This document shows, one piece after another, positions 1-40,530 of a stretch of 40,530 nt of DNA. The stretch is from a virus: the IMG/VR virus record IMGVR_UViG_3300033156_000526, positions 1 through 40,530 of that record. One strand, written 5' to 3'. Under the pieces are notes generated by a model. It made no database searches. It was not told the origin of the DNA and worked only from the letters and a program-made list of their open reading frames with translations. The translations under genes and the position numbers were made by a program. Within the stretch, counting starts at the first letter, position 1, and every line of letters starts with the position of its first letter.

Positions 1-231
1 CCCGCCAGATAACTGCTCCGGCGTCCGCGTGTCGCAAAACCAACCAGACCACTCGACCGACTCGACCATACACGACGGGCAACCCTCGTGCCCGCAATAC
101 AGGCAACGAGGCCGGCAGGCCACGTGCATCCGTGACGCAGCACAACCGACCTCGTCGCACTCCACGCTCCGCTCGCCTGCCTCAATCGGCTCGCGGCATA
201 CACTACATATCACCACAACCTGCTGCTCCAT
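1..231 (-). CDS. Cys/His-rich zinc-finger protein, partial at window edge
   Basis: The frame is open from an ATG at 231 down to the window edge (77 residues seen, C-terminus missing). It carries a dense set of possible zinc ligands: C9 and C12 as a CxxC, then C25 and C30, a Met-His pair (H36), C39, C43, C46 as CxxC, H48, C51 and C54, and C66. The order (CxxC, Cys pairs, His-x2-Cys, CxxC) resembles treble-clef, RING or PHD-type fingers, as in small protein or nucleic-acid adaptors. It follows the low-complexity tract at 231-500 and is the last gene seen in the leftward cluster. Its ribosome-binding site is poor (AAGG only 3 bases from the ATG), so it may depend on coupled translation. The frame and Cys pattern are seen; the zinc-binding role is inferred. 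Confidence 0.7.
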   Translation of the reverse strand, partial: MEQQVVVICSVCREPIEAGERSVECDEVGCAASRMHVACRPRCLYCGHEGCPSCMVESVEWSGWFCDTRTPEQLSGG

Positions 232-478
232 CGCCTTGCCTGGCCTTACGTTGCCTATGCAATGCAATCCTTGGCTCTACTCCACTTTGCCGGAGCTATA
301 CTGAGCTCTGCAACGCTGTGGCACTGCCCCGCGGCGCGTCGCGCCGCCTTGCACTGCCCGTGCCACACAACACCCTGCTTTGCACCGCTCCACTTTGCCT
401 GGCCGTTGCGGTTGCAGTGCAACGAAGCGCCGCTGCAACACATTGCCAACCGACGCATCGCCCAGGCTTTACGTTGCC
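231..478. repeat. Patchwork of short direct repeats with a GC-rich palindrome
   Basis: Several exact short words recur: CTCCACTTTGCC at 280-291 and 388-399, TTACGTTGCC at 246-255 and 469-478, and GCACTGCCC at 321-329 and 351-359. The last pair flanks a perfect 8-1-8 palindrome at 331-347 (GCGGCGCG, T, CGCGCCGC). The whole tract is built from GCAA/TTGC-like words and looks unlike the coding DNA around it. Transcribed leftward it could fold into a strong hairpin. Function is unknown. Confidence 0.75.
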
Positions 479-500
479 GTGCGCAACTACGCCATTCCAT
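255..500 (-). CDS. Low-complexity Trp/Arg/Ala/Cys-rich ORF, doubtful as protein
   Basis: An 81-codon frame begins 3 bases beyond the stop of the broken upstream gene. It is unusually rich in Arg, Ala, Lys, Cys, Trp and Gln (starts MEWRSCARQRKAW) and has no recognisable domain. The DNA is a patchwork of short GCAA/GGCA-type words and repeats, described in the separate repeat entry, so the protein composition may only reflect the DNA. From general knowledge, similar W/R/A-rich ORFs made of such words occur in other phage genomes; I cannot confirm this here. It could be a real small protein, a structured RNA, or filler DNA between two genes. Confidence 0.3.
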   Translation of the reverse strand: MEWRSCARQRKAWAMRRLAMCCSGASLHCNRNGQAKWSGAKQGVVWHGQCKAARRAAGQCHSVAELSIAPAKWSRAKDCIA

Positions 501-765
501 AGCCTATGCTCTCGCTTTTCTCCGCCGAGCCTTCGGCTTGACCGCCTTCGGCGCCTTGGCCGCCGAGTCCCACCACTCGAACCGCCCGAACGAGGCGTTC
601 CGCCATTGGCCCAGACCACGCACCGCACCATAATTCAGCCACTCGCGGACAAAATCCCACAAGTCGGGCCGAAACACCTCTATCTCGACCGCGATTCGCG
701 TGCCAGCTGGAGCCTGCTCAGACCGACTCAACGCAACCCGCTCGCCCTGCCGCGTCTCGCAACGT

Positions 766-845
766 ATCGGACGCTCGCACCACTCGATTACGCCCTTGGC
801 CGGCAATCGGACGCTCGCACCACTCGATTACGCCCTTGGCCGGCA
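766..845. repeat. Perfect 40-bp tandem duplication
   Basis: Positions 766-805 and 806-845 are identical (unit begins ATCGGACGCTC and ends GGCCGGCA). Since 40 is not a multiple of three, it shifts the frame of the leftward gene it lies in. The protein segment KGVIEWCERPI is encoded on both sides of the junction, which shows the duplication is secondary. Confidence 0.97.
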
Positions 846-1073
846 ACTCCAACAAAATCCGACGAGGATAAACAAACACCAGACTATCTATCGTCCGCCG
901 GTACAAATACCGCGTCAGCCGTGCCGCCTTGTACCGTGACGCCTGCTCGGTGTCCGCCGCGTCCAACGCAGTCCGGCAAGCCTCCTTCAAAAAGCCCTTC
1001 ACCTGGTAATCCCAGATGAACGGCTGCTTTTTCGCCGTCCGAGGAAAAATCGTGCTGGCCTTGCGCAACTCAT

Positions 1074-1173
1074 CATCCAAATCGCCCGAAACGCTGTGCT
1101 CGAGCGCGGCTTCCTCATCTGCCCATCCAAATCGCCCGAAACGCTGTGCTCGAGCGCGGCTTCCTCATCTGCC
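1074..1173. repeat. Perfect 50-bp tandem duplication
   Basis: Positions 1074-1123 and 1124-1173 are identical (unit begins CATCCAAATCGCC and ends CTCATCTGCC). It interrupts the same leftward gene and shifts the frame after the EEAALEHSVSGDLD segment. It may be real slippage or recombination, or an assembly or gap-filling error. Confidence 0.97.
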
Positions 1174-1346
1174 GCCCTGCTCAAAATGAACTCCCTGGCA
1201 ACGTTCGGGTCCCCGGCCAGCGTCGCAAGCAGCGGCTCGGTAAACTCGATTCCAACACTGTATCGCTCTGGCCGCCAGCCGGCCAACCTCTCCTTCGCTT
1301 TTGTCGCCATCGTGTCGCTCTCCTTTCTCGTCTCAATCAATAATAC

Positions 1347-1416
1347 GGGGCGCCGACGCCTGTCGCATCGAGGATTGAAGGTAACAGCATCATCAAATAT
1401 CACACGCCGGCGCCCC
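1347..1416 (-). promoter_or_regulatory. Long-stem hairpin in leader of the RAMP-like gene
   Basis: GGGGCGCCGACG at 1347-1358 pairs with CGCCGGCGCCCC at 1405-1416 (12 base pairs, one wobble) with a 46-base loop. It lies in the 137-base gap between the stop of the gene at 1448 and the ATG at 1310, ending about 37 bases before that start. A second intergenic hairpin at 3808-3840 has the same GGGGCGCC core. No T-tract follows, so it is more likely an RNA stability, processing or translation element than an intrinsic terminator. Confidence 0.5.
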
Positions 1417-1447
1417 ACGTCGCTACTGTAGCTGGTTAGTCGCGGCA

Positions 1448-1639
1448 TCACCTCCTTTCGTTATCTGTCCCTGCTCGACGCGCAGCATAGGCGAACGCCG
1501 CCAACGCCTTGCGCCGACTGTTGCCTTGATACACTATCTTGCGAACAAGATTCGCCGGCAACCGCGCCGGCCCAGAACGCTCGATACAACGAACCTCCAC
1601 GACATACTTTTCCCTTTTCGTCAGCGCGTCAACGTCCAT
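1448..1639 (-). CDS. Small basic hypothetical protein, 63 aa
   Basis: The start is the ATG at 1639, which overlaps the upstream stop as TGATG and has GGAGG seven bases before it. An open extension further upstream lies inside the neighbouring gene and was rejected. The product (MDVDALTKREKYVVEVRCIE...) has a short beta-like N-terminal half and a basic, alanine-rich helical C-terminus (RRKALAAFAYAARRAG). No family is recognised. The tight overlap shows translational coupling to the gene at 1639-2085. Confidence 0.6.
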   Translation of the reverse strand: MDVDALTKREKYVVEVRCIERSGPARLPANLVRKIVYQGNSRRKALAAFAYAARRAGTDNERR

Positions 1640-2085
1640 CAGCCAGCCTCCGCTAACGCCGCATCGAATGACGCCGCCGGACCCTCGTAAAGGATTCGAC
1701 TCGGCTCCAGCTGGCATACCCGTAACGCCACAGCCTGTGGACCGCAATCCTTGCCGCCAGGAATCACGTCGTATACATACTCGGCGCAAACCTCAGCCGC
1801 CGAAACCCCTGTCGGCATAAGATAAATCTCCTCCGGTAACCGAGAAGCAAACTCCTTCACAACGTGCGCGGCCAAAGAATCCGCACCATTGAAGACCGCT
1901 ACGCCCTCCTTGGCGTAGCGGCGCATCGCGTCATCCGATGGCCAGCCGTTCACGAGCAGACAATCAGTCAAATACCGCGCTAACTCGACGCCGTGCCCGC
2001 TCGGATAACCGTCGTAATGACGGTACATCCTCGCTATCAGGCGCGAGTCGTAATCAAATAACCGGGTTACACATCGTGTCGCCAT
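1639..2085 (-). CDS. Conserved phage hypothetical protein with YRHYDGYPSGHG motif, 148 aa
   Basis: The ATG at 2085 follows GAAAGGAGAACGACA, a very strong ribosome-binding site, so this start was chosen over the longer upstream extension. Residues about 20-40 contain MYRHYDGYPSGHGVELARYL, matching a motif I know from uncharacterised phage and bacterial proteins with a Y-R-H-x-D-G-Y-P signature, in which the His, Asp and Tyr are strongly kept. The C-terminal part contains a Cys-containing beta-type segment (EVCAEYVYDVIPGGKDCGP). The biochemical role is unknown. It overlaps the clamp-like gene upstream by 32 bases and the next gene by one base. Confidence 0.75.
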   Translation of the reverse strand: MATRCVTRLFDYDSRLIARMYRHYDGYPSGHGVELARYLTDCLLVNGWPSDDAMRRYAKEGVAVFNGADSLAAHVVKEFASRLPEEIYLMPTGVSAAEVCAEYVYDVIPGGKDCGPQAVALRVCQLEPSRILYEGPAASFDAALAEAG

Positions 2086-2788
2086 TGTCGTTCTCCTTTC
2101 TCTGCTGTTCTGCCTGTACTTGGTCTTCCGCCGACTCGCCAGCAACGTCGCCGCCGAGACGGTCACTGTCGCTCTGGTCGCTACACTCACGCCACGCAAC
2201 GTCGTAGTCCACCACGCGCGGCATCACCATCGCAAAAAAACCCGCACCACCATCAAAAACAACCGGACCTGCGCCCGGGTCGGCCTGCACTTTGACCGTC
2301 CAACGCGACACAGTCTCGCTCGCGAATAAATCAGCCAGATACGCTGGCTCGACAAATATCCCCCGACGCGCTAACGCCATCGACGCAACAGCAGCATCGC
2401 CTATCTGCGCCATCGCCGCATAGCTCGTCGGAACAATCTCGTGCCAATTCGGGAAGATGTTCGCGTCCCCCTCGTGGCATAACTCCACCACGATATAATT
2501 CGTCGTCCGCCGCGCAATCCGGTAGAATCCCTCAGGAAGCTGCAAGGCATCGCCGCGATATGCGTGCAGCCGCCTGCCGTCCGTCGCCGCTATCCATCCG
2601 TCGGCTACACGTAACTTGTCCAGAGAATACCGCATCTTGACTTCGCCACGACGGTCCGCCGCACCAGATACCCACCAAGCCACGCGGAAGGCGCCCTCGG
2701 AGCCGCAGCGGCTGAAGGAATACTTGCTGGGCGCGGCGCTCGATGCGCCCGCGCCCGAACTCGTCGTCTGTCTATGTGTTGTACTCAT
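2054..2788 (-). CDS. Sliding-clamp (DnaN)-like protein, 244 aa
   Basis: The start is the ATG at 2788 behind GAGGAGCAATGAG; the long upstream open frame overlaps other genes and was rejected. After a Ser/Thr-rich, probably disordered N-terminus of about 35 residues come segments typical of a beta-clamp domain: WIAATDGRRLHAYRG (compare the ATDGHRL element of DnaN), FPNWHEIVPTS, FVEPAYLADLF and a final GAGFFAMVMPRV like the VMPM end of DnaN domain III. A full clamp is about 370 residues with three domains, so this is a reduced or divergent form, perhaps a phage processivity factor or a decoy for host clamp partners. The C-terminal 35 residues are acidic and polar. The match rests on motifs read by eye. 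Confidence 0.6.
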   Translation of the reverse strand: MSTTHRQTTSSGAGASSAAPSKYSFSRCGSEGAFRVAWWVSGAADRRGEVKMRYSLDKLRVADGWIAATDGRRLHAYRGDALQLPEGFYRIARRTTNYIVVELCHEGDANIFPNWHEIVPTSYAAMAQIGDAAVASMALARRGIFVEPAYLADLFASETVSRWTVKVQADPGAGPVVFDGGAGFFAMVMPRVVDYDVAWRECSDQSDSDRLGGDVAGESAEDQVQAEQQRKENDNGDTMCNPVI

Positions 2789-2799
2789 CTCATTGCTCC

Positions 2800-3105
2800 T
2801 CAGTATTCGTACCCATCGTCGTCCAACGCACTCCACTCGCTGCCCCACGTCGCAGCACGGTCCGCACACTGCGGCGCAGCAAACTTGTACCACATCTTCC
2901 CTCTCCGGTCGATGCGGCACATCGCTATCGCGCCCGGACGCACGTGGTCGCGCCCGCAAATGCACCAGGGCACACTTCGGCCCAGCGCCTCTAACACGTC
3001 GTCATCTTGCCCGTCGAGCTCGCAGTCAATCTCCGTTGCAACCTCGCGATAGTACGCCGCTGCCTGCTCCGGGTCCGTCATCGTGTAATTCGCTTTGTCC
3101 GCCAT
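2800..3105 (-). CDS. Hypothetical protein with CxC/Cys motif, 101 aa; start region duplicated
   Basis: The product is MADKANYTMTDPEQAAAYY..., with an acidic helical first half and a second half holding CIC, a later Cys and C80 (CICGRDH, AMCRIDRRG, APQCADR), which could bind a metal. The strong GAAAGGAGAACGAAA site belongs to an extra copy of the start at 3128, made by a 23-bp duplication. From 3128, translation gives only 16 codons and stops at a TGA that overlaps an internal ATG (ATGA) encoding residue 9 (MTDPEQ). The real protein may therefore come from 3105 or by re-initiation at residue 9. Function unknown. Confidence 0.6.
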   Translation of the reverse strand: MADKANYTMTDPEQAAAYYREVATEIDCELDGQDDDVLEALGRSVPWCICGRDHVRPGAIAMCRIDRRGKMWYKFAAPQCADRAATWGSEWSALDDDGYEY

Positions 3106-3304
3106 TTGTAATTCGCTTTGTCCGCCATTTTCGTTCTCCTTTCTCTGTCTGTGCTTGCTGTGCGGCCTGCTCGTAGCAGGCGCGGCTACAGTAAACGTGG
3201 AGCTCGTCATCGTCGGCGTACAGCCGCTCGCCGAGGTATATCGGCCCGCCGCACCAGCAGCACGCCGATTCCTCGGCCCAATTACGTACCATATACGACT
3301 TCAT
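3026..3304 (-). CDS. Small zinc-ribbon protein, 92 aa as sequenced
   Basis: The start is the ATG at 3304 with AAGGA ten bases before it. The first 50 residues (MKSYMVRNWAEESACC...) hold CxxC-type ligands: CCWCGG at 15-18 and YCSRAC at 39-43, separated by a GERLYADDDELHV beta hairpin, the pattern of a MYM/FCS or TRASH-like treble-clef finger. Without the 23-bp duplication this frame would end about 16 residues past GER. The extra C-terminal residues (NGGQSELHDDGPGAG...) are probably an artefact of the duplication. It overlaps the downstream gene's start region. Role unknown; such fingers usually bind nucleic acid or protein. Confidence 0.6.
   Translation of the reverse strand: MKSYMVRNWAEESACCWCGGPIYLGERLYADDDELHVYCSRACYEQAAQQAQTEKGERKWRTKRITNGGQSELHDDGPGAGSGVLSRGCNGD
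3084..3129. repeat. Perfect 23-bp tandem duplication of a start region
   Basis: Positions 3084-3106 and 3107-3129 are identical (unit begins TGTAATTCGC and ends GTCCGCCATT). The unit contains the start codon and first seven codons of the leftward gene ending at 2800, creating two ATGs in different frames. It also lengthens the C-terminus of the overlapping gene at 3026-3304. Confidence 0.97.
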
Positions 3305-3333
3305 CCGTTACTGTCCTTCCTGGCCCTGGCCCG

Positions 3334-3774
3334 CTAATCGTGATAAGCGCCGCACGCGCGGCAGTGGACGCCTTCGCCGACCGACTCCACGTCCGCCGAG
3401 CCGCAGACATCGCACGTAGCAGCCGGCCGGACCACATACGGCACAAGCCGACCGTGCGAAAGTACCCACTCCGCCGACATCTCCCGGCCGCGCGGCGGAG
3501 CACAATCCCACTCGACCGCGAACACTAACCGGGCCAGCGCCGCCAGGTGCAACGGCACGACGCCATAGAGCACCAGCCCGCTCTTGCAGGCAAGGCGCCG
3601 GGCCTCATCGGCGTCCAAATGCGCGACGACCGGGATAGTGTCGTGTACATCCCCGTTCAGGTCGTACAAGGCAATCTCGTGGCCGCGCACGTCCGCGCGG
3701 CCCAGATAACGCGCCACGAGCTCGGCAACCCCGGCGTGCCGGGTTAGGCATATCTTTTGGGTTTCGTCGGCCAT
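3334..3774 (-). CDS. Hypothetical protein with C-terminal zinc ribbon, 146 aa
   Basis: The start at 3774 has GAAAGGAG nine bases upstream. The first 100 residues form an alpha/beta-looking region (ALYDLNGDVHDTIPVVAHLD, LVFAVEWDCAPPRG). The last 30 residues hold TCDVCGSADVE...VHCRACGAYHD, two CxxC knuckles spaced as in a zinc ribbon. No family is recognised for the N-terminal part. A perfect 11-bp hairpin lies just ahead of its ribosome-binding site (3808-3840), suggesting post-transcriptional control. Confidence 0.7.
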   Translation of the reverse strand: MADETQKICLTRHAGVAELVARYLGRADVRGHEIALYDLNGDVHDTIPVVAHLDADEARRLACKSGLVLYGVVPLHLAALARLVFAVEWDCAPPRGREMSAEWVLSHGRLVPYVVRPAATCDVCGSADVESVGEGVHCRACGAYHD

Positions 3775-3807
3775 TGTGAGTCTCCTTTCGTTTCTCTGTT
3801 CTGTGGT

Positions 3808-3840
3808 GCGGGGCGCCGCCAGCCGCCGACGGCGCCCCGC
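3808..3840 (-). promoter_or_regulatory. Perfect 11-bp intergenic hairpin
   Basis: GCGGGGCGCCG at 3808-3818 and CGGCGCCCCGC at 3830-3840 are exact reverse complements with an 11-base loop. It sits in the 71-base gap between the stop at 3846 and the ATG at 3774. No T-run follows, so an intrinsic terminator is unlikely. The core matches the hairpin at 1347-1416. Confidence 0.65.
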
Positions 3841-3845
3841 GATAA

Positions 3846-4328
3846 TCAGTCGTCGTCCGGCAGCGTCGGCGCGCCAGGCATATCCGACAGCCACTCGCAG
3901 AGCTGCTCGATATGCCTTCGTGCGCGAGCCGCCTGCCGCAGCGCCCACGCCTGAGCAGCGGCAGCCTCCGGCCCGGACTTGACATCGGGAGGGGCGCTCG
4001 GGTCCGTGCGGATATACTCGACCGCCTGGCGGACGCGCTGGATACCGAGGTACATACAGACGATGCGCGGCGCCGGGCGGTCGGCGCCAAGCTCCGTCAG
4101 CCACGACAGCAACGCATCGAGTCCCTGCGGTAGAGCCGCGTGGTCGTCGAGAGGGGTGCGCATCACGAGGAGCCACCGGCCATCGGTGGCCTGCGCCCAG
4201 TATAGGGCCAGGTGGCTGGTCTCGTCAGGGTCTGTCGGTACAGGCTGCGTGCCGGCGAGATATATTCGTTCGCCGCCGCGCAGCGTGCGCGTTTCAAGTG
4301 CGTAAGGGATTCGTGTCTGGTCGCTCAT
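3846..4328 (-). CDS. Hypothetical protein, 160 aa, first full gene of the leftward cluster
   Basis: The start is the ATG at 4328 behind GAAAGGAGACAGCAA. The frame stays open far upstream to 5072, but that part is C-rich control DNA and was not accepted. The product begins MSDQTRIPYALETRTLRGGE, then a beta-rich segment (HLALYWAQATDGRWLLVMR), a helical middle and an Ala/Arg-rich helical end. No domain is recognised. It overlaps a possible leader ORF by ATGA, which suggests translational coupling. Confidence 0.7.
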   Translation of the reverse strand: MSDQTRIPYALETRTLRGGERIYLAGTQPVPTDPDETSHLALYWAQATDGRWLLVMRTPLDDHAALPQGLDALLSWLTELGADRPAPRIVCMYLGIQRVRQAVEYIRTDPSAPPDVKSGPEAAAAQAWALRQAARARRHIEQLCEWLSDMPGAPTLPDDD

Positions 4329-4546
4329 TTGCTGTCTCCTTTCGTGTGTGGGGTGTGTGGGGTATGTGGCCCTCGCGCGCGCGCGCGGGGTATAGTATTC
4401 GGTAGAGAGGGGAGGGAGTAGAGTGATAGATATAGGTAGTAGTAGTAGTTGAGGTAAGAGTTGGGAGCGTGGTGGTGTGGATAGGTGACGTGGCTCCCTG
4501 CCCTTCTCTGTCTGCTGTCTGCTTGTGTGTGTGTGGTTGTCATCAT
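4325..4546 (-). CDS. Possible leader ORF with Tyr-rich stretch, 73 codons
   Basis: The ATG at 4546 lies about 5 bases from the start of transcription predicted for the promoter at 4558-4586, so it would be read nearly leaderless. The frame ends in an ATGA overlap with the gene at 4328. The peptide includes NSYLNYYYYLYLSLY and a PHTPHTPHT run and resembles no known protein. The RNA from about 4480 to 4390 is very C-rich and G-poor, like a Rho utilisation site. It may be a leader peptide or simply an unstructured untranslated leader; the parallel at 35551 makes it worth recording. Confidence 0.3.
   Translation of the reverse strand: MMTTTHTQADSRQRRAGSHVTYPHHHAPNSYLNYYYYLYLSLYSLPSLPNTIPRARARGPHTPHTPHTKGDSK
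4374..4387. repeat. Alternating (CG)7 tract
   Basis: Fourteen bases of alternating C and G lie in the leader of the leftward operon, 46-59 bases before the 4328 start. Such tracts can adopt Z-DNA or hairpins. A related alternating palindrome (14 bp) lies at 38826-38839 in the other control region. Confidence 0.8.
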
Positions 4547-4586
4547 CGTCGATATAGGATATATCGACGACCGCCCTCCGTGTCAA
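4546..4586 (-). promoter_or_regulatory. Leftward sigma70-type promoter with palindromic operator
   Basis: On the minus strand TTGACA (4581-4586) is followed after 17 bases by TATATC (4558-4563) as -10. The -10 lies inside a perfect inverted repeat with 11-bp arms and a 3-base centre (4546-4556 TCGTCGATATA and 4560-4570 TATATCGACGA). An A-tract upstream of the -35 could act as an UP element. A dimeric repressor bound here would cover the -10, so the leftward cluster is probably repressible. The repressor is not identified in the window. Confidence 0.75.
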
Positions 4587-5101
4587 GAGTTTTTTTGAGG
4601 TTTTTTCGGTGGCGCGGGCAGAATCGGGGTTTTCGGCGGCGCCAGTGGGGTTTTTCGCGGATATTTTTTTCGCGGTATCGAGCGCTCTGGTCGCGTAAAT
4701 GGACTGGGCGTGTCGGTTTTGCGCCTGGTGGCCCGCCTGGTGGCCCGCCTGGTGGCCGAGGACGCCGCTGGACGGCCAAACGCGCGCCGAGGGGTACTTT
4801 GGCCCGCCCGCCCGACGTTCGGCCCGCACAGAGCATCGGCGCCCTCCGGCTCGGCCCGACGAGTAGGCCCGACGAGTAGGCCCGACGACCGACGACCGCC
4901 CGCCGGGACGACCAGCAGGAGGATGAGACGCCAGCCGCCGCCCGCGCCGCCCGCGCCGCCGAGAAGGATGATGACGAGCCGCCGCCTGTCGTCCGACTCC
5001 CCCCCTGAGAGAGCGCGCCCCCCTTCGCCCCCCTGCGGCCAATCCCGCTTCCCCTATGGGTCCCACCTTCATCTATGGGGTTTAGGTTTGGGGCTCTTTT
5101 G
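4587..5101. other. Gene-free control region with short tandem repeats
   Basis: No convincing gene is seen. The first part (4587-4680) has several T-runs separated by G/C blocks. From 4724 there are 12-bp repeats of CCTGGTGGCCCG (4724-4757, nearly three copies). At 4853-4886 there are 13-bp repeats of GGCCCGACGAGTA, and at about 4936-4962 CGCCCG-type repeats. Long open frames on both strands here are a result of high GC and lack a ribosome-binding site and a plausible composition. Confidence 0.6.
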
Positions 5102-5151
5102 TAATTTAGGCAATTTGCCTCGTACCTTTTTAGCAATTTAGGTAATTTTGC
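5102..5151 (+). repeat. Paired AATTTAGGYAATTT repeats before the terminase genes
   Basis: TAATTTAGGCAATTTGC (5102-5118) and CAATTTAGGTAATTTTGC (5134-5151) are near-identical direct repeats offset by 32 bp, about three helical turns, ending ten bases before a candidate -35. They are AT-rich islands in a GC-rich region. They could bind a late activator or the small terminase subunit (a pac or cos-type site), since the terS gene follows directly. Confidence 0.55.
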
Positions 5152-5160
5152 AGAAAATAC

Positions 5161-5189
5161 TTGACGGGAGGGTTTTTTGGTATGGTAAT
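5161..5189 (+). promoter_or_regulatory. Candidate rightward promoter for the packaging genes
   Basis: TTGACG (5161-5166), a 17-base spacer and GGTAAT (5184-5189) give a moderate sigma70-like match. Transcription would start near 5196, only a few bases before the ATG at 5199, which has no Shine-Dalgarno site. The -10 is weak, so an activator at the upstream AATTTAGG repeats is plausible. Confidence 0.4.
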
Positions 5190-5198
5190 TTTGTGGTT

Positions 5199-6371
5199 AT
5201 GGACGAGGCTCGTCGAGCGAATGGTGTGGGTTGTAGTGGTGGGGGTTGTGGGGTTGGTTCGGGTGTTGGTGGTGGTTTATATGTGAATCCTGAGCGGAGT
5301 TTAGCGTGGCGTGAGCGGGCGTTTGCGCGTGCTTATGTTGAGAGTTTGGACGCATCGTACAGTGCGCAGGTAGCTGGAGCTCGTTCGGAGTATGCTGCGG
5401 CGGTTGGAGCGAGGTTGTTATCGAGTGTACGTGTACGTCGGTTGATAGCGAAGTATTTACGGAAGCAGGTTCCTGACTGGCGTTTTTTAGCGCATCAGTT
5501 GGTAGCGGAGTTGAAGGCGATAGCGTTTAGTGACATAGGGTTGGTAGTAGGTTGGGACGCGGATGGTCGGATACGTTACAACAGGAGTTCGGATTTAGGT
5601 TCTGTACGGAAGGCGATAAGCAGTGTAACGGTACGGACGTTGGGCAAGGGTGGGTCGAAGATTTCTCAGGTGAAGATGCACGACAAGGGTCGTGCGATGC
5701 GGTTATTGGCGCAGGTATGTGGGATATTGGCGCGTGCGGAGTCTGACGAGCGAGTAGTTGGTGCATCTCGTCCGGTTTCTGGTGGTCCTGGTTGGAGTTC
5801 ACGTCCGCCTGGGGTGTGCATTATTGTGGAGCAGTTACCGGCTGCTGGTGGTGGTGATGGTGGTGGTGGTTCGTCTGTTGTTGGCGGCGGTAGTGGTGGT
5901 AGTTCTGTTGGCAGGGGTGGTCCTGATTTGGATGCTGGCAAGGCGGTTCGTTTGGTTGAGTCGGTTGAGGTTCCGGCGGAGGAGTCGGGGCCAGAGGGGG
6001 TGGTTGAGGGTGAGTTCAAGAAGGATGTTTCGGCCAAGTCGGAGTTCGATGAGCGGTCTGGGTCTACGTCTAAGGTCGAGGCTGGAGCTAAAGGCAAGGT
6101 CAAGGTTGGGGGCGGCGTCAAGTCTGGGGGTAAGTCTGGGGTCAAGTCTCGGCGGAAGTCTCGCCGGTCGAAATCTGGTTTGGGGCGTGAGGTTGTTTCT
6201 GGGTCGGTGGTGGAGTCGGCGAGTTGGGGTAGTGTTCCTGCTGGTCCGGTTCGGGTTGATTCTGTTGTTAGTGGTAGTGGTAATGGTGGTGGCAGTGGTT
6301 TATCTTCTTCGGTGAAGTCTGCGTTGGTTGAGCGGTTGCGTAGTCGTCGGGGTTGTTCTTCTACGGCGTAG
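5199..6371 (+). CDS. terS: Terminase small subunit with long low-complexity tail, 390 aa
   Basis: TerS recognises phage DNA and feeds it to the large terminase. The start MDEARRANG at 5199 is chosen because it is the first in-frame ATG; a TTG at 5148 is also open. Residues about 30-165 match the XtmA/Terminase_2 pattern: WRERAFARAYVESLDASYSA, ARSEYAAAVGARLLSSVRVR (helix-turn-helix), ELKAIAFSDIG and KISQVKMHDKGRAMRLLAQV. The rest, from about residue 200, is Gly/Ser/Lys/Val-rich and probably disordered, and makes the protein about twice the usual family length. The gene is markedly poor in C (6 C against 25 G in 6241-6300). terL follows after 13 bases. Confidence 0.8.
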   Translation: MDEARRANGVGCSGGGCGVGSGVGGGLYVNPERSLAWRERAFARAYVESLDASYSAQVAGARSEYAAAVGARLLSSVRVRRLIAKYLRKQVPDWRFLAHQLVAELKAIAFSDIGLVVGWDADGRIRYNRSSDLGSVRKAISSVTVRTLGKGGSKISQVKMHDKGRAMRLLAQVCGILARAESDERVVGASRPVSGGPGWSSRPPGVCIIVEQLPAAGGGDGGGGSSVVGGGSGGSSVGRGGPDLDAGKAVRLVESVEVPAEESGPEGVVEGEFKKDVSAKSEFDERSGSTSKVEAGAKGKVKVGGGVKSGGKSGVKSRRKSRRSKSGLGREVVSGSVVESASWGSVPAGPVRVDSVVSGSGNGGGSGLSSSVKSALVERLRSRRGCSSTA

Positions 6372-6384
6372 GGGTTTTTGGGCA

Positions 6385-7878
6385 GTGAAGAAGCCGAGTT
6401 TAGAGGATTTTGCTACGGGTTTGACTGAGTGGTCTTCTGGTCGGCAGATACACTGTCGGTTGACTGCGCGGCAGATGGAAGCGTTTCGTGTTTTGGAGTT
6501 TGACGATTCTGTTACGGACGTTTTATACGGTGGCAGCAAGGGTGGTGGCAAGAGTGTTTTTTTATGTTTTTGGGCATATTATAAGGCGATACAGTTAGCT
6601 GACCAGTTGAATCTTCAGCCTGGTTTAGTGGTTCCTCACGTTGGTTGGATAGGTCGGAAGGTTGGGAGTGATTTCACGGCGACGACTCTTCAGACGTGGA
6701 CGGCGATGTCTGATATGATACCGCCTGAGACGTATGAGATACGGACAGGTACTGAGCGGACGCCTCGTCACATTTTGATAGACGGCAGGGTAGCGATAGA
6801 CTACGGGGGGTTGGACAATCAGCGGGAGCGGAGCAAGTTCAACAGTGCCGAGTACATTTTCATTTGTGTTGACCAGGCTGAGGAGACGACTCGTGACGAC
6901 ATTAGCACGTTGCGTGCGAGTCGTCGTATGCGGATAGCGGGGCAGCATTTTCGGTACAAGGGTTTGTTCACGGCGAATCCGAGTCCTGGTTGGTTGCGGG
7001 ACGAGTTCATCACGAATCCTCGTGCCGGGTGCAAGTTTGTTCAGGCGTTGCCTGGTGACAATCCGTTTTTGCCTTCGGATTATATTGAGACGTTGCGGCG
7101 GAGTTACGAGTATCGTCCTGAGTTGTTGCAGGCGTATTTGTACGGCAGTTGGTCGAGTTTAGAGAGTCCGAATCAGATGATACATTCGGACTGGGTGGAG
7201 TCTGCTCGGAAGCGGAGCATATTTCGCAGGGGCGTTGGCGGCGAGTTTGAGAAGGCCGAGCATCGTTGTTATGTCAGTTGCGACCCTGCGCGGTATGGTG
7301 ACGACGAGACGGTGATATACGTTTTGGCTGATGGTGAGATAGTTGAGACTGTGATAATGGGTTACTGTTCGACGACGCAAATCAGCAACGCGATATTCCG
7401 GTTGAGCAGGGCTTACGGTACTTGTCCGGCGGTGGTAGAGAGTGTTGGTGCCGATGTTGGTGCTGGTGTAGTGGACGAGTTGCGGGATATGGGGGTTGAG
7501 GTTTTGGCGTACAATCCGGCGAAGCGGCTGTCCACGGAGCACTTCAATTTGCGTGCCGAGGCTTGGGATACGGCCTCGAAGATATTCTGTCGGGGGGATT
7601 TTGGGGCGGAATCGAACGTAGTTTTTTCGTGCAGGGATATTGACACGCAGTTGGAGGCGCAGTTATGCTCGGTTACGTACAAGTACCGCAACGGCAAGTT
7701 GATGGTCGAGTCGAAGGAAGACTTGAAGCGGAAATTGGGTCGTAGTCCAGACCGTGCGGACGCTTACGTTGCCGGATTGTGGGCCTGGTCGAAGATGCAG
7801 AGTTTGCGGCGTCTTGGCGACCGCAGGGCGGATTATAAGCGACTGAGTGAACAGTATCGTTCGCCCTGGGCGGTTTGA
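6385..7878 (+). CDS. terL: Terminase large subunit, 497 aa
   Basis: The ATPase-nuclease motor that packages DNA through the portal. The GTG start at 6385 lies 13 bases after the terS stop, with AGGGG upstream; the longer frame from 6328 overlaps terS. Walker A is GGSKGGGKS at residues 49-57, and Walker B is YIFICVDQAEE at 157-167, followed by a TANPSPGW coupling segment at about 197-203. The RNase H-like nuclease domain shows CDPARYGDDE (D300), VESVGADVG (351-359) and SPDRADAY (454-461, D459). Length is typical. Composition is G/T-rich and C-poor like terS, and changes at the portal gene. Confidence 0.95.
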   Translation: MKKPSLEDFATGLTEWSSGRQIHCRLTARQMEAFRVLEFDDSVTDVLYGGSKGGGKSVFLCFWAYYKAIQLADQLNLQPGLVVPHVGWIGRKVGSDFTATTLQTWTAMSDMIPPETYEIRTGTERTPRHILIDGRVAIDYGGLDNQRERSKFNSAEYIFICVDQAEETTRDDISTLRASRRMRIAGQHFRYKGLFTANPSPGWLRDEFITNPRAGCKFVQALPGDNPFLPSDYIETLRRSYEYRPELLQAYLYGSWSSLESPNQMIHSDWVESARKRSIFRRGVGGEFEKAEHRCYVSCDPARYGDDETVIYVLADGEIVETVIMGYCSTTQISNAIFRLSRAYGTCPAVVESVGADVGAGVVDELRDMGVEVLAYNPAKRLSTEHFNLRAEAWDTASKIFCRGDFGAESNVVFSCRDIDTQLEAQLCSVTYKYRNGKLMVESKEDLKRKLGRSPDRADAYVAGLWAWSKMQSLRRLGDRRADYKRLSEQYRSPWAV

Positions 7879-7892
7879 AGGAGAAAGACGCG

Positions 7893-9884
7893 ATGTCGGC
7901 GCTTGGGTACATCAGTGACAGCACTTCGGCGAAGCGTACCGAATACGAGGGCCTTTACGACTACTATTATGGTGCGTGGAAGTCGTACATTGACGAAGCT
8001 CGTCTTGACCTTGAGATGCACCTTGGTGCTCATTTCACTGCCGAGCAGCTTGAGCAGGCTCGGCGGACGGGTCGGCGGTTGTATCCGTTCAACAAGACAG
8101 CTCGGCAGGTGGACCTGATTTCGGGCTATGAGATACGGAATCGGCACATTCTGAAGATTGAGGCCCAGGAGGACACTTACGCTGCTGCTGCTCGGCAGCA
8201 CACGACGCTGATTATGCAGCAGATGGCGCGCGGAGGTTATCAGACGCTCAGCGAGGCGTTCAAGTGGGGTTCGCTTGTGACCGGCTCGAACCTTGTCGAG
8301 GTGTATGTGGACCGGTACGGGCAGATGGGTTTCGCGCGCAGACCGTACAACAGCTTTCTTTTGGACCCGGAGTTGACGAAGCTGGACCTGTCGGATTGCA
8401 GCAACATTCTGACCGGCCAGTGGTTGAACGCGGACAAAATCAAGCAGTTGTTACCGACCGAGGCCGAGAAGATAGACTCTATTCCGCCGCACGGTGCGCG
8501 GCGCTGGATTTCCGATATGCAATATCCTCGGCGCGATGAGATACGGCTGTACGAGGAGCGTTGGCGCAAGCGTACTGAGGACCGCAAGGTCGTGATGTTC
8601 ACGGGGACAGGGCAGACGGTTCCGTGGCGTTCTTTCTATCGTCATCCGGCGGTTGGGGGTGCCGAGAACGCCTATCGGCTGATGAATCGCTTGCGTTGGC
8701 CGGACGGCTCACCGGTGTTCATCAAGTTGTTGAAGGCCGAGACCAGGGTGGACCTTCAGATATTCGTTGACGGTTACCTGGTCTGGGAAGGGCCGAACCC
8801 GACGGGTCTGGACGACTACAACGCCGTCTGGCTGGCCGGGGAATTTGCGCCCGAGATGAACAGGGACGAATTGCGTCTTCGGAGCCTGACCAGGCGGCTG
8901 CGCGAGCCGCAGCACGCACGGGACAAGCGTCTGAACCAAGCGATAGACATCATCGAGACCTCGCTGAACAGCGGCAAAATCGTGCGTGAGAACACGTTGG
9001 TGAACCCGGAAGATGCCTTCAAGAGCGGGCAGGGCCAGGTCCTTTTCGTGCGCAACGATTTTTCCGGTTCTCTGGAGGACGCCGTACAGTCTTTGAAGGG
9101 GCCGGGTTTGCCTGCGGGCGTGCTGGAATTGATTACGATTCTGGACAAGGAAGAGACCGAGACGACCGGTTTGAACCAGGAGATTTTCGGCAGCGACGAC
9201 AACCAGCGGGACATTCCGGGGATTCTGGCGAAGTTTCGGACCGGCCAGGCGTTGACGGCCCAGCAGAGCCTTTTTCAGACGTACCGCGAAGCGAAGCGGC
9301 AGCTTGGCCTCAAGATAATCCGGCTCAACCAGATGTACATAGACCCTGTCTCGCTGATGCGCAGAATCAAGGAGCCGCCTGCGAAGGGTTTCTACGAACC
9401 TGCGCTTGCCAAATACGACTGCGTGCCGGTCGAGGGCTTGTTGACGGACAGCCAAAAGGCTTTGCATTTCGCCGAGATGAAGGCTTTGTATGCGATGTTC
9501 CCGAACCTCGTACCGGCCAGTCTTGTGCTGGAAGCGGCGCCGATACAACAGCCGGAAAAGCTCCTACAGGCCGTTCGGCAGCGTGAACAGATGCAGGAGT
9601 TCCTGCTCAAGGCCCAGTTGGAGAGCAAACAGGCGATGGATGCGGTTCTCCAGGCCCAGGCGGTTGAGGACCTTGCCCAGGCACGCCAGAGGCGTGGCCA
9701 GGCGATGCTCGACGAGACCCGGACCCTGGTCGAAATCCAGAAAATCGGCAGCGAACCGCGCCTCGGCTTGCTTGACAGGTACATAAAAGCGCTTGAAATT
9801 ATCAACAAGAACATCCAGGCTATGCAGGAGCAGAGAAATGCCGTGGTCGGCCAGGGACGCCAGCCGGCACACCAAGCGGGCTAA
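7893..9884 (+). CDS. Portal protein, P22-like, 663 aa
   Basis: The dodecameric ring at the capsid vertex through which DNA passes. The start MSALGYISD at 7893 has GAAGGAG nine bases before it. The N-terminal YDYYYGAWKSYIDEARLD, the RRLYPFNKTARQVDLISGYE segment, FKWGSLVTGSNLVEVYVD (typical portal core) and a C-terminal Gln/Ala/Leu-rich helical region (about 560-650, QLESKQAMDAVLQAQAVEDL, like the portal barrel) fit the P22 gp1-type family. P22 portal is 725 residues, so the size is right. Position directly after terL supports the call. Confidence 0.9.
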   Translation: MSALGYISDSTSAKRTEYEGLYDYYYGAWKSYIDEARLDLEMHLGAHFTAEQLEQARRTGRRLYPFNKTARQVDLISGYEIRNRHILKIEAQEDTYAAAARQHTTLIMQQMARGGYQTLSEAFKWGSLVTGSNLVEVYVDRYGQMGFARRPYNSFLLDPELTKLDLSDCSNILTGQWLNADKIKQLLPTEAEKIDSIPPHGARRWISDMQYPRRDEIRLYEERWRKRTEDRKVVMFTGTGQTVPWRSFYRHPAVGGAENAYRLMNRLRWPDGSPVFIKLLKAETRVDLQIFVDGYLVWEGPNPTGLDDYNAVWLAGEFAPEMNRDELRLRSLTRRLREPQHARDKRLNQAIDIIETSLNSGKIVRENTLVNPEDAFKSGQGQVLFVRNDFSGSLEDAVQSLKGPGLPAGVLELITILDKEETETTGLNQEIFGSDDNQRDIPGILAKFRTGQALTAQQSLFQTYREAKRQLGLKIIRLNQMYIDPVSLMRRIKEPPAKGFYEPALAKYDCVPVEGLLTDSQKALHFAEMKALYAMFPNLVPASLVLEAAPIQQPEKLLQAVRQREQMQEFLLKAQLESKQAMDAVLQAQAVEDLAQARQRRGQAMLDETRTLVEIQKIGSEPRLGLLDRYIKALEIINKNIQAMQEQRNAVVGQGRQPAHQAG

Positions 9885-10026
9885 GACGCCGGCGCAGAAG
9901 CGCAAGTGGGCGAAGGTCGCAAACGCGGCCTTGCGCGAGTACGGAGACGAAGGCCGGGCTGTAAGAGCGGCGAATGCGGCCCTTATCCCGAAGAAAAAGA
10001 AAAAGGCCAAGAAAAGGAAACGTTGA
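9838..10026 (+). CDS. Small Lys-rich phage protein (MPWSARDASRHTK type), 62 aa
   Basis: The start at 9838 has GGAG seven bases upstream and lies inside the end of the portal gene (47-base overlap). The motif WSARDASRHTKRAKTPAQK, then WAKVANAALREYGDEG and AVRAANAAL, matches a small family common in phage and bacterial genomes that resembles ChaB-like proteins. The C-terminus is a strongly basic Lys/Arg run and may bind DNA. Role unknown; the head-gene context suggests a minor virion or assembly component. Confidence 0.75.
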   Translation: MPWSARDASRHTKRAKTPAQKRKWAKVANAALREYGDEGRAVRAANAALIPKKKKKAKKRKR

Positions 10027-10350
10027 ATGAGAATCACGAACACGGGCGTATTGCAGCCGGGCTGTATGCAGCGCGTGACGGACCCAGTTTTCGGGGCGAT
10101 GATAATGCAGTTGCGCAGGGCGCAGAAGGGTTCGCGCGAGATAGTCTTGACCCCTGGTTCTCACGGTTGGGGCTATCTGCGACCTGAAATCCTCGCCCAG
10201 GTCCACGCTGCCAGGAAGGATGCAGCCACCTACTACAATTGCTCGGTGAATAACATCGAAATCCGCGTGATACTCGACTCGCAGAAGCGGGCAACGATAC
10301 ACGCCAGGCGCCGCGAATCGGTGCGTCTGGCCGAAGGAATGGCCAAGTAA
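10027..10350 (+). CDS. Hypothetical protein in head module, 107 aa
   Basis: The ATG at 10027 abuts the TGA of the previous gene, so translation is probably coupled. The product (MRITNTGVLQPGCMQRVTDP...) is compact with mixed alpha/beta character (SREIVLTPGSHGWGYLRPEI, NNIEIRVILDSQKRA). No known family is recognised. Position between portal and scaffold suggests a role in head assembly. Confidence 0.7.
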   Translation: MRITNTGVLQPGCMQRVTDPVFGAMIMQLRRAQKGSREIVLTPGSHGWGYLRPEILAQVHAARKDAATYYNCSVNNIEIRVILDSQKRATIHARRRESVRLAEGMAK

Positions 10351-10364
10351 AAGGGGCGGACAAA

Positions 10365-11180
10365 ATGCCACAAGACAAAGAGCAAACGGGCGTAATAGAC
10401 GACGCCGCCGGTCGTCAAGTAACGGGCGTAAATCAAGATGTTTCTGGCGCCGCCGGCCAGCAAGACAATTCCGGTGCACCCGGTGCTGACGAAGAGAAGC
10501 AGGGAATGCTTGCAGCAGTTCAGGCCGAACGAAAGGCCCGGCAGCAGGCGGAGCAGGAGCTTGAAAATCTCAAGCAACAGATGCAGCTCCTTCAGTTTGC
10601 GCAGATGCGCGGCGCTATGGCCAATCCTGCGCAACCCGGTGCAGTGCCGGTCCAGGAACCGGACCCCTTCGCCGATGAGGCCCAGAACCTCAGCGACGAA
10701 GACCTAATGACTGTTGGGATGGCGAAGAAATACGTTGCCAAAATCCAGCAGCAGCAACGACAACAGGAATTGCAGATGCAGGTTCAGCAATTCCGCCAGC
10801 AGCACGCTGACTTTGACGAGCTTGTCGGGACAATCGACTTGTTGGGGACGTTCAAGCCGAGTCCGCTTCTCCAGGAAGTGCTCCGCGAACATCCGTACCT
10901 TGTGAACGACCTCGCACAGTTGCCTTCCGCCCCGATAGTCGCGTACAACCTCGCCAAGCAGAAGAAGTTGGAGAAAGAGCTCCAGGAGATGCAGAAGCGC
11001 AGCCAGGAGCACCAGACCCTGCAAAACGCACAGGCTCAAACGAAGCCTATGCCAGCGGCAGCGGCGGGGACCTCATCCGGCGCATCGAATCAGATAGCGA
11101 ACCTTGACCCGGAGAGGCCCGAAGACCGCCAGGCCATATATAAGCTCGTCGATGATATGCTCGCGGGCAAGTTCGGCTAA
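10365..11180 (+). CDS. Scaffold-like head assembly protein, 271 aa
   Basis: Scaffolds template the procapsid and are then removed. A Gln/Gly-rich acidic N-terminus is followed by long charged coiled coils (residues about 50-80, QAERKARQQAEQELENLKQQ; about 123-145; 210-225) and a basic, helical C-terminal end. No enzymatic motif is seen. Length, high Gln/Glu/Lys content and the place immediately before the major capsid gene are typical of podovirus scaffolds. AGGGGCGG lies about 10 bases before the ATG. Confidence 0.75.
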   Translation: MPQDKEQTGVIDDAAGRQVTGVNQDVSGAAGQQDNSGAPGADEEKQGMLAAVQAERKARQQAEQELENLKQQMQLLQFAQMRGAMANPAQPGAVPVQEPDPFADEAQNLSDEDLMTVGMAKKYVAKIQQQQRQQELQMQVQQFRQQHADFDELVGTIDLLGTFKPSPLLQEVLREHPYLVNDLAQLPSAPIVAYNLAKQKKLEKELQEMQKRSQEHQTLQNAQAQTKPMPAAAAGTSSGASNQIANLDPERPEDRQAIYKLVDDMLAGKFG

Positions 11181-11236
11181 AGCCGCCAAGAGATGATAAA
11201 ACCGAAGATATGACCAACTGAAGGAGATTACGAGCT

Positions 11237-12169
11237 ATGGCTGACAAGAATATGACGACGACCAGTCGGCTCGACCATCCTGTCGGGATACACTTCATCA
11301 AGCAGTTTCTTGCTTATGCGATGCCTGGTATGCCCTACGCCAAGTTCGGGCAGCAAGTGACGATGCCGGCACACGCGGGCGAAACTGTGAAGTTCCGAAG
11401 ATGGGCGGCGCCGACGGCCCAGACGACTCCGCTTCAAGAGGACGTGGACCCCGCGCCCATTTTGCCGCACAAGACCGACATTTCGGCCACTGTGCGGGAG
11501 TACGGCGCCAGAGTTCGCGTCTCGGCCTGGCTGGACCTTACCGGGTTGAGCCAGGAAGGGGCCGAGTTGACCAAGTGGCTCAGTGACCAGTTCGCACTGA
11601 CAATCGACACGCTCTGTCGAGAGGTTCTGGCGGCAGGGGCAAGCACGTATACCTGCGCCAACGGCAGCCCGACGACGACACTGCTGAACGCGACAGACCT
11701 CGATATTGTGGTCCAGACGCTCCTCGGCAACAACGCCAGGCCCATAACGCCTCTGATGACTGCCGCTGTGGGCCAGGGAACCAGCCCGTTGTCCGATTCG
11801 TTCGTCGTGATTGCCCATACGGACCTCTACAGGGACCTCAAGGCGGTTGCCGGTTGGCGGGATGTCCGCAACTATGCGGCTCCTGGCCAGGCATACGACG
11901 GCGAAGTCGGGGCCACGGACCACCTGCGATGGATACTGACGACGAACGGCTACAAGAGCGGCAGCAACTACTACTGCACCGTGCTGGCGCGCGACGCCTT
12001 CGGCAACATCAGGATTCCAAGCGGGGAAAAGCTCCTCGGCTACAAACCCCCGGAGCAGGCTGGAAGCGAAATGAACCGGTACAGCGTCTATTTCTGGCTG
12101 GCGAATTATGTCGCCCAGATTCTCAATGACGCTTATCTCATCAACATCATCTGCACGAAGAGCAGCTAA
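11237..12169 (+). CDS. Major capsid protein, N4-gp56 family, 310 aa
   Basis: Forms the icosahedral shell. The start MADKNMTTTSRL has GAAGGAG 12 bases upstream. The HAGETVKFRRWAAPTAQTTP segment (about 50-69), DISATVREYGARVRVSAWLDL (about 84-104) and ALTIDTLCREVLAAG (about 122-136) follow the N4 gp56 capsid pattern (a K/R-FRR strand, a VxQYG-x-V/A strand, then LDxxxREVL-A/N-G). FVVIAHTDLYRDLKAV and LLGYKPPEQAG fit the domain further on. The family is about 310-400 residues, so this is a compact member. Confidence 0.9.
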   Translation: MADKNMTTTSRLDHPVGIHFIKQFLAYAMPGMPYAKFGQQVTMPAHAGETVKFRRWAAPTAQTTPLQEDVDPAPILPHKTDISATVREYGARVRVSAWLDLTGLSQEGAELTKWLSDQFALTIDTLCREVLAAGASTYTCANGSPTTTLLNATDLDIVVQTLLGNNARPITPLMTAAVGQGTSPLSDSFVVIAHTDLYRDLKAVAGWRDVRNYAAPGQAYDGEVGATDHLRWILTTNGYKSGSNYYCTVLARDAFGNIRIPSGEKLLGYKPPEQAGSEMNRYSVYFWLANYVAQILNDAYLINIICTKSS

Positions 12170-12194
12170 CATCTGAATCTGAAAGGACAGGCAA

Positions 12195-12821
12195 ATGCGA
12201 ATCAAAACCGGTAGATTCGTCGGAGACGGCGGGTTGGTGTATCTGCCGATAGGCTTCGTCCCGGACTTCTTCTTTCTGCTGGACCACGCTACGAACGCAC
12301 TCCTCTACTATTGGTTCGAGGATATGGAAGACCTTGAGGCTTCCGGCAGCCAGGAAGGCGTCAAAGACGCTGCTGGCACGAAGACCAAACTGGCGGACGA
12401 CGGCGGAATCGTGGCGTATGACAGCGGCTCTGAGGGGCCGAGTATTGCAGAGTGGGAAGCCTCGACAAGCTATACGGCGCGCTCGGCGACGGCACACGGC
12501 GATTATGTCAAGCCGACCGGCAGCGGCGTGACCGAGGAAGGCGATGCGGCGGATACTCAGGCCATTTTTGAGTGTGTGACTGCTGGGACGAGTGGTTCAA
12601 GCGAACCGGCGTGGCCCGTCGAAATCGGCGGTCAAGTCAACGACAATGGCGTTTATTGGGAGCGCGTGAACGTTGCCCACGAGCGCCTCGGCTACCAGGG
12701 AGTGCGCGTGGCTGCCGCCCTTCAGACGGACGGCAACTCGTACTACTACTTGGCGCTGCAAGGCGAAAAAGCCAATCACGGCGACGTGACCGGCTGGACG
12801 GACGGCGTTCAAGGCGCGTAA
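12195..12821 (+). CDS. Putative capsid decoration protein with WxA-GTSG-EPxWP repeat domain, 208 aa
   Basis: AAAGGA precedes the ATG. The N-terminal 50 residues are hydrophobic/aromatic (VPDFFFLLDHATNALLYYWF). Residues about 85-160 hold the phage module WEASTSYTARSATAHGDYVK...FECVTAGTSGSSEPAWP...NDNGVYW, a small beta domain related in look to carbohydrate-binding modules and often found on virion surfaces. It sits right after the capsid gene, so decoration of the head is the best guess. No enzyme signature. Confidence 0.6.
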   Translation: MRIKTGRFVGDGGLVYLPIGFVPDFFFLLDHATNALLYYWFEDMEDLEASGSQEGVKDAAGTKTKLADDGGIVAYDSGSEGPSIAEWEASTSYTARSATAHGDYVKPTGSGVTEEGDAADTQAIFECVTAGTSGSSEPAWPVEIGGQVNDNGVYWERVNVAHERLGYQGVRVAAALQTDGNSYYYLALQGEKANHGDVTGWTDGVQGA

Positions 12822-12867
12822 ATCGTAACAGTGTAACCTTGAAGCTCACGGAAAGGAACTGAAGACT

Positions 12868-13620
12868 ATGTCTGCAACTGCAAACTCAGGCTCGGTGGCT
12901 GGCGCATCGGTCCACCCGACTTCATCCACCTCAACGGTGACTCCCAACCATCCTGACCTCGCTGCACCTGAGCCGAGCCAGAATTACCGCGAACTGAGCA
13001 GCTTTGACCGCAAGCAGTTGTTGAAGTTTGCGGAAAAACTTGGCCTCAAGCTCAACCCGAACATCAACAAGGAGCAACTCATCACGAAGATTCAGGTTGA
13101 GCAGACCAAACAGCAGTTGCAGATACAGGAACAGGCCAAACGTGAGCTTCAACTTGAGAAGATGCGGGCGGCGGGCCTACTCGATAGGCGAACTCGCCCG
13201 ACGTTCGAGGAGGTGGCGATATATGGAGGCGAATGGGAAGGTCGCAAGTATAAGCCGAGCAAGCGGGTCATCGTCCAGATACTCGCTGCCGACGGCTCGA
13301 CCGACATCGAGTTTTCCAAAGGCCCCATATATTTCCACCTCGTCTGTGAGGACAAGAACGGCAAACCCGTCCTCAACTGTGTCCCAGAATGCTTGATTAG
13401 TGAAAGCCCACAATATCAGGAGATTTCGTTGGCACACAAGGGAATGCCGGTCTTTTCCGACGGGATAGACCCTCTTACCGGCAGGCGTGTGAGCCGCAAG
13501 AGCGGAACAACCCGCCGCTTCCGCTTCATCAAAATCAAAGACGCTCCCCCTGACACTCCGTTCGGTCCGTATTTCGAGGCCGAAGGGAATGAGACTTCTG
13601 AGGAAAAAGAAAATGGCTAA
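12868..13620 (+). CDS. Hypothetical virion-module protein with SAP/HeH-like segment, 250 aa
   Basis: AAGGA lies upstream of the ATG. A Ser/Thr/Pro-rich N-terminus is followed at residues about 44-72 by DRKQLLKFAEKLGLKLNPNI and NKEQLITKI, a helix-extended-loop-helix (SAP/HeH-like) pattern often used for nucleic-acid or protein contact. A Gln-rich coiled coil comes next and then a beta-rich C-terminal domain (KPSKRVIVQILAADGSTDIE, GPIYFHLVCEDKNGKPVLNC). No specific family is known. The C-terminus is acidic. Confidence 0.65.
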   Translation: MSATANSGSVAGASVHPTSSTSTVTPNHPDLAAPEPSQNYRELSSFDRKQLLKFAEKLGLKLNPNINKEQLITKIQVEQTKQQLQIQEQAKRELQLEKMRAAGLLDRRTRPTFEEVAIYGGEWEGRKYKPSKRVIVQILAADGSTDIEFSKGPIYFHLVCEDKNGKPVLNCVPECLISESPQYQEISLAHKGMPVFSDGIDPLTGRRVSRKSGTTRRFRFIKIKDAPPDTPFGPYFEAEGNETSEEKENG

Positions 13621-13825
13621 GAAGAAGAAGAAGCGCTTCGCGCTCAAAAAGATACTCGTCCGCCCGAACGTGACGTACCGTGAATGTAACAGTTTCGACG
13701 AGGTGACGGTTCTGGTCAATGAGCTTCTCTCGACGCAGAGGGCGCTCGTCGCAGAAATTGGCCGGCTCGCCGAGTTCATCAACGACGGCGCGAACGGCGC
13801 GGACCCTACAAAGGAGACAGACTGA
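13613..13825 (+). CDS. Small Lys-rich coiled protein, 70 aa
   Basis: The ATG at 13613 is within the last codons of the upstream gene (ATGGCTAA) with AGGA eight bases before. A Lys-rich N-terminus (MAKKKKKRFALKKI) precedes a helical segment (EVTVLVNELLSTQRALVAEI). The next gene starts by a one-base TGATG overlap. Likely a small structural or accessory component; no family recognised. Confidence 0.65.
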   Translation: MAKKKKKRFALKKILVRPNVTYRECNSFDEVTVLVNELLSTQRALVAEIGRLAEFINDGANGADPTKETD

Positions 13826-14517
13826 TGTTCGGCAAGATGAAAGAATCATTTCGCAGGGCCAAATCCCTTCTGAAGCGGCGAATGGCAAGGATTATATCCG
13901 TGTTGCTGTTGCTGCTTTTCGTGCCGGTATTGGTCTATTCGGCTTACGGTGCGATAGCCTGGCGTTGGGAATACAGCACGAATCCTACGTTGATGGACGC
14001 CTATCTGCGCAATCCGTTGTTCGCGCAGGCCGAGGTCACATCGTTGACCGCCGGCTCTGTCACGCTAAACAGCGGTGCGTTGACTATGGCGAATACTTCG
14101 TCCATAAACGTGGCAACTGTCGAATTGACGAACGCCGAAATAAAGGCGCTGGCCACAACGTCGAAGGAACTCATCGCGGCCCCAGGCAGCGGCTATTTCA
14201 TCGAGGTAATCCAGGCTACGTTGATTCTGGACTACGGGTCCAACGCACTGACGGCAGGCTCTTCCGATGACCTCGTAATCGAATACGGTGGCGGCCAAGA
14301 CATCACCGGCACGATTGAGAGTACGAGCTTCATAACTGCTACGGCGGATACGCTCTGTCTCGTGCAACCTGCCGGCATAGCGAATGTTGCGGCATCGAAT
14401 ATAGTGAACAAGGCCGTTCAACTTACAAACACGGGTTCGGACTTCGCCGGCAATGCGGGGAACGACACGACAATGACGGTCTTGATAGCGTACCGAACGC
14501 ACGCAACCGGACTCTAA
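13825..14517 (+). CDS. Membrane-anchored or signal-bearing virion-module protein, 230 aa
   Basis: AAAGGAG precedes the TGATG start. The N-terminus is basic (FRRAKSLLKRRMARI) followed by a hydrophobic segment at about 25-45 (SVLLLLLFVPVLVYSAYGAI), like a signal anchor. The rest is Thr/Ser/Ala-rich with beta-strand character (VTLNSGALTMANTSSINVAT), typical of phage fibre or decoration domains. The hydrophobic start is unusual for a virion protein and is shared by two downstream fibre genes. Last gene before the hairpin at 14544. Confidence 0.65.
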   Translation: MFGKMKESFRRAKSLLKRRMARIISVLLLLLFVPVLVYSAYGAIAWRWEYSTNPTLMDAYLRNPLFAQAEVTSLTAGSVTLNSGALTMANTSSINVATVELTNAEIKALATTSKELIAAPGSGYFIEVIQATLILDYGSNALTAGSSDDLVIEYGGGQDITGTIESTSFITATADTLCLVQPAGIANVAASNIVNKAVQLTNTGSDFAGNAGNDTTMTVLIAYRTHATGL

Positions 14518-14543
14518 GAAGGTCCCATTGTTTTCCTTTCTCG

Positions 14544-14577
14544 GATATGCGCGCCGGCCAGGGCGGGCGCGCATATC
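14544..14577 (+). terminator. Perfect 12-bp hairpin between head and tail modules
   Basis: GATATGCGCGCC (14544-14555) pairs exactly with GGCGCGCATATC (14566-14577) with a 10-base loop. It occupies the 84-base gap after the stop at 14517. There is no U-tract, so it may be an RNA processing or stability element or a weak attenuator rather than a full terminator. Confidence 0.5.
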
Positions 14578-14601
14578 TATGAACTTGGAGGCCCGGACGC
14601 A

Positions 14602-15642
14602 ATGGCCGTCACACTTGCTACAATCCGCGCCGACTGGCGAAATCTGACCGGACGCCACTCGACGAACGACATCAGCGACAGCGACGTAGATGCCCGAATC
14701 AACGAGTATATGCGCCTGCACCTGCCGTATGAAATCAACTTCGATTCGCTCCTGGCTGACTGGACGCAGGCGACAAGCCCTTATGACGACGGAGAATACA
14801 GTCTCGGTCAGGATGTTCTCGATTTGAATCCGCCACTGTTCGCCGACGATACCGAGCTCGTTATCTATGAGGACCGTGAGCTTTTCTTCAGGGATTTTCC
14901 GCCCTGGGCGGACGAGGACTTCATCACACCGCCGACATTGGCAATCGGTACGGCGAGCACGGCGAAGGTTGCGAGTGCCGCCTTCACGTACAAGATTGGA
15001 GACTACGCCTACGATAAGTCTGCCGCCGAGACGGCGCTTTCCGGTTCGACCGTCCCGCAGAACAAGTGGGGCGCGTGGCTTCTGTACATCGACGATGACG
15101 GGACCATAAGCGTCTCCGAGGCGGCCTCTAACGCCACGGGATATGATACGCCAGCAAAGGCTATCGATGGCATAACACTGCCTGGTTCGTCTTACGCGAT
15201 TATGGGCCTGGTTCTTGCCAAAAGTACGGATGCTGGCGGCTTCATTCCCGGCACGACAGAACTGGATGATGCTGCTGTAACCGACCACTACGTCGATGGT
15301 AATCCTTCCCTGCGGGCGGCGCCGACCTACGCTTGTGTGGCGGGCGGAAAACTATTCATTCGCCCGAAACCGGACGAGACATACTACCTGCGAGCAACCC
15401 TCAGCCTCAGCCGGCCAAGCACCCTCTCAGGTGATTCCGATACCGTCTCGGACGATGTTCTGGCGAAGTTGATAGCGGTTGGCGCCGCCATCGCATACCT
15501 CGCCGAGCGAGGCGACGAGCAGCGGGTTGTCGAACTCGTCGGCAACGCGAAAGTGCCGGGAACGCTCGAATATCTCAAAGCAATCGTCAGTCGCAAGCGG
15601 CTCCGCCAAGAGCACGCAAGGGAATGTAGGCGGCAGTTTTGA
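14602..15642 (+). CDS. Putative head-tail adaptor protein, 346 aa
   Basis: GGAGG lies ten bases before the ATG. The N-terminal segment LATIRADWRNLTGRHSTNDI followed by SDSDVDARINEYMRL matches the start of many phage adaptor or tail accessory proteins, where helices pack under the portal. An inserted beta-rich domain (about 110-230) interrupts it, and the C-terminal part returns to helices (DDVLAKLIAVGAAIAYLAER, YLKAIVSRKRLRQEHA). Its place between head and stabilisation genes supports an adaptor role like P22 gp4, without the enzyme domain. Confidence 0.6.
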   Translation: MAVTLATIRADWRNLTGRHSTNDISDSDVDARINEYMRLHLPYEINFDSLLADWTQATSPYDDGEYSLGQDVLDLNPPLFADDTELVIYEDRELFFRDFPPWADEDFITPPTLAIGTASTAKVASAAFTYKIGDYAYDKSAAETALSGSTVPQNKWGAWLLYIDDDGTISVSEAASNATGYDTPAKAIDGITLPGSSYAIMGLVLAKSTDAGGFIPGTTELDDAAVTDHYVDGNPSLRAAPTYACVAGGKLFIRPKPDETYYLRATLSLSRPSTLSGDSDTVSDDVLAKLIAVGAAIAYLAERGDEQRVVELVGNAKVPGTLEYLKAIVSRKRLRQEHARECRRQF

Positions 15643-15658
15643 AAGGAGATAAACCAGA

Positions 15659-16060
15659 ATGGCAACCAGCGCGACAATCACATCTTCATACGATAAGCGC
15701 AATGCAATGGCCGATAAACCGGTGTGGCAAGCCGAAGCGACGTTCGTTTGGCAGACCGGTGATGGACACGCCGCCCAAAGCGTGACATTGAACGAATTGA
15801 ACGGCATAATCACAGGCGTCAGCATATCTATCACGTCCGTTACCGATAATCCTACAGTGGACGTGACGTTGAAGGATGGACTCGGAACGGAAATGATAGC
15901 CTTTTCAGGGCTTGCCGACGGCAGCACTCACTGGAAAGACGAGGGGGACTTCAACCAAACGCCGGTGGCCGGCGATGTTACCCTCTCGGTTGACCCATCC
16001 GCCGACCCTGGCGGTTCGGGACAGACTCTTACCGTCATCGTACAAGTCCGCGGCGTCTGA
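15659..16060 (+). CDS. Small beta-rich virion-module protein, 133 aa
   Basis: GAAAGGAG precedes the ATG. The sequence is Thr/Val/Asp-rich and predicted all-beta (TGVSISITSVTDNPTVDVTL, TLSVDPSADPGGSGQTLTVI). No known family is recognised. Likely a structural part of the neck, or a decoration protein. Confidence 0.65.
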   Translation: MATSATITSSYDKRNAMADKPVWQAEATFVWQTGDGHAAQSVTLNELNGIITGVSISITSVTDNPTVDVTLKDGLGTEMIAFSGLADGSTHWKDEGDFNQTPVAGDVTLSVDPSADPGGSGQTLTVIVQVRGV

Positions 16061-16082
16061 TGCGTGAAGAACCAATGATACA

Positions 16083-17924
16083 ATGGCAAAGTACGCAGAC
16101 TTTCTGATAGGGGATATGCGAACGGGCCTATTCACGGCCAAGGAGCCGTGGCTGGCCCCGCCAGACGCCTTCAGCGTCCTACAAAACGCCTACTTAGAAC
16201 GGGGAGTTCTCAAGCGCCGAAAAGGCTCTCGGCTCTTCTGTGAAATAGGCTCCAACGCCGTCGTTGGCCTCAGCTCGATACAATATGCTGGTTATCACGA
16301 GGTCATTGCCTGTACGACCAAGCGGGTATATCAGCTCGGACGTGAGGGGGCGTTCGCGGATATATCCCACGAGGACCTGTTCACCGGCGATAGCACCAAC
16401 AGCTTTTGGTTTCAGGAATACAACGGTTCGCTCTATTTCTGCAACGGCAAAGACGCAATCTACAAATACACGCCGAACCACGTGCTGCCGTACACCGTCA
16501 CGCCGATGGACACCGGCTCGGTCACTATCCAGAGCACGCGGCTATTGCTGTCATACAAAAACCGCCTGCTCTTCGTCGGACCCAAAATTGGCGGTGTTTG
16601 GTATGACAATTATCTGTACTTCACGGACATCAACACCGACAACGTCTCGGCGACCAACTTCGTCAAGGCCGAAACTGACGATATGCCGGTGACAGCCGGT
16701 TACATCGACGATGAACCGGTCGTCTTCTTTACACGAAAGCCCTGGCACATCGTCGATACCAGAAACAGCGACGCGCCCTTCACCTGGGTAAAACGCTTGG
16801 CGGCCTTTGGTGCAACTGCGCGGGCAGGTTGCGTCGAGACTAAAAGGGGCCTCGCCGTTATCGGCGCCACGAGCCTCTATGAGTACGACGGGAGAAACGC
16901 TCGTGAATACGACAAGTTCGTTCGGGGTTTCATCGAGGACGACATTGACCCGCAGAAGGTGGTCAATTGTTTTCTTCACCGTTTTCGGACGCGCAACTAC
17001 ATCGGGCTGAGCTTCACCAGGGCAGGCCAGAGCGAACACGACAGGCTCCGATTCTACAGTCTCGACGAGGAGAACTTCAGCGATTCGGACCTTGCTGGTC
17101 TGTGCATCTATTCGCTGAAAGGATATTGGAAGCCGCTCTCAGCCAAAGCCGACGCCCAGAGCTATCCCCCGGACTCCGCCGACTATGGCGAATGGGAGTT
17201 TCTGGGGACCAGCGATGGAAAAGTCCTGCGGATAAACCACGGCAGGAGCGACAAAGGCTCCAACATTGTTGCGATTATCAAGACGGGGCAACTGAATCCA
17301 TTTGTGAAGCAGGGGCGCAAACTCAACCTCGGTTGGATACGTTTTCTTATCGCTGCGGACCCGACGCAGGGATTTCAGGTCAAGCTCTATAAGAACCAAG
17401 AGGCGACGCCCTTCAAGACGTTCAACCTCTGGAGCGACGCCGAGACGAAAAACTGGCAGACTGTCTATGCCGATGGCGAAATAGCCGACTTCATAACGGT
17501 AGAACTTACGAGCATATATGGGTCTTACTGGAAGGGCGCCTCTTGTGAACTGCACGCCATAGAAATTGGGGCCAAGCCCGCCGACCGAATCACCGAGGAC
17601 CAGGCCGAGGGGCAGACCGAAACACCTGAGAGCATCACCACGAACTGGCGATGGTATAACGACACGCAGGACCTCTATATCCAACACCTCGAATCCTCGG
17701 TTTGGACCAACAGATACAGATTCGATGATTTTTACGGCGAGCATCGCCTCTATGATGACGGGCAAGACTTGTGCTTGCAGGAGCAGCGTGACGGTGTGTG
17801 GACCACAAAACATAAATGGGAAGGCGTTACCGGAACTTACCGCTGGCAGGAAAGCGGAACTGATTTATTGTTGCAAGTCGATGATGGAGGCTGGCAGACA
17901 AAATGGAAACTCGAAGGCGCGTGA
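16083..17924 (+). CDS. Tail stabilisation or hub protein, beta-propeller type, 613 aa
   Basis: The product begins MAKYADFLIGDMRTGLFTAK and WLAPPDAFSVLQNAYLERGV, where phage stopper proteins such as P22 gp10 have a similar D-x-x-NA-x-L-x-x-G element. Repeated strand patterns follow (GLSSIQYAGYHEVIACTTKR, SLYFCNGKDAIYKYTPNHVL, RLLLSYKNRLLFVGP, GLAVIGATSLYEYDGRNARE), suggesting a propeller. Residues about 525-613 hold three roughly 30-residue repeats with the core D-x-x-DL-x-x-Q...W. Ribosome-binding site is weak. Position after the adaptor supports a role in closing the DNA channel. Confidence 0.65.
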   Translation: MAKYADFLIGDMRTGLFTAKEPWLAPPDAFSVLQNAYLERGVLKRRKGSRLFCEIGSNAVVGLSSIQYAGYHEVIACTTKRVYQLGREGAFADISHEDLFTGDSTNSFWFQEYNGSLYFCNGKDAIYKYTPNHVLPYTVTPMDTGSVTIQSTRLLLSYKNRLLFVGPKIGGVWYDNYLYFTDINTDNVSATNFVKAETDDMPVTAGYIDDEPVVFFTRKPWHIVDTRNSDAPFTWVKRLAAFGATARAGCVETKRGLAVIGATSLYEYDGRNAREYDKFVRGFIEDDIDPQKVVNCFLHRFRTRNYIGLSFTRAGQSEHDRLRFYSLDEENFSDSDLAGLCIYSLKGYWKPLSAKADAQSYPPDSADYGEWEFLGTSDGKVLRINHGRSDKGSNIVAIIKTGQLNPFVKQGRKLNLGWIRFLIAADPTQGFQVKLYKNQEATPFKTFNLWSDAETKNWQTVYADGEIADFITVELTSIYGSYWKGASCELHAIEIGAKPADRITEDQAEGQTETPESITTNWRWYNDTQDLYIQHLESSVWTNRYRFDDFYGEHRLYDDGQDLCLQEQRDGVWTTKHKWEGVTGTYRWQESGTDLLLQVDDGGWQTKWKLEGA

Positions 17925-19579
17925 TACGAATCCTATCAATAGTGATGCTTGCGATAGCGGCGTTTGGCGCCAGTTATGCTATCGCTGATGTGGTTTACAA
18001 CCACCTGTTGCCGAGCGCTGATGACACTTATGACCTCGGCTCGGCCAGTTACCAGTGGCGAAATATCTACCTGGGCGGGGCAATTGTCACGGACGATGTG
18101 AGAACCGCCGGCCCGCTCGTCAACGTCAAGCATAGCGACTACGGAGCTATTGGCGACGGCGTCAACGACGATACTGCCGAACTTCAGGCGGCAATCGATT
18201 ATGCCGAAGCGAGTGGCGGCGAGGTCTATTTGCCTGTCGGCAAGTATTACATCACCAGTACCCTGACCATTGATAACTCTATCACCTTCCGGGGCGCAGG
18301 CGCGACCTTCGACCAAACTGCACCGGATAGTCTACACGAGAGCATCATCTACGGCCCCGGCGTCAACTGCCTCGATATTCAATGTGATGGGGCCAGAATC
18401 TATGACTTGACCATTATGGGCGATAAGTCCGGTGGTTGGGGCATCCGTTGCGGCAGTGCGACCCAATCCTTTTTTGGGACCAAGATTATGCAGGTCCGCG
18501 TCTATCAAAAGAATGTCGGCCTGTTGATAAACGGTACGAGCGCCTATTCCCAGTTCGCAATGCAAATCTACGACTGTGCGAGTTATGGCCTACACGTCAA
18601 CCTTCTTGCCTCGTCGTTCTTCAATGGCAACACGTTCCACTATCTCAACACCCACTTCAATGATGACGATGGCGCTCGGTTCGAGTCCGCCGGCGGCTCT
18701 TTCGCCCACAACATATTCGACGGATTCAGTTCAGAAAACAACGGGGGCTACGGCCTCAATTTTACCGACTCGATAGATACCGCGACGTTTCGGGGCAATA
18801 TCTTCAGGGGCTTTGGGTGCGAGAACAATAGTTCTGGCAATATCAATATGCCGAGTACCACCGGTGAGGGCACAAATACATTCATTTTCGACCCGCAGGC
18901 TGAACGCTGTGCCTGGACTATCGACGCCGGCGTCGGTTGCGGTTATGGCGGCCTGCAAATTGTCAGCGGTCTTGAAAGATATACATTCAACGCGCTGGAC
19001 GGGATGGTCCAGTTCAAAATGCACAGCAATGGCACACCCGCGCTATATGCCGAGAACAGCGCTGCCGGCAACTCGGCTTATTTTGTCGGCCCTATCGGTA
19101 TAGATGTCAAAGAGAGCAATGCCTCGATTGATGTAGGTGGTGGAACGCGAAACTACGTGGATGGGGTCGATGATATTCTCGTCAAGGACGATGTGGAGAT
19201 TGATGGGAGTCTCTATGTTGCCACGATGACGTTCACCAACGCGATAAGCGCCTCAGGTCGGGTCGATTTTGCCACGACTACAGTAGATGTTCCAGGGCCG
19301 ACGGACAATCTTGATGTGTCGGGCGTCAACGTCGTCAAAATCGATACGAGGAGCAACAGTGTTACAATCGGTGGTTTTACCGGCGGCGTTGATGGTCAAG
19401 TCCTCTATGTAGTGGTTGTGGATGCAACGAATTGGGCAACCCTTGAATACAACGAGACGGGCAATACGCAGAAGATATTTCTCAGCAGCGGGGGCGACGA
19501 GAGCCGCGCTTCAGCCTATGGTGGATGGACGCTTGTCTTTGATTCGGGCAATGGGCACTGGTACGAGGTTGACAATTGA
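17903..19579 (+). CDS. Pectate-lyase-like beta-helix tailspike with hydrophobic N-terminus, 558 aa
   Basis: Probably binds or degrades a host surface glycan. The N-terminal 30 residues carry a basic start and a hydrophobic stretch (IRILSIVMLAIAAFGASYAI). Then comes SADDTYDLGSASYQWRNIYL, a fibre motif also in the gene at 19892. Residues about 75-115 contain VKHSDYGAIGDGVNDDTAEL and GGEVYLPVGKYYITSTL, the classic start of a Pectate_lyase_3 right-handed helix. Turn motifs continue to about 320, and the C-terminus is a beta-type head domain (NVVKIDTRSNSVTIGGF...). GGAGG is 12 bases upstream. It overlaps the previous gene by 22 bases. Confidence 0.8.
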   Translation: METRRRVIRILSIVMLAIAAFGASYAIADVVYNHLLPSADDTYDLGSASYQWRNIYLGGAIVTDDVRTAGPLVNVKHSDYGAIGDGVNDDTAELQAAIDYAEASGGEVYLPVGKYYITSTLTIDNSITFRGAGATFDQTAPDSLHESIIYGPGVNCLDIQCDGARIYDLTIMGDKSGGWGIRCGSATQSFFGTKIMQVRVYQKNVGLLINGTSAYSQFAMQIYDCASYGLHVNLLASSFFNGNTFHYLNTHFNDDDGARFESAGGSFAHNIFDGFSSENNGGYGLNFTDSIDTATFRGNIFRGFGCENNSSGNINMPSTTGEGTNTFIFDPQAERCAWTIDAGVGCGYGGLQIVSGLERYTFNALDGMVQFKMHSNGTPALYAENSAAGNSAYFVGPIGIDVKESNASIDVGGGTRNYVDGVDDILVKDDVEIDGSLYVATMTFTNAISASGRVDFATTTVDVPGPTDNLDVSGVNVVKIDTRSNSVTIGGFTGGVDGQVLYVVVVDATNWATLEYNETGNTQKIFLSSGGDESRASAYGGWTLVFDSGNGHWYEVDN

Positions 19580-19908
19580 GCATAACAGCAATCACACAGA
19601 GCAAGACCTTGCCGACGCCGGACCCGACAGAGATTCGGGACCGAGGGCTTGATGCTTTGGTAGACTATCTGTTTAGCCTTGTGCGTGAATTGGAAGACCG
19701 GCGCCTTGACGCAATCGAGCGAATCATCAACAACTTTGTCCAGGCGAACAATGTGGGCAGTTGGTATAGCCAACTGCCCGACGCCGTTACTGGAGACTTT
19801 CCTGATGGGACGTGGCGGATAAGAGTGGATGGGAACCACAACCTCTGTATCGAGCAGATGGTCTCAAGCAACTGGGTAGAGCACGCACAGTATGAAAGCA
19901 AAATGTAA
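19576..19908 (+). CDS. Small protein in fibre cluster, 110 aa, TTG start
   Basis: The TTG at 19576 overlaps the upstream stop (TTGA) and has GAGG seven bases upstream. A helical centre (LDALVDYLFSLVRELEDRRL, AIERIINNFVQANNVG) is followed by a short beta end (PDGTWRIRVDGNHNLCIEQM). It may be a trimerising coiled coil or fibre chaperone between two fibre genes. No family recognised. Confidence 0.65.
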   Translation: MSITAITQSKTLPTPDPTEIRDRGLDALVDYLFSLVRELEDRRLDAIERIINNFVQANNVGSWYSQLPDAVTGDFPDGTWRIRVDGNHNLCIEQMVSSNWVEHAQYESKM

Positions 19909-21034
19909 GATTCTGCTATTCTTGGCCGCGATTTTCACGGCAGGCATTGTTATCAAAGCCGCCTATATCAACGACGATTTCAAGCCGCGCGGCGACAATG
20001 TTTACGACCTCGGCAGCACAGCCGAGAGGTGGAAAGATGTTTATGTCAATAACAGCCTTTCTGTGAATAGCCTACGCCTGGCGTCGGCCTCAATCACTGA
20101 CGCAAACGGTACGATAAGTTTTGCCAACAACGCCCTGACGACCAACGGCCTATTGACCGCCGGTGGCCTGAAAATAGGGAGCATACAGTGGAGCACCGGC
20201 AACAATATCGACGGCGAGCAAATTGCGGACGATACAATAGACGACGATTCCATCGACTTTACCGATGTTACCGTCGAAGACTTCGAGACGACTGTCAATA
20301 TCCTGCTCGAAACCGAAATCGACGCCTCGGCGGAATTGGCGGCGATAATGGACGATGAGACCGGCAGCGGAAGTCTCGTATTCGCCACGAGTCCGACGTT
20401 CAACACGAGCGCCTTGCTTGAAGATGATGCCTATATCGGACAGACAGCGGGGGTACGTATTACGTTCGATGATACTGGTAACACGGCAACCGTTTCCGGG
20501 GGCGATTTGATTGTGTCGAGCGTCCTGCGACTACCAACCTCGGCGAATCCTACCACAGACGCCGAGGGCGAAATCGCACTCGATAATGACGATGAAGCCC
20601 TGGAGACCTATAGCAACAGCTACGGCTCGGCGCTGCTGCCGCAACTGCAAAGGGCGACGGCCACGATAATCGACCCCGATGGTGTGCAATCGCTCACTGA
20701 TACAGTCACGATACTGCCGATTGAGCCGGAACTTTTCCCCCACGGGATAACCGTTTGGGACTTCGGCATAAAACTCCGCGACAACAACCTGGCTTATACG
20801 GTCACGCTTGAGGAGTGGACCGACCCCGGTACACACGCGAACGACCTTGAAACGGTCTCAGCCTCAACAGGGGACGGTCTCTACGAATATGAGGACGACG
20901 GCACTATCGGTAACGGTAGCGGCGGAACTGCCGGCAATTGCAATGCAGGCTCTATCCTGATGATAGACCTGCCGACGACAGATACGACCGAGTTGAGTAT
21001 TTGGGTTACGTACACAATCAACGACGGCAACTGA
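19892..21034 (+). CDS. Fibre-like protein with hydrophobic N-terminus, 380 aa
   Basis: The N-terminus is MKAKCKILLFLAAIFTAGIV, a signal-like or anchor segment, followed by RGDNVYDLGSTAERWKDVYV, the same YDLGS-W-Y element as in the gene at 17903. The rest has Ser/Thr/Asp/Ala-rich repeats with beta character, including LVFATSPTF and LPTSANPTTDAEGEIALDND, typical of phage tail fibres. The C-terminus (ELFPHGITVWDFGIKLRDNN...) looks like a small beta-sandwich. It overlaps the previous gene by 17 bases. Confidence 0.7.
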   Translation: MKAKCKILLFLAAIFTAGIVIKAAYINDDFKPRGDNVYDLGSTAERWKDVYVNNSLSVNSLRLASASITDANGTISFANNALTTNGLLTAGGLKIGSIQWSTGNNIDGEQIADDTIDDDSIDFTDVTVEDFETTVNILLETEIDASAELAAIMDDETGSGSLVFATSPTFNTSALLEDDAYIGQTAGVRITFDDTGNTATVSGGDLIVSSVLRLPTSANPTTDAEGEIALDNDDEALETYSNSYGSALLPQLQRATATIIDPDGVQSLTDTVTILPIEPELFPHGITVWDFGIKLRDNNLAYTVTLEEWTDPGTHANDLETVSASTGDGLYEYEDDGTIGNGSGGTAGNCNAGSILMIDLPTTDTTELSIWVTYTINDGN

Positions 21035-21040
21035 TTTGAA

Positions 21041-21436
21041 ATGGCAGAACTGCTTGTCTATTGGAAAGAGCATTGGACTGAACGGCTCAAGCCCTCGGAG
21101 TTGGCGAAAGAGCGGATGAATCGCTCTGAGCACGATTTTGTCACGCTCTTTCTCGGCTCATATCGCAAGGGCGATGTGATTCGCGTCGAGGAAGACGGGT
21201 TCTGGACTGGCCCGAACGCAAGGCCGTGGCCAGGGAATATCTTCCGAGTCATCAAGGTCCCCGGTAAGACGAAACAGGAATTGCTGTATCTTGAAGAATC
21301 CGACGAGCATTTCAAGCGCAAGTACAACCTCAAGAACAGACTCGACCGCAAAATCGTGAACCTCAAGGCCGAGCAACTGCGCCCTGAACACAAGCAAGTT
21401 ACTCTGGCTCCCTTGCACCCGGTAACCGAGAGATAG
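21041..21436 (+). CDS. Hypothetical protein in fibre cluster, 131 aa
   Basis: It starts six bases after the fibre stop, with only weak ribosome-binding sequence. Charged, with a mixed alpha/beta look: LLVYWKEHWTERLKPSELAK, then FVTLFLGSYRKGDVIRVEED and PWPGNIFRVIKVPGKTKQEL. The KGDVIRV pattern resembles a small beta-barrel. No known family; possibly an accessory virion factor. Confidence 0.65.
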   Translation: MAELLVYWKEHWTERLKPSELAKERMNRSEHDFVTLFLGSYRKGDVIRVEEDGFWTGPNARPWPGNIFRVIKVPGKTKQELLYLEESDEHFKRKYNLKNRLDRKIVNLKAEQLRPEHKQVTLAPLHPVTER

Positions 21437-21439
21437 GCT

Positions 21440-22612
21440 ATGCCGACCGTTTTCAGCGTGACAATTGGTGATGTGGTTTACGGCGACGCAGACTACGATT
21501 GCCTTCGCACAGCCGAGGCCGCCCTTGAAAGCGACTATCGTTATATCTCAAGCACGATGGTATTTAGTCACTCTGGTATCACGGGCAACATACCGGACGG
21601 TGTTATGGTCACAGGTAAAGACTCCGGTGCGACGGGCTATGTCTTACACGCGACAGATACGCAGATATTGCTCCAGTATCCTTCCGGCAGTTTTCAGAAT
21701 GGCGAGCAGGTTTACTACAACCTGGATACCGACTACGTGATATGCGGAGGCGATTTTGATACACCTATCGTCCAGTACAACTGCCAGGACGTTACTCCTG
21801 ATACGACTGCTGCGATTTGGGGGTCCGCCACCGACGCGGACAACTACATTATCGTCAACGGGATGTTCCCAGAAGATGGTGTTTTCGATACAAATATCTA
21901 TTGGATAGAAAACAGCGGTTCGATGGCTGGACTTCAGGTTAGAGACCTTTACACCCGCGTCCAAAATCTCCAGATACAGGTCAACGAATCAGGGACGGCG
22001 AACCGCTACGGAATCTACGTCATCAACACGACCGGCAGCAACATCTACATAGATTCGGTGATTATCGAGGGCAATTGTACTGGGACAGGATGGGGCGTCG
22101 GCATACAGCTTTACGATGGCACAGGCGGGACGAATCTCTATATCAGCAACGCAATCGTCTATGGCTTCTCATCCGGTAGTAATTCGCAAATGCGTGGTAT
22201 CTGGTCGAACTATAACCCTGGTGGTGAGACGTATTGCTATAACTGTACCGTGTATGATTGCTATTATGGGATACGAAATAGCAACGGCGGAGTCACGGCG
22301 GTGAATTGCGCTGTCGGCAACTGTGCGGACGATTTCTACGACGTAACGGCCTCGTATTGCTGCTCCGACGACGGTGACGGCAGCAATTCCCAAAGCCCTG
22401 CCGGTGGGGATTGGGCGAACGAGTTTATCAATGCGGCAAACGGCGACTTCAATCTGTTGCCTGGCGGAAATTGCGTGGATAATGGGGACGAGGACCCCGG
22501 CGCCGGACTCTATTCGGACGACTGTATCGGGATAAGCCGACCGCGTCGAAAGGCGTGGGATATAGGGGCCTTCGAGTATCCGGTTATGGAACAGGTCATA
22601 CTTGTTGGGTAG
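21440..22612 (+). CDS. Right-handed beta-helix protein ending in DIGAFEY motif, 390 aa
   Basis: Begins MPTVFSVTIGDVVYGDADYD; the middle shows turns of a parallel beta helix (NRYGIYVINTTGSNIYIDSV, GGTNLYISNAIVYGFSSG, TYCYNCTVYDCYYGIRNSNG, VTAVNCAVGNC). The C-terminus has NPxxGDF-like and DPG-like turns then RRKAWDIGAFEY, an ending common in choice-of-anchor/beta-helix proteins of environmental bacteria. It may be a second receptor-binding or glycan-active spike. High Cys content inside the helix is notable. Confidence 0.7.
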   Translation: MPTVFSVTIGDVVYGDADYDCLRTAEAALESDYRYISSTMVFSHSGITGNIPDGVMVTGKDSGATGYVLHATDTQILLQYPSGSFQNGEQVYYNLDTDYVICGGDFDTPIVQYNCQDVTPDTTAAIWGSATDADNYIIVNGMFPEDGVFDTNIYWIENSGSMAGLQVRDLYTRVQNLQIQVNESGTANRYGIYVINTTGSNIYIDSVIIEGNCTGTGWGVGIQLYDGTGGTNLYISNAIVYGFSSGSNSQMRGIWSNYNPGGETYCYNCTVYDCYYGIRNSNGGVTAVNCAVGNCADDFYDVTASYCCSDDGDGSNSQSPAGGDWANEFINAANGDFNLLPGGNCVDNGDEDPGAGLYSDDCIGISRPRRKAWDIGAFEYPVMEQVILVG

Positions 22613-22637
22613 AATCGTGTTACTTAGTAGGCGAAAA

Positions 22638-22811
22638 ATGTTACTGGGCCTTCCCTTGTTGGGCCGACTGGCAAAGACCGAGCAGGACGCAGACTTGTTT
22701 GAGACTGCCGCCAGGCTCAAGGCAAAGGGTTGGAAGGTGAAATTGCTTCAGAGAAACGGAAGGACAATAGTGTATGGGTACGGGAAAATCAAAGAGCAGT
22801 GCAGGCAATAA
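22638..22811 (+). CDS. Small basic protein, 57 aa
   Basis: The ATG at 22638 has AGG six bases before. The frame also opens upstream at non-ATG codons from 22602. The product (MLLGLPLLGRLAKTEQDADL...) contains a helix (LFETAARLKAKGWKVKLLQR) and a short beta hairpin (GRTIVYGYGKIKEQ). The next gene overlaps by 38 bases. Function unknown. Confidence 0.55.
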   Translation: MLLGLPLLGRLAKTEQDADLFETAARLKAKGWKVKLLQRNGRTIVYGYGKIKEQCRQ

Positions 22812-23310
22812 TGGTGACTACAGCATCATCCGGCTCACGGCAGCGCCGGGCTTCGCGCTGATACCGGAAGAGTTATGGCAGCTCGATGATTCGACGCTGA
22901 AGATGAACCGTGTGCTGGCGGCGCTACCGCAGAACGTCGAAGCCGACAGGCTCACGCAATTTTTCCTTTTGCTCGACCCCGCAATCGACCCTGCCGAGGA
23001 GAATCCGGTTGTCGGCTTCTTCTGGGGGCGAATCAACTATCTCACCAACAGACTTGAAGTCTATGTGATGTCGATGAGGAAGAATTACCAGAGCACGGGC
23101 GACCGCAATAGACGCTTTTTCAAGGACCTGTGCAGGAAGATAGTACAGCAAAATAGGCTTGAGCCGACGGTCGAGATTTTCACGAACCACGTCAAGGTTC
23201 TCGAACGACACGGACTGCGCCCAAGCCGCTGCCAGATTATGGAATGGGATAGTAACGAACCAACCGACGGCGAGAAGACACCGAAAGAAAGTGAGGAACG
23301 AAATGGGTAA
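22774..23310 (+). CDS. GNAT-fold-like protein, possible counterpart of T7 gp13, 178 aa
   Basis: Residues about 60-150 show an acetyltransferase-like pattern: VVGFFWGRINYLTNRLEVYV (paired strands), MSMRKNYQSTGDRNRRFFKD (helix after an acceptor-loop position), LEPTVEIFTNHVKVLERHGL (final helix-loop). The usual acetyl-CoA loop (Q/RxxGxG/A) is not clear, so it may be a structural relative. In T7-like phages a gp13 protein with this type of fold lies next to the ejection proteins. Here it lies before the same kind of block, which supports but does not prove that role. Confidence 0.55.
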   Translation: MGTGKSKSSAGNNGDYSIIRLTAAPGFALIPEELWQLDDSTLKMNRVLAALPQNVEADRLTQFFLLLDPAIDPAEENPVVGFFWGRINYLTNRLEVYVMSMRKNYQSTGDRNRRFFKDLCRKIVQQNRLEPTVEIFTNHVKVLERHGLRPSRCQIMEWDSNEPTDGEKTPKESEERNG

Positions 23311-24034
23311 AGGCGGTGGAACAAAGGTTGTGCAGTCGCCTACGCTCAACGCCGACCAGGCGCGTCTTGCCAAGAGCATTATGGAGATGATAACGCCGCA
23401 AATTGGCGTCGAAGGTCCGGTCTATGCCGGCGAACGTTATGCGCAGGTCGCCCCGGAATACCTCAGCGCCGCAACCGGAGCGATGCAGAACCTTACTGGT
23501 GGCATCGAACAAGCGTTCGCTCCGGCATACGAATACGCCGCAAGGCTCTGGGAAGACGTGGTAAGGCCGGGCGTGATGCAGCCGTTCGCAAGCCTCGGCG
23601 CAGCCGCAAGCGGCGGGGCGGCCCAGGCGCTCAGCCGCGCTGGCGAACGGCTCGCGCTCGGCCTCGGCACGGAAATCGCCCCCTTATGGCTACAAGCACA
23701 GGGACAGGTCCCCAGGCTTGCCCAGCAGATAGGCGGGTGGGAGCAGGCGACCCGGCAACAGGAACTTGACGTTATGCGAGAAAGGTGGGCCGAAGAGCAG
23801 CCCTATATGAATCCGTACCTGAACCTCGTACCTATGGTTCTGCCTTACGGCGCGCCGGCATTTGAAAACATTGCGTACAATCAACCTGCGAGCTTGGGCT
23901 ACTCGATGATGACTGCTATGGCGCCCGGAATAGGACAGGTTTTGCCGTGGGGGGCGATAGGCGGTGGTCTATGGTCCGGGCTTTCGGGAATCGGTTCGGC
24001 AATCGGCGGTGCGCTCGGCGCATTGCCTTTGTAA
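23303..24034 (+). CDS. Internal virion/ejection-like protein, 243 aa
   Basis: The ATG at 23303 is chosen over the longer frame because it has GAGGA just upstream and overlaps the previous stop (ATGGGTAA). Ala/Gln/Gly-rich helices (EYLSAATGAMQNLTGGIEQA, QAQGQVPRLAQQIGG) end in a glycine-rich hydrophobic tail (GAIGGGLWSGLSGIGSAIGG) able to enter membranes. Size, composition and position resemble T7 gp14, which is ejected into the outer membrane. No sequence-level proof. Confidence 0.6.
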   Translation: MGKGGGTKVVQSPTLNADQARLAKSIMEMITPQIGVEGPVYAGERYAQVAPEYLSAATGAMQNLTGGIEQAFAPAYEYAARLWEDVVRPGVMQPFASLGAAASGGAAQALSRAGERLALGLGTEIAPLWLQAQGQVPRLAQQIGGWEQATRQQELDVMRERWAEEQPYMNPYLNLVPMVLPYGAPAFENIAYNQPASLGYSMMTAMAPGIGQVLPWGAIGGGLWSGLSGIGSAIGGALGALPL

Positions 24035-24047
24035 AAGGGAGATAATT

Positions 24048-24998
24048 ATGGCAACCGTAATCCCTTATACTCCAACACTCGACCCGCTCGGTATGGCGCT
24101 TGGCGGGGCAATCGGTCAAGGCATACTCAGTGCCCAACAGCAAGCCGAGTGGAATGCTCTGCTCGACAATCTTCAGAATTATCTTCGGACGATGATGCCT
24201 GCGGAATTGGCGGGAACGCCCCTCGGCCAAGCCTACCGGGAAGGTATGTACAACCCGATGACTATTGCGGGGCTGCCGGCGAACGTTGTGCGGAACCTGA
24301 AGGACCCGGAGATGCGGCAATTGGCCTTTGCCGCGATGATGCGCTCTCTGGTCCCGCAAGGGGGCGCGGGCGCGGCACTATCTGTCCGGTCTGGCGCAAG
24401 ACAACCTGGTGTCCAGGCAGGCGCCGAGCAGGGGGCTATGATGTTCGGCGATGTGCCCGCGAACGACTTTCTTGCCCTTCTCGCCAAGACGAACCAGATT
24501 CTAAATGACGCATACGAGACCCAGACTGTGACGAGAGTAGACCCGCTTACGGGCCAGGAGACTACGCAGGAAACAACGCGAATCAAACCGGGACGCGAGA
24601 AAATTGCCGCCTTAGTGCCGCAAATGATAGACGCCCTCTTCAAGGCAGCCGGGATAGAGGTCAAGACGCGACAGACTGGAGCAGGGTGGACGTGGCAGGA
24701 TGCTGAGCAATCAAAGGAGTTTATGGAGAATGCGCTGCTCATATCTTCCTTTATGGCCAGCGCATCGCCGCACGAGAAAAAAATGCTGACTGATATTCTC
24801 CGCAAGGTAGGTATTTCGCCGGAGAGTGCGCGTGAAATAGCGGAAGCGATAAGACGGGACCATCCTGATTTTCAGCCACAACAGACGCCAGCGCCCCAGA
24901 CACGGCAGCCTGGTAAAGGTTCTGCATTAACGGGACAATCGGAGGGTGGCTATTGGCCTCAATTTCCCGGTTATACCATTCCGAGGTCAACGCGATGA
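24048..24998 (+). CDS. Helical internal virion-like protein, 316 aa
   Basis: AAAGGGAG precedes the ATG. The N-terminal PLGMALGGAIGQGILSAQQQ is a Gly-rich hydrophobic stretch, followed by long helices (WNALLDNLQNYLRTMM, RQLAFAAMMRSLVPQ) and a Pro/Gln-rich C-terminal tail. No enzyme signature. By order it may be the gp15-like partner of the giant protein, whose ATG overlaps its stop as ATGA. This close link supports joint synthesis and assembly. Confidence 0.6.
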   Translation: MATVIPYTPTLDPLGMALGGAIGQGILSAQQQAEWNALLDNLQNYLRTMMPAELAGTPLGQAYREGMYNPMTIAGLPANVVRNLKDPEMRQLAFAAMMRSLVPQGGAGAALSVRSGARQPGVQAGAEQGAMMFGDVPANDFLALLAKTNQILNDAYETQTVTRVDPLTGQETTQETTRIKPGREKIAALVPQMIDALFKAAGIEVKTRQTGAGWTWQDAEQSKEFMENALLISSFMASASPHEKKMLTDILRKVGISPESAREIAEAIRRDHPDFQPQQTPAPQTRQPGKGSALTGQSEGGYWPQFPGYTIPRSTR

Positions 24999-27900
24999 CG
25001 CTGATACTTGAACCCAGCCGACTCAAGCCTGCCGAGGCACCGAAGAGCGCACTGTCCACTTTGTACGAGCGCGCTGTCGGTGAGCCTTACATTCCCCGAC
25101 CAACCGAAATCGAGGGGCCACCGGCACCGCGACGTTCGGCTCTCGAAGAGCTCTACTACAAGGTTGGTGGCGAACCGATACCCTGGGCCGATACAGCAAA
25201 AGGCTGGCTTGAGGTAATGAAGGAAGACCCCTCGGAATGGATACCGTTCGTTCGCAGTCTGGTCGAAGGGGTGGATTTACTGAGCGTTTACGAAGCACGG
25301 AAACGTTTAGGCGCGGGTCGGACCGCCGATGGTGGCTATGGCGGGCAGCCCTTTGAAAATTGGGTCAAGTTAGCCCGTTCCTATAGAACAGCGGGCCTAC
25401 CGCCCGATTTAGCAGCGAGAATCCCCGATTGGATTGCAGCCCTTCACGAAAGGTGGATTGCTGGCGGTTCTTTTGATGTTCTTGGGCGCAAACGGCAATT
25501 CTATGAAGAATTGCGAAAAGATTTGCCTCGCAACCTTCCACCCAAAGAGCTCGATATTGCGGTCGCCGAAAGGCTTATCGCACGACAGGAAAAAGCCGAC
25601 CGTGAAACGGTAGAGCAATTCAAGCAGAAGCTCGAAGAAGAATACTATCGTGGCCATACTTTTTGGGGGAAAGTCGGAGAGATTCAAAAGGGTCTTGTGC
25701 CTTGGATGCTGGAGTTTGTGGCAACAGGACCGATTTACAGCCGCGCTTCACAAGCAGCGAAAAGCGCCATAAGCAAAGTCGTCAAGAGAGAACTTACGGC
25801 CAAGGTGCTCGGTTCTTTGGTTGGTGGCACCGTCGGCTCAGCGGCCCGGACGATGGCGTTGCCGACGCAGGTCTTTGAAGAAACGATGCGCCGGCGGATA
25901 GGCTATGAAGACGAAGGCTGGGCTACGAGCCTGAGCAAGGCTTGGGTGAAAACCTTCATCGAGGCAGCAAGCGAAGAATCTGGCGCAGGAATGGGTAAGG
26001 TTGTTGGCACGCTGGGTGGCGGCCTAAAGTGGGTTGCCAGCAAGAGCCGCTTCAGCCAACGCTTTCTCGCATCAATTGCAGAAGCCTGGACCAAGGCAGG
26101 AAAGGCCCGGAGCCTCGTTGATTTTGTCGATACCGCCCTGCGCGCCGGTGGCTGGAACGGAATCCTTGAAGAAATCGGGGAAGAGCGTCTGGCGACCATT
26201 CTTCACGCGATTGCGAATACTGAGGATTTCGGGCTTGGGCCAGAAGCCACCTGGACTGACAGGCTCGCTGCCGGCCTTAGAGAGGACCTGAAACTAAAGA
26301 ATCTTGCTCCCGAAGCTGTGGGCCTCGCTACGCCCGGTGTCCTAAAAGCAGGCGCTTACGGGCTTGAGATGATGCAGGCCAGGAAGCGTTGGGAGCAACT
26401 ACGGCAGGAGTTGATAGACAGCATAAATGAGGCGTCAAAACGATACGGCGCCGAACCCGTGCCCCCAGAAAAGGCTCCACCCTCGGTCCGTCCCCCAAAA
26501 GCGCCCACAGAAGGGCCGCCCACAGAAGGGCCGCCCACAGAAGGGCCGCCCACAGAGGGACCGCCCACAGAGGGACCGCCCACAGAAGGGCCGCCCACAG
26601 AAGGGCCGCCCACAGAAGGGCCGCCCACAGAGGGACCGCCCACAGAAGGACCACCCACAGAAGAAGACATAGGGACTCTGACTGAGCCGAATATCGGCGG
26701 TCTTGCTGCGCGATTCAGTAGGCGAATCGAGGAAGCACTTAAGGTCGTGGAACCGGAGAGGATACATTCCTGGACGATTCGTCGTTGGGCTGCGGATGAG
26801 TACGGCGTTAGCAATCAGGATGTTTACAACGCTGGGCCTTCTGTTTGGAAGCCGATAGAAGAGGCGGCTGAGCTCGCTTTCGTCAACCAAGCCAGGAGAA
26901 TCCTCTCGTCGGGGCTTTCCGCTGACGAAGAAGCTCGGCTCATTCGCAAACTCTATCAAATCCAGCCTGTATTCGGTGGCCGGCGAACGAGCACGCAGAT
27001 AGAGAACCAGGCGTACAGTACGCCGTTGCCCCTTGCGTATGAGATAACGCGGCTGCTCGGTATTGGGCCTGATACGAAGGTTTATGACCCCACTGCCGGG
27101 ACCGGTATGTTGTTGATGGGCGCCGACCCTCGGAATGCCCGCGCCAATGAAATCGACCCCGTGCGCGCCGCAGCCCTTGAGGCCCAAGGTATCCCAACGA
27201 CGCGCGAAGACGCAACCACGACCAAGCCGATAGAAGATAAGAGCGTTGAGGTTGTTGTAACGAATCCGCCTTTTGGCAAACTCGATAAGCCAGTCGAAAA
27301 GGATGGCTATAGGCTTACGCGAAAAGAACACGTTATTGCGGCGAACGCACTCGACGCGATGGCAGATGACGGCTCAGCGGCCATCATTGTCGCGGCGCCA
27401 CGAAGCAAGAGCGCTACGCTCCCCGGCGGACTTCAGACATTCTTCAATTGGCTTGAGAGCCGCTACAACATCGCTGCGGTCAAAAGAGTCCACGGCAAAC
27501 TTTATGCTCGTATGGGTACGAGGTGGCCGGTTTTTCTCATTTTCGTCGAGGGGCGAAAATCTCCGGCAGAAACAGCCGCCTACGAGATGGCAAGACAACA
27601 GGCTGAAGGCCGAAAGCCCGGCGTTGAGACCGTGGCGACCAAAGAAAAAGGGGCGCGTCGGTATAGTTTTGAAATAGAGGAAGACGAGACTGTCGAAGCG
27701 TTTGCCAAGGGACGCGAAGGTGAGTGGAAATACAGCTTTGAGATAGAGGATATAAACTCGTGGGAAGAGCTTGGGGAACAATTTGAGAAGCTAAAGGAGA
27801 AGATGCCAAATGCGCGTCGTCGTCGTAGGACCAGAACAGAGCGAAAGGGCGCTGCTGATACTGGGGGTCGTGGTGGACAAGGGCCAAAAGCTCCCCCGCA

Positions 27901-30900
27901 ACCTGGACCAGTGGAAGAACCTCCTGAAAGACCGCCTGGGCCAACAGGCCCAACGGGAGCTGGCGAACCCGGCGGAGGAGGAGTACCTCCAGGCCCAACT
28001 GGAGGACCTGGCGCCGGAGGAGTTCGGCCCGGAGGCGGCCCAGGTGAACAGCGAGAACCTGGCGGAGCTCCTGGTGGAGTCGGAGTTCCTGGCCCGGAAC
28101 CCCCTGGTGGCGAGGGTGGCGGAGTGGTATCGCCTGGCCCCGAAGAAGCGCCCGCGCCCGAAGGCGAGCAAGGAGTTCCTGGCCCTGAACAACCGACAGA
28201 AACTCCAGGAACTACGCCGCCTGAGCCTGGCGCAGTACCTGGACAACCTGGCATCAAGATAGACCTGACCGAGGACAAGCAGGTCCCCTATGAGGGATTG
28301 AGCAAAGGGCCTGACGCTGGCCAGAAAATGCCTGCCTCGCTGAAGGTCCACTATCTCAACGCTCTTCATCAGGCCAAAGAGAAGGTCGGTGATATTGACG
28401 AGTTCGTCCGCGACCAACTCGGCTTCGACTCAAAAGAAGAACTGTTCGAGAACCTGAGCAACGTCCAGATTGACACGATTGCATTGGCCTTGGTCCAGTT
28501 CGACGCTGGCAGGGCTTTCATTATAGGACACCAGACCGGCGTTGGCAAAGGCCGAGCATTGGCGGCTGTTGTAAAGAGGGCATTGGAAAAAGGCGAGAAA
28601 ATCGTATTCGTCACGAGTAAGGCGAACCTGTTCAATGATTTTCTCCGAGACCTGATAGATGTGGGCGTTGATATAAACACTCTGCGCCCACTACTGACCA
28701 ACGCCAACACGTCGATATTCACACCCGAAGGAAAGCGCTGGGCCAAGAGTCGGGGTCGGCGGAAAACAAATAGCCACCTTCGGGCTACACTCAACAACGG
28801 CAATTGGGATATTCTTTTCACCACGTACAGTCAAATCCAAACAGGTGAAAGCGCTGAGTTGCAAAGCCTTCTAACCCAGGCCACATCAGGCAACCTGCTG
28901 CTTATGGACGAGGCGCACCTTGCTGCCGGAAAAGACAGCAACCGCAACATTTATTTTCTGGACCAACCGCTGCGGGTCGCCAGGCACGTACTATACAGCA
29001 GTGCAACCTATGCCAAACGTGCCGACAGTATGACGATTTACGGCCCAACTGGTTTGCTTGGCGCCTTCGACAATGACATCGACGCACTCATCGCCTCGGT
29101 CACGAGGGGCGGTGGGCCACTGCAAAGTATCATTGCCGCGACAATGGCCGCTGCCGGCGTCTATGCTCGTGCAGAAATCAACTTCGAGGGCGTGGGCTTT
29201 GAGACCCAATTTGTTGGTTCTTCAAATGAAGGTCAAGAACTCGTCAGAAAACAGTGCGACGCAATAAGCGATATAATTATCGAGCTGGTCAAGTTCGACG
29301 CTGTACTTGAAGACTGGATAAAGGGGGCGGTAAGAAAGCATATCGGGCCGAACCGCACGATAACACACGCGCAATTCTTCAGCCACCTACACAACATCGT
29401 TCGTCAATTCCTGGCAGTTCTCAAGGTTCAGCCTGCTATACAGGAGGCCAAAAGAAGCCTTCAACAGGGACGCAAGCCTATAATCGTTGTTGACAATACG
29501 GCACAGAGCCATCTCAAGCGATGGATTCAAATAGCGTCGGACTACGGAATGGACCGCTCGGACTTCTCGTACAGAAGCATCCTCTTGAGTGTTCTTCGAC
29601 AGATGATGTCGTATAGTGTGCGGACGCACATCGGCAGGAGCCAGCACACAAGTATCCACCCGGACGAACTACCGCCGCACTTGCGCCAGTCGTATGATGC
29701 TCTCGTCCAGACCATTATCAATTTCCCGTATGATTTGCCAGGTTCTCCGATTGATGCGATTATCAATAGTCTTCGGGCCGATAACATAAGAATTGCGGAG
29801 ATAACAGGCAGAGATTTCACCATAGAGCCAGACGAGAGAACGGGCGTCCTCGGTATCAGAGCTCGCCCCGATAGTGTCGAGATACGCTGGAACACGATGA
29901 GGGACTTCAATAGTGGGGAACTCGATGCCCTGATAATGAACCGCGCGGCTGCTGAGGGCGTAAGCCTTCACGCAAGCGTCCGATTCAAGGACCAAAGGCC
30001 GCGCGATATGATTCTTCTTCAGATGCCGCTCGATATAAATCAGGCGGTTCAGATTATGGGCCGAATCGCAAGGATGGGCGAGGCTGAAGGCGCGCGGCCA
30101 CGTTATGTGAGCATTGTCCTGCCGATTCCCGCCGAGATACGACCGGCTGCGATTCAGGCCAGTAAGCTCAAGAGCCTCAGTGCCAATACGACAGCTAAAA
30201 GTGAAGGCGTTTACGAACTGCCGACGCCCGTGGACTTGATGAACAAATATGGTGACTTGGTCGTCGCCCGCTTTATTCTTGAGCATTATGATAAATTGCC
30301 CTCAATCCTCTTGTCGGGCATTTCCCGCGAGGTCTTAGAAGAAGCTGTGCCGAATGAGAGCTTTGGGGCCATTCGGGACCTTGCAAGAAAGTTTACCGCC
30401 CGTATGCCTCTGCTGCCGATAAACGTCCAAGAAGAGATTTACGAGGAGATTACGGCTGACTATGAGGCATACATCGACTATCTGAACGCGACAAATCAGA
30501 ACGACCTCGTGCACAAAGAATTGCCCCTTGATGCGGTTCTTCTTGACAGCAGGGTCGTGTTCCCCGGCGACTCAGAAATGAAGGACCCATTCCGCACGCC
30601 CGCAACGTTGGACAGGATGCGCGTCCGAGTCCTCGTGCGGCCATATACGCAACAAGAGATTGACGCCCAAATCGACGCCGAACTAAAGGACTATGAAGGC
30701 AGTGCCAGGGTCTGGATTCGGGAGCAGAGAAGAAGGCTTGAGACGATGTATGCCGATTATACTCGGCGACTCAAAGCCGAGGGGCGCGAGCCAACGCAGG
30801 CAGCAAGGGCGGCCTTCCACAAGGCCCTTGACGCCATAGAACACGCTGCCCCTGGAATGATGAGGTTGACTGTAGGCGGTATCCCGGTCATTTGCCTTGG

Positions 30901-33900
30901 TATTTCAAAACGGGCAGCGCCGAAGGTTGGCAATCCGAGTGCTCCTTCGGCAGTGCGATTGCGGGTGGCAATCCCCGCAGGCGGTAAAGAGGCGACATTG
31001 ACGCTGAGTCAATGGTTACGAGGCAAACCCATTGACACGGCAGCAAAGCATATCTTCTTCTCGACGGCAGTTTATGAACCGACCGAAGAGCGATATATTT
31101 TCAACGGTAACCTTATCGCAGCTATGGGCATCGCAGTAAACCCGCGCAACAGGGAACAGCATACTCCACAGGTTGTGACCTATACGCTTGCTGACGGAAC
31201 TGTTCGCACCGGTCTGCTGATGCCGAGGAACTTTGAACCTGAGGCTGCTTTGAGCGCACAGGTCCGGCTCAATGCAAGGACGGCCCTTGTCTTTTTGACG
31301 AACATTCCAGGCTTTTCGCACTACGTCGAAGCGGGGCCGGCGAAAATCCAAAGAGACCCTGACCACCCCGACCGTTGGAAGATTACCGTACCAATGAACC
31401 GCAAGAAGGGTGGCAGGATTTATCTGAACCAATCGATTCGGCAGATTGTTGGGGATTTTGCAGCTACCTCAAACCGAAGACAGATGGTCGCGTCGTTCGA
31501 GACCGACCAGTTATACCCTTTGCTGCACACCATCGAAGAGCTTGGCTATAGCCTTTGGACCGATGCTGAACACGCTGAGCTTGGCGGCACGATTCTCGAT
31601 GGCGCCGAGCATATCATAGGCCGCCCCAGAGGGCCTGGTACTCCAGAAGGCGGGGCTGAGGCTCTTGTACCACCGCTGCCGAAGTCAATGGAAGTCCCGG
31701 TCGAAACCGAGCCGACCGAAAGGGCTAAGGCCAAGCTCAAGAAACGAAAGCGACCTATCAGTAAGCACGAGATAGCACGGAAACTTACGCGAGTCACGAA
31801 ATCCACGGTAAAGGGGTGGCGTCGATTCAGGTCGAAGCTCTTGAAGAAAGCGGCAGGAGCTTACTGGAGCAGAGAAGACCTTATTCGCGTGATGAACGTT
31901 GGCAATCTTCGTACATTGAGCCACGAAATCGGGCATAGACTTTTTGATGTTCTTGGTGCATACGACGACATTTCCGAGAACAAAAGATTTGCGGTTCTCA
32001 ATGACCTGATAAGCCTTGGTCTGCGGCAATTTGCAAGCCAGGGATATGACCTTACGACCCTTGTACGAGAGGGGGCAGCAGAGCTCTTTTACTTTTACAT
32101 TACCGGCCAGGACGAAATCGTTCAAAGGCAAGTCCCGGCTGCGTATAAATATATGGTCGAGGATTTTCTGCCGCTCTTTCCTGAAATGGCCGAGGGTCTT
32201 GCAGAAATCCGCGATGCCGTCATTCTATGGCGCGAACAGGGCAGTGTGGCGCGCTTGGCTGCCGAGATGTACACGACCAAGCCAAAGAAGCCGATGGCCG
32301 AGCGGCTCTCTGGAGCTTACTTGTGGCTGCGAACAATGTTCGTCGATGTGGCCGCACCGCTTCACGACCTTCTCGACAAATATCTGCCCCAAGGCGTCCG
32401 CAACATCGAAGAACCTTTCTGGGACCCTGGATATTTCTTTGAGGCCCGCGCGATGAAGGCGCCACGAATGGCTTATGCCTTCGTCTTCAGCCGCACCTAT
32501 GATTTCTTTATGCAGCCCAATGGCGAATCCTTGGCCGACGCGGTCTCTGATGTTCGGGACAGATTCTTGGAGTTCTGCTGGTATATGGTCGCCCGACAGG
32601 CGCGCGTATATCACGAGAGAGGGCTTGATTCGGGCTTCCTTGAGGTCGATTTTGAGGCCGTCATAGCGAAATATGATTGCGAACTCTTCCGGCGGACGGC
32701 AGAGAGAGTCAGGCTTTGGTCTGCGCGAGTCCTGCTATATGTCGCCCAAGCCGGCGCGATGAAGACCGAAGAGGTTACGAAACTGCTTGTGGGCAACCCG
32801 TTCTATGTGCCGTTTATGCGGGTCTTCCAAGACGAAGAAAACCGCTTCTTGTTGAGGACAGGCGGTCGCAAAGGTATCACGAAGGTCGGCAGACCCGTTC
32901 ACGCCCGAACTGGTTCGGGCCGGGCTATCTACGACATATTCGACTCGATGATGCTGATGACAACGCGGTTGCTTGCGATTGCCGACGCAACGCATATCGC
33001 AAGGTGTCTTGAACGACTCCAGGGAAAATATCCTGGGATGGGCGGATTTTTGACGGAGTGGAGTCCGCCAGTCCGAGTGACAGAAGTTTCTACCAGGGAG
33101 ATACTCAAAATCCTGGAGAAGTACGGCATACCCATAGATTTGCCAGAAGACGCTGCTGAAGAGGTTCTTGAACGACATCCGGTGATTCAGATTTTTCGCA
33201 ACTCCCCGGTATTCTTCGGGAAGGAATATGTCGTTTCGTTCCTGGTCGATGGTGAACGCAAGTGGTTCGAGGTCCACCCGATGCTCTACAGGATTCTCGA
33301 AGGACTCGACCAGTACCTGCTTCCGCGCTTTTGGCACTTGACGGCTGGGATGGCAGCGAGAGCCGTCCGTCTCGGCGCGACGGGCCTCAATCCAGCGTTC
33401 GGTATTGTGTATAACCCGATACGCGATGCCGTCGATTCTCTGGTAAAAGGCAAGCACGCCGGTGGGCCGCTTGACTTGGTGCGCGGGACTGCGCGCGGAT
33501 TCACCACCAGCCGTGTTGGCAAGATGTTGGGTGTTGACCCCGACGAAGCTGCCCGGCAATTGATTGATATGGGTATCAGTATCAGCACCTTCATCGGGCA
33601 AGACAGGCGGGCGGTACACCACCTTCAGGGCGAATTGCTGGCCAAACACTGGAAGGATTACGCCTTCTTGATGGGCAAGCATCCGATAGACGCCTTACGG
33701 GGACTTTTCAACGCGACCGAGGTCGGCTTGCGCGTCGAGGAATACCGTAAGGCCCTCGAATGGTGGATGAAGAAGCACGGCTATGCCGACAGGCCCATAG
33801 AAGAAGCCCCGCCCGACGCGAAGATGTACGCTTTTCTCCGCGCCCAGGATATGACTATCAACTATTCTCGCGCCGGTGCGATTGGACGAATCCTCAATCA

Positions 33901-34840
33901 GGTAATACCGTTCTGGAATACGAACATTCAGGATATGTCCAAGATTGTCCGCCTCTTCAAGGAGCGCCCGCTGGAGGCGCTGATTCTGGCACTCAAGAAC
34001 CTGACAATCCCCGCACTCTTGTTATGGTGGTTCTACAAAGACGAAGACTGGTACAAGAGCCGCCCCGCGTGGGAAAAGGCCAACTACATTCACGTCCCCT
34101 TGCCGAACAAAAAGGTTATGCGGCTTCCGGTCCCCTTCTTGATGGGCCACTTGTTTATGAGTATCCCCACAGCCGTCTTCGATGCGGTTTACCGTGCGGA
34201 CCCGGACAGGGTCAAAGAGCAGTTGAAAGAGACCTTTGACGCGAATCTTTACCCGGTTCTTGCGGCCTGGCCCGCACTCATTCACCCAATTGTTAGACAA
34301 CTACACGGGAAGGATTGGGCGGGTAGGCCGATTGTGCCGGAATATCTCAAGTGGCGCAGGCCCGAAGACCAGTATCTGCCGTACACAACCGAGTTCGTCA
34401 AAGCCGTCGGCAAGGCTCTGAAAATCTCTCCCTTGCGGCTTGAACACCTCCTGAACAGCTATAGCGGCGGGCTTTATCGACGGGTTGCGAAGACATTCGA
34501 GGTCGGCAAGATACAGAGCGAGGCCGATTGGCCGCTCCTTGGTCGGCTCTTCACTCGTGACCCGATGGCCCCGCGTGCAGAATTGACGCGATTCTACAAA
34601 GAAAGGGATAGGCTTCGCAGACAAGCTGCATCGCAGCGATTTGATAAACCGATAGACTACTACCATTACAAGCTCTATCTTGACGCGAACCGACGCCTGG
34701 CTCCGCTCTGGCGGACATTGCGAAACACGACAGACCCGGCGAAGCGGCGCAGGATATTCGACTATATGCGAAAAATACTTACCGACCTTGAACGACGAAG
34801 GGAGATTGTTGCTGCCAATTTCCGCCGGTCGAGCGGCTGA
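24995..34840 (+). CDS. Giant polyvalent virion protein: methyltransferase, SNF2-type helicase, zincin, LPD38; 3281 aa
   Basis: The ATG at 24995 overlaps the upstream stop (ATGA). Residues 1-500 are helical with ELYYKVGGEPIPW-type repeats and hydrophobic patches; 505-554 are ten TEGPP repeats. A methyltransferase domain has YDPTAGTG at 697 and NPPF at 757-760 (N6-adenine type). A Gly/Pro linker follows at about 945-1085. A strawberry-notch-like helicase has GHQTGVGKGR at 1178-1187, DEAH at 1305-1308 and QIMGRIAR at 1686-1693. A zincin motif HEIGH is at 2310-2314 with Glu at 2359 and 2363 as third-ligand candidates. The C-terminus (about 2700-3060) is LPD38-like, with GLNPAFGIVYNPIRDAV and TINYSRAGAIGRILNQVIPF, then a hydrophobic helix near 2993-3015. 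Such proteins are thought to be ejected with the DNA, like T7 gp16 or N4 vRNAP. No RNA polymerase motif is seen. Confidence 0.85.
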   Translation: MTLILEPSRLKPAEAPKSALSTLYERAVGEPYIPRPTEIEGPPAPRRSALEELYYKVGGEPIPWADTAKGWLEVMKEDPSEWIPFVRSLVEGVDLLSVYEARKRLGAGRTADGGYGGQPFENWVKLARSYRTAGLPPDLAARIPDWIAALHERWIAGGSFDVLGRKRQFYEELRKDLPRNLPPKELDIAVAERLIARQEKADRETVEQFKQKLEEEYYRGHTFWGKVGEIQKGLVPWMLEFVATGPIYSRASQAAKSAISKVVKRELTAKVLGSLVGGTVGSAARTMALPTQVFEETMRRRIGYEDEGWATSLSKAWVKTFIEAASEESGAGMGKVVGTLGGGLKWVASKSRFSQRFLASIAEAWTKAGKARSLVDFVDTALRAGGWNGILEEIGEERLATILHAIANTEDFGLGPEATWTDRLAAGLREDLKLKNLAPEAVGLATPGVLKAGAYGLEMMQARKRWEQLRQELIDSINEASKRYGAEPVPPEKAPPSVRPPKAPTEGPPTEGPPTEGPPTEGPPTEGPPTEGPPTEGPPTEGPPTEGPPTEGPPTEEDIGTLTEPNIGGLAARFSRRIEEALKVVEPERIHSWTIRRWAADEYGVSNQDVYNAGPSVWKPIEEAAELAFVNQARRILSSGLSADEEARLIRKLYQIQPVFGGRRTSTQIENQAYSTPLPLAYEITRLLGIGPDTKVYDPTAGTGMLLMGADPRNARANEIDPVRAAALEAQGIPTTREDATTTKPIEDKSVEVVVTNPPFGKLDKPVEKDGYRLTRKEHVIAANALDAMADDGSAAIIVAAPRSKSATLPGGLQTFFNWLESRYNIAAVKRVHGKLYARMGTRWPVFLIFVEGRKSPAETAAYEMARQQAEGRKPGVETVATKEKGARRYSFEIEEDETVEAFAKGREGEWKYSFEIEDINSWEELGEQFEKLKEKMPNARRRRRTRTERKGAADTGGRGGQGPKAPPQPGPVEEPPERPPGPTGPTGAGEPGGGGVPPGPTGGPGAGGVRPGGGPGEQREPGGAPGGVGVPGPEPPGGEGGGVVSPGPEEAPAPEGEQGVPGPEQPTETPGTTPPEPGAVPGQPGIKIDLTEDKQVPYEGLSKGPDAGQKMPASLKVHYLNALHQAKEKVGDIDEFVRDQLGFDSKEELFENLSNVQIDTIALALVQFDAGRAFIIGHQTGVGKGRALAAVVKRALEKGEKIVFVTSKANLFNDFLRDLIDVGVDINTLRPLLTNANTSIFTPEGKRWAKSRGRRKTNSHLRATLNNGNWDILFTTYSQIQTGESAELQSLLTQATSGNLLLMDEAHLAAGKDSNRNIYFLDQPLRVARHVLYSSATYAKRADSMTIYGPTGLLGAFDNDIDALIASVTRGGGPLQSIIAATMAAAGVYARAEINFEGVGFETQFVGSSNEGQELVRKQCDAISDIIIELVKFDAVLEDWIKGAVRKHIGPNRTITHAQFFSHLHNIVRQFLAVLKVQPAIQEAKRSLQQGRKPIIVVDNTAQSHLKRWIQIASDYGMDRSDFSYRSILLSVLRQMMSYSVRTHIGRSQHTSIHPDELPPHLRQSYDALVQTIINFPYDLPGSPIDAIINSLRADNIRIAEITGRDFTIEPDERTGVLGIRARPDSVEIRWNTMRDFNSGELDALIMNRAAAEGVSLHASVRFKDQRPRDMILLQMPLDINQAVQIMGRIARMGEAEGARPRYVSIVLPIPAEIRPAAIQASKLKSLSANTTAKSEGVYELPTPVDLMNKYGDLVVARFILEHYDKLPSILLSGISREVLEEAVPNESFGAIRDLARKFTARMPLLPINVQEEIYEEITADYEAYIDYLNATNQNDLVHKELPLDAVLLDSRVVFPGDSEMKDPFRTPATLDRMRVRVLVRPYTQQEIDAQIDAELKDYEGSARVWIREQRRRLETMYADYTRRLKAEGREPTQAARAAFHKALDAIEHAAPGMMRLTVGGIPVICLGISKRAAPKVGNPSAPSAVRLRVAIPAGGKEATLTLSQWLRGKPIDTAAKHIFFSTAVYEPTEERYIFNGNLIAAMGIAVNPRNREQHTPQVVTYTLADGTVRTGLLMPRNFEPEAALSAQVRLNARTALVFLTNIPGFSHYVEAGPAKIQRDPDHPDRWKITVPMNRKKGGRIYLNQSIRQIVGDFAATSNRRQMVASFETDQLYPLLHTIEELGYSLWTDAEHAELGGTILDGAEHIIGRPRGPGTPEGGAEALVPPLPKSMEVPVETEPTERAKAKLKKRKRPISKHEIARKLTRVTKSTVKGWRRFRSKLLKKAAGAYWSREDLIRVMNVGNLRTLSHEIGHRLFDVLGAYDDISENKRFAVLNDLISLGLRQFASQGYDLTTLVREGAAELFYFYITGQDEIVQRQVPAAYKYMVEDFLPLFPEMAEGLAEIRDAVILWREQGSVARLAAEMYTTKPKKPMAERLSGAYLWLRTMFVDVAAPLHDLLDKYLPQGVRNIEEPFWDPGYFFEARAMKAPRMAYAFVFSRTYDFFMQPNGESLADAVSDVRDRFLEFCWYMVARQARVYHERGLDSGFLEVDFEAVIAKYDCELFRRTAERVRLWSARVLLYVAQAGAMKTEEVTKLLVGNPFYVPFMRVFQDEENRFLLRTGGRKGITKVGRPVHARTGSGRAIYDIFDSMMLMTTRLLAIADATHIARCLERLQGKYPGMGGFLTEWSPPVRVTEVSTREILKILEKYGIPIDLPEDAAEEVLERHPVIQIFRNSPVFFGKEYVVSFLVDGERKWFEVHPMLYRILEGLDQYLLPRFWHLTAGMAARAVRLGATGLNPAFGIVYNPIRDAVDSLVKGKHAGGPLDLVRGTARGFTTSRVGKMLGVDPDEAARQLIDMGISISTFIGQDRRAVHHLQGELLAKHWKDYAFLMGKHPIDALRGLFNATEVGLRVEEYRKALEWWMKKHGYADRPIEEAPPDAKMYAFLRAQDMTINYSRAGAIGRILNQVIPFWNTNIQDMSKIVRLFKERPLEALILALKNLTIPALLLWWFYKDEDWYKSRPAWEKANYIHVPLPNKKVMRLPVPFLMGHLFMSIPTAVFDAVYRADPDRVKEQLKETFDANLYPVLAAWPALIHPIVRQLHGKDWAGRPIVPEYLKWRRPEDQYLPYTTEFVKAVGKALKISPLRLEHLLNSYSGGLYRRVAKTFEVGKIQSEADWPLLGRLFTRDPMAPRAELTRFYKERDRLRRQAASQRFDKPIDYYHYKLYLDANRRLAPLWRTLRNTTDPAKRRRIFDYMRKILTDLERRREIVAANFRRSSG
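26507..26656 (+). repeat. Ten 15-bp repeats encoding TEGPP
   Basis: Ten in-frame copies of ACAGAAGGGCCGCCC, with GAG/GGA and CCA variants at the third positions, encode (TEGPP)10 in the giant protein between its N-terminal helical region and the methyltransferase domain. It is probably a flexible linker whose copy number may vary. An eleventh copy is cut short to TEED. Confidence 0.95.
27810..28262 (+). CDS. Nested +1-frame ORF inside the giant gene, possible overprinted gene, 150 aa
   Basis: The ATG at 27810 is preceded by CTAAAGGAG with a ten-base spacer, as good as most sites in this genome. The frame ends at 28262. It lies fully inside the giant gene and covers almost exactly its Gly/Pro-rich linker. 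The product begins MRVVVVGPEQSERALLILGV and is otherwise helical and Leu/Glu/Gln-rich (WKNLLKDRLGQQAQRELANP, ENLAELLVESEFLARNPLVA, AEWYRLAPKKRPRPK, QKLQELRRLSLAQYLDNLAS). Only about 18 of 150 codons end in A or T. However, a Gly/Pro linker naturally opens a stop-free shifted frame rich in Leu, Glu and Ala, so composition alone is weak evidence. The ribosome-binding site and the ATG at the linker start are the main support. No homolog is recognised. Confidence 0.45.
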   Translation: MRVVVVGPEQSERALLILGVVVDKGQKLPRNLDQWKNLLKDRLGQQAQRELANPAEEEYLQAQLEDLAPEEFGPEAAQVNSENLAELLVESEFLARNPLVARVAEWYRLAPKKRPRPKASKEFLALNNRQKLQELRRLSLAQYLDNLASR

Positions 34841-34864
34841 TTCTTTAGATGAGGATATGCACCT

Positions 34865-35227
34865 ATGACGAACGAGAAATCTACTGATGCGTTGGCTGTG
34901 ATTGTTGAGGAAATGCGGCGTACACAGGACGAGCACGGCAAGAAGCTCGACCGAATTGTCACCGGCCTGACGAGGATTGAGACTAACTGCACCCATAGGC
35001 TGAACATCATACAGGCCCACGGGCGCACGCTGTACGGTGAGAATGGGCGAGGCGGAATTGTGGCCGATGTCGAGACCGCCCTGGCTCACAGCGCCAGTGC
35101 AATGGAGAGCCGAGCGATGTGGAACCGCCGCCTCTGGCAGCTTTTCGTTCCGCTATTTGTGGGGTTCATAATGGCGGTAGGGGCCTTTATTTGGGCAACA
35201 TTGCAGCAAGGGGGCGATAGGCTGTGA
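34865..35227 (+). CDS. Holin-like small membrane protein, 120 aa
   Basis: AGGA lies nine bases before the ATG. A charged coiled N-terminal region (VIVEEMRRTQDEHGKKLDRI, VTGLTRIETNCTHRL) and a single C-terminal membrane segment at about 90-113 (LWQLFVPLFVGFIMAVGAFI) with a short polar tail match the layout of XhlA-type holin-associated proteins. It follows the giant gene, where lysis genes are common. No endolysin is recognised nearby. Role inferred from architecture. Confidence 0.6.
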   Translation: MTNEKSTDALAVIVEEMRRTQDEHGKKLDRIVTGLTRIETNCTHRLNIIQAHGRTLYGENGRGGIVADVETALAHSASAMESRAMWNRRLWQLFVPLFVGFIMAVGAFIWATLQQGGDRL

Positions 35228-35454
35228 ATATCGAACACGATTATGCGCGACGATTGCTTCTCTTGGCCGAGGATATACACCGGCTTGACCTTGAGATGGC
35301 TGAACTTGACCGTTTTGCCGCCGAACATCAAGGTACGGAGTTCGCAGTTTACTACGCTTCGGAATCGCAAGAGCTCCGCAAGACGTTGATGCGGGTGGCA
35401 TTCGAGTATGGCGAGCACCTTTTGGGGCTTGCAAAGCGGTTTTTGGCCCAATAA
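35224..35454 (+). CDS. Small helical protein, 76 aa, GTG start
   Basis: GTG at 35224 overlaps the previous stop (GTGA), so it is probably translationally coupled. Almost entirely helical and charged (DYARRLLLLAEDIHRLDLEM, SQELRKTLMRVAFEYGEHLL). No transmembrane segment. Possibly a lysis accessory or a last late gene. No family recognised. Confidence 0.6.
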   Translation: MNIEHDYARRLLLLAEDIHRLDLEMAELDRFAAEHQGTEFAVYYASESQELRKTLMRVAFEYGEHLLGLAKRFLAQ

Positions 35455-35511
35455 CCGGCCTTCGGCGGAAGATTCGGCGATATTTTTTTTGGGATTCTGG
35501 AGATTTTTTTC
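35455..35511 (+). terminator. T-rich gap after the late genes, weak terminator candidate
   Basis: After the stop at 35454 there is a small CTTC/GAAG hairpin (about 35461-35472) and two T-runs (eight at about 35483-35490 and seven at about 35504-35510). The stem is short and separated from the first T-run, so termination is possible but not convincing. The second T-run directly precedes the -35 of the next promoter and may be an UP element. Confidence 0.3.
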
Positions 35512-35545
35512 TTGACAGCCGACGGGTTCTTATTTTATAAGAACC
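35512..35545 (+). promoter_or_regulatory. Rightward sigma70-type promoter with palindromic operator
   Basis: TTGACA (35512-35517), 18-base spacer and TATAAG (35536-35541). A perfect inverted repeat with 9-bp arms and a 3-base centre (35525-35533 GGTTCTTAT, 35537-35545 ATAAGAACC) covers the -10. This is the same layout as the leftward promoter at 4546-4586, though the arm sequence differs. It likely drives the exonuclease/RecT operon under repressor control. Confidence 0.75.
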
Positions 35546-35550
35546 TTGAT

Positions 35551-35742
35551 ATGAGTGCTGCACACGAAAAACACGAGAACGAAATCAATCGCCTTTCCGC
35601 TGGCCCCGGTCCCTTTCTCTGTCTGTGTTCAACGGTGTGTGTGGCGCTGTCGGTCAAGCCGGGGCCAGCTTTATCCAAAGTCCGTGCAGGAAAGGAACCG
35701 CCGTGCAAAAAGACATCCATTACTCGGCGACCGCCGAAATAG
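35551..35742 (+). CDS. Possible leaderless leader ORF, 63 codons
   Basis: The ATG at 35551 lies within a few bases of the predicted transcription start and has no Shine-Dalgarno site. The frame (MSAAHEKHENEINRLSAGPG...) ends inside the next gene at 35742. The second half is Cys/Pro/Arg-rich and unlike a folded protein. Similar leaderless frames follow the promoters at 4546 and 5161. It could be a regulatory leader or chance. Confidence 0.25.
   Translation: MSAAHEKHENEINRLSAGPGPFLCLCSTVCVALSVKPGPALSKVRAGKEPPCKKTSITRRPPK
35599..35669 (+). promoter_or_regulatory. Perfect 11-bp hairpin in operon leader
   Basis: GCTGGCCCCGG (35599-35609) and CCGGGGCCAGC (35659-35669) are exact reverse complements with a 49-base loop. 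They lie in the leader between the promoter and the GTG at 35703. Long-loop, GC-rich leader hairpins also occur in the leftward operon (1347, 3808). It may control translation or RNA stability. Confidence 0.55.
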
Positions 35743-36431
35743 CACGCTTGGCTGGCTGGTCGGTCAAGGAGCGGCAGCTTTTGGCGTGGGCGGATATGGG
35801 CACTGATATATGGCAGCAGGTGCACTGGTACGACCTTCTTTGGTCCAGACTTGGCGAGGATTTCCATTTTATCCGCGCTCCGGGGCGGGCCGTAGTCGCC
35901 GGCGGGCCGGCGTTCCTGCGGCAATATCTCGATGAAATCTCCCGGCAAGCGAACCCGATAGCCCTCGGTATCCTGCTGCATGGGCTGCAAGACACCTTTT
36001 CGCACGCCCGTTTCATAGGGCGCTTCAGCCGTCAAAACCAAATGCCGATATTCGCTCGTGGTGGGCAGTTTGCGCTGCCATTCGCCTACGGGCATTGTTC
36101 GGTCGGGCTGTTGCCAGATGTGGTCAACGCCAACTGGGTCGATACGAGGTTCGATTTGCAAGTGTGCAACTATGAGGTTGCAATGGATTGCCTGGAATGG
36201 ACTGCCGCAATTCTGAGTGATGACGAAACAATCATCACGGTAGTAACCGAAGAGATACTTCTCAAGGACGAATCCTACACGGCTCGGAAGCGCCGACTTG
36301 AGAGCCGCGCCGGTGTGCCCCGTTTTAGTTACTGCGCCGAAAGTCTCTACGACAAATACAAGGCAGATTTTCGACGGGCCGCGAAGGAGCAGGTGCGGCG
36401 CTTTGCTGATTTTCGCCGTGCTATCTCTTAG
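35703..36431 (+). CDS. DUF6765-like protein, possible zinc-dependent fold, 242 aa
   Basis: The GTG at 35703 has AAGGA eight bases upstream and is favoured over the longer frame from 35625. The N-terminus QKDIHYSATAEIARLAGWSV, the ADMGTDIWQQ element and the central GILLHGLQDTFSHARFIG (a His, Asp, Ser-His pattern), then AYGHCSVGLLPD, parallel the uncharacterised DUF6765 family (HYYATYxxARxAG, HxxQDxxSHxG, GHG-PD). Its His/Asp arrangement recalls zinc-dependent phospholipase C/S1-P1-type helical enzymes, an inference. First full gene of the operon; a role in recombination or takeover is not shown. Confidence 0.6.
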   Translation: MQKDIHYSATAEIARLAGWSVKERQLLAWADMGTDIWQQVHWYDLLWSRLGEDFHFIRAPGRAVVAGGPAFLRQYLDEISRQANPIALGILLHGLQDTFSHARFIGRFSRQNQMPIFARGGQFALPFAYGHCSVGLLPDVVNANWVDTRFDLQVCNYEVAMDCLEWTAAILSDDETIITVVTEEILLKDESYTARKRRLESRAGVPRFSYCAESLYDKYKADFRRAAKEQVRRFADFRRAIS

Positions 36432-36488
36432 GGCGCACGGATGCAGTTGTTGGCCAAGGAGGGCCATTTTTGAAGAAAGGAGAACGTT

Positions 36489-37529
36489 ATGCCTATCACC
36501 ACGAAACAGCGATTGGCCAGATACAAGCACCTCGGCAGTACGGATATTGCCGCGATTCTTGGCCTCGACCGATGGAAGACGCCCTATGATGTCTGGCTGG
36601 AGAAGCGCCGACTATTGGAAGAGACAGACGAACCGCCTTCGGAAGCAGCCGACGCAGGTAACCTGTTCGAGGGCGCGGTGCTCAAGTACGCTGAGAGACG
36701 CCTCGGTAAACTGCGCCGCAATCAATATCGCTCGGCCAAGGGCCTGCCTATCGGCTCAAATATCGACGCCATAGTCGTCCAGACCGGCGAACCGGTTGAT
36801 GCCAAGACTGCCGGCCTGTTCACGGCTTTGCGCGACCCCTGGGGCGAACCGGGGACCGATGAGGTCCCCGACCATATCATCATTCAGGCCCAGGTGCACG
36901 TCCTCTGCGTCGAGGCCGAGGTGTGCCATATCGCAGCGTTTCTCGGCGGTAGAGGGTTTTGCCTATATCGCATCGCCAGAGACGAGGACCTGCTCAAGCT
37001 CATAACGACCGAGGCCAACCGGTTCTGGAGTGAGTACGTCGAGGCCGGCAGGCCCCCCGAAGATTCAACCGCCAGCATAGAGGTTCTCAAGAGAATCAAG
37101 CGGGTCCCAGGCAAAACCGTCCTGCTCGATGACGAGTTGGTCGCCCGATGGCTGGCTGCTCGCCAGGCTGAGACGGCAGCGAAGAAAGAGAAAGAGAAGT
37201 TGGCCGCAGCGGTGATACAATCGCTTGGCGACGCTGAGGCCGGTGAGTCGAAGCACGGAATCGTGACGTATGCAGAGCGAACCCGGCGGAAAATGGTTCT
37301 GCCGGAAAAGACGTATCGAGTCTTGCAGTTGAGAAAACCAAAGAAAGTGAAAGGGAAGGACAATGCCGAAGCCGAAAGGGAAGAGAAAATCAATGAGCCG
37401 CAGCCCCAACCAGCAGAACCAGCAGGCGAACGGGACCGCCCTGGTCGAATCGAAGAACAAGTTGGCGGCGATTCTGAACGGCGAGACGTTCAGGAACGCC
37501 CTGGAACAGATTCTGCCCCGACACCTTGA
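36489..37529 (+). CDS. YqaJ-type viral exonuclease, 346 aa
   Basis: Partner nuclease of RecT in single-strand annealing recombination. AAAGGAG precedes the ATG. The N-terminal GSTDIAAILGLDRWKTPYDV (G16 to about 36) is the YqaJ start. Catalytic-type residues: E61 in NLFEGAVLKYAE, D93 in SNIDAIV, D104 and K106 in VDAKTAG (D-x-K in place of the usual E-x-K) and the Q133/Q135 helix (IIQAQVHVLC). A coiled region (AAKKEKEKLAAAVIQSL) precedes a low-complexity tail that overlaps the RecT gene by 167 bases. The core is normal length; the tail is extra. Confidence 0.88.
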   Translation: MPITTKQRLARYKHLGSTDIAAILGLDRWKTPYDVWLEKRRLLEETDEPPSEAADAGNLFEGAVLKYAERRLGKLRRNQYRSAKGLPIGSNIDAIVVQTGEPVDAKTAGLFTALRDPWGEPGTDEVPDHIIIQAQVHVLCVEAEVCHIAAFLGGRGFCLYRIARDEDLLKLITTEANRFWSEYVEAGRPPEDSTASIEVLKRIKRVPGKTVLLDDELVARWLAARQAETAAKKEKEKLAAAVIQSLGDAEAGESKHGIVTYAERTRRKMVLPEKTYRVLQLRKPKKVKGKDNAEAEREEKINEPQPQPAEPAGERDRPGRIEEQVGGDSERRDVQERPGTDSAPTP

Positions 37530-38562
37530 CGCTCGCCGCGTTATCAAGATGGCGCAGATAGCTGCGTCACGGCAACCTAAACTGTACCAGTGCACGACGG
37601 CGAGTTTCTTGCAGGCGATTATGACCAGCGCCGAGCTCGGCCTGGATTGCACGGGGACCCTCGGCCAAGGGTATCTTGTGCCCTATTGGAACGGCAAGCA
37701 GGGCACGTATGAGGTCCAGTTCATTCCGGGTTATCAGGGGTTGATTTGGCTGGCCCTGCGGAGCGGTTATATCACGCGGATAGAGAGCCGCCCCGTCTTC
37801 GAGAAGGACGAGTTCGAGCTAATCTACGGGATGGAGCCGAAACTCCACCACAGGCCGCACCTGAAAGCGGACCGAGGCAAAATGGTATGCGTTTATGCCT
37901 TGGCCCAGACCAAAGACGGGGGATTTCAAGTCGATGTGATGACTATCGACGAGATTGAGGCGATTCGGGATAGGTCCAAGAGCCGCGACCGCAACGGGAA
38001 CCTGGTCGGGCCTTGGGTAACCGATTTCGTCGAGATGGCCAGAAAGACCCCCGTGCGACGCCTGAGCAAGTACCTGCCGTTGAGCGCCGAACCGGCCTAT
38101 GTCAAGGCGATTGAGGCCGACGACGCCCAATACGACGATGCGATGCGCAAGAATGTGGCCGCGACAGTGGTCGATGAGATTGTCGATACGACCGCAACCG
38201 CATCGCTCAAGGCGAGGCTGGCAGCCAAGAAAAAGGCGGAAGAGGAACACAGAACCAGAGCAGCCACCAAAGAAACGCCCGCCAGCGAACCGGAGCCGGA
38301 GATTGAGCGGGACCCGGAGACCGAGCGCCGAATCGCCGAGCAGGTCGATGCCCTGCGAGAAAAGGTCGAAGCCGCCCAACCACAACAGCGCCCAACCCCA
38401 CCGGAGCCGGAGCCGGAGCAGGAGCCGGAGCCGGAGCAGGAGACCAATGAACCCGTATTGCAGTATCGCTGCACCAAATGCAACTACCACTTCACCGAGC
38501 CGACCGACAACGACCTGTGCCCGAAATGCCTGAGCAAGAAAATCGAACCCCTCGACGATTGA
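37363..38562 (+). CDS. recT: RecT-family annealase with C-terminal zinc ribbon, 399 aa
   Basis: Binds single-stranded DNA and promotes strand annealing. Residues about 45-240 are RecT-like: RRVIKMAQIAASRQPKLYQC, LQAIMTSAELGLDCTGTLGQ, GYLVPYWN, VQFIPGYQGLIWLALRSGYI, then a VCVYALAQTKDGG strand and DFVEMARKTPVRRLSKYLPL. A Glu/Pro-rich linker (EPEPEQEPEPEQE) leads to a C-terminal zinc ribbon, C370-x2-C373 and C386-x2-C389, not usual for RecT. The start at 37363 has AAGGA just upstream; an ATG at 37393 is also possible. It overlaps the exonuclease in another frame. Confidence 0.9.
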   Translation: MPKPKGKRKSMSRSPNQQNQQANGTALVESKNKLAAILNGETFRNALEQILPRHLDARRVIKMAQIAASRQPKLYQCTTASFLQAIMTSAELGLDCTGTLGQGYLVPYWNGKQGTYEVQFIPGYQGLIWLALRSGYITRIESRPVFEKDEFELIYGMEPKLHHRPHLKADRGKMVCVYALAQTKDGGFQVDVMTIDEIEAIRDRSKSRDRNGNLVGPWVTDFVEMARKTPVRRLSKYLPLSAEPAYVKAIEADDAQYDDAMRKNVAATVVDEIVDTTATASLKARLAAKKKAEEEHRTRAATKETPASEPEPEIERDPETERRIAEQVDALREKVEAAQPQQRPTPPEPEPEQEPEPEQETNEPVLQYRCTKCNYHFTEPTDNDLCPKCLSKKIEPLDD

Positions 38563-38717
38563 GGAATCGGACAGAGACGGCTCAAAGGCCCTTGCGACGG
38601 CCCGAATCGTTGCGCCACGCAGCGCAGGAGGGCCAAACGCAAGGACATACGTGGTTTTATACCCTCTGGGGGAGTTTTTCGATTCTGCGCAATCCTCGTG
38701 CGTTTTTCGGGCAACTG

Positions 38718-38795
38718 TGTGGTAACTACGTATTTTGCCACGGCCAACACCCCCCGTGCTACAGGCCCTCTCCAGAAATATACGTAGTTGCCACA
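38718..38795. repeat. 16-bp inverted repeat with 46-base spacer
   Basis: TGTGGTAACTACGTAT (38718-38733) is matched by ATACGTAGTTGCCACA (38780-38795), complementary apart from one G-T wobble. The right arm runs into a smaller CCACA/TGTGG palindrome. It could form a large hairpin or bind a dimeric protein. Confidence 0.8.
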
Positions 38796-39006
38796 ATGTG
38801 GCGAGCACGTAGACCTTGCGCCTCACACGCGCGCGCGTGCGCAGGCGCGCGCAGAATTATCCTGGGTATCCTGAAGACCTTTTCAGAAATCTTATACGAA
38901 AGTAGTAATCGTCAAGGCGGCCCGAACCTGTTAGGTTTTCCTGTGAAAAACGTCGCAAACCACGGACAGCAAAGGATTTACAACAAAAGTTAGGCACAAC
39001 TAAAAT

Positions 39007-39015
39007 TGTGGATAA
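39007..39015 (-). promoter_or_regulatory. DnaA box
   Basis: TGTGGATAA is the exact complement of the consensus TTATCCACA. It is flanked by AACCTGTTAG and CTGTTAGGTTTTC repeats in the AT-richer part of the gene-free region. A single perfect box can occur by chance in 40 kb, so functional meaning is uncertain. Confidence 0.5.
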
Positions 39016-39242
39016 CCTGTTAGATTTGCTGTTAGGTTTTCGTTTTTGAGAATCTTTCAGGATGGCTACCATAAGCAGCAAATGCACAGAATCTCGACAG
39101 TAGGCGCCTAAAAAATCGATACCGAAAACCGCAAGGAGTATCGCAGGCAACCATCCAGCACAAAGACGCCACCGACAAAGAACGTAATAGGCAATTCTGC
39201 CTTTGAACTGAAAATCCATACGTGAGCACCAGGAGAAGAACG

Positions 39243-39413
39243 ATGGACGTACTCACCCTACTGCGTTTGATTGTGGCCGTGCTCGAAATCCTGCACGAAA
39301 CCGGCGTAATCAAGGGACCCAAAGACGAACAGGAGGTCGCCAACGCCCTTATCGCCCGCTTTATGCTGGAGCACGGTAGGCGGCAGGTAACACAGGCCAG
39401 GCCAACAGCCTAA
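39243..39413 (+). CDS. Small helical protein, 56 aa
   Basis: AGGAG lies eight bases before the ATG, so this start is preferred over the frame opening at 39222. The product (MDVLTLLRLIVAVLEILHET...) has an amphipathic hydrophobic helix and a polar second half (DEQEVANALIARFMLEHGRR). It may associate with membrane or another protein. Its end overlaps the opposing gene at 39410 by four bases. No family recognised. Confidence 0.6.
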   Translation: MDVLTLLRLIVAVLEILHETGVIKGPKDEQEVANALIARFMLEHGRRQVTQARPTA

Positions 39414-39616
39414 TCCGTGATTTGCCTTAACAATCGGTCCGCCAGGCCCGCCGGGACCTTCATCGGGTCCAGACCCATTGCCCGGAGCCTCGCCTCATCG
39501 TGCCGTATGCGGTGCGTGTGGTATTCCAGCCGTGCCAAGCGCTCGGTATCGGGCGGTTTCGGCGTGTATTTCGCGTGCTTATACAGGGCCTTCTCCGCTC
39601 TGATTCGCTGCATCAT
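39410..39616 (-). CDS. Small basic protein, 68 aa
   Basis: It starts two bases after the TAG of the nuclease gene upstream, suggesting coupled translation. Charged and helical (MMQRIRAEKALYKHAKYTPK, RLEYHTHRIRHDEARLRAMG). No family recognised. Last gene of the right-hand leftward cluster. Confidence 0.6.
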   Translation of the reverse strand: MMQRIRAEKALYKHAKYTPKPPDTERLARLEYHTHRIRHDEARLRAMGLDPMKVPAGLADRLLRQITD

Positions 39617-39618
39617 CG

Positions 39619-40062
39619 CTACGAAATCCCAACGCTCTTGAAAATCCCAGCCGCGTAAATCACATCGGCCAGGTACTTGCGGGCCTTTGCTTGTAGTGCC
39701 GCCTGCTTTTGCCGGCGGGCCGGACGAGGAACGACCAAGACAAGCCGCACATCAGGGTAATCAAGCGACATCTGCCGGAACTTGTACACATCGCTCGGAC
39801 GCAGGGCCGTTTTGACCTCGTGCCACTCGACCGACCCGTCAGTCTTGACGACCCGAAAATCGGGCGTATAAACGCCCTTCTTGCGGTATCGCTCCTTGAA
39901 CTCAAAGCGCTTCGGCTCGTATTCCCAACTTTTGATTTCGTCGCAGTGCCGCAATATCTCCAACCAAGTCGCCCACCGGCGCTCCTGCTTGCTTCGGAAC
40001 TTGACGCCGAAGGCCGACTGCGGCTGATTGTGCCACTCGTATTCAATCCGCCGAGTTGCCAT
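39619..40062 (-). CDS. PDDEXK-type nuclease, DUF1064-like, 147 aa
   Basis: The core VKFRSKQERRWATWLEIL (about 20-37), IKSWEYEPKRFEF, then YTPDFRVV (PD at about 66-67) and EWHEVKTA (E-x-K at about 80-82) is the PD-(D/E)XK nuclease signature, as in phage DUF1064 and Vsr-like proteins. The strand VRLVLVVPRPA follows. Such proteins may resolve DNA junctions or nick DNA. Start at 40062 overlaps the upstream gene by 20 bases and has a weak ribosome-binding site, so translation is probably coupled. Confidence 0.8.
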   Translation of the reverse strand: MATRRIEYEWHNQPQSAFGVKFRSKQERRWATWLEILRHCDEIKSWEYEPKRFEFKERYRKKGVYTPDFRVVKTDGSVEWHEVKTALRPSDVYKFRQMSLDYPDVRLVLVVPRPARRQKQAALQAKARKYLADVIYAAGIFKSVGIS

Positions 40063-40291
40063 CTTCTGCGTCGGTGAACTGGAAATCTCGGACTTTCCCG
40101 CTCGCTATCAGCAGCAGCAAATCCGCCATACCACAGGCATAGTGGAGAAGCGCCTTACGGCCCCCTCCATCCTTGCGAAGATACTTGTACCCCGGCGCAT
40201 TGCTTTCTGCGGCCTCTTTCACGAGGGCAATTGAGGCATCCGCTAATATCTCGTGCATAGGCCCTGTAAAGTTATACCACTGGTTGTTCAT
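40043..40291 (-). CDS. Hypothetical protein MNNQWYNFTGP type, 82 aa
   Basis: The ATG at 40291 has GAAGGAG six bases upstream, a strong site. The product contains FTGPMHEILADASIALVKEA and ALLHYACGMADLLLLIASGK, which look helical. The frame stays open upstream to a GTG at 40450 that also has a GGAAG site, so a 135-residue form is possible. No family recognised. Confidence 0.65.
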   Translation of the reverse strand: MNNQWYNFTGPMHEILADASIALVKEAAESNAPGYKYLRKDGGGRKALLHYACGMADLLLLIASGKVRDFQFTDAEDGNSAD

Positions 40292-40530
40292 TTTTGGCTC
40301 CTTCACAATCCGAGTCATAAAGAGTAATCTCACGCGCGTATTCGTGCTGCTGGCGGGGTCCATAGTGAAAATCGGCTCGCTCGGCCGGTCCTGCCCCGGC
40401 TGGATAGTCGCGGATGATTCGTAGTGCACGTACTCATCATCGACTCGCACAATGGACTTCCGGCGGCATACGCTATCCCATAGCCGTTCTCTGGCGCGTC
40501 ATCTCGCCACGCTGCGAGCGAGCCTTAATT
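40292..40530 (-). other. Right edge: upstream part of leftward genes, incomplete
   Basis: In the frame of the 40291 gene, an extension from GTG 40450 reads VRVDDEYVHYESSATIQPGQ..., and could be a longer N-terminus or a separate short gene without its own stop. Another frame (IKARSQRGEMTRQRTAMG, stop near 40471) could be the end of a gene entering from beyond the window. Neither can be decided from this sequence. Confidence 0.35.

Follow-up and report, generated by a model that had tools for sequence, protein, structure and literature searches.

A very likely old overlapping gene in the linker of a viral methyltransferase-helicase gene

The locus and its coding content

The window, meaning the whole stretch of DNA under study, comprises the 40,530 bases of a virus record. 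It contains a giant gene for a polyvalent protein, hereafter the host gene, and a second, short open reading frame (ORF) lies inside it on the same strand. The relevant features, in window coordinates, are as follows.

24953-34840, + strand: host gene, polyvalent protein, 3,295 codons
26933-27566, + strand: N6-adenine methyltransferase region of the host gene (Pfam N6_Mtase just below cutoff; homolog alignment A2; profile end)
27567-28345, + strand: main-frame linker, whose Gly/Pro-rich part coincides with the nested gene
27792-27794, + strand: TAA in the nested frame, just 5' of the nested start
27794-27799, + strand: AAGGAG, putative Shine-Dalgarno site lying 10 nt 5' of the nested ATG
27810-28262, + strand: putative nested gene, ATG start, 150 codons plus TAG, +1 relative to the host frame
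28346-30499, + strand: Strawberry-notch type helicase (AAA_34 and Helicase_C_4)

In Pfam searches of the host gene, AAA_34 and Helicase_C_4 scored above cutoff, and N6_Mtase reached 19.9 bits against a cutoff of 20.4. Despite this sub-cutoff score, the methyltransferase aligned with its homologs over the full length. The host gene is thus an adenine methyltransferase with an SF2 helicase fused at its C terminus, and its product also has an LPD38 domain. The methyltransferase profile match stops at approximately 27566 and the helicase profile match starts at approximately 28346; the nested ORF takes up the interval between them. A start codon and an open frame are present within the frame of another gene (27810-28262 in +1 of 24953-34840). 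The +1 frame is open only from 27795, with 5 open codons 5' of the nested ATG, and the nested-frame TAA at 27792-27794 therefore leaves scant room for frameshift entry from the main frame. The 10-nt spacing between AAGGAG and ATG is common to the window and its nearest relative, L005. The original prediction of a 150-codon +1 ORF with an ATG and a Shine-Dalgarno sequence, spanning the methyltransferase-helicase linker, was borne out by the coordinates and profile ends, as was the occurrence of Trp, Tyr and Phe in its product (8 such residues).

A codon preference in the linker had been offered as a hint of constraint on the nested frame. The preference itself is real: CCT accounts for 46% of Pro codons in the linker versus 15% in the rest of the host gene, and GGA for 41% versus 12% of Gly codons. 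GC3 is 0.35 in the linker and 0.60 in the rest of the gene, compared to 0.62 +/- 0.04 in recodings with the gene's own usage. The contrast drawn with a nearby TEGPP linker was weaker than claimed, as that segment is a tandem repeat whose codons cannot count as independent, and GGA makes up 40% of its Gly codons. This repeat, at 26507-26656 and N-terminal to the methyltransferase, has ten tandem copies of TEGPP with near-uniform codons, every Thr being ACA.

The accompanying caution, that Gly/Pro codons by themselves open this frame, also held. When main-frame amino acids were fixed, the nested frame was also open in 39% of linker recodings based on gene codon usage, and in 10% of within-linker synonymous shuffles; openness in the window is not above chance. 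The codons of the linker suffice to give the composition of the nested product. Two long antisense ORFs span the linker as well (27580-28278, - strand, 232 codons; 27791-28417, - strand, 208 codons), as expected from linker composition. Openness and composition of the window ORF were thus rejected as stand-alone evidence. Because these properties say little in the window alone, the case was rested on homologs. The observation of the nested ORF was right, and its significance rests on these homologs.

Searched as a single sequence, the window nested product had no family match. Viral contig scans with single-protein queries gave 1 match for the methyltransferase segment, 0 for the helicase segment and 0 for the nested protein. 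No close DNA relatives of the window were found in the phage collection, and constraint was therefore measured on homologs and not in the window's own lineage.

Other ORFs were observed elsewhere in the window. A 159-codon ATG ORF at 33760-34239 (+ strand), read in +2 relative to the giant gene and over the LPD38 region, had a weak tblastn match to L005 (2.7e-4) and probably only reflects conservation of the main frame. Antisense ORFs of 407 and 325 codons (14065-15288 and 11228-12205, both - strand) oppose forward ORFs.

Homologs, codon-level constraint and start signals

Alignment of the helicase recruited 80 viral and 80 genome loci. A locus was called a carrier if both enzyme domains were within one ORF and the linker had a +1 ORF with 80 codons or more. 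Every one of the 79 viral homologs that encode both domains in a single ORF had the +1 ORF; the viral locus outside this group, L050, has an ORF that begins just 180 bases 5' of its match. Among genome loci with both domains, 32 of 72 were counted as carriers, not including L162, whose nested gene was found by genome-wide search. Median linker length was 160 codons with the nested ORF versus 72 without it. Across the nested spans of 77 non-redundant loci, 161 stops were expected from synonymous resampling and 0 were observed; as the spans were chosen as open, this deficit is an indication and not a clean probability.

Searches with nested profiles gave a consistent picture of placement. In all 58 viral loci found, the match is in +1 relative to a long ORF (at L040, another nested-profile search also has its match in a host ORF, which contains masked bases), and all 15 whole-genome matches that were checked are in the +1 frame of a methyltransferase-helicase gene. 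No copy of the nested family was detected outside a methyltransferase-helicase gene in the loci and approximately 700 genomes searched. Carriers approximately 2,000 residues in size occur in cyanobacteria. Five matches to the nested family profile were seen in one cyanobacterial genome, that of Nodosilinea sp. LEGE 07298 (G002, the genome of L090).

The nested proteins of deeply diverged loci are homologous to that of the window. Against an HMM of 39 nested proteins from which the window was left out, the window ORF scored 28.8 bits (E 8e-8), compared to a best score of 11.2 bits among 2,000 synonymous recodings of the window linker and 9.0 bits among 1,000 residue shuffles. BLASTP of the nested proteins of the window and L005 gave an E value of 2e-8, and no alignment was obtained between the main-frame linkers of the two. 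The window ORF thus matches the family profile (core/A3) and shares its linker position and frame. Matches of 1e-6 or better to the same HMM were obtained for 74 of 117 nested ORFs, 39 of which are in the model; the rest had weak or no match. A4, the gut Bacteroides-type group, aligns collinearly with the core family but has only a weak profile link to it (hhalign E 8e-4, probability 24%), and some other nested ORFs beyond A4 had no link to the core family detectable by profile. Given these weak or absent matches in part of the set, homology of every nested ORF is not shown.

Codon-level constraint was assessed in 547 pairs selected by helicase identity, with alignment on the main-frame protein, a procedure that, if anything, disfavours the nested reading. 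Changes at main-frame positions 1, 2 and 3 were distributed as 39%, 32% and 29% in the overlap, 22%, 15% and 63% in the helicase, and 24%, 18% and 58% in the methyltransferase. Within the overlap, main position 3 thus changes least and position 1 most, whereas the two flanking domains show the reverse trend. In the overlap, 476 of 547 pairs had more changes at position 1 than at position 3; in the helicase, 0 of 547 did. These pairs are not mutually independent; among disjoint pairs the excess was seen in 26 of 29, A4-type pairs included, and one of the 26 (L150/L160) is not a true carrier pair. The third codon position of the nested frame is the most variable in the overlap. Median dN/dS, taken over 406 pairs selected by nested identity, was 0.39 for the nested frame, 1.52 for the main frame in the overlap and 0.09 for the helicase. 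Equal synonymous variation, which had been named as a refutation, was not found, as main-frame third positions are suppressed in the overlap and first positions vary most. Comparison of the HMM score with recodings, codon positions, and dN/dS in both frames all indicate that the nested frame is conserved beyond what the host frame dictates.

Initiation signals were also conserved. A perfect AAGGAG or AGGAGG at most 16 nt 5' of the nested ATG was found at 54 of 114 starts, compared to 0.6% of other +1-frame ATGs in these genes. Among the 54, spacing was 7 in 45 cases and 10 in 7, the latter including the window (AAGGAG-N10-ATG) and L005; the nested gene thus has its own initiation signal. No Shine-Dalgarno core of any kind was present at 31 of 114 nested starts, many of them in the gut Bacteroides-type group. 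Hosts of Bacteroides-type members initiate without Shine-Dalgarno sequences, and its absence there is expected. A stop codon lies directly 5' of the nested ATG in 45 of 114 loci. The other outcome named beforehand as refuting, homologs that keep the linker but have stops or a lost ATG or Shine-Dalgarno site in the nested frame, did not speak against the gene either, as the frame was open in all 79 viral homologs with both domains and a perfect hexamer was present at 54 of 114 starts.

Presence and absence of the nested gene were mapped on a helicase tree, which is a quick tree with long branches and a midpoint root. Only 2 changes were needed, versus 17 with shuffled labels. The window and L005 form a joint branch close to the base, and the single large group without the nested gene is a clade of Bacteroidota chromosomal proteins. 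This distribution implies that the overlap is old. The proposal of an overprinted gene was thus supported, more strongly than claimed: the family is old and widespread and not a local overprint. In the same tree, the dyad of L142, a MAG labelled Staphylococcus sp., groups with phage contig L072 and adjoins the Bacteroides-type branch; the label may be unreliable.

A bolder reading is that the nested gene is the older one, and that separate methyltransferase, partner and helicase genes were joined by read-through in another frame. Codon-position composition of the overlap is compatible with it, being ordinary in the nested frame (mean GC1 0.61, GC2 0.36, GC3 0.71) and abnormal and unconserved in the main frame. 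The linkers of outgroup loci L004 and L163 lack the nested gene, and the order of the two frames is therefore unsettled. We regard such a joining as possible but lean slightly against it. Its corollary, that the linker is the overprinted newcomer and the partner has been trapped inside since, is equally tentative.

Predicted fold, function and alternative explanations

When family member L018 was modelled by AlphaFold2 with a 55-row family alignment, a confident fold was predicted (pLDDT 93.9, pTM 0.88). The window ORF, modelled as a single sequence with no alignment, gave a poor model (pLDDT 39.9). A Foldseek search of the family fold against PDB and a viral-structure library had no hit better than E >1 and TM of approximately 0.3, and no covering family was found in Pfam, PHROGs, NCBIfam or PADLOC. 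Only scattered weak matches to family models were detected (the best, 2.9e-4, in 2 of 55 members), and none amounts to a significant, consistent match to a known family or solved structure. No earlier account of this nested gene turned up in open-access full text, to which the literature search was limited.

The homology among nested proteins, the constraint at codon level, the start signals kept across loci, the confidently predicted fold and the unbroken association with the methyltransferase-helicase gene together make it very likely that the nested ORF is a genuine, old overlapping gene for an undescribed protein family, an inference from sequence alone without expression data. That the protein is made in the cell is also very likely, again by inference, as there is no transcript, ribosome-profiling or protein evidence. 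The most likely route, with initiation supported by sequence, is that ribosomes start independently at the internal Shine-Dalgarno/ATG on the giant gene's mRNA. The product would be a small folded alpha/beta protein of approximately 17 kDa. Selection in the overlap would act mainly on this protein, and the main frame would mostly need only to stay open; hence a flexible linker rich in Gly, Pro, Glu and Arg and nearly without hydrophobic residues. We interpret the Gly/Pro linker as a weakly constrained shadow of the nested gene.

The function of the nested protein is less certain. As no family member was found outside a methyltransferase-helicase gene, it could be a small accessory or regulatory partner of this enzyme produced from the same message; there is no direct evidence, and we consider this reading as likely to be wrong as right. 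Being far shorter, the nested protein could accumulate before the giant protein is completed. P1 DarB belongs to the virion head and shields phage DNA against type I restriction (PMC5512222); by analogy, the partner might tune such a protective activity or assist in its delivery. It had been suggested that the small protein is made during synthesis of a virion protein, but virion status of the host protein rests only on this analogy. The cyanobacterial carriers of approximately 2,000 residues suggest a tie to the enzymes and not to packaging.

Several alternatives were considered. The one that survives best accepts a real nested gene and makes its product an independent counter-defence or infection protein hitchhiking in the linker. 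The 114 members have a mean net charge of -9.6, an acidity shared with many defence inhibitors, and the host gene resembles a published antirestriction protein (PMC5512222). However, an independent gene should occur elsewhere, which was not observed in the searches above, and the window member has a net charge of +1. This possibility is somewhat disfavored but remains in play. A DNA-mimic reading of the acidity is likewise unsupported for the window member.

A second alternative is that the frame is coding but reached by programmed frameshifting, which would yield a methyltransferase-nested fusion and no free small protein. The main frame does lead straight into the nested region, and in some loci +1 is open well 5' of the first ATG. 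However, a stop immediately precedes the nested ATG in 45 of 114 loci, Shine-Dalgarno hexamers often lie at a fixed distance from it, and the window has just the 5 open codons noted above, although no search for slippery signals stands behind this point. We consider frameshifting very unlikely.

A third alternative is that the ORF is an accident of composition, in which Gly/Pro codons remove +1 stops and the CCT/GGA bias results from avoiding extreme GC or hairpins. Chance openness of recodings, the composition given by linker codons and the open antisense frames are compatible with it. However, the family match is lost in synonymous recodings, relatives' nested proteins align when their main-frame linkers do not, the codon-position pattern is reversed in the overlap only, and the predicted fold is confident. 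In addition, in AT-rich L075, GC3 is higher in the linker than in the gene (0.37 versus 0.18); as it is raised and not lowered, GC avoidance cannot account for the bias. This explanation is all but excluded. The same is true of an RNA or DNA element in the linker, whose structure or binding sites could in principle constrain main-frame third positions, as changes track nested codon positions with the third the most variable, and nested amino-acid patterns are conserved and predicted to fold.

If the preferred reading, a genuine nested gene, is correct, annotation appears to have missed a whole gene family in phages and some bacterial genomes. The gene is missing from the annotation of both carrier records examined, Bacteroides phage BS-TP4 and a Chroococcidiopsis plasmid (the latter with an incomplete gene table), because gene finders discard long overlaps. 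In the phage record, PQ571277.1, the nested ORF spans 10032-10388. Work on these methyltransferase-helicase proteins would have handled two genes while knowing one, and changes to the linker would hit both. What looks like a disordered linker could then mark a hidden gene, and this pattern could be sought elsewhere. An overlap so old, folded and widespread is unusual and makes a case for asking how one sequence serves two proteins.

Comparison with known systems

The host gene has the domain order of the polyvalent methyltransferase-helicase dyad, whose archetype is P1 DarB (Iyer et al. 2017, PMC5512222). The described order is N6-adenine methyltransferase followed by SF2 helicase; in the window the helicase is a Strawberry-notch one, and the giant polyvalent protein also has an LPD domain. 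The word 'overlap' is absent from the text of PMC5512222, which likewise reports no nested gene. P1 DarB was considered as a carrier, but it is unmatched by the helicase profile used here and its linker was hence not compared. Chromosomal Bacteroidota methyltransferase-helicase proteins (L107, L113, L114 and others) have the same two domains in the same order and a related helicase, but differ in having linkers of approximately 50-80 residues without the nested gene.

Like other viral overlapping genes (reviewed in PMC8227390), the window gene is a small same-strand gene inside another, with its own start. Lambda Rz1 within Rz is a nested phage gene of that kind. Proteins that arise de novo by overprinting are often narrow in range and disordered. 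Unlike such typical overprints, the family described here is widespread and confidently folded by prediction, and it is the host-frame segment that is weakly constrained.
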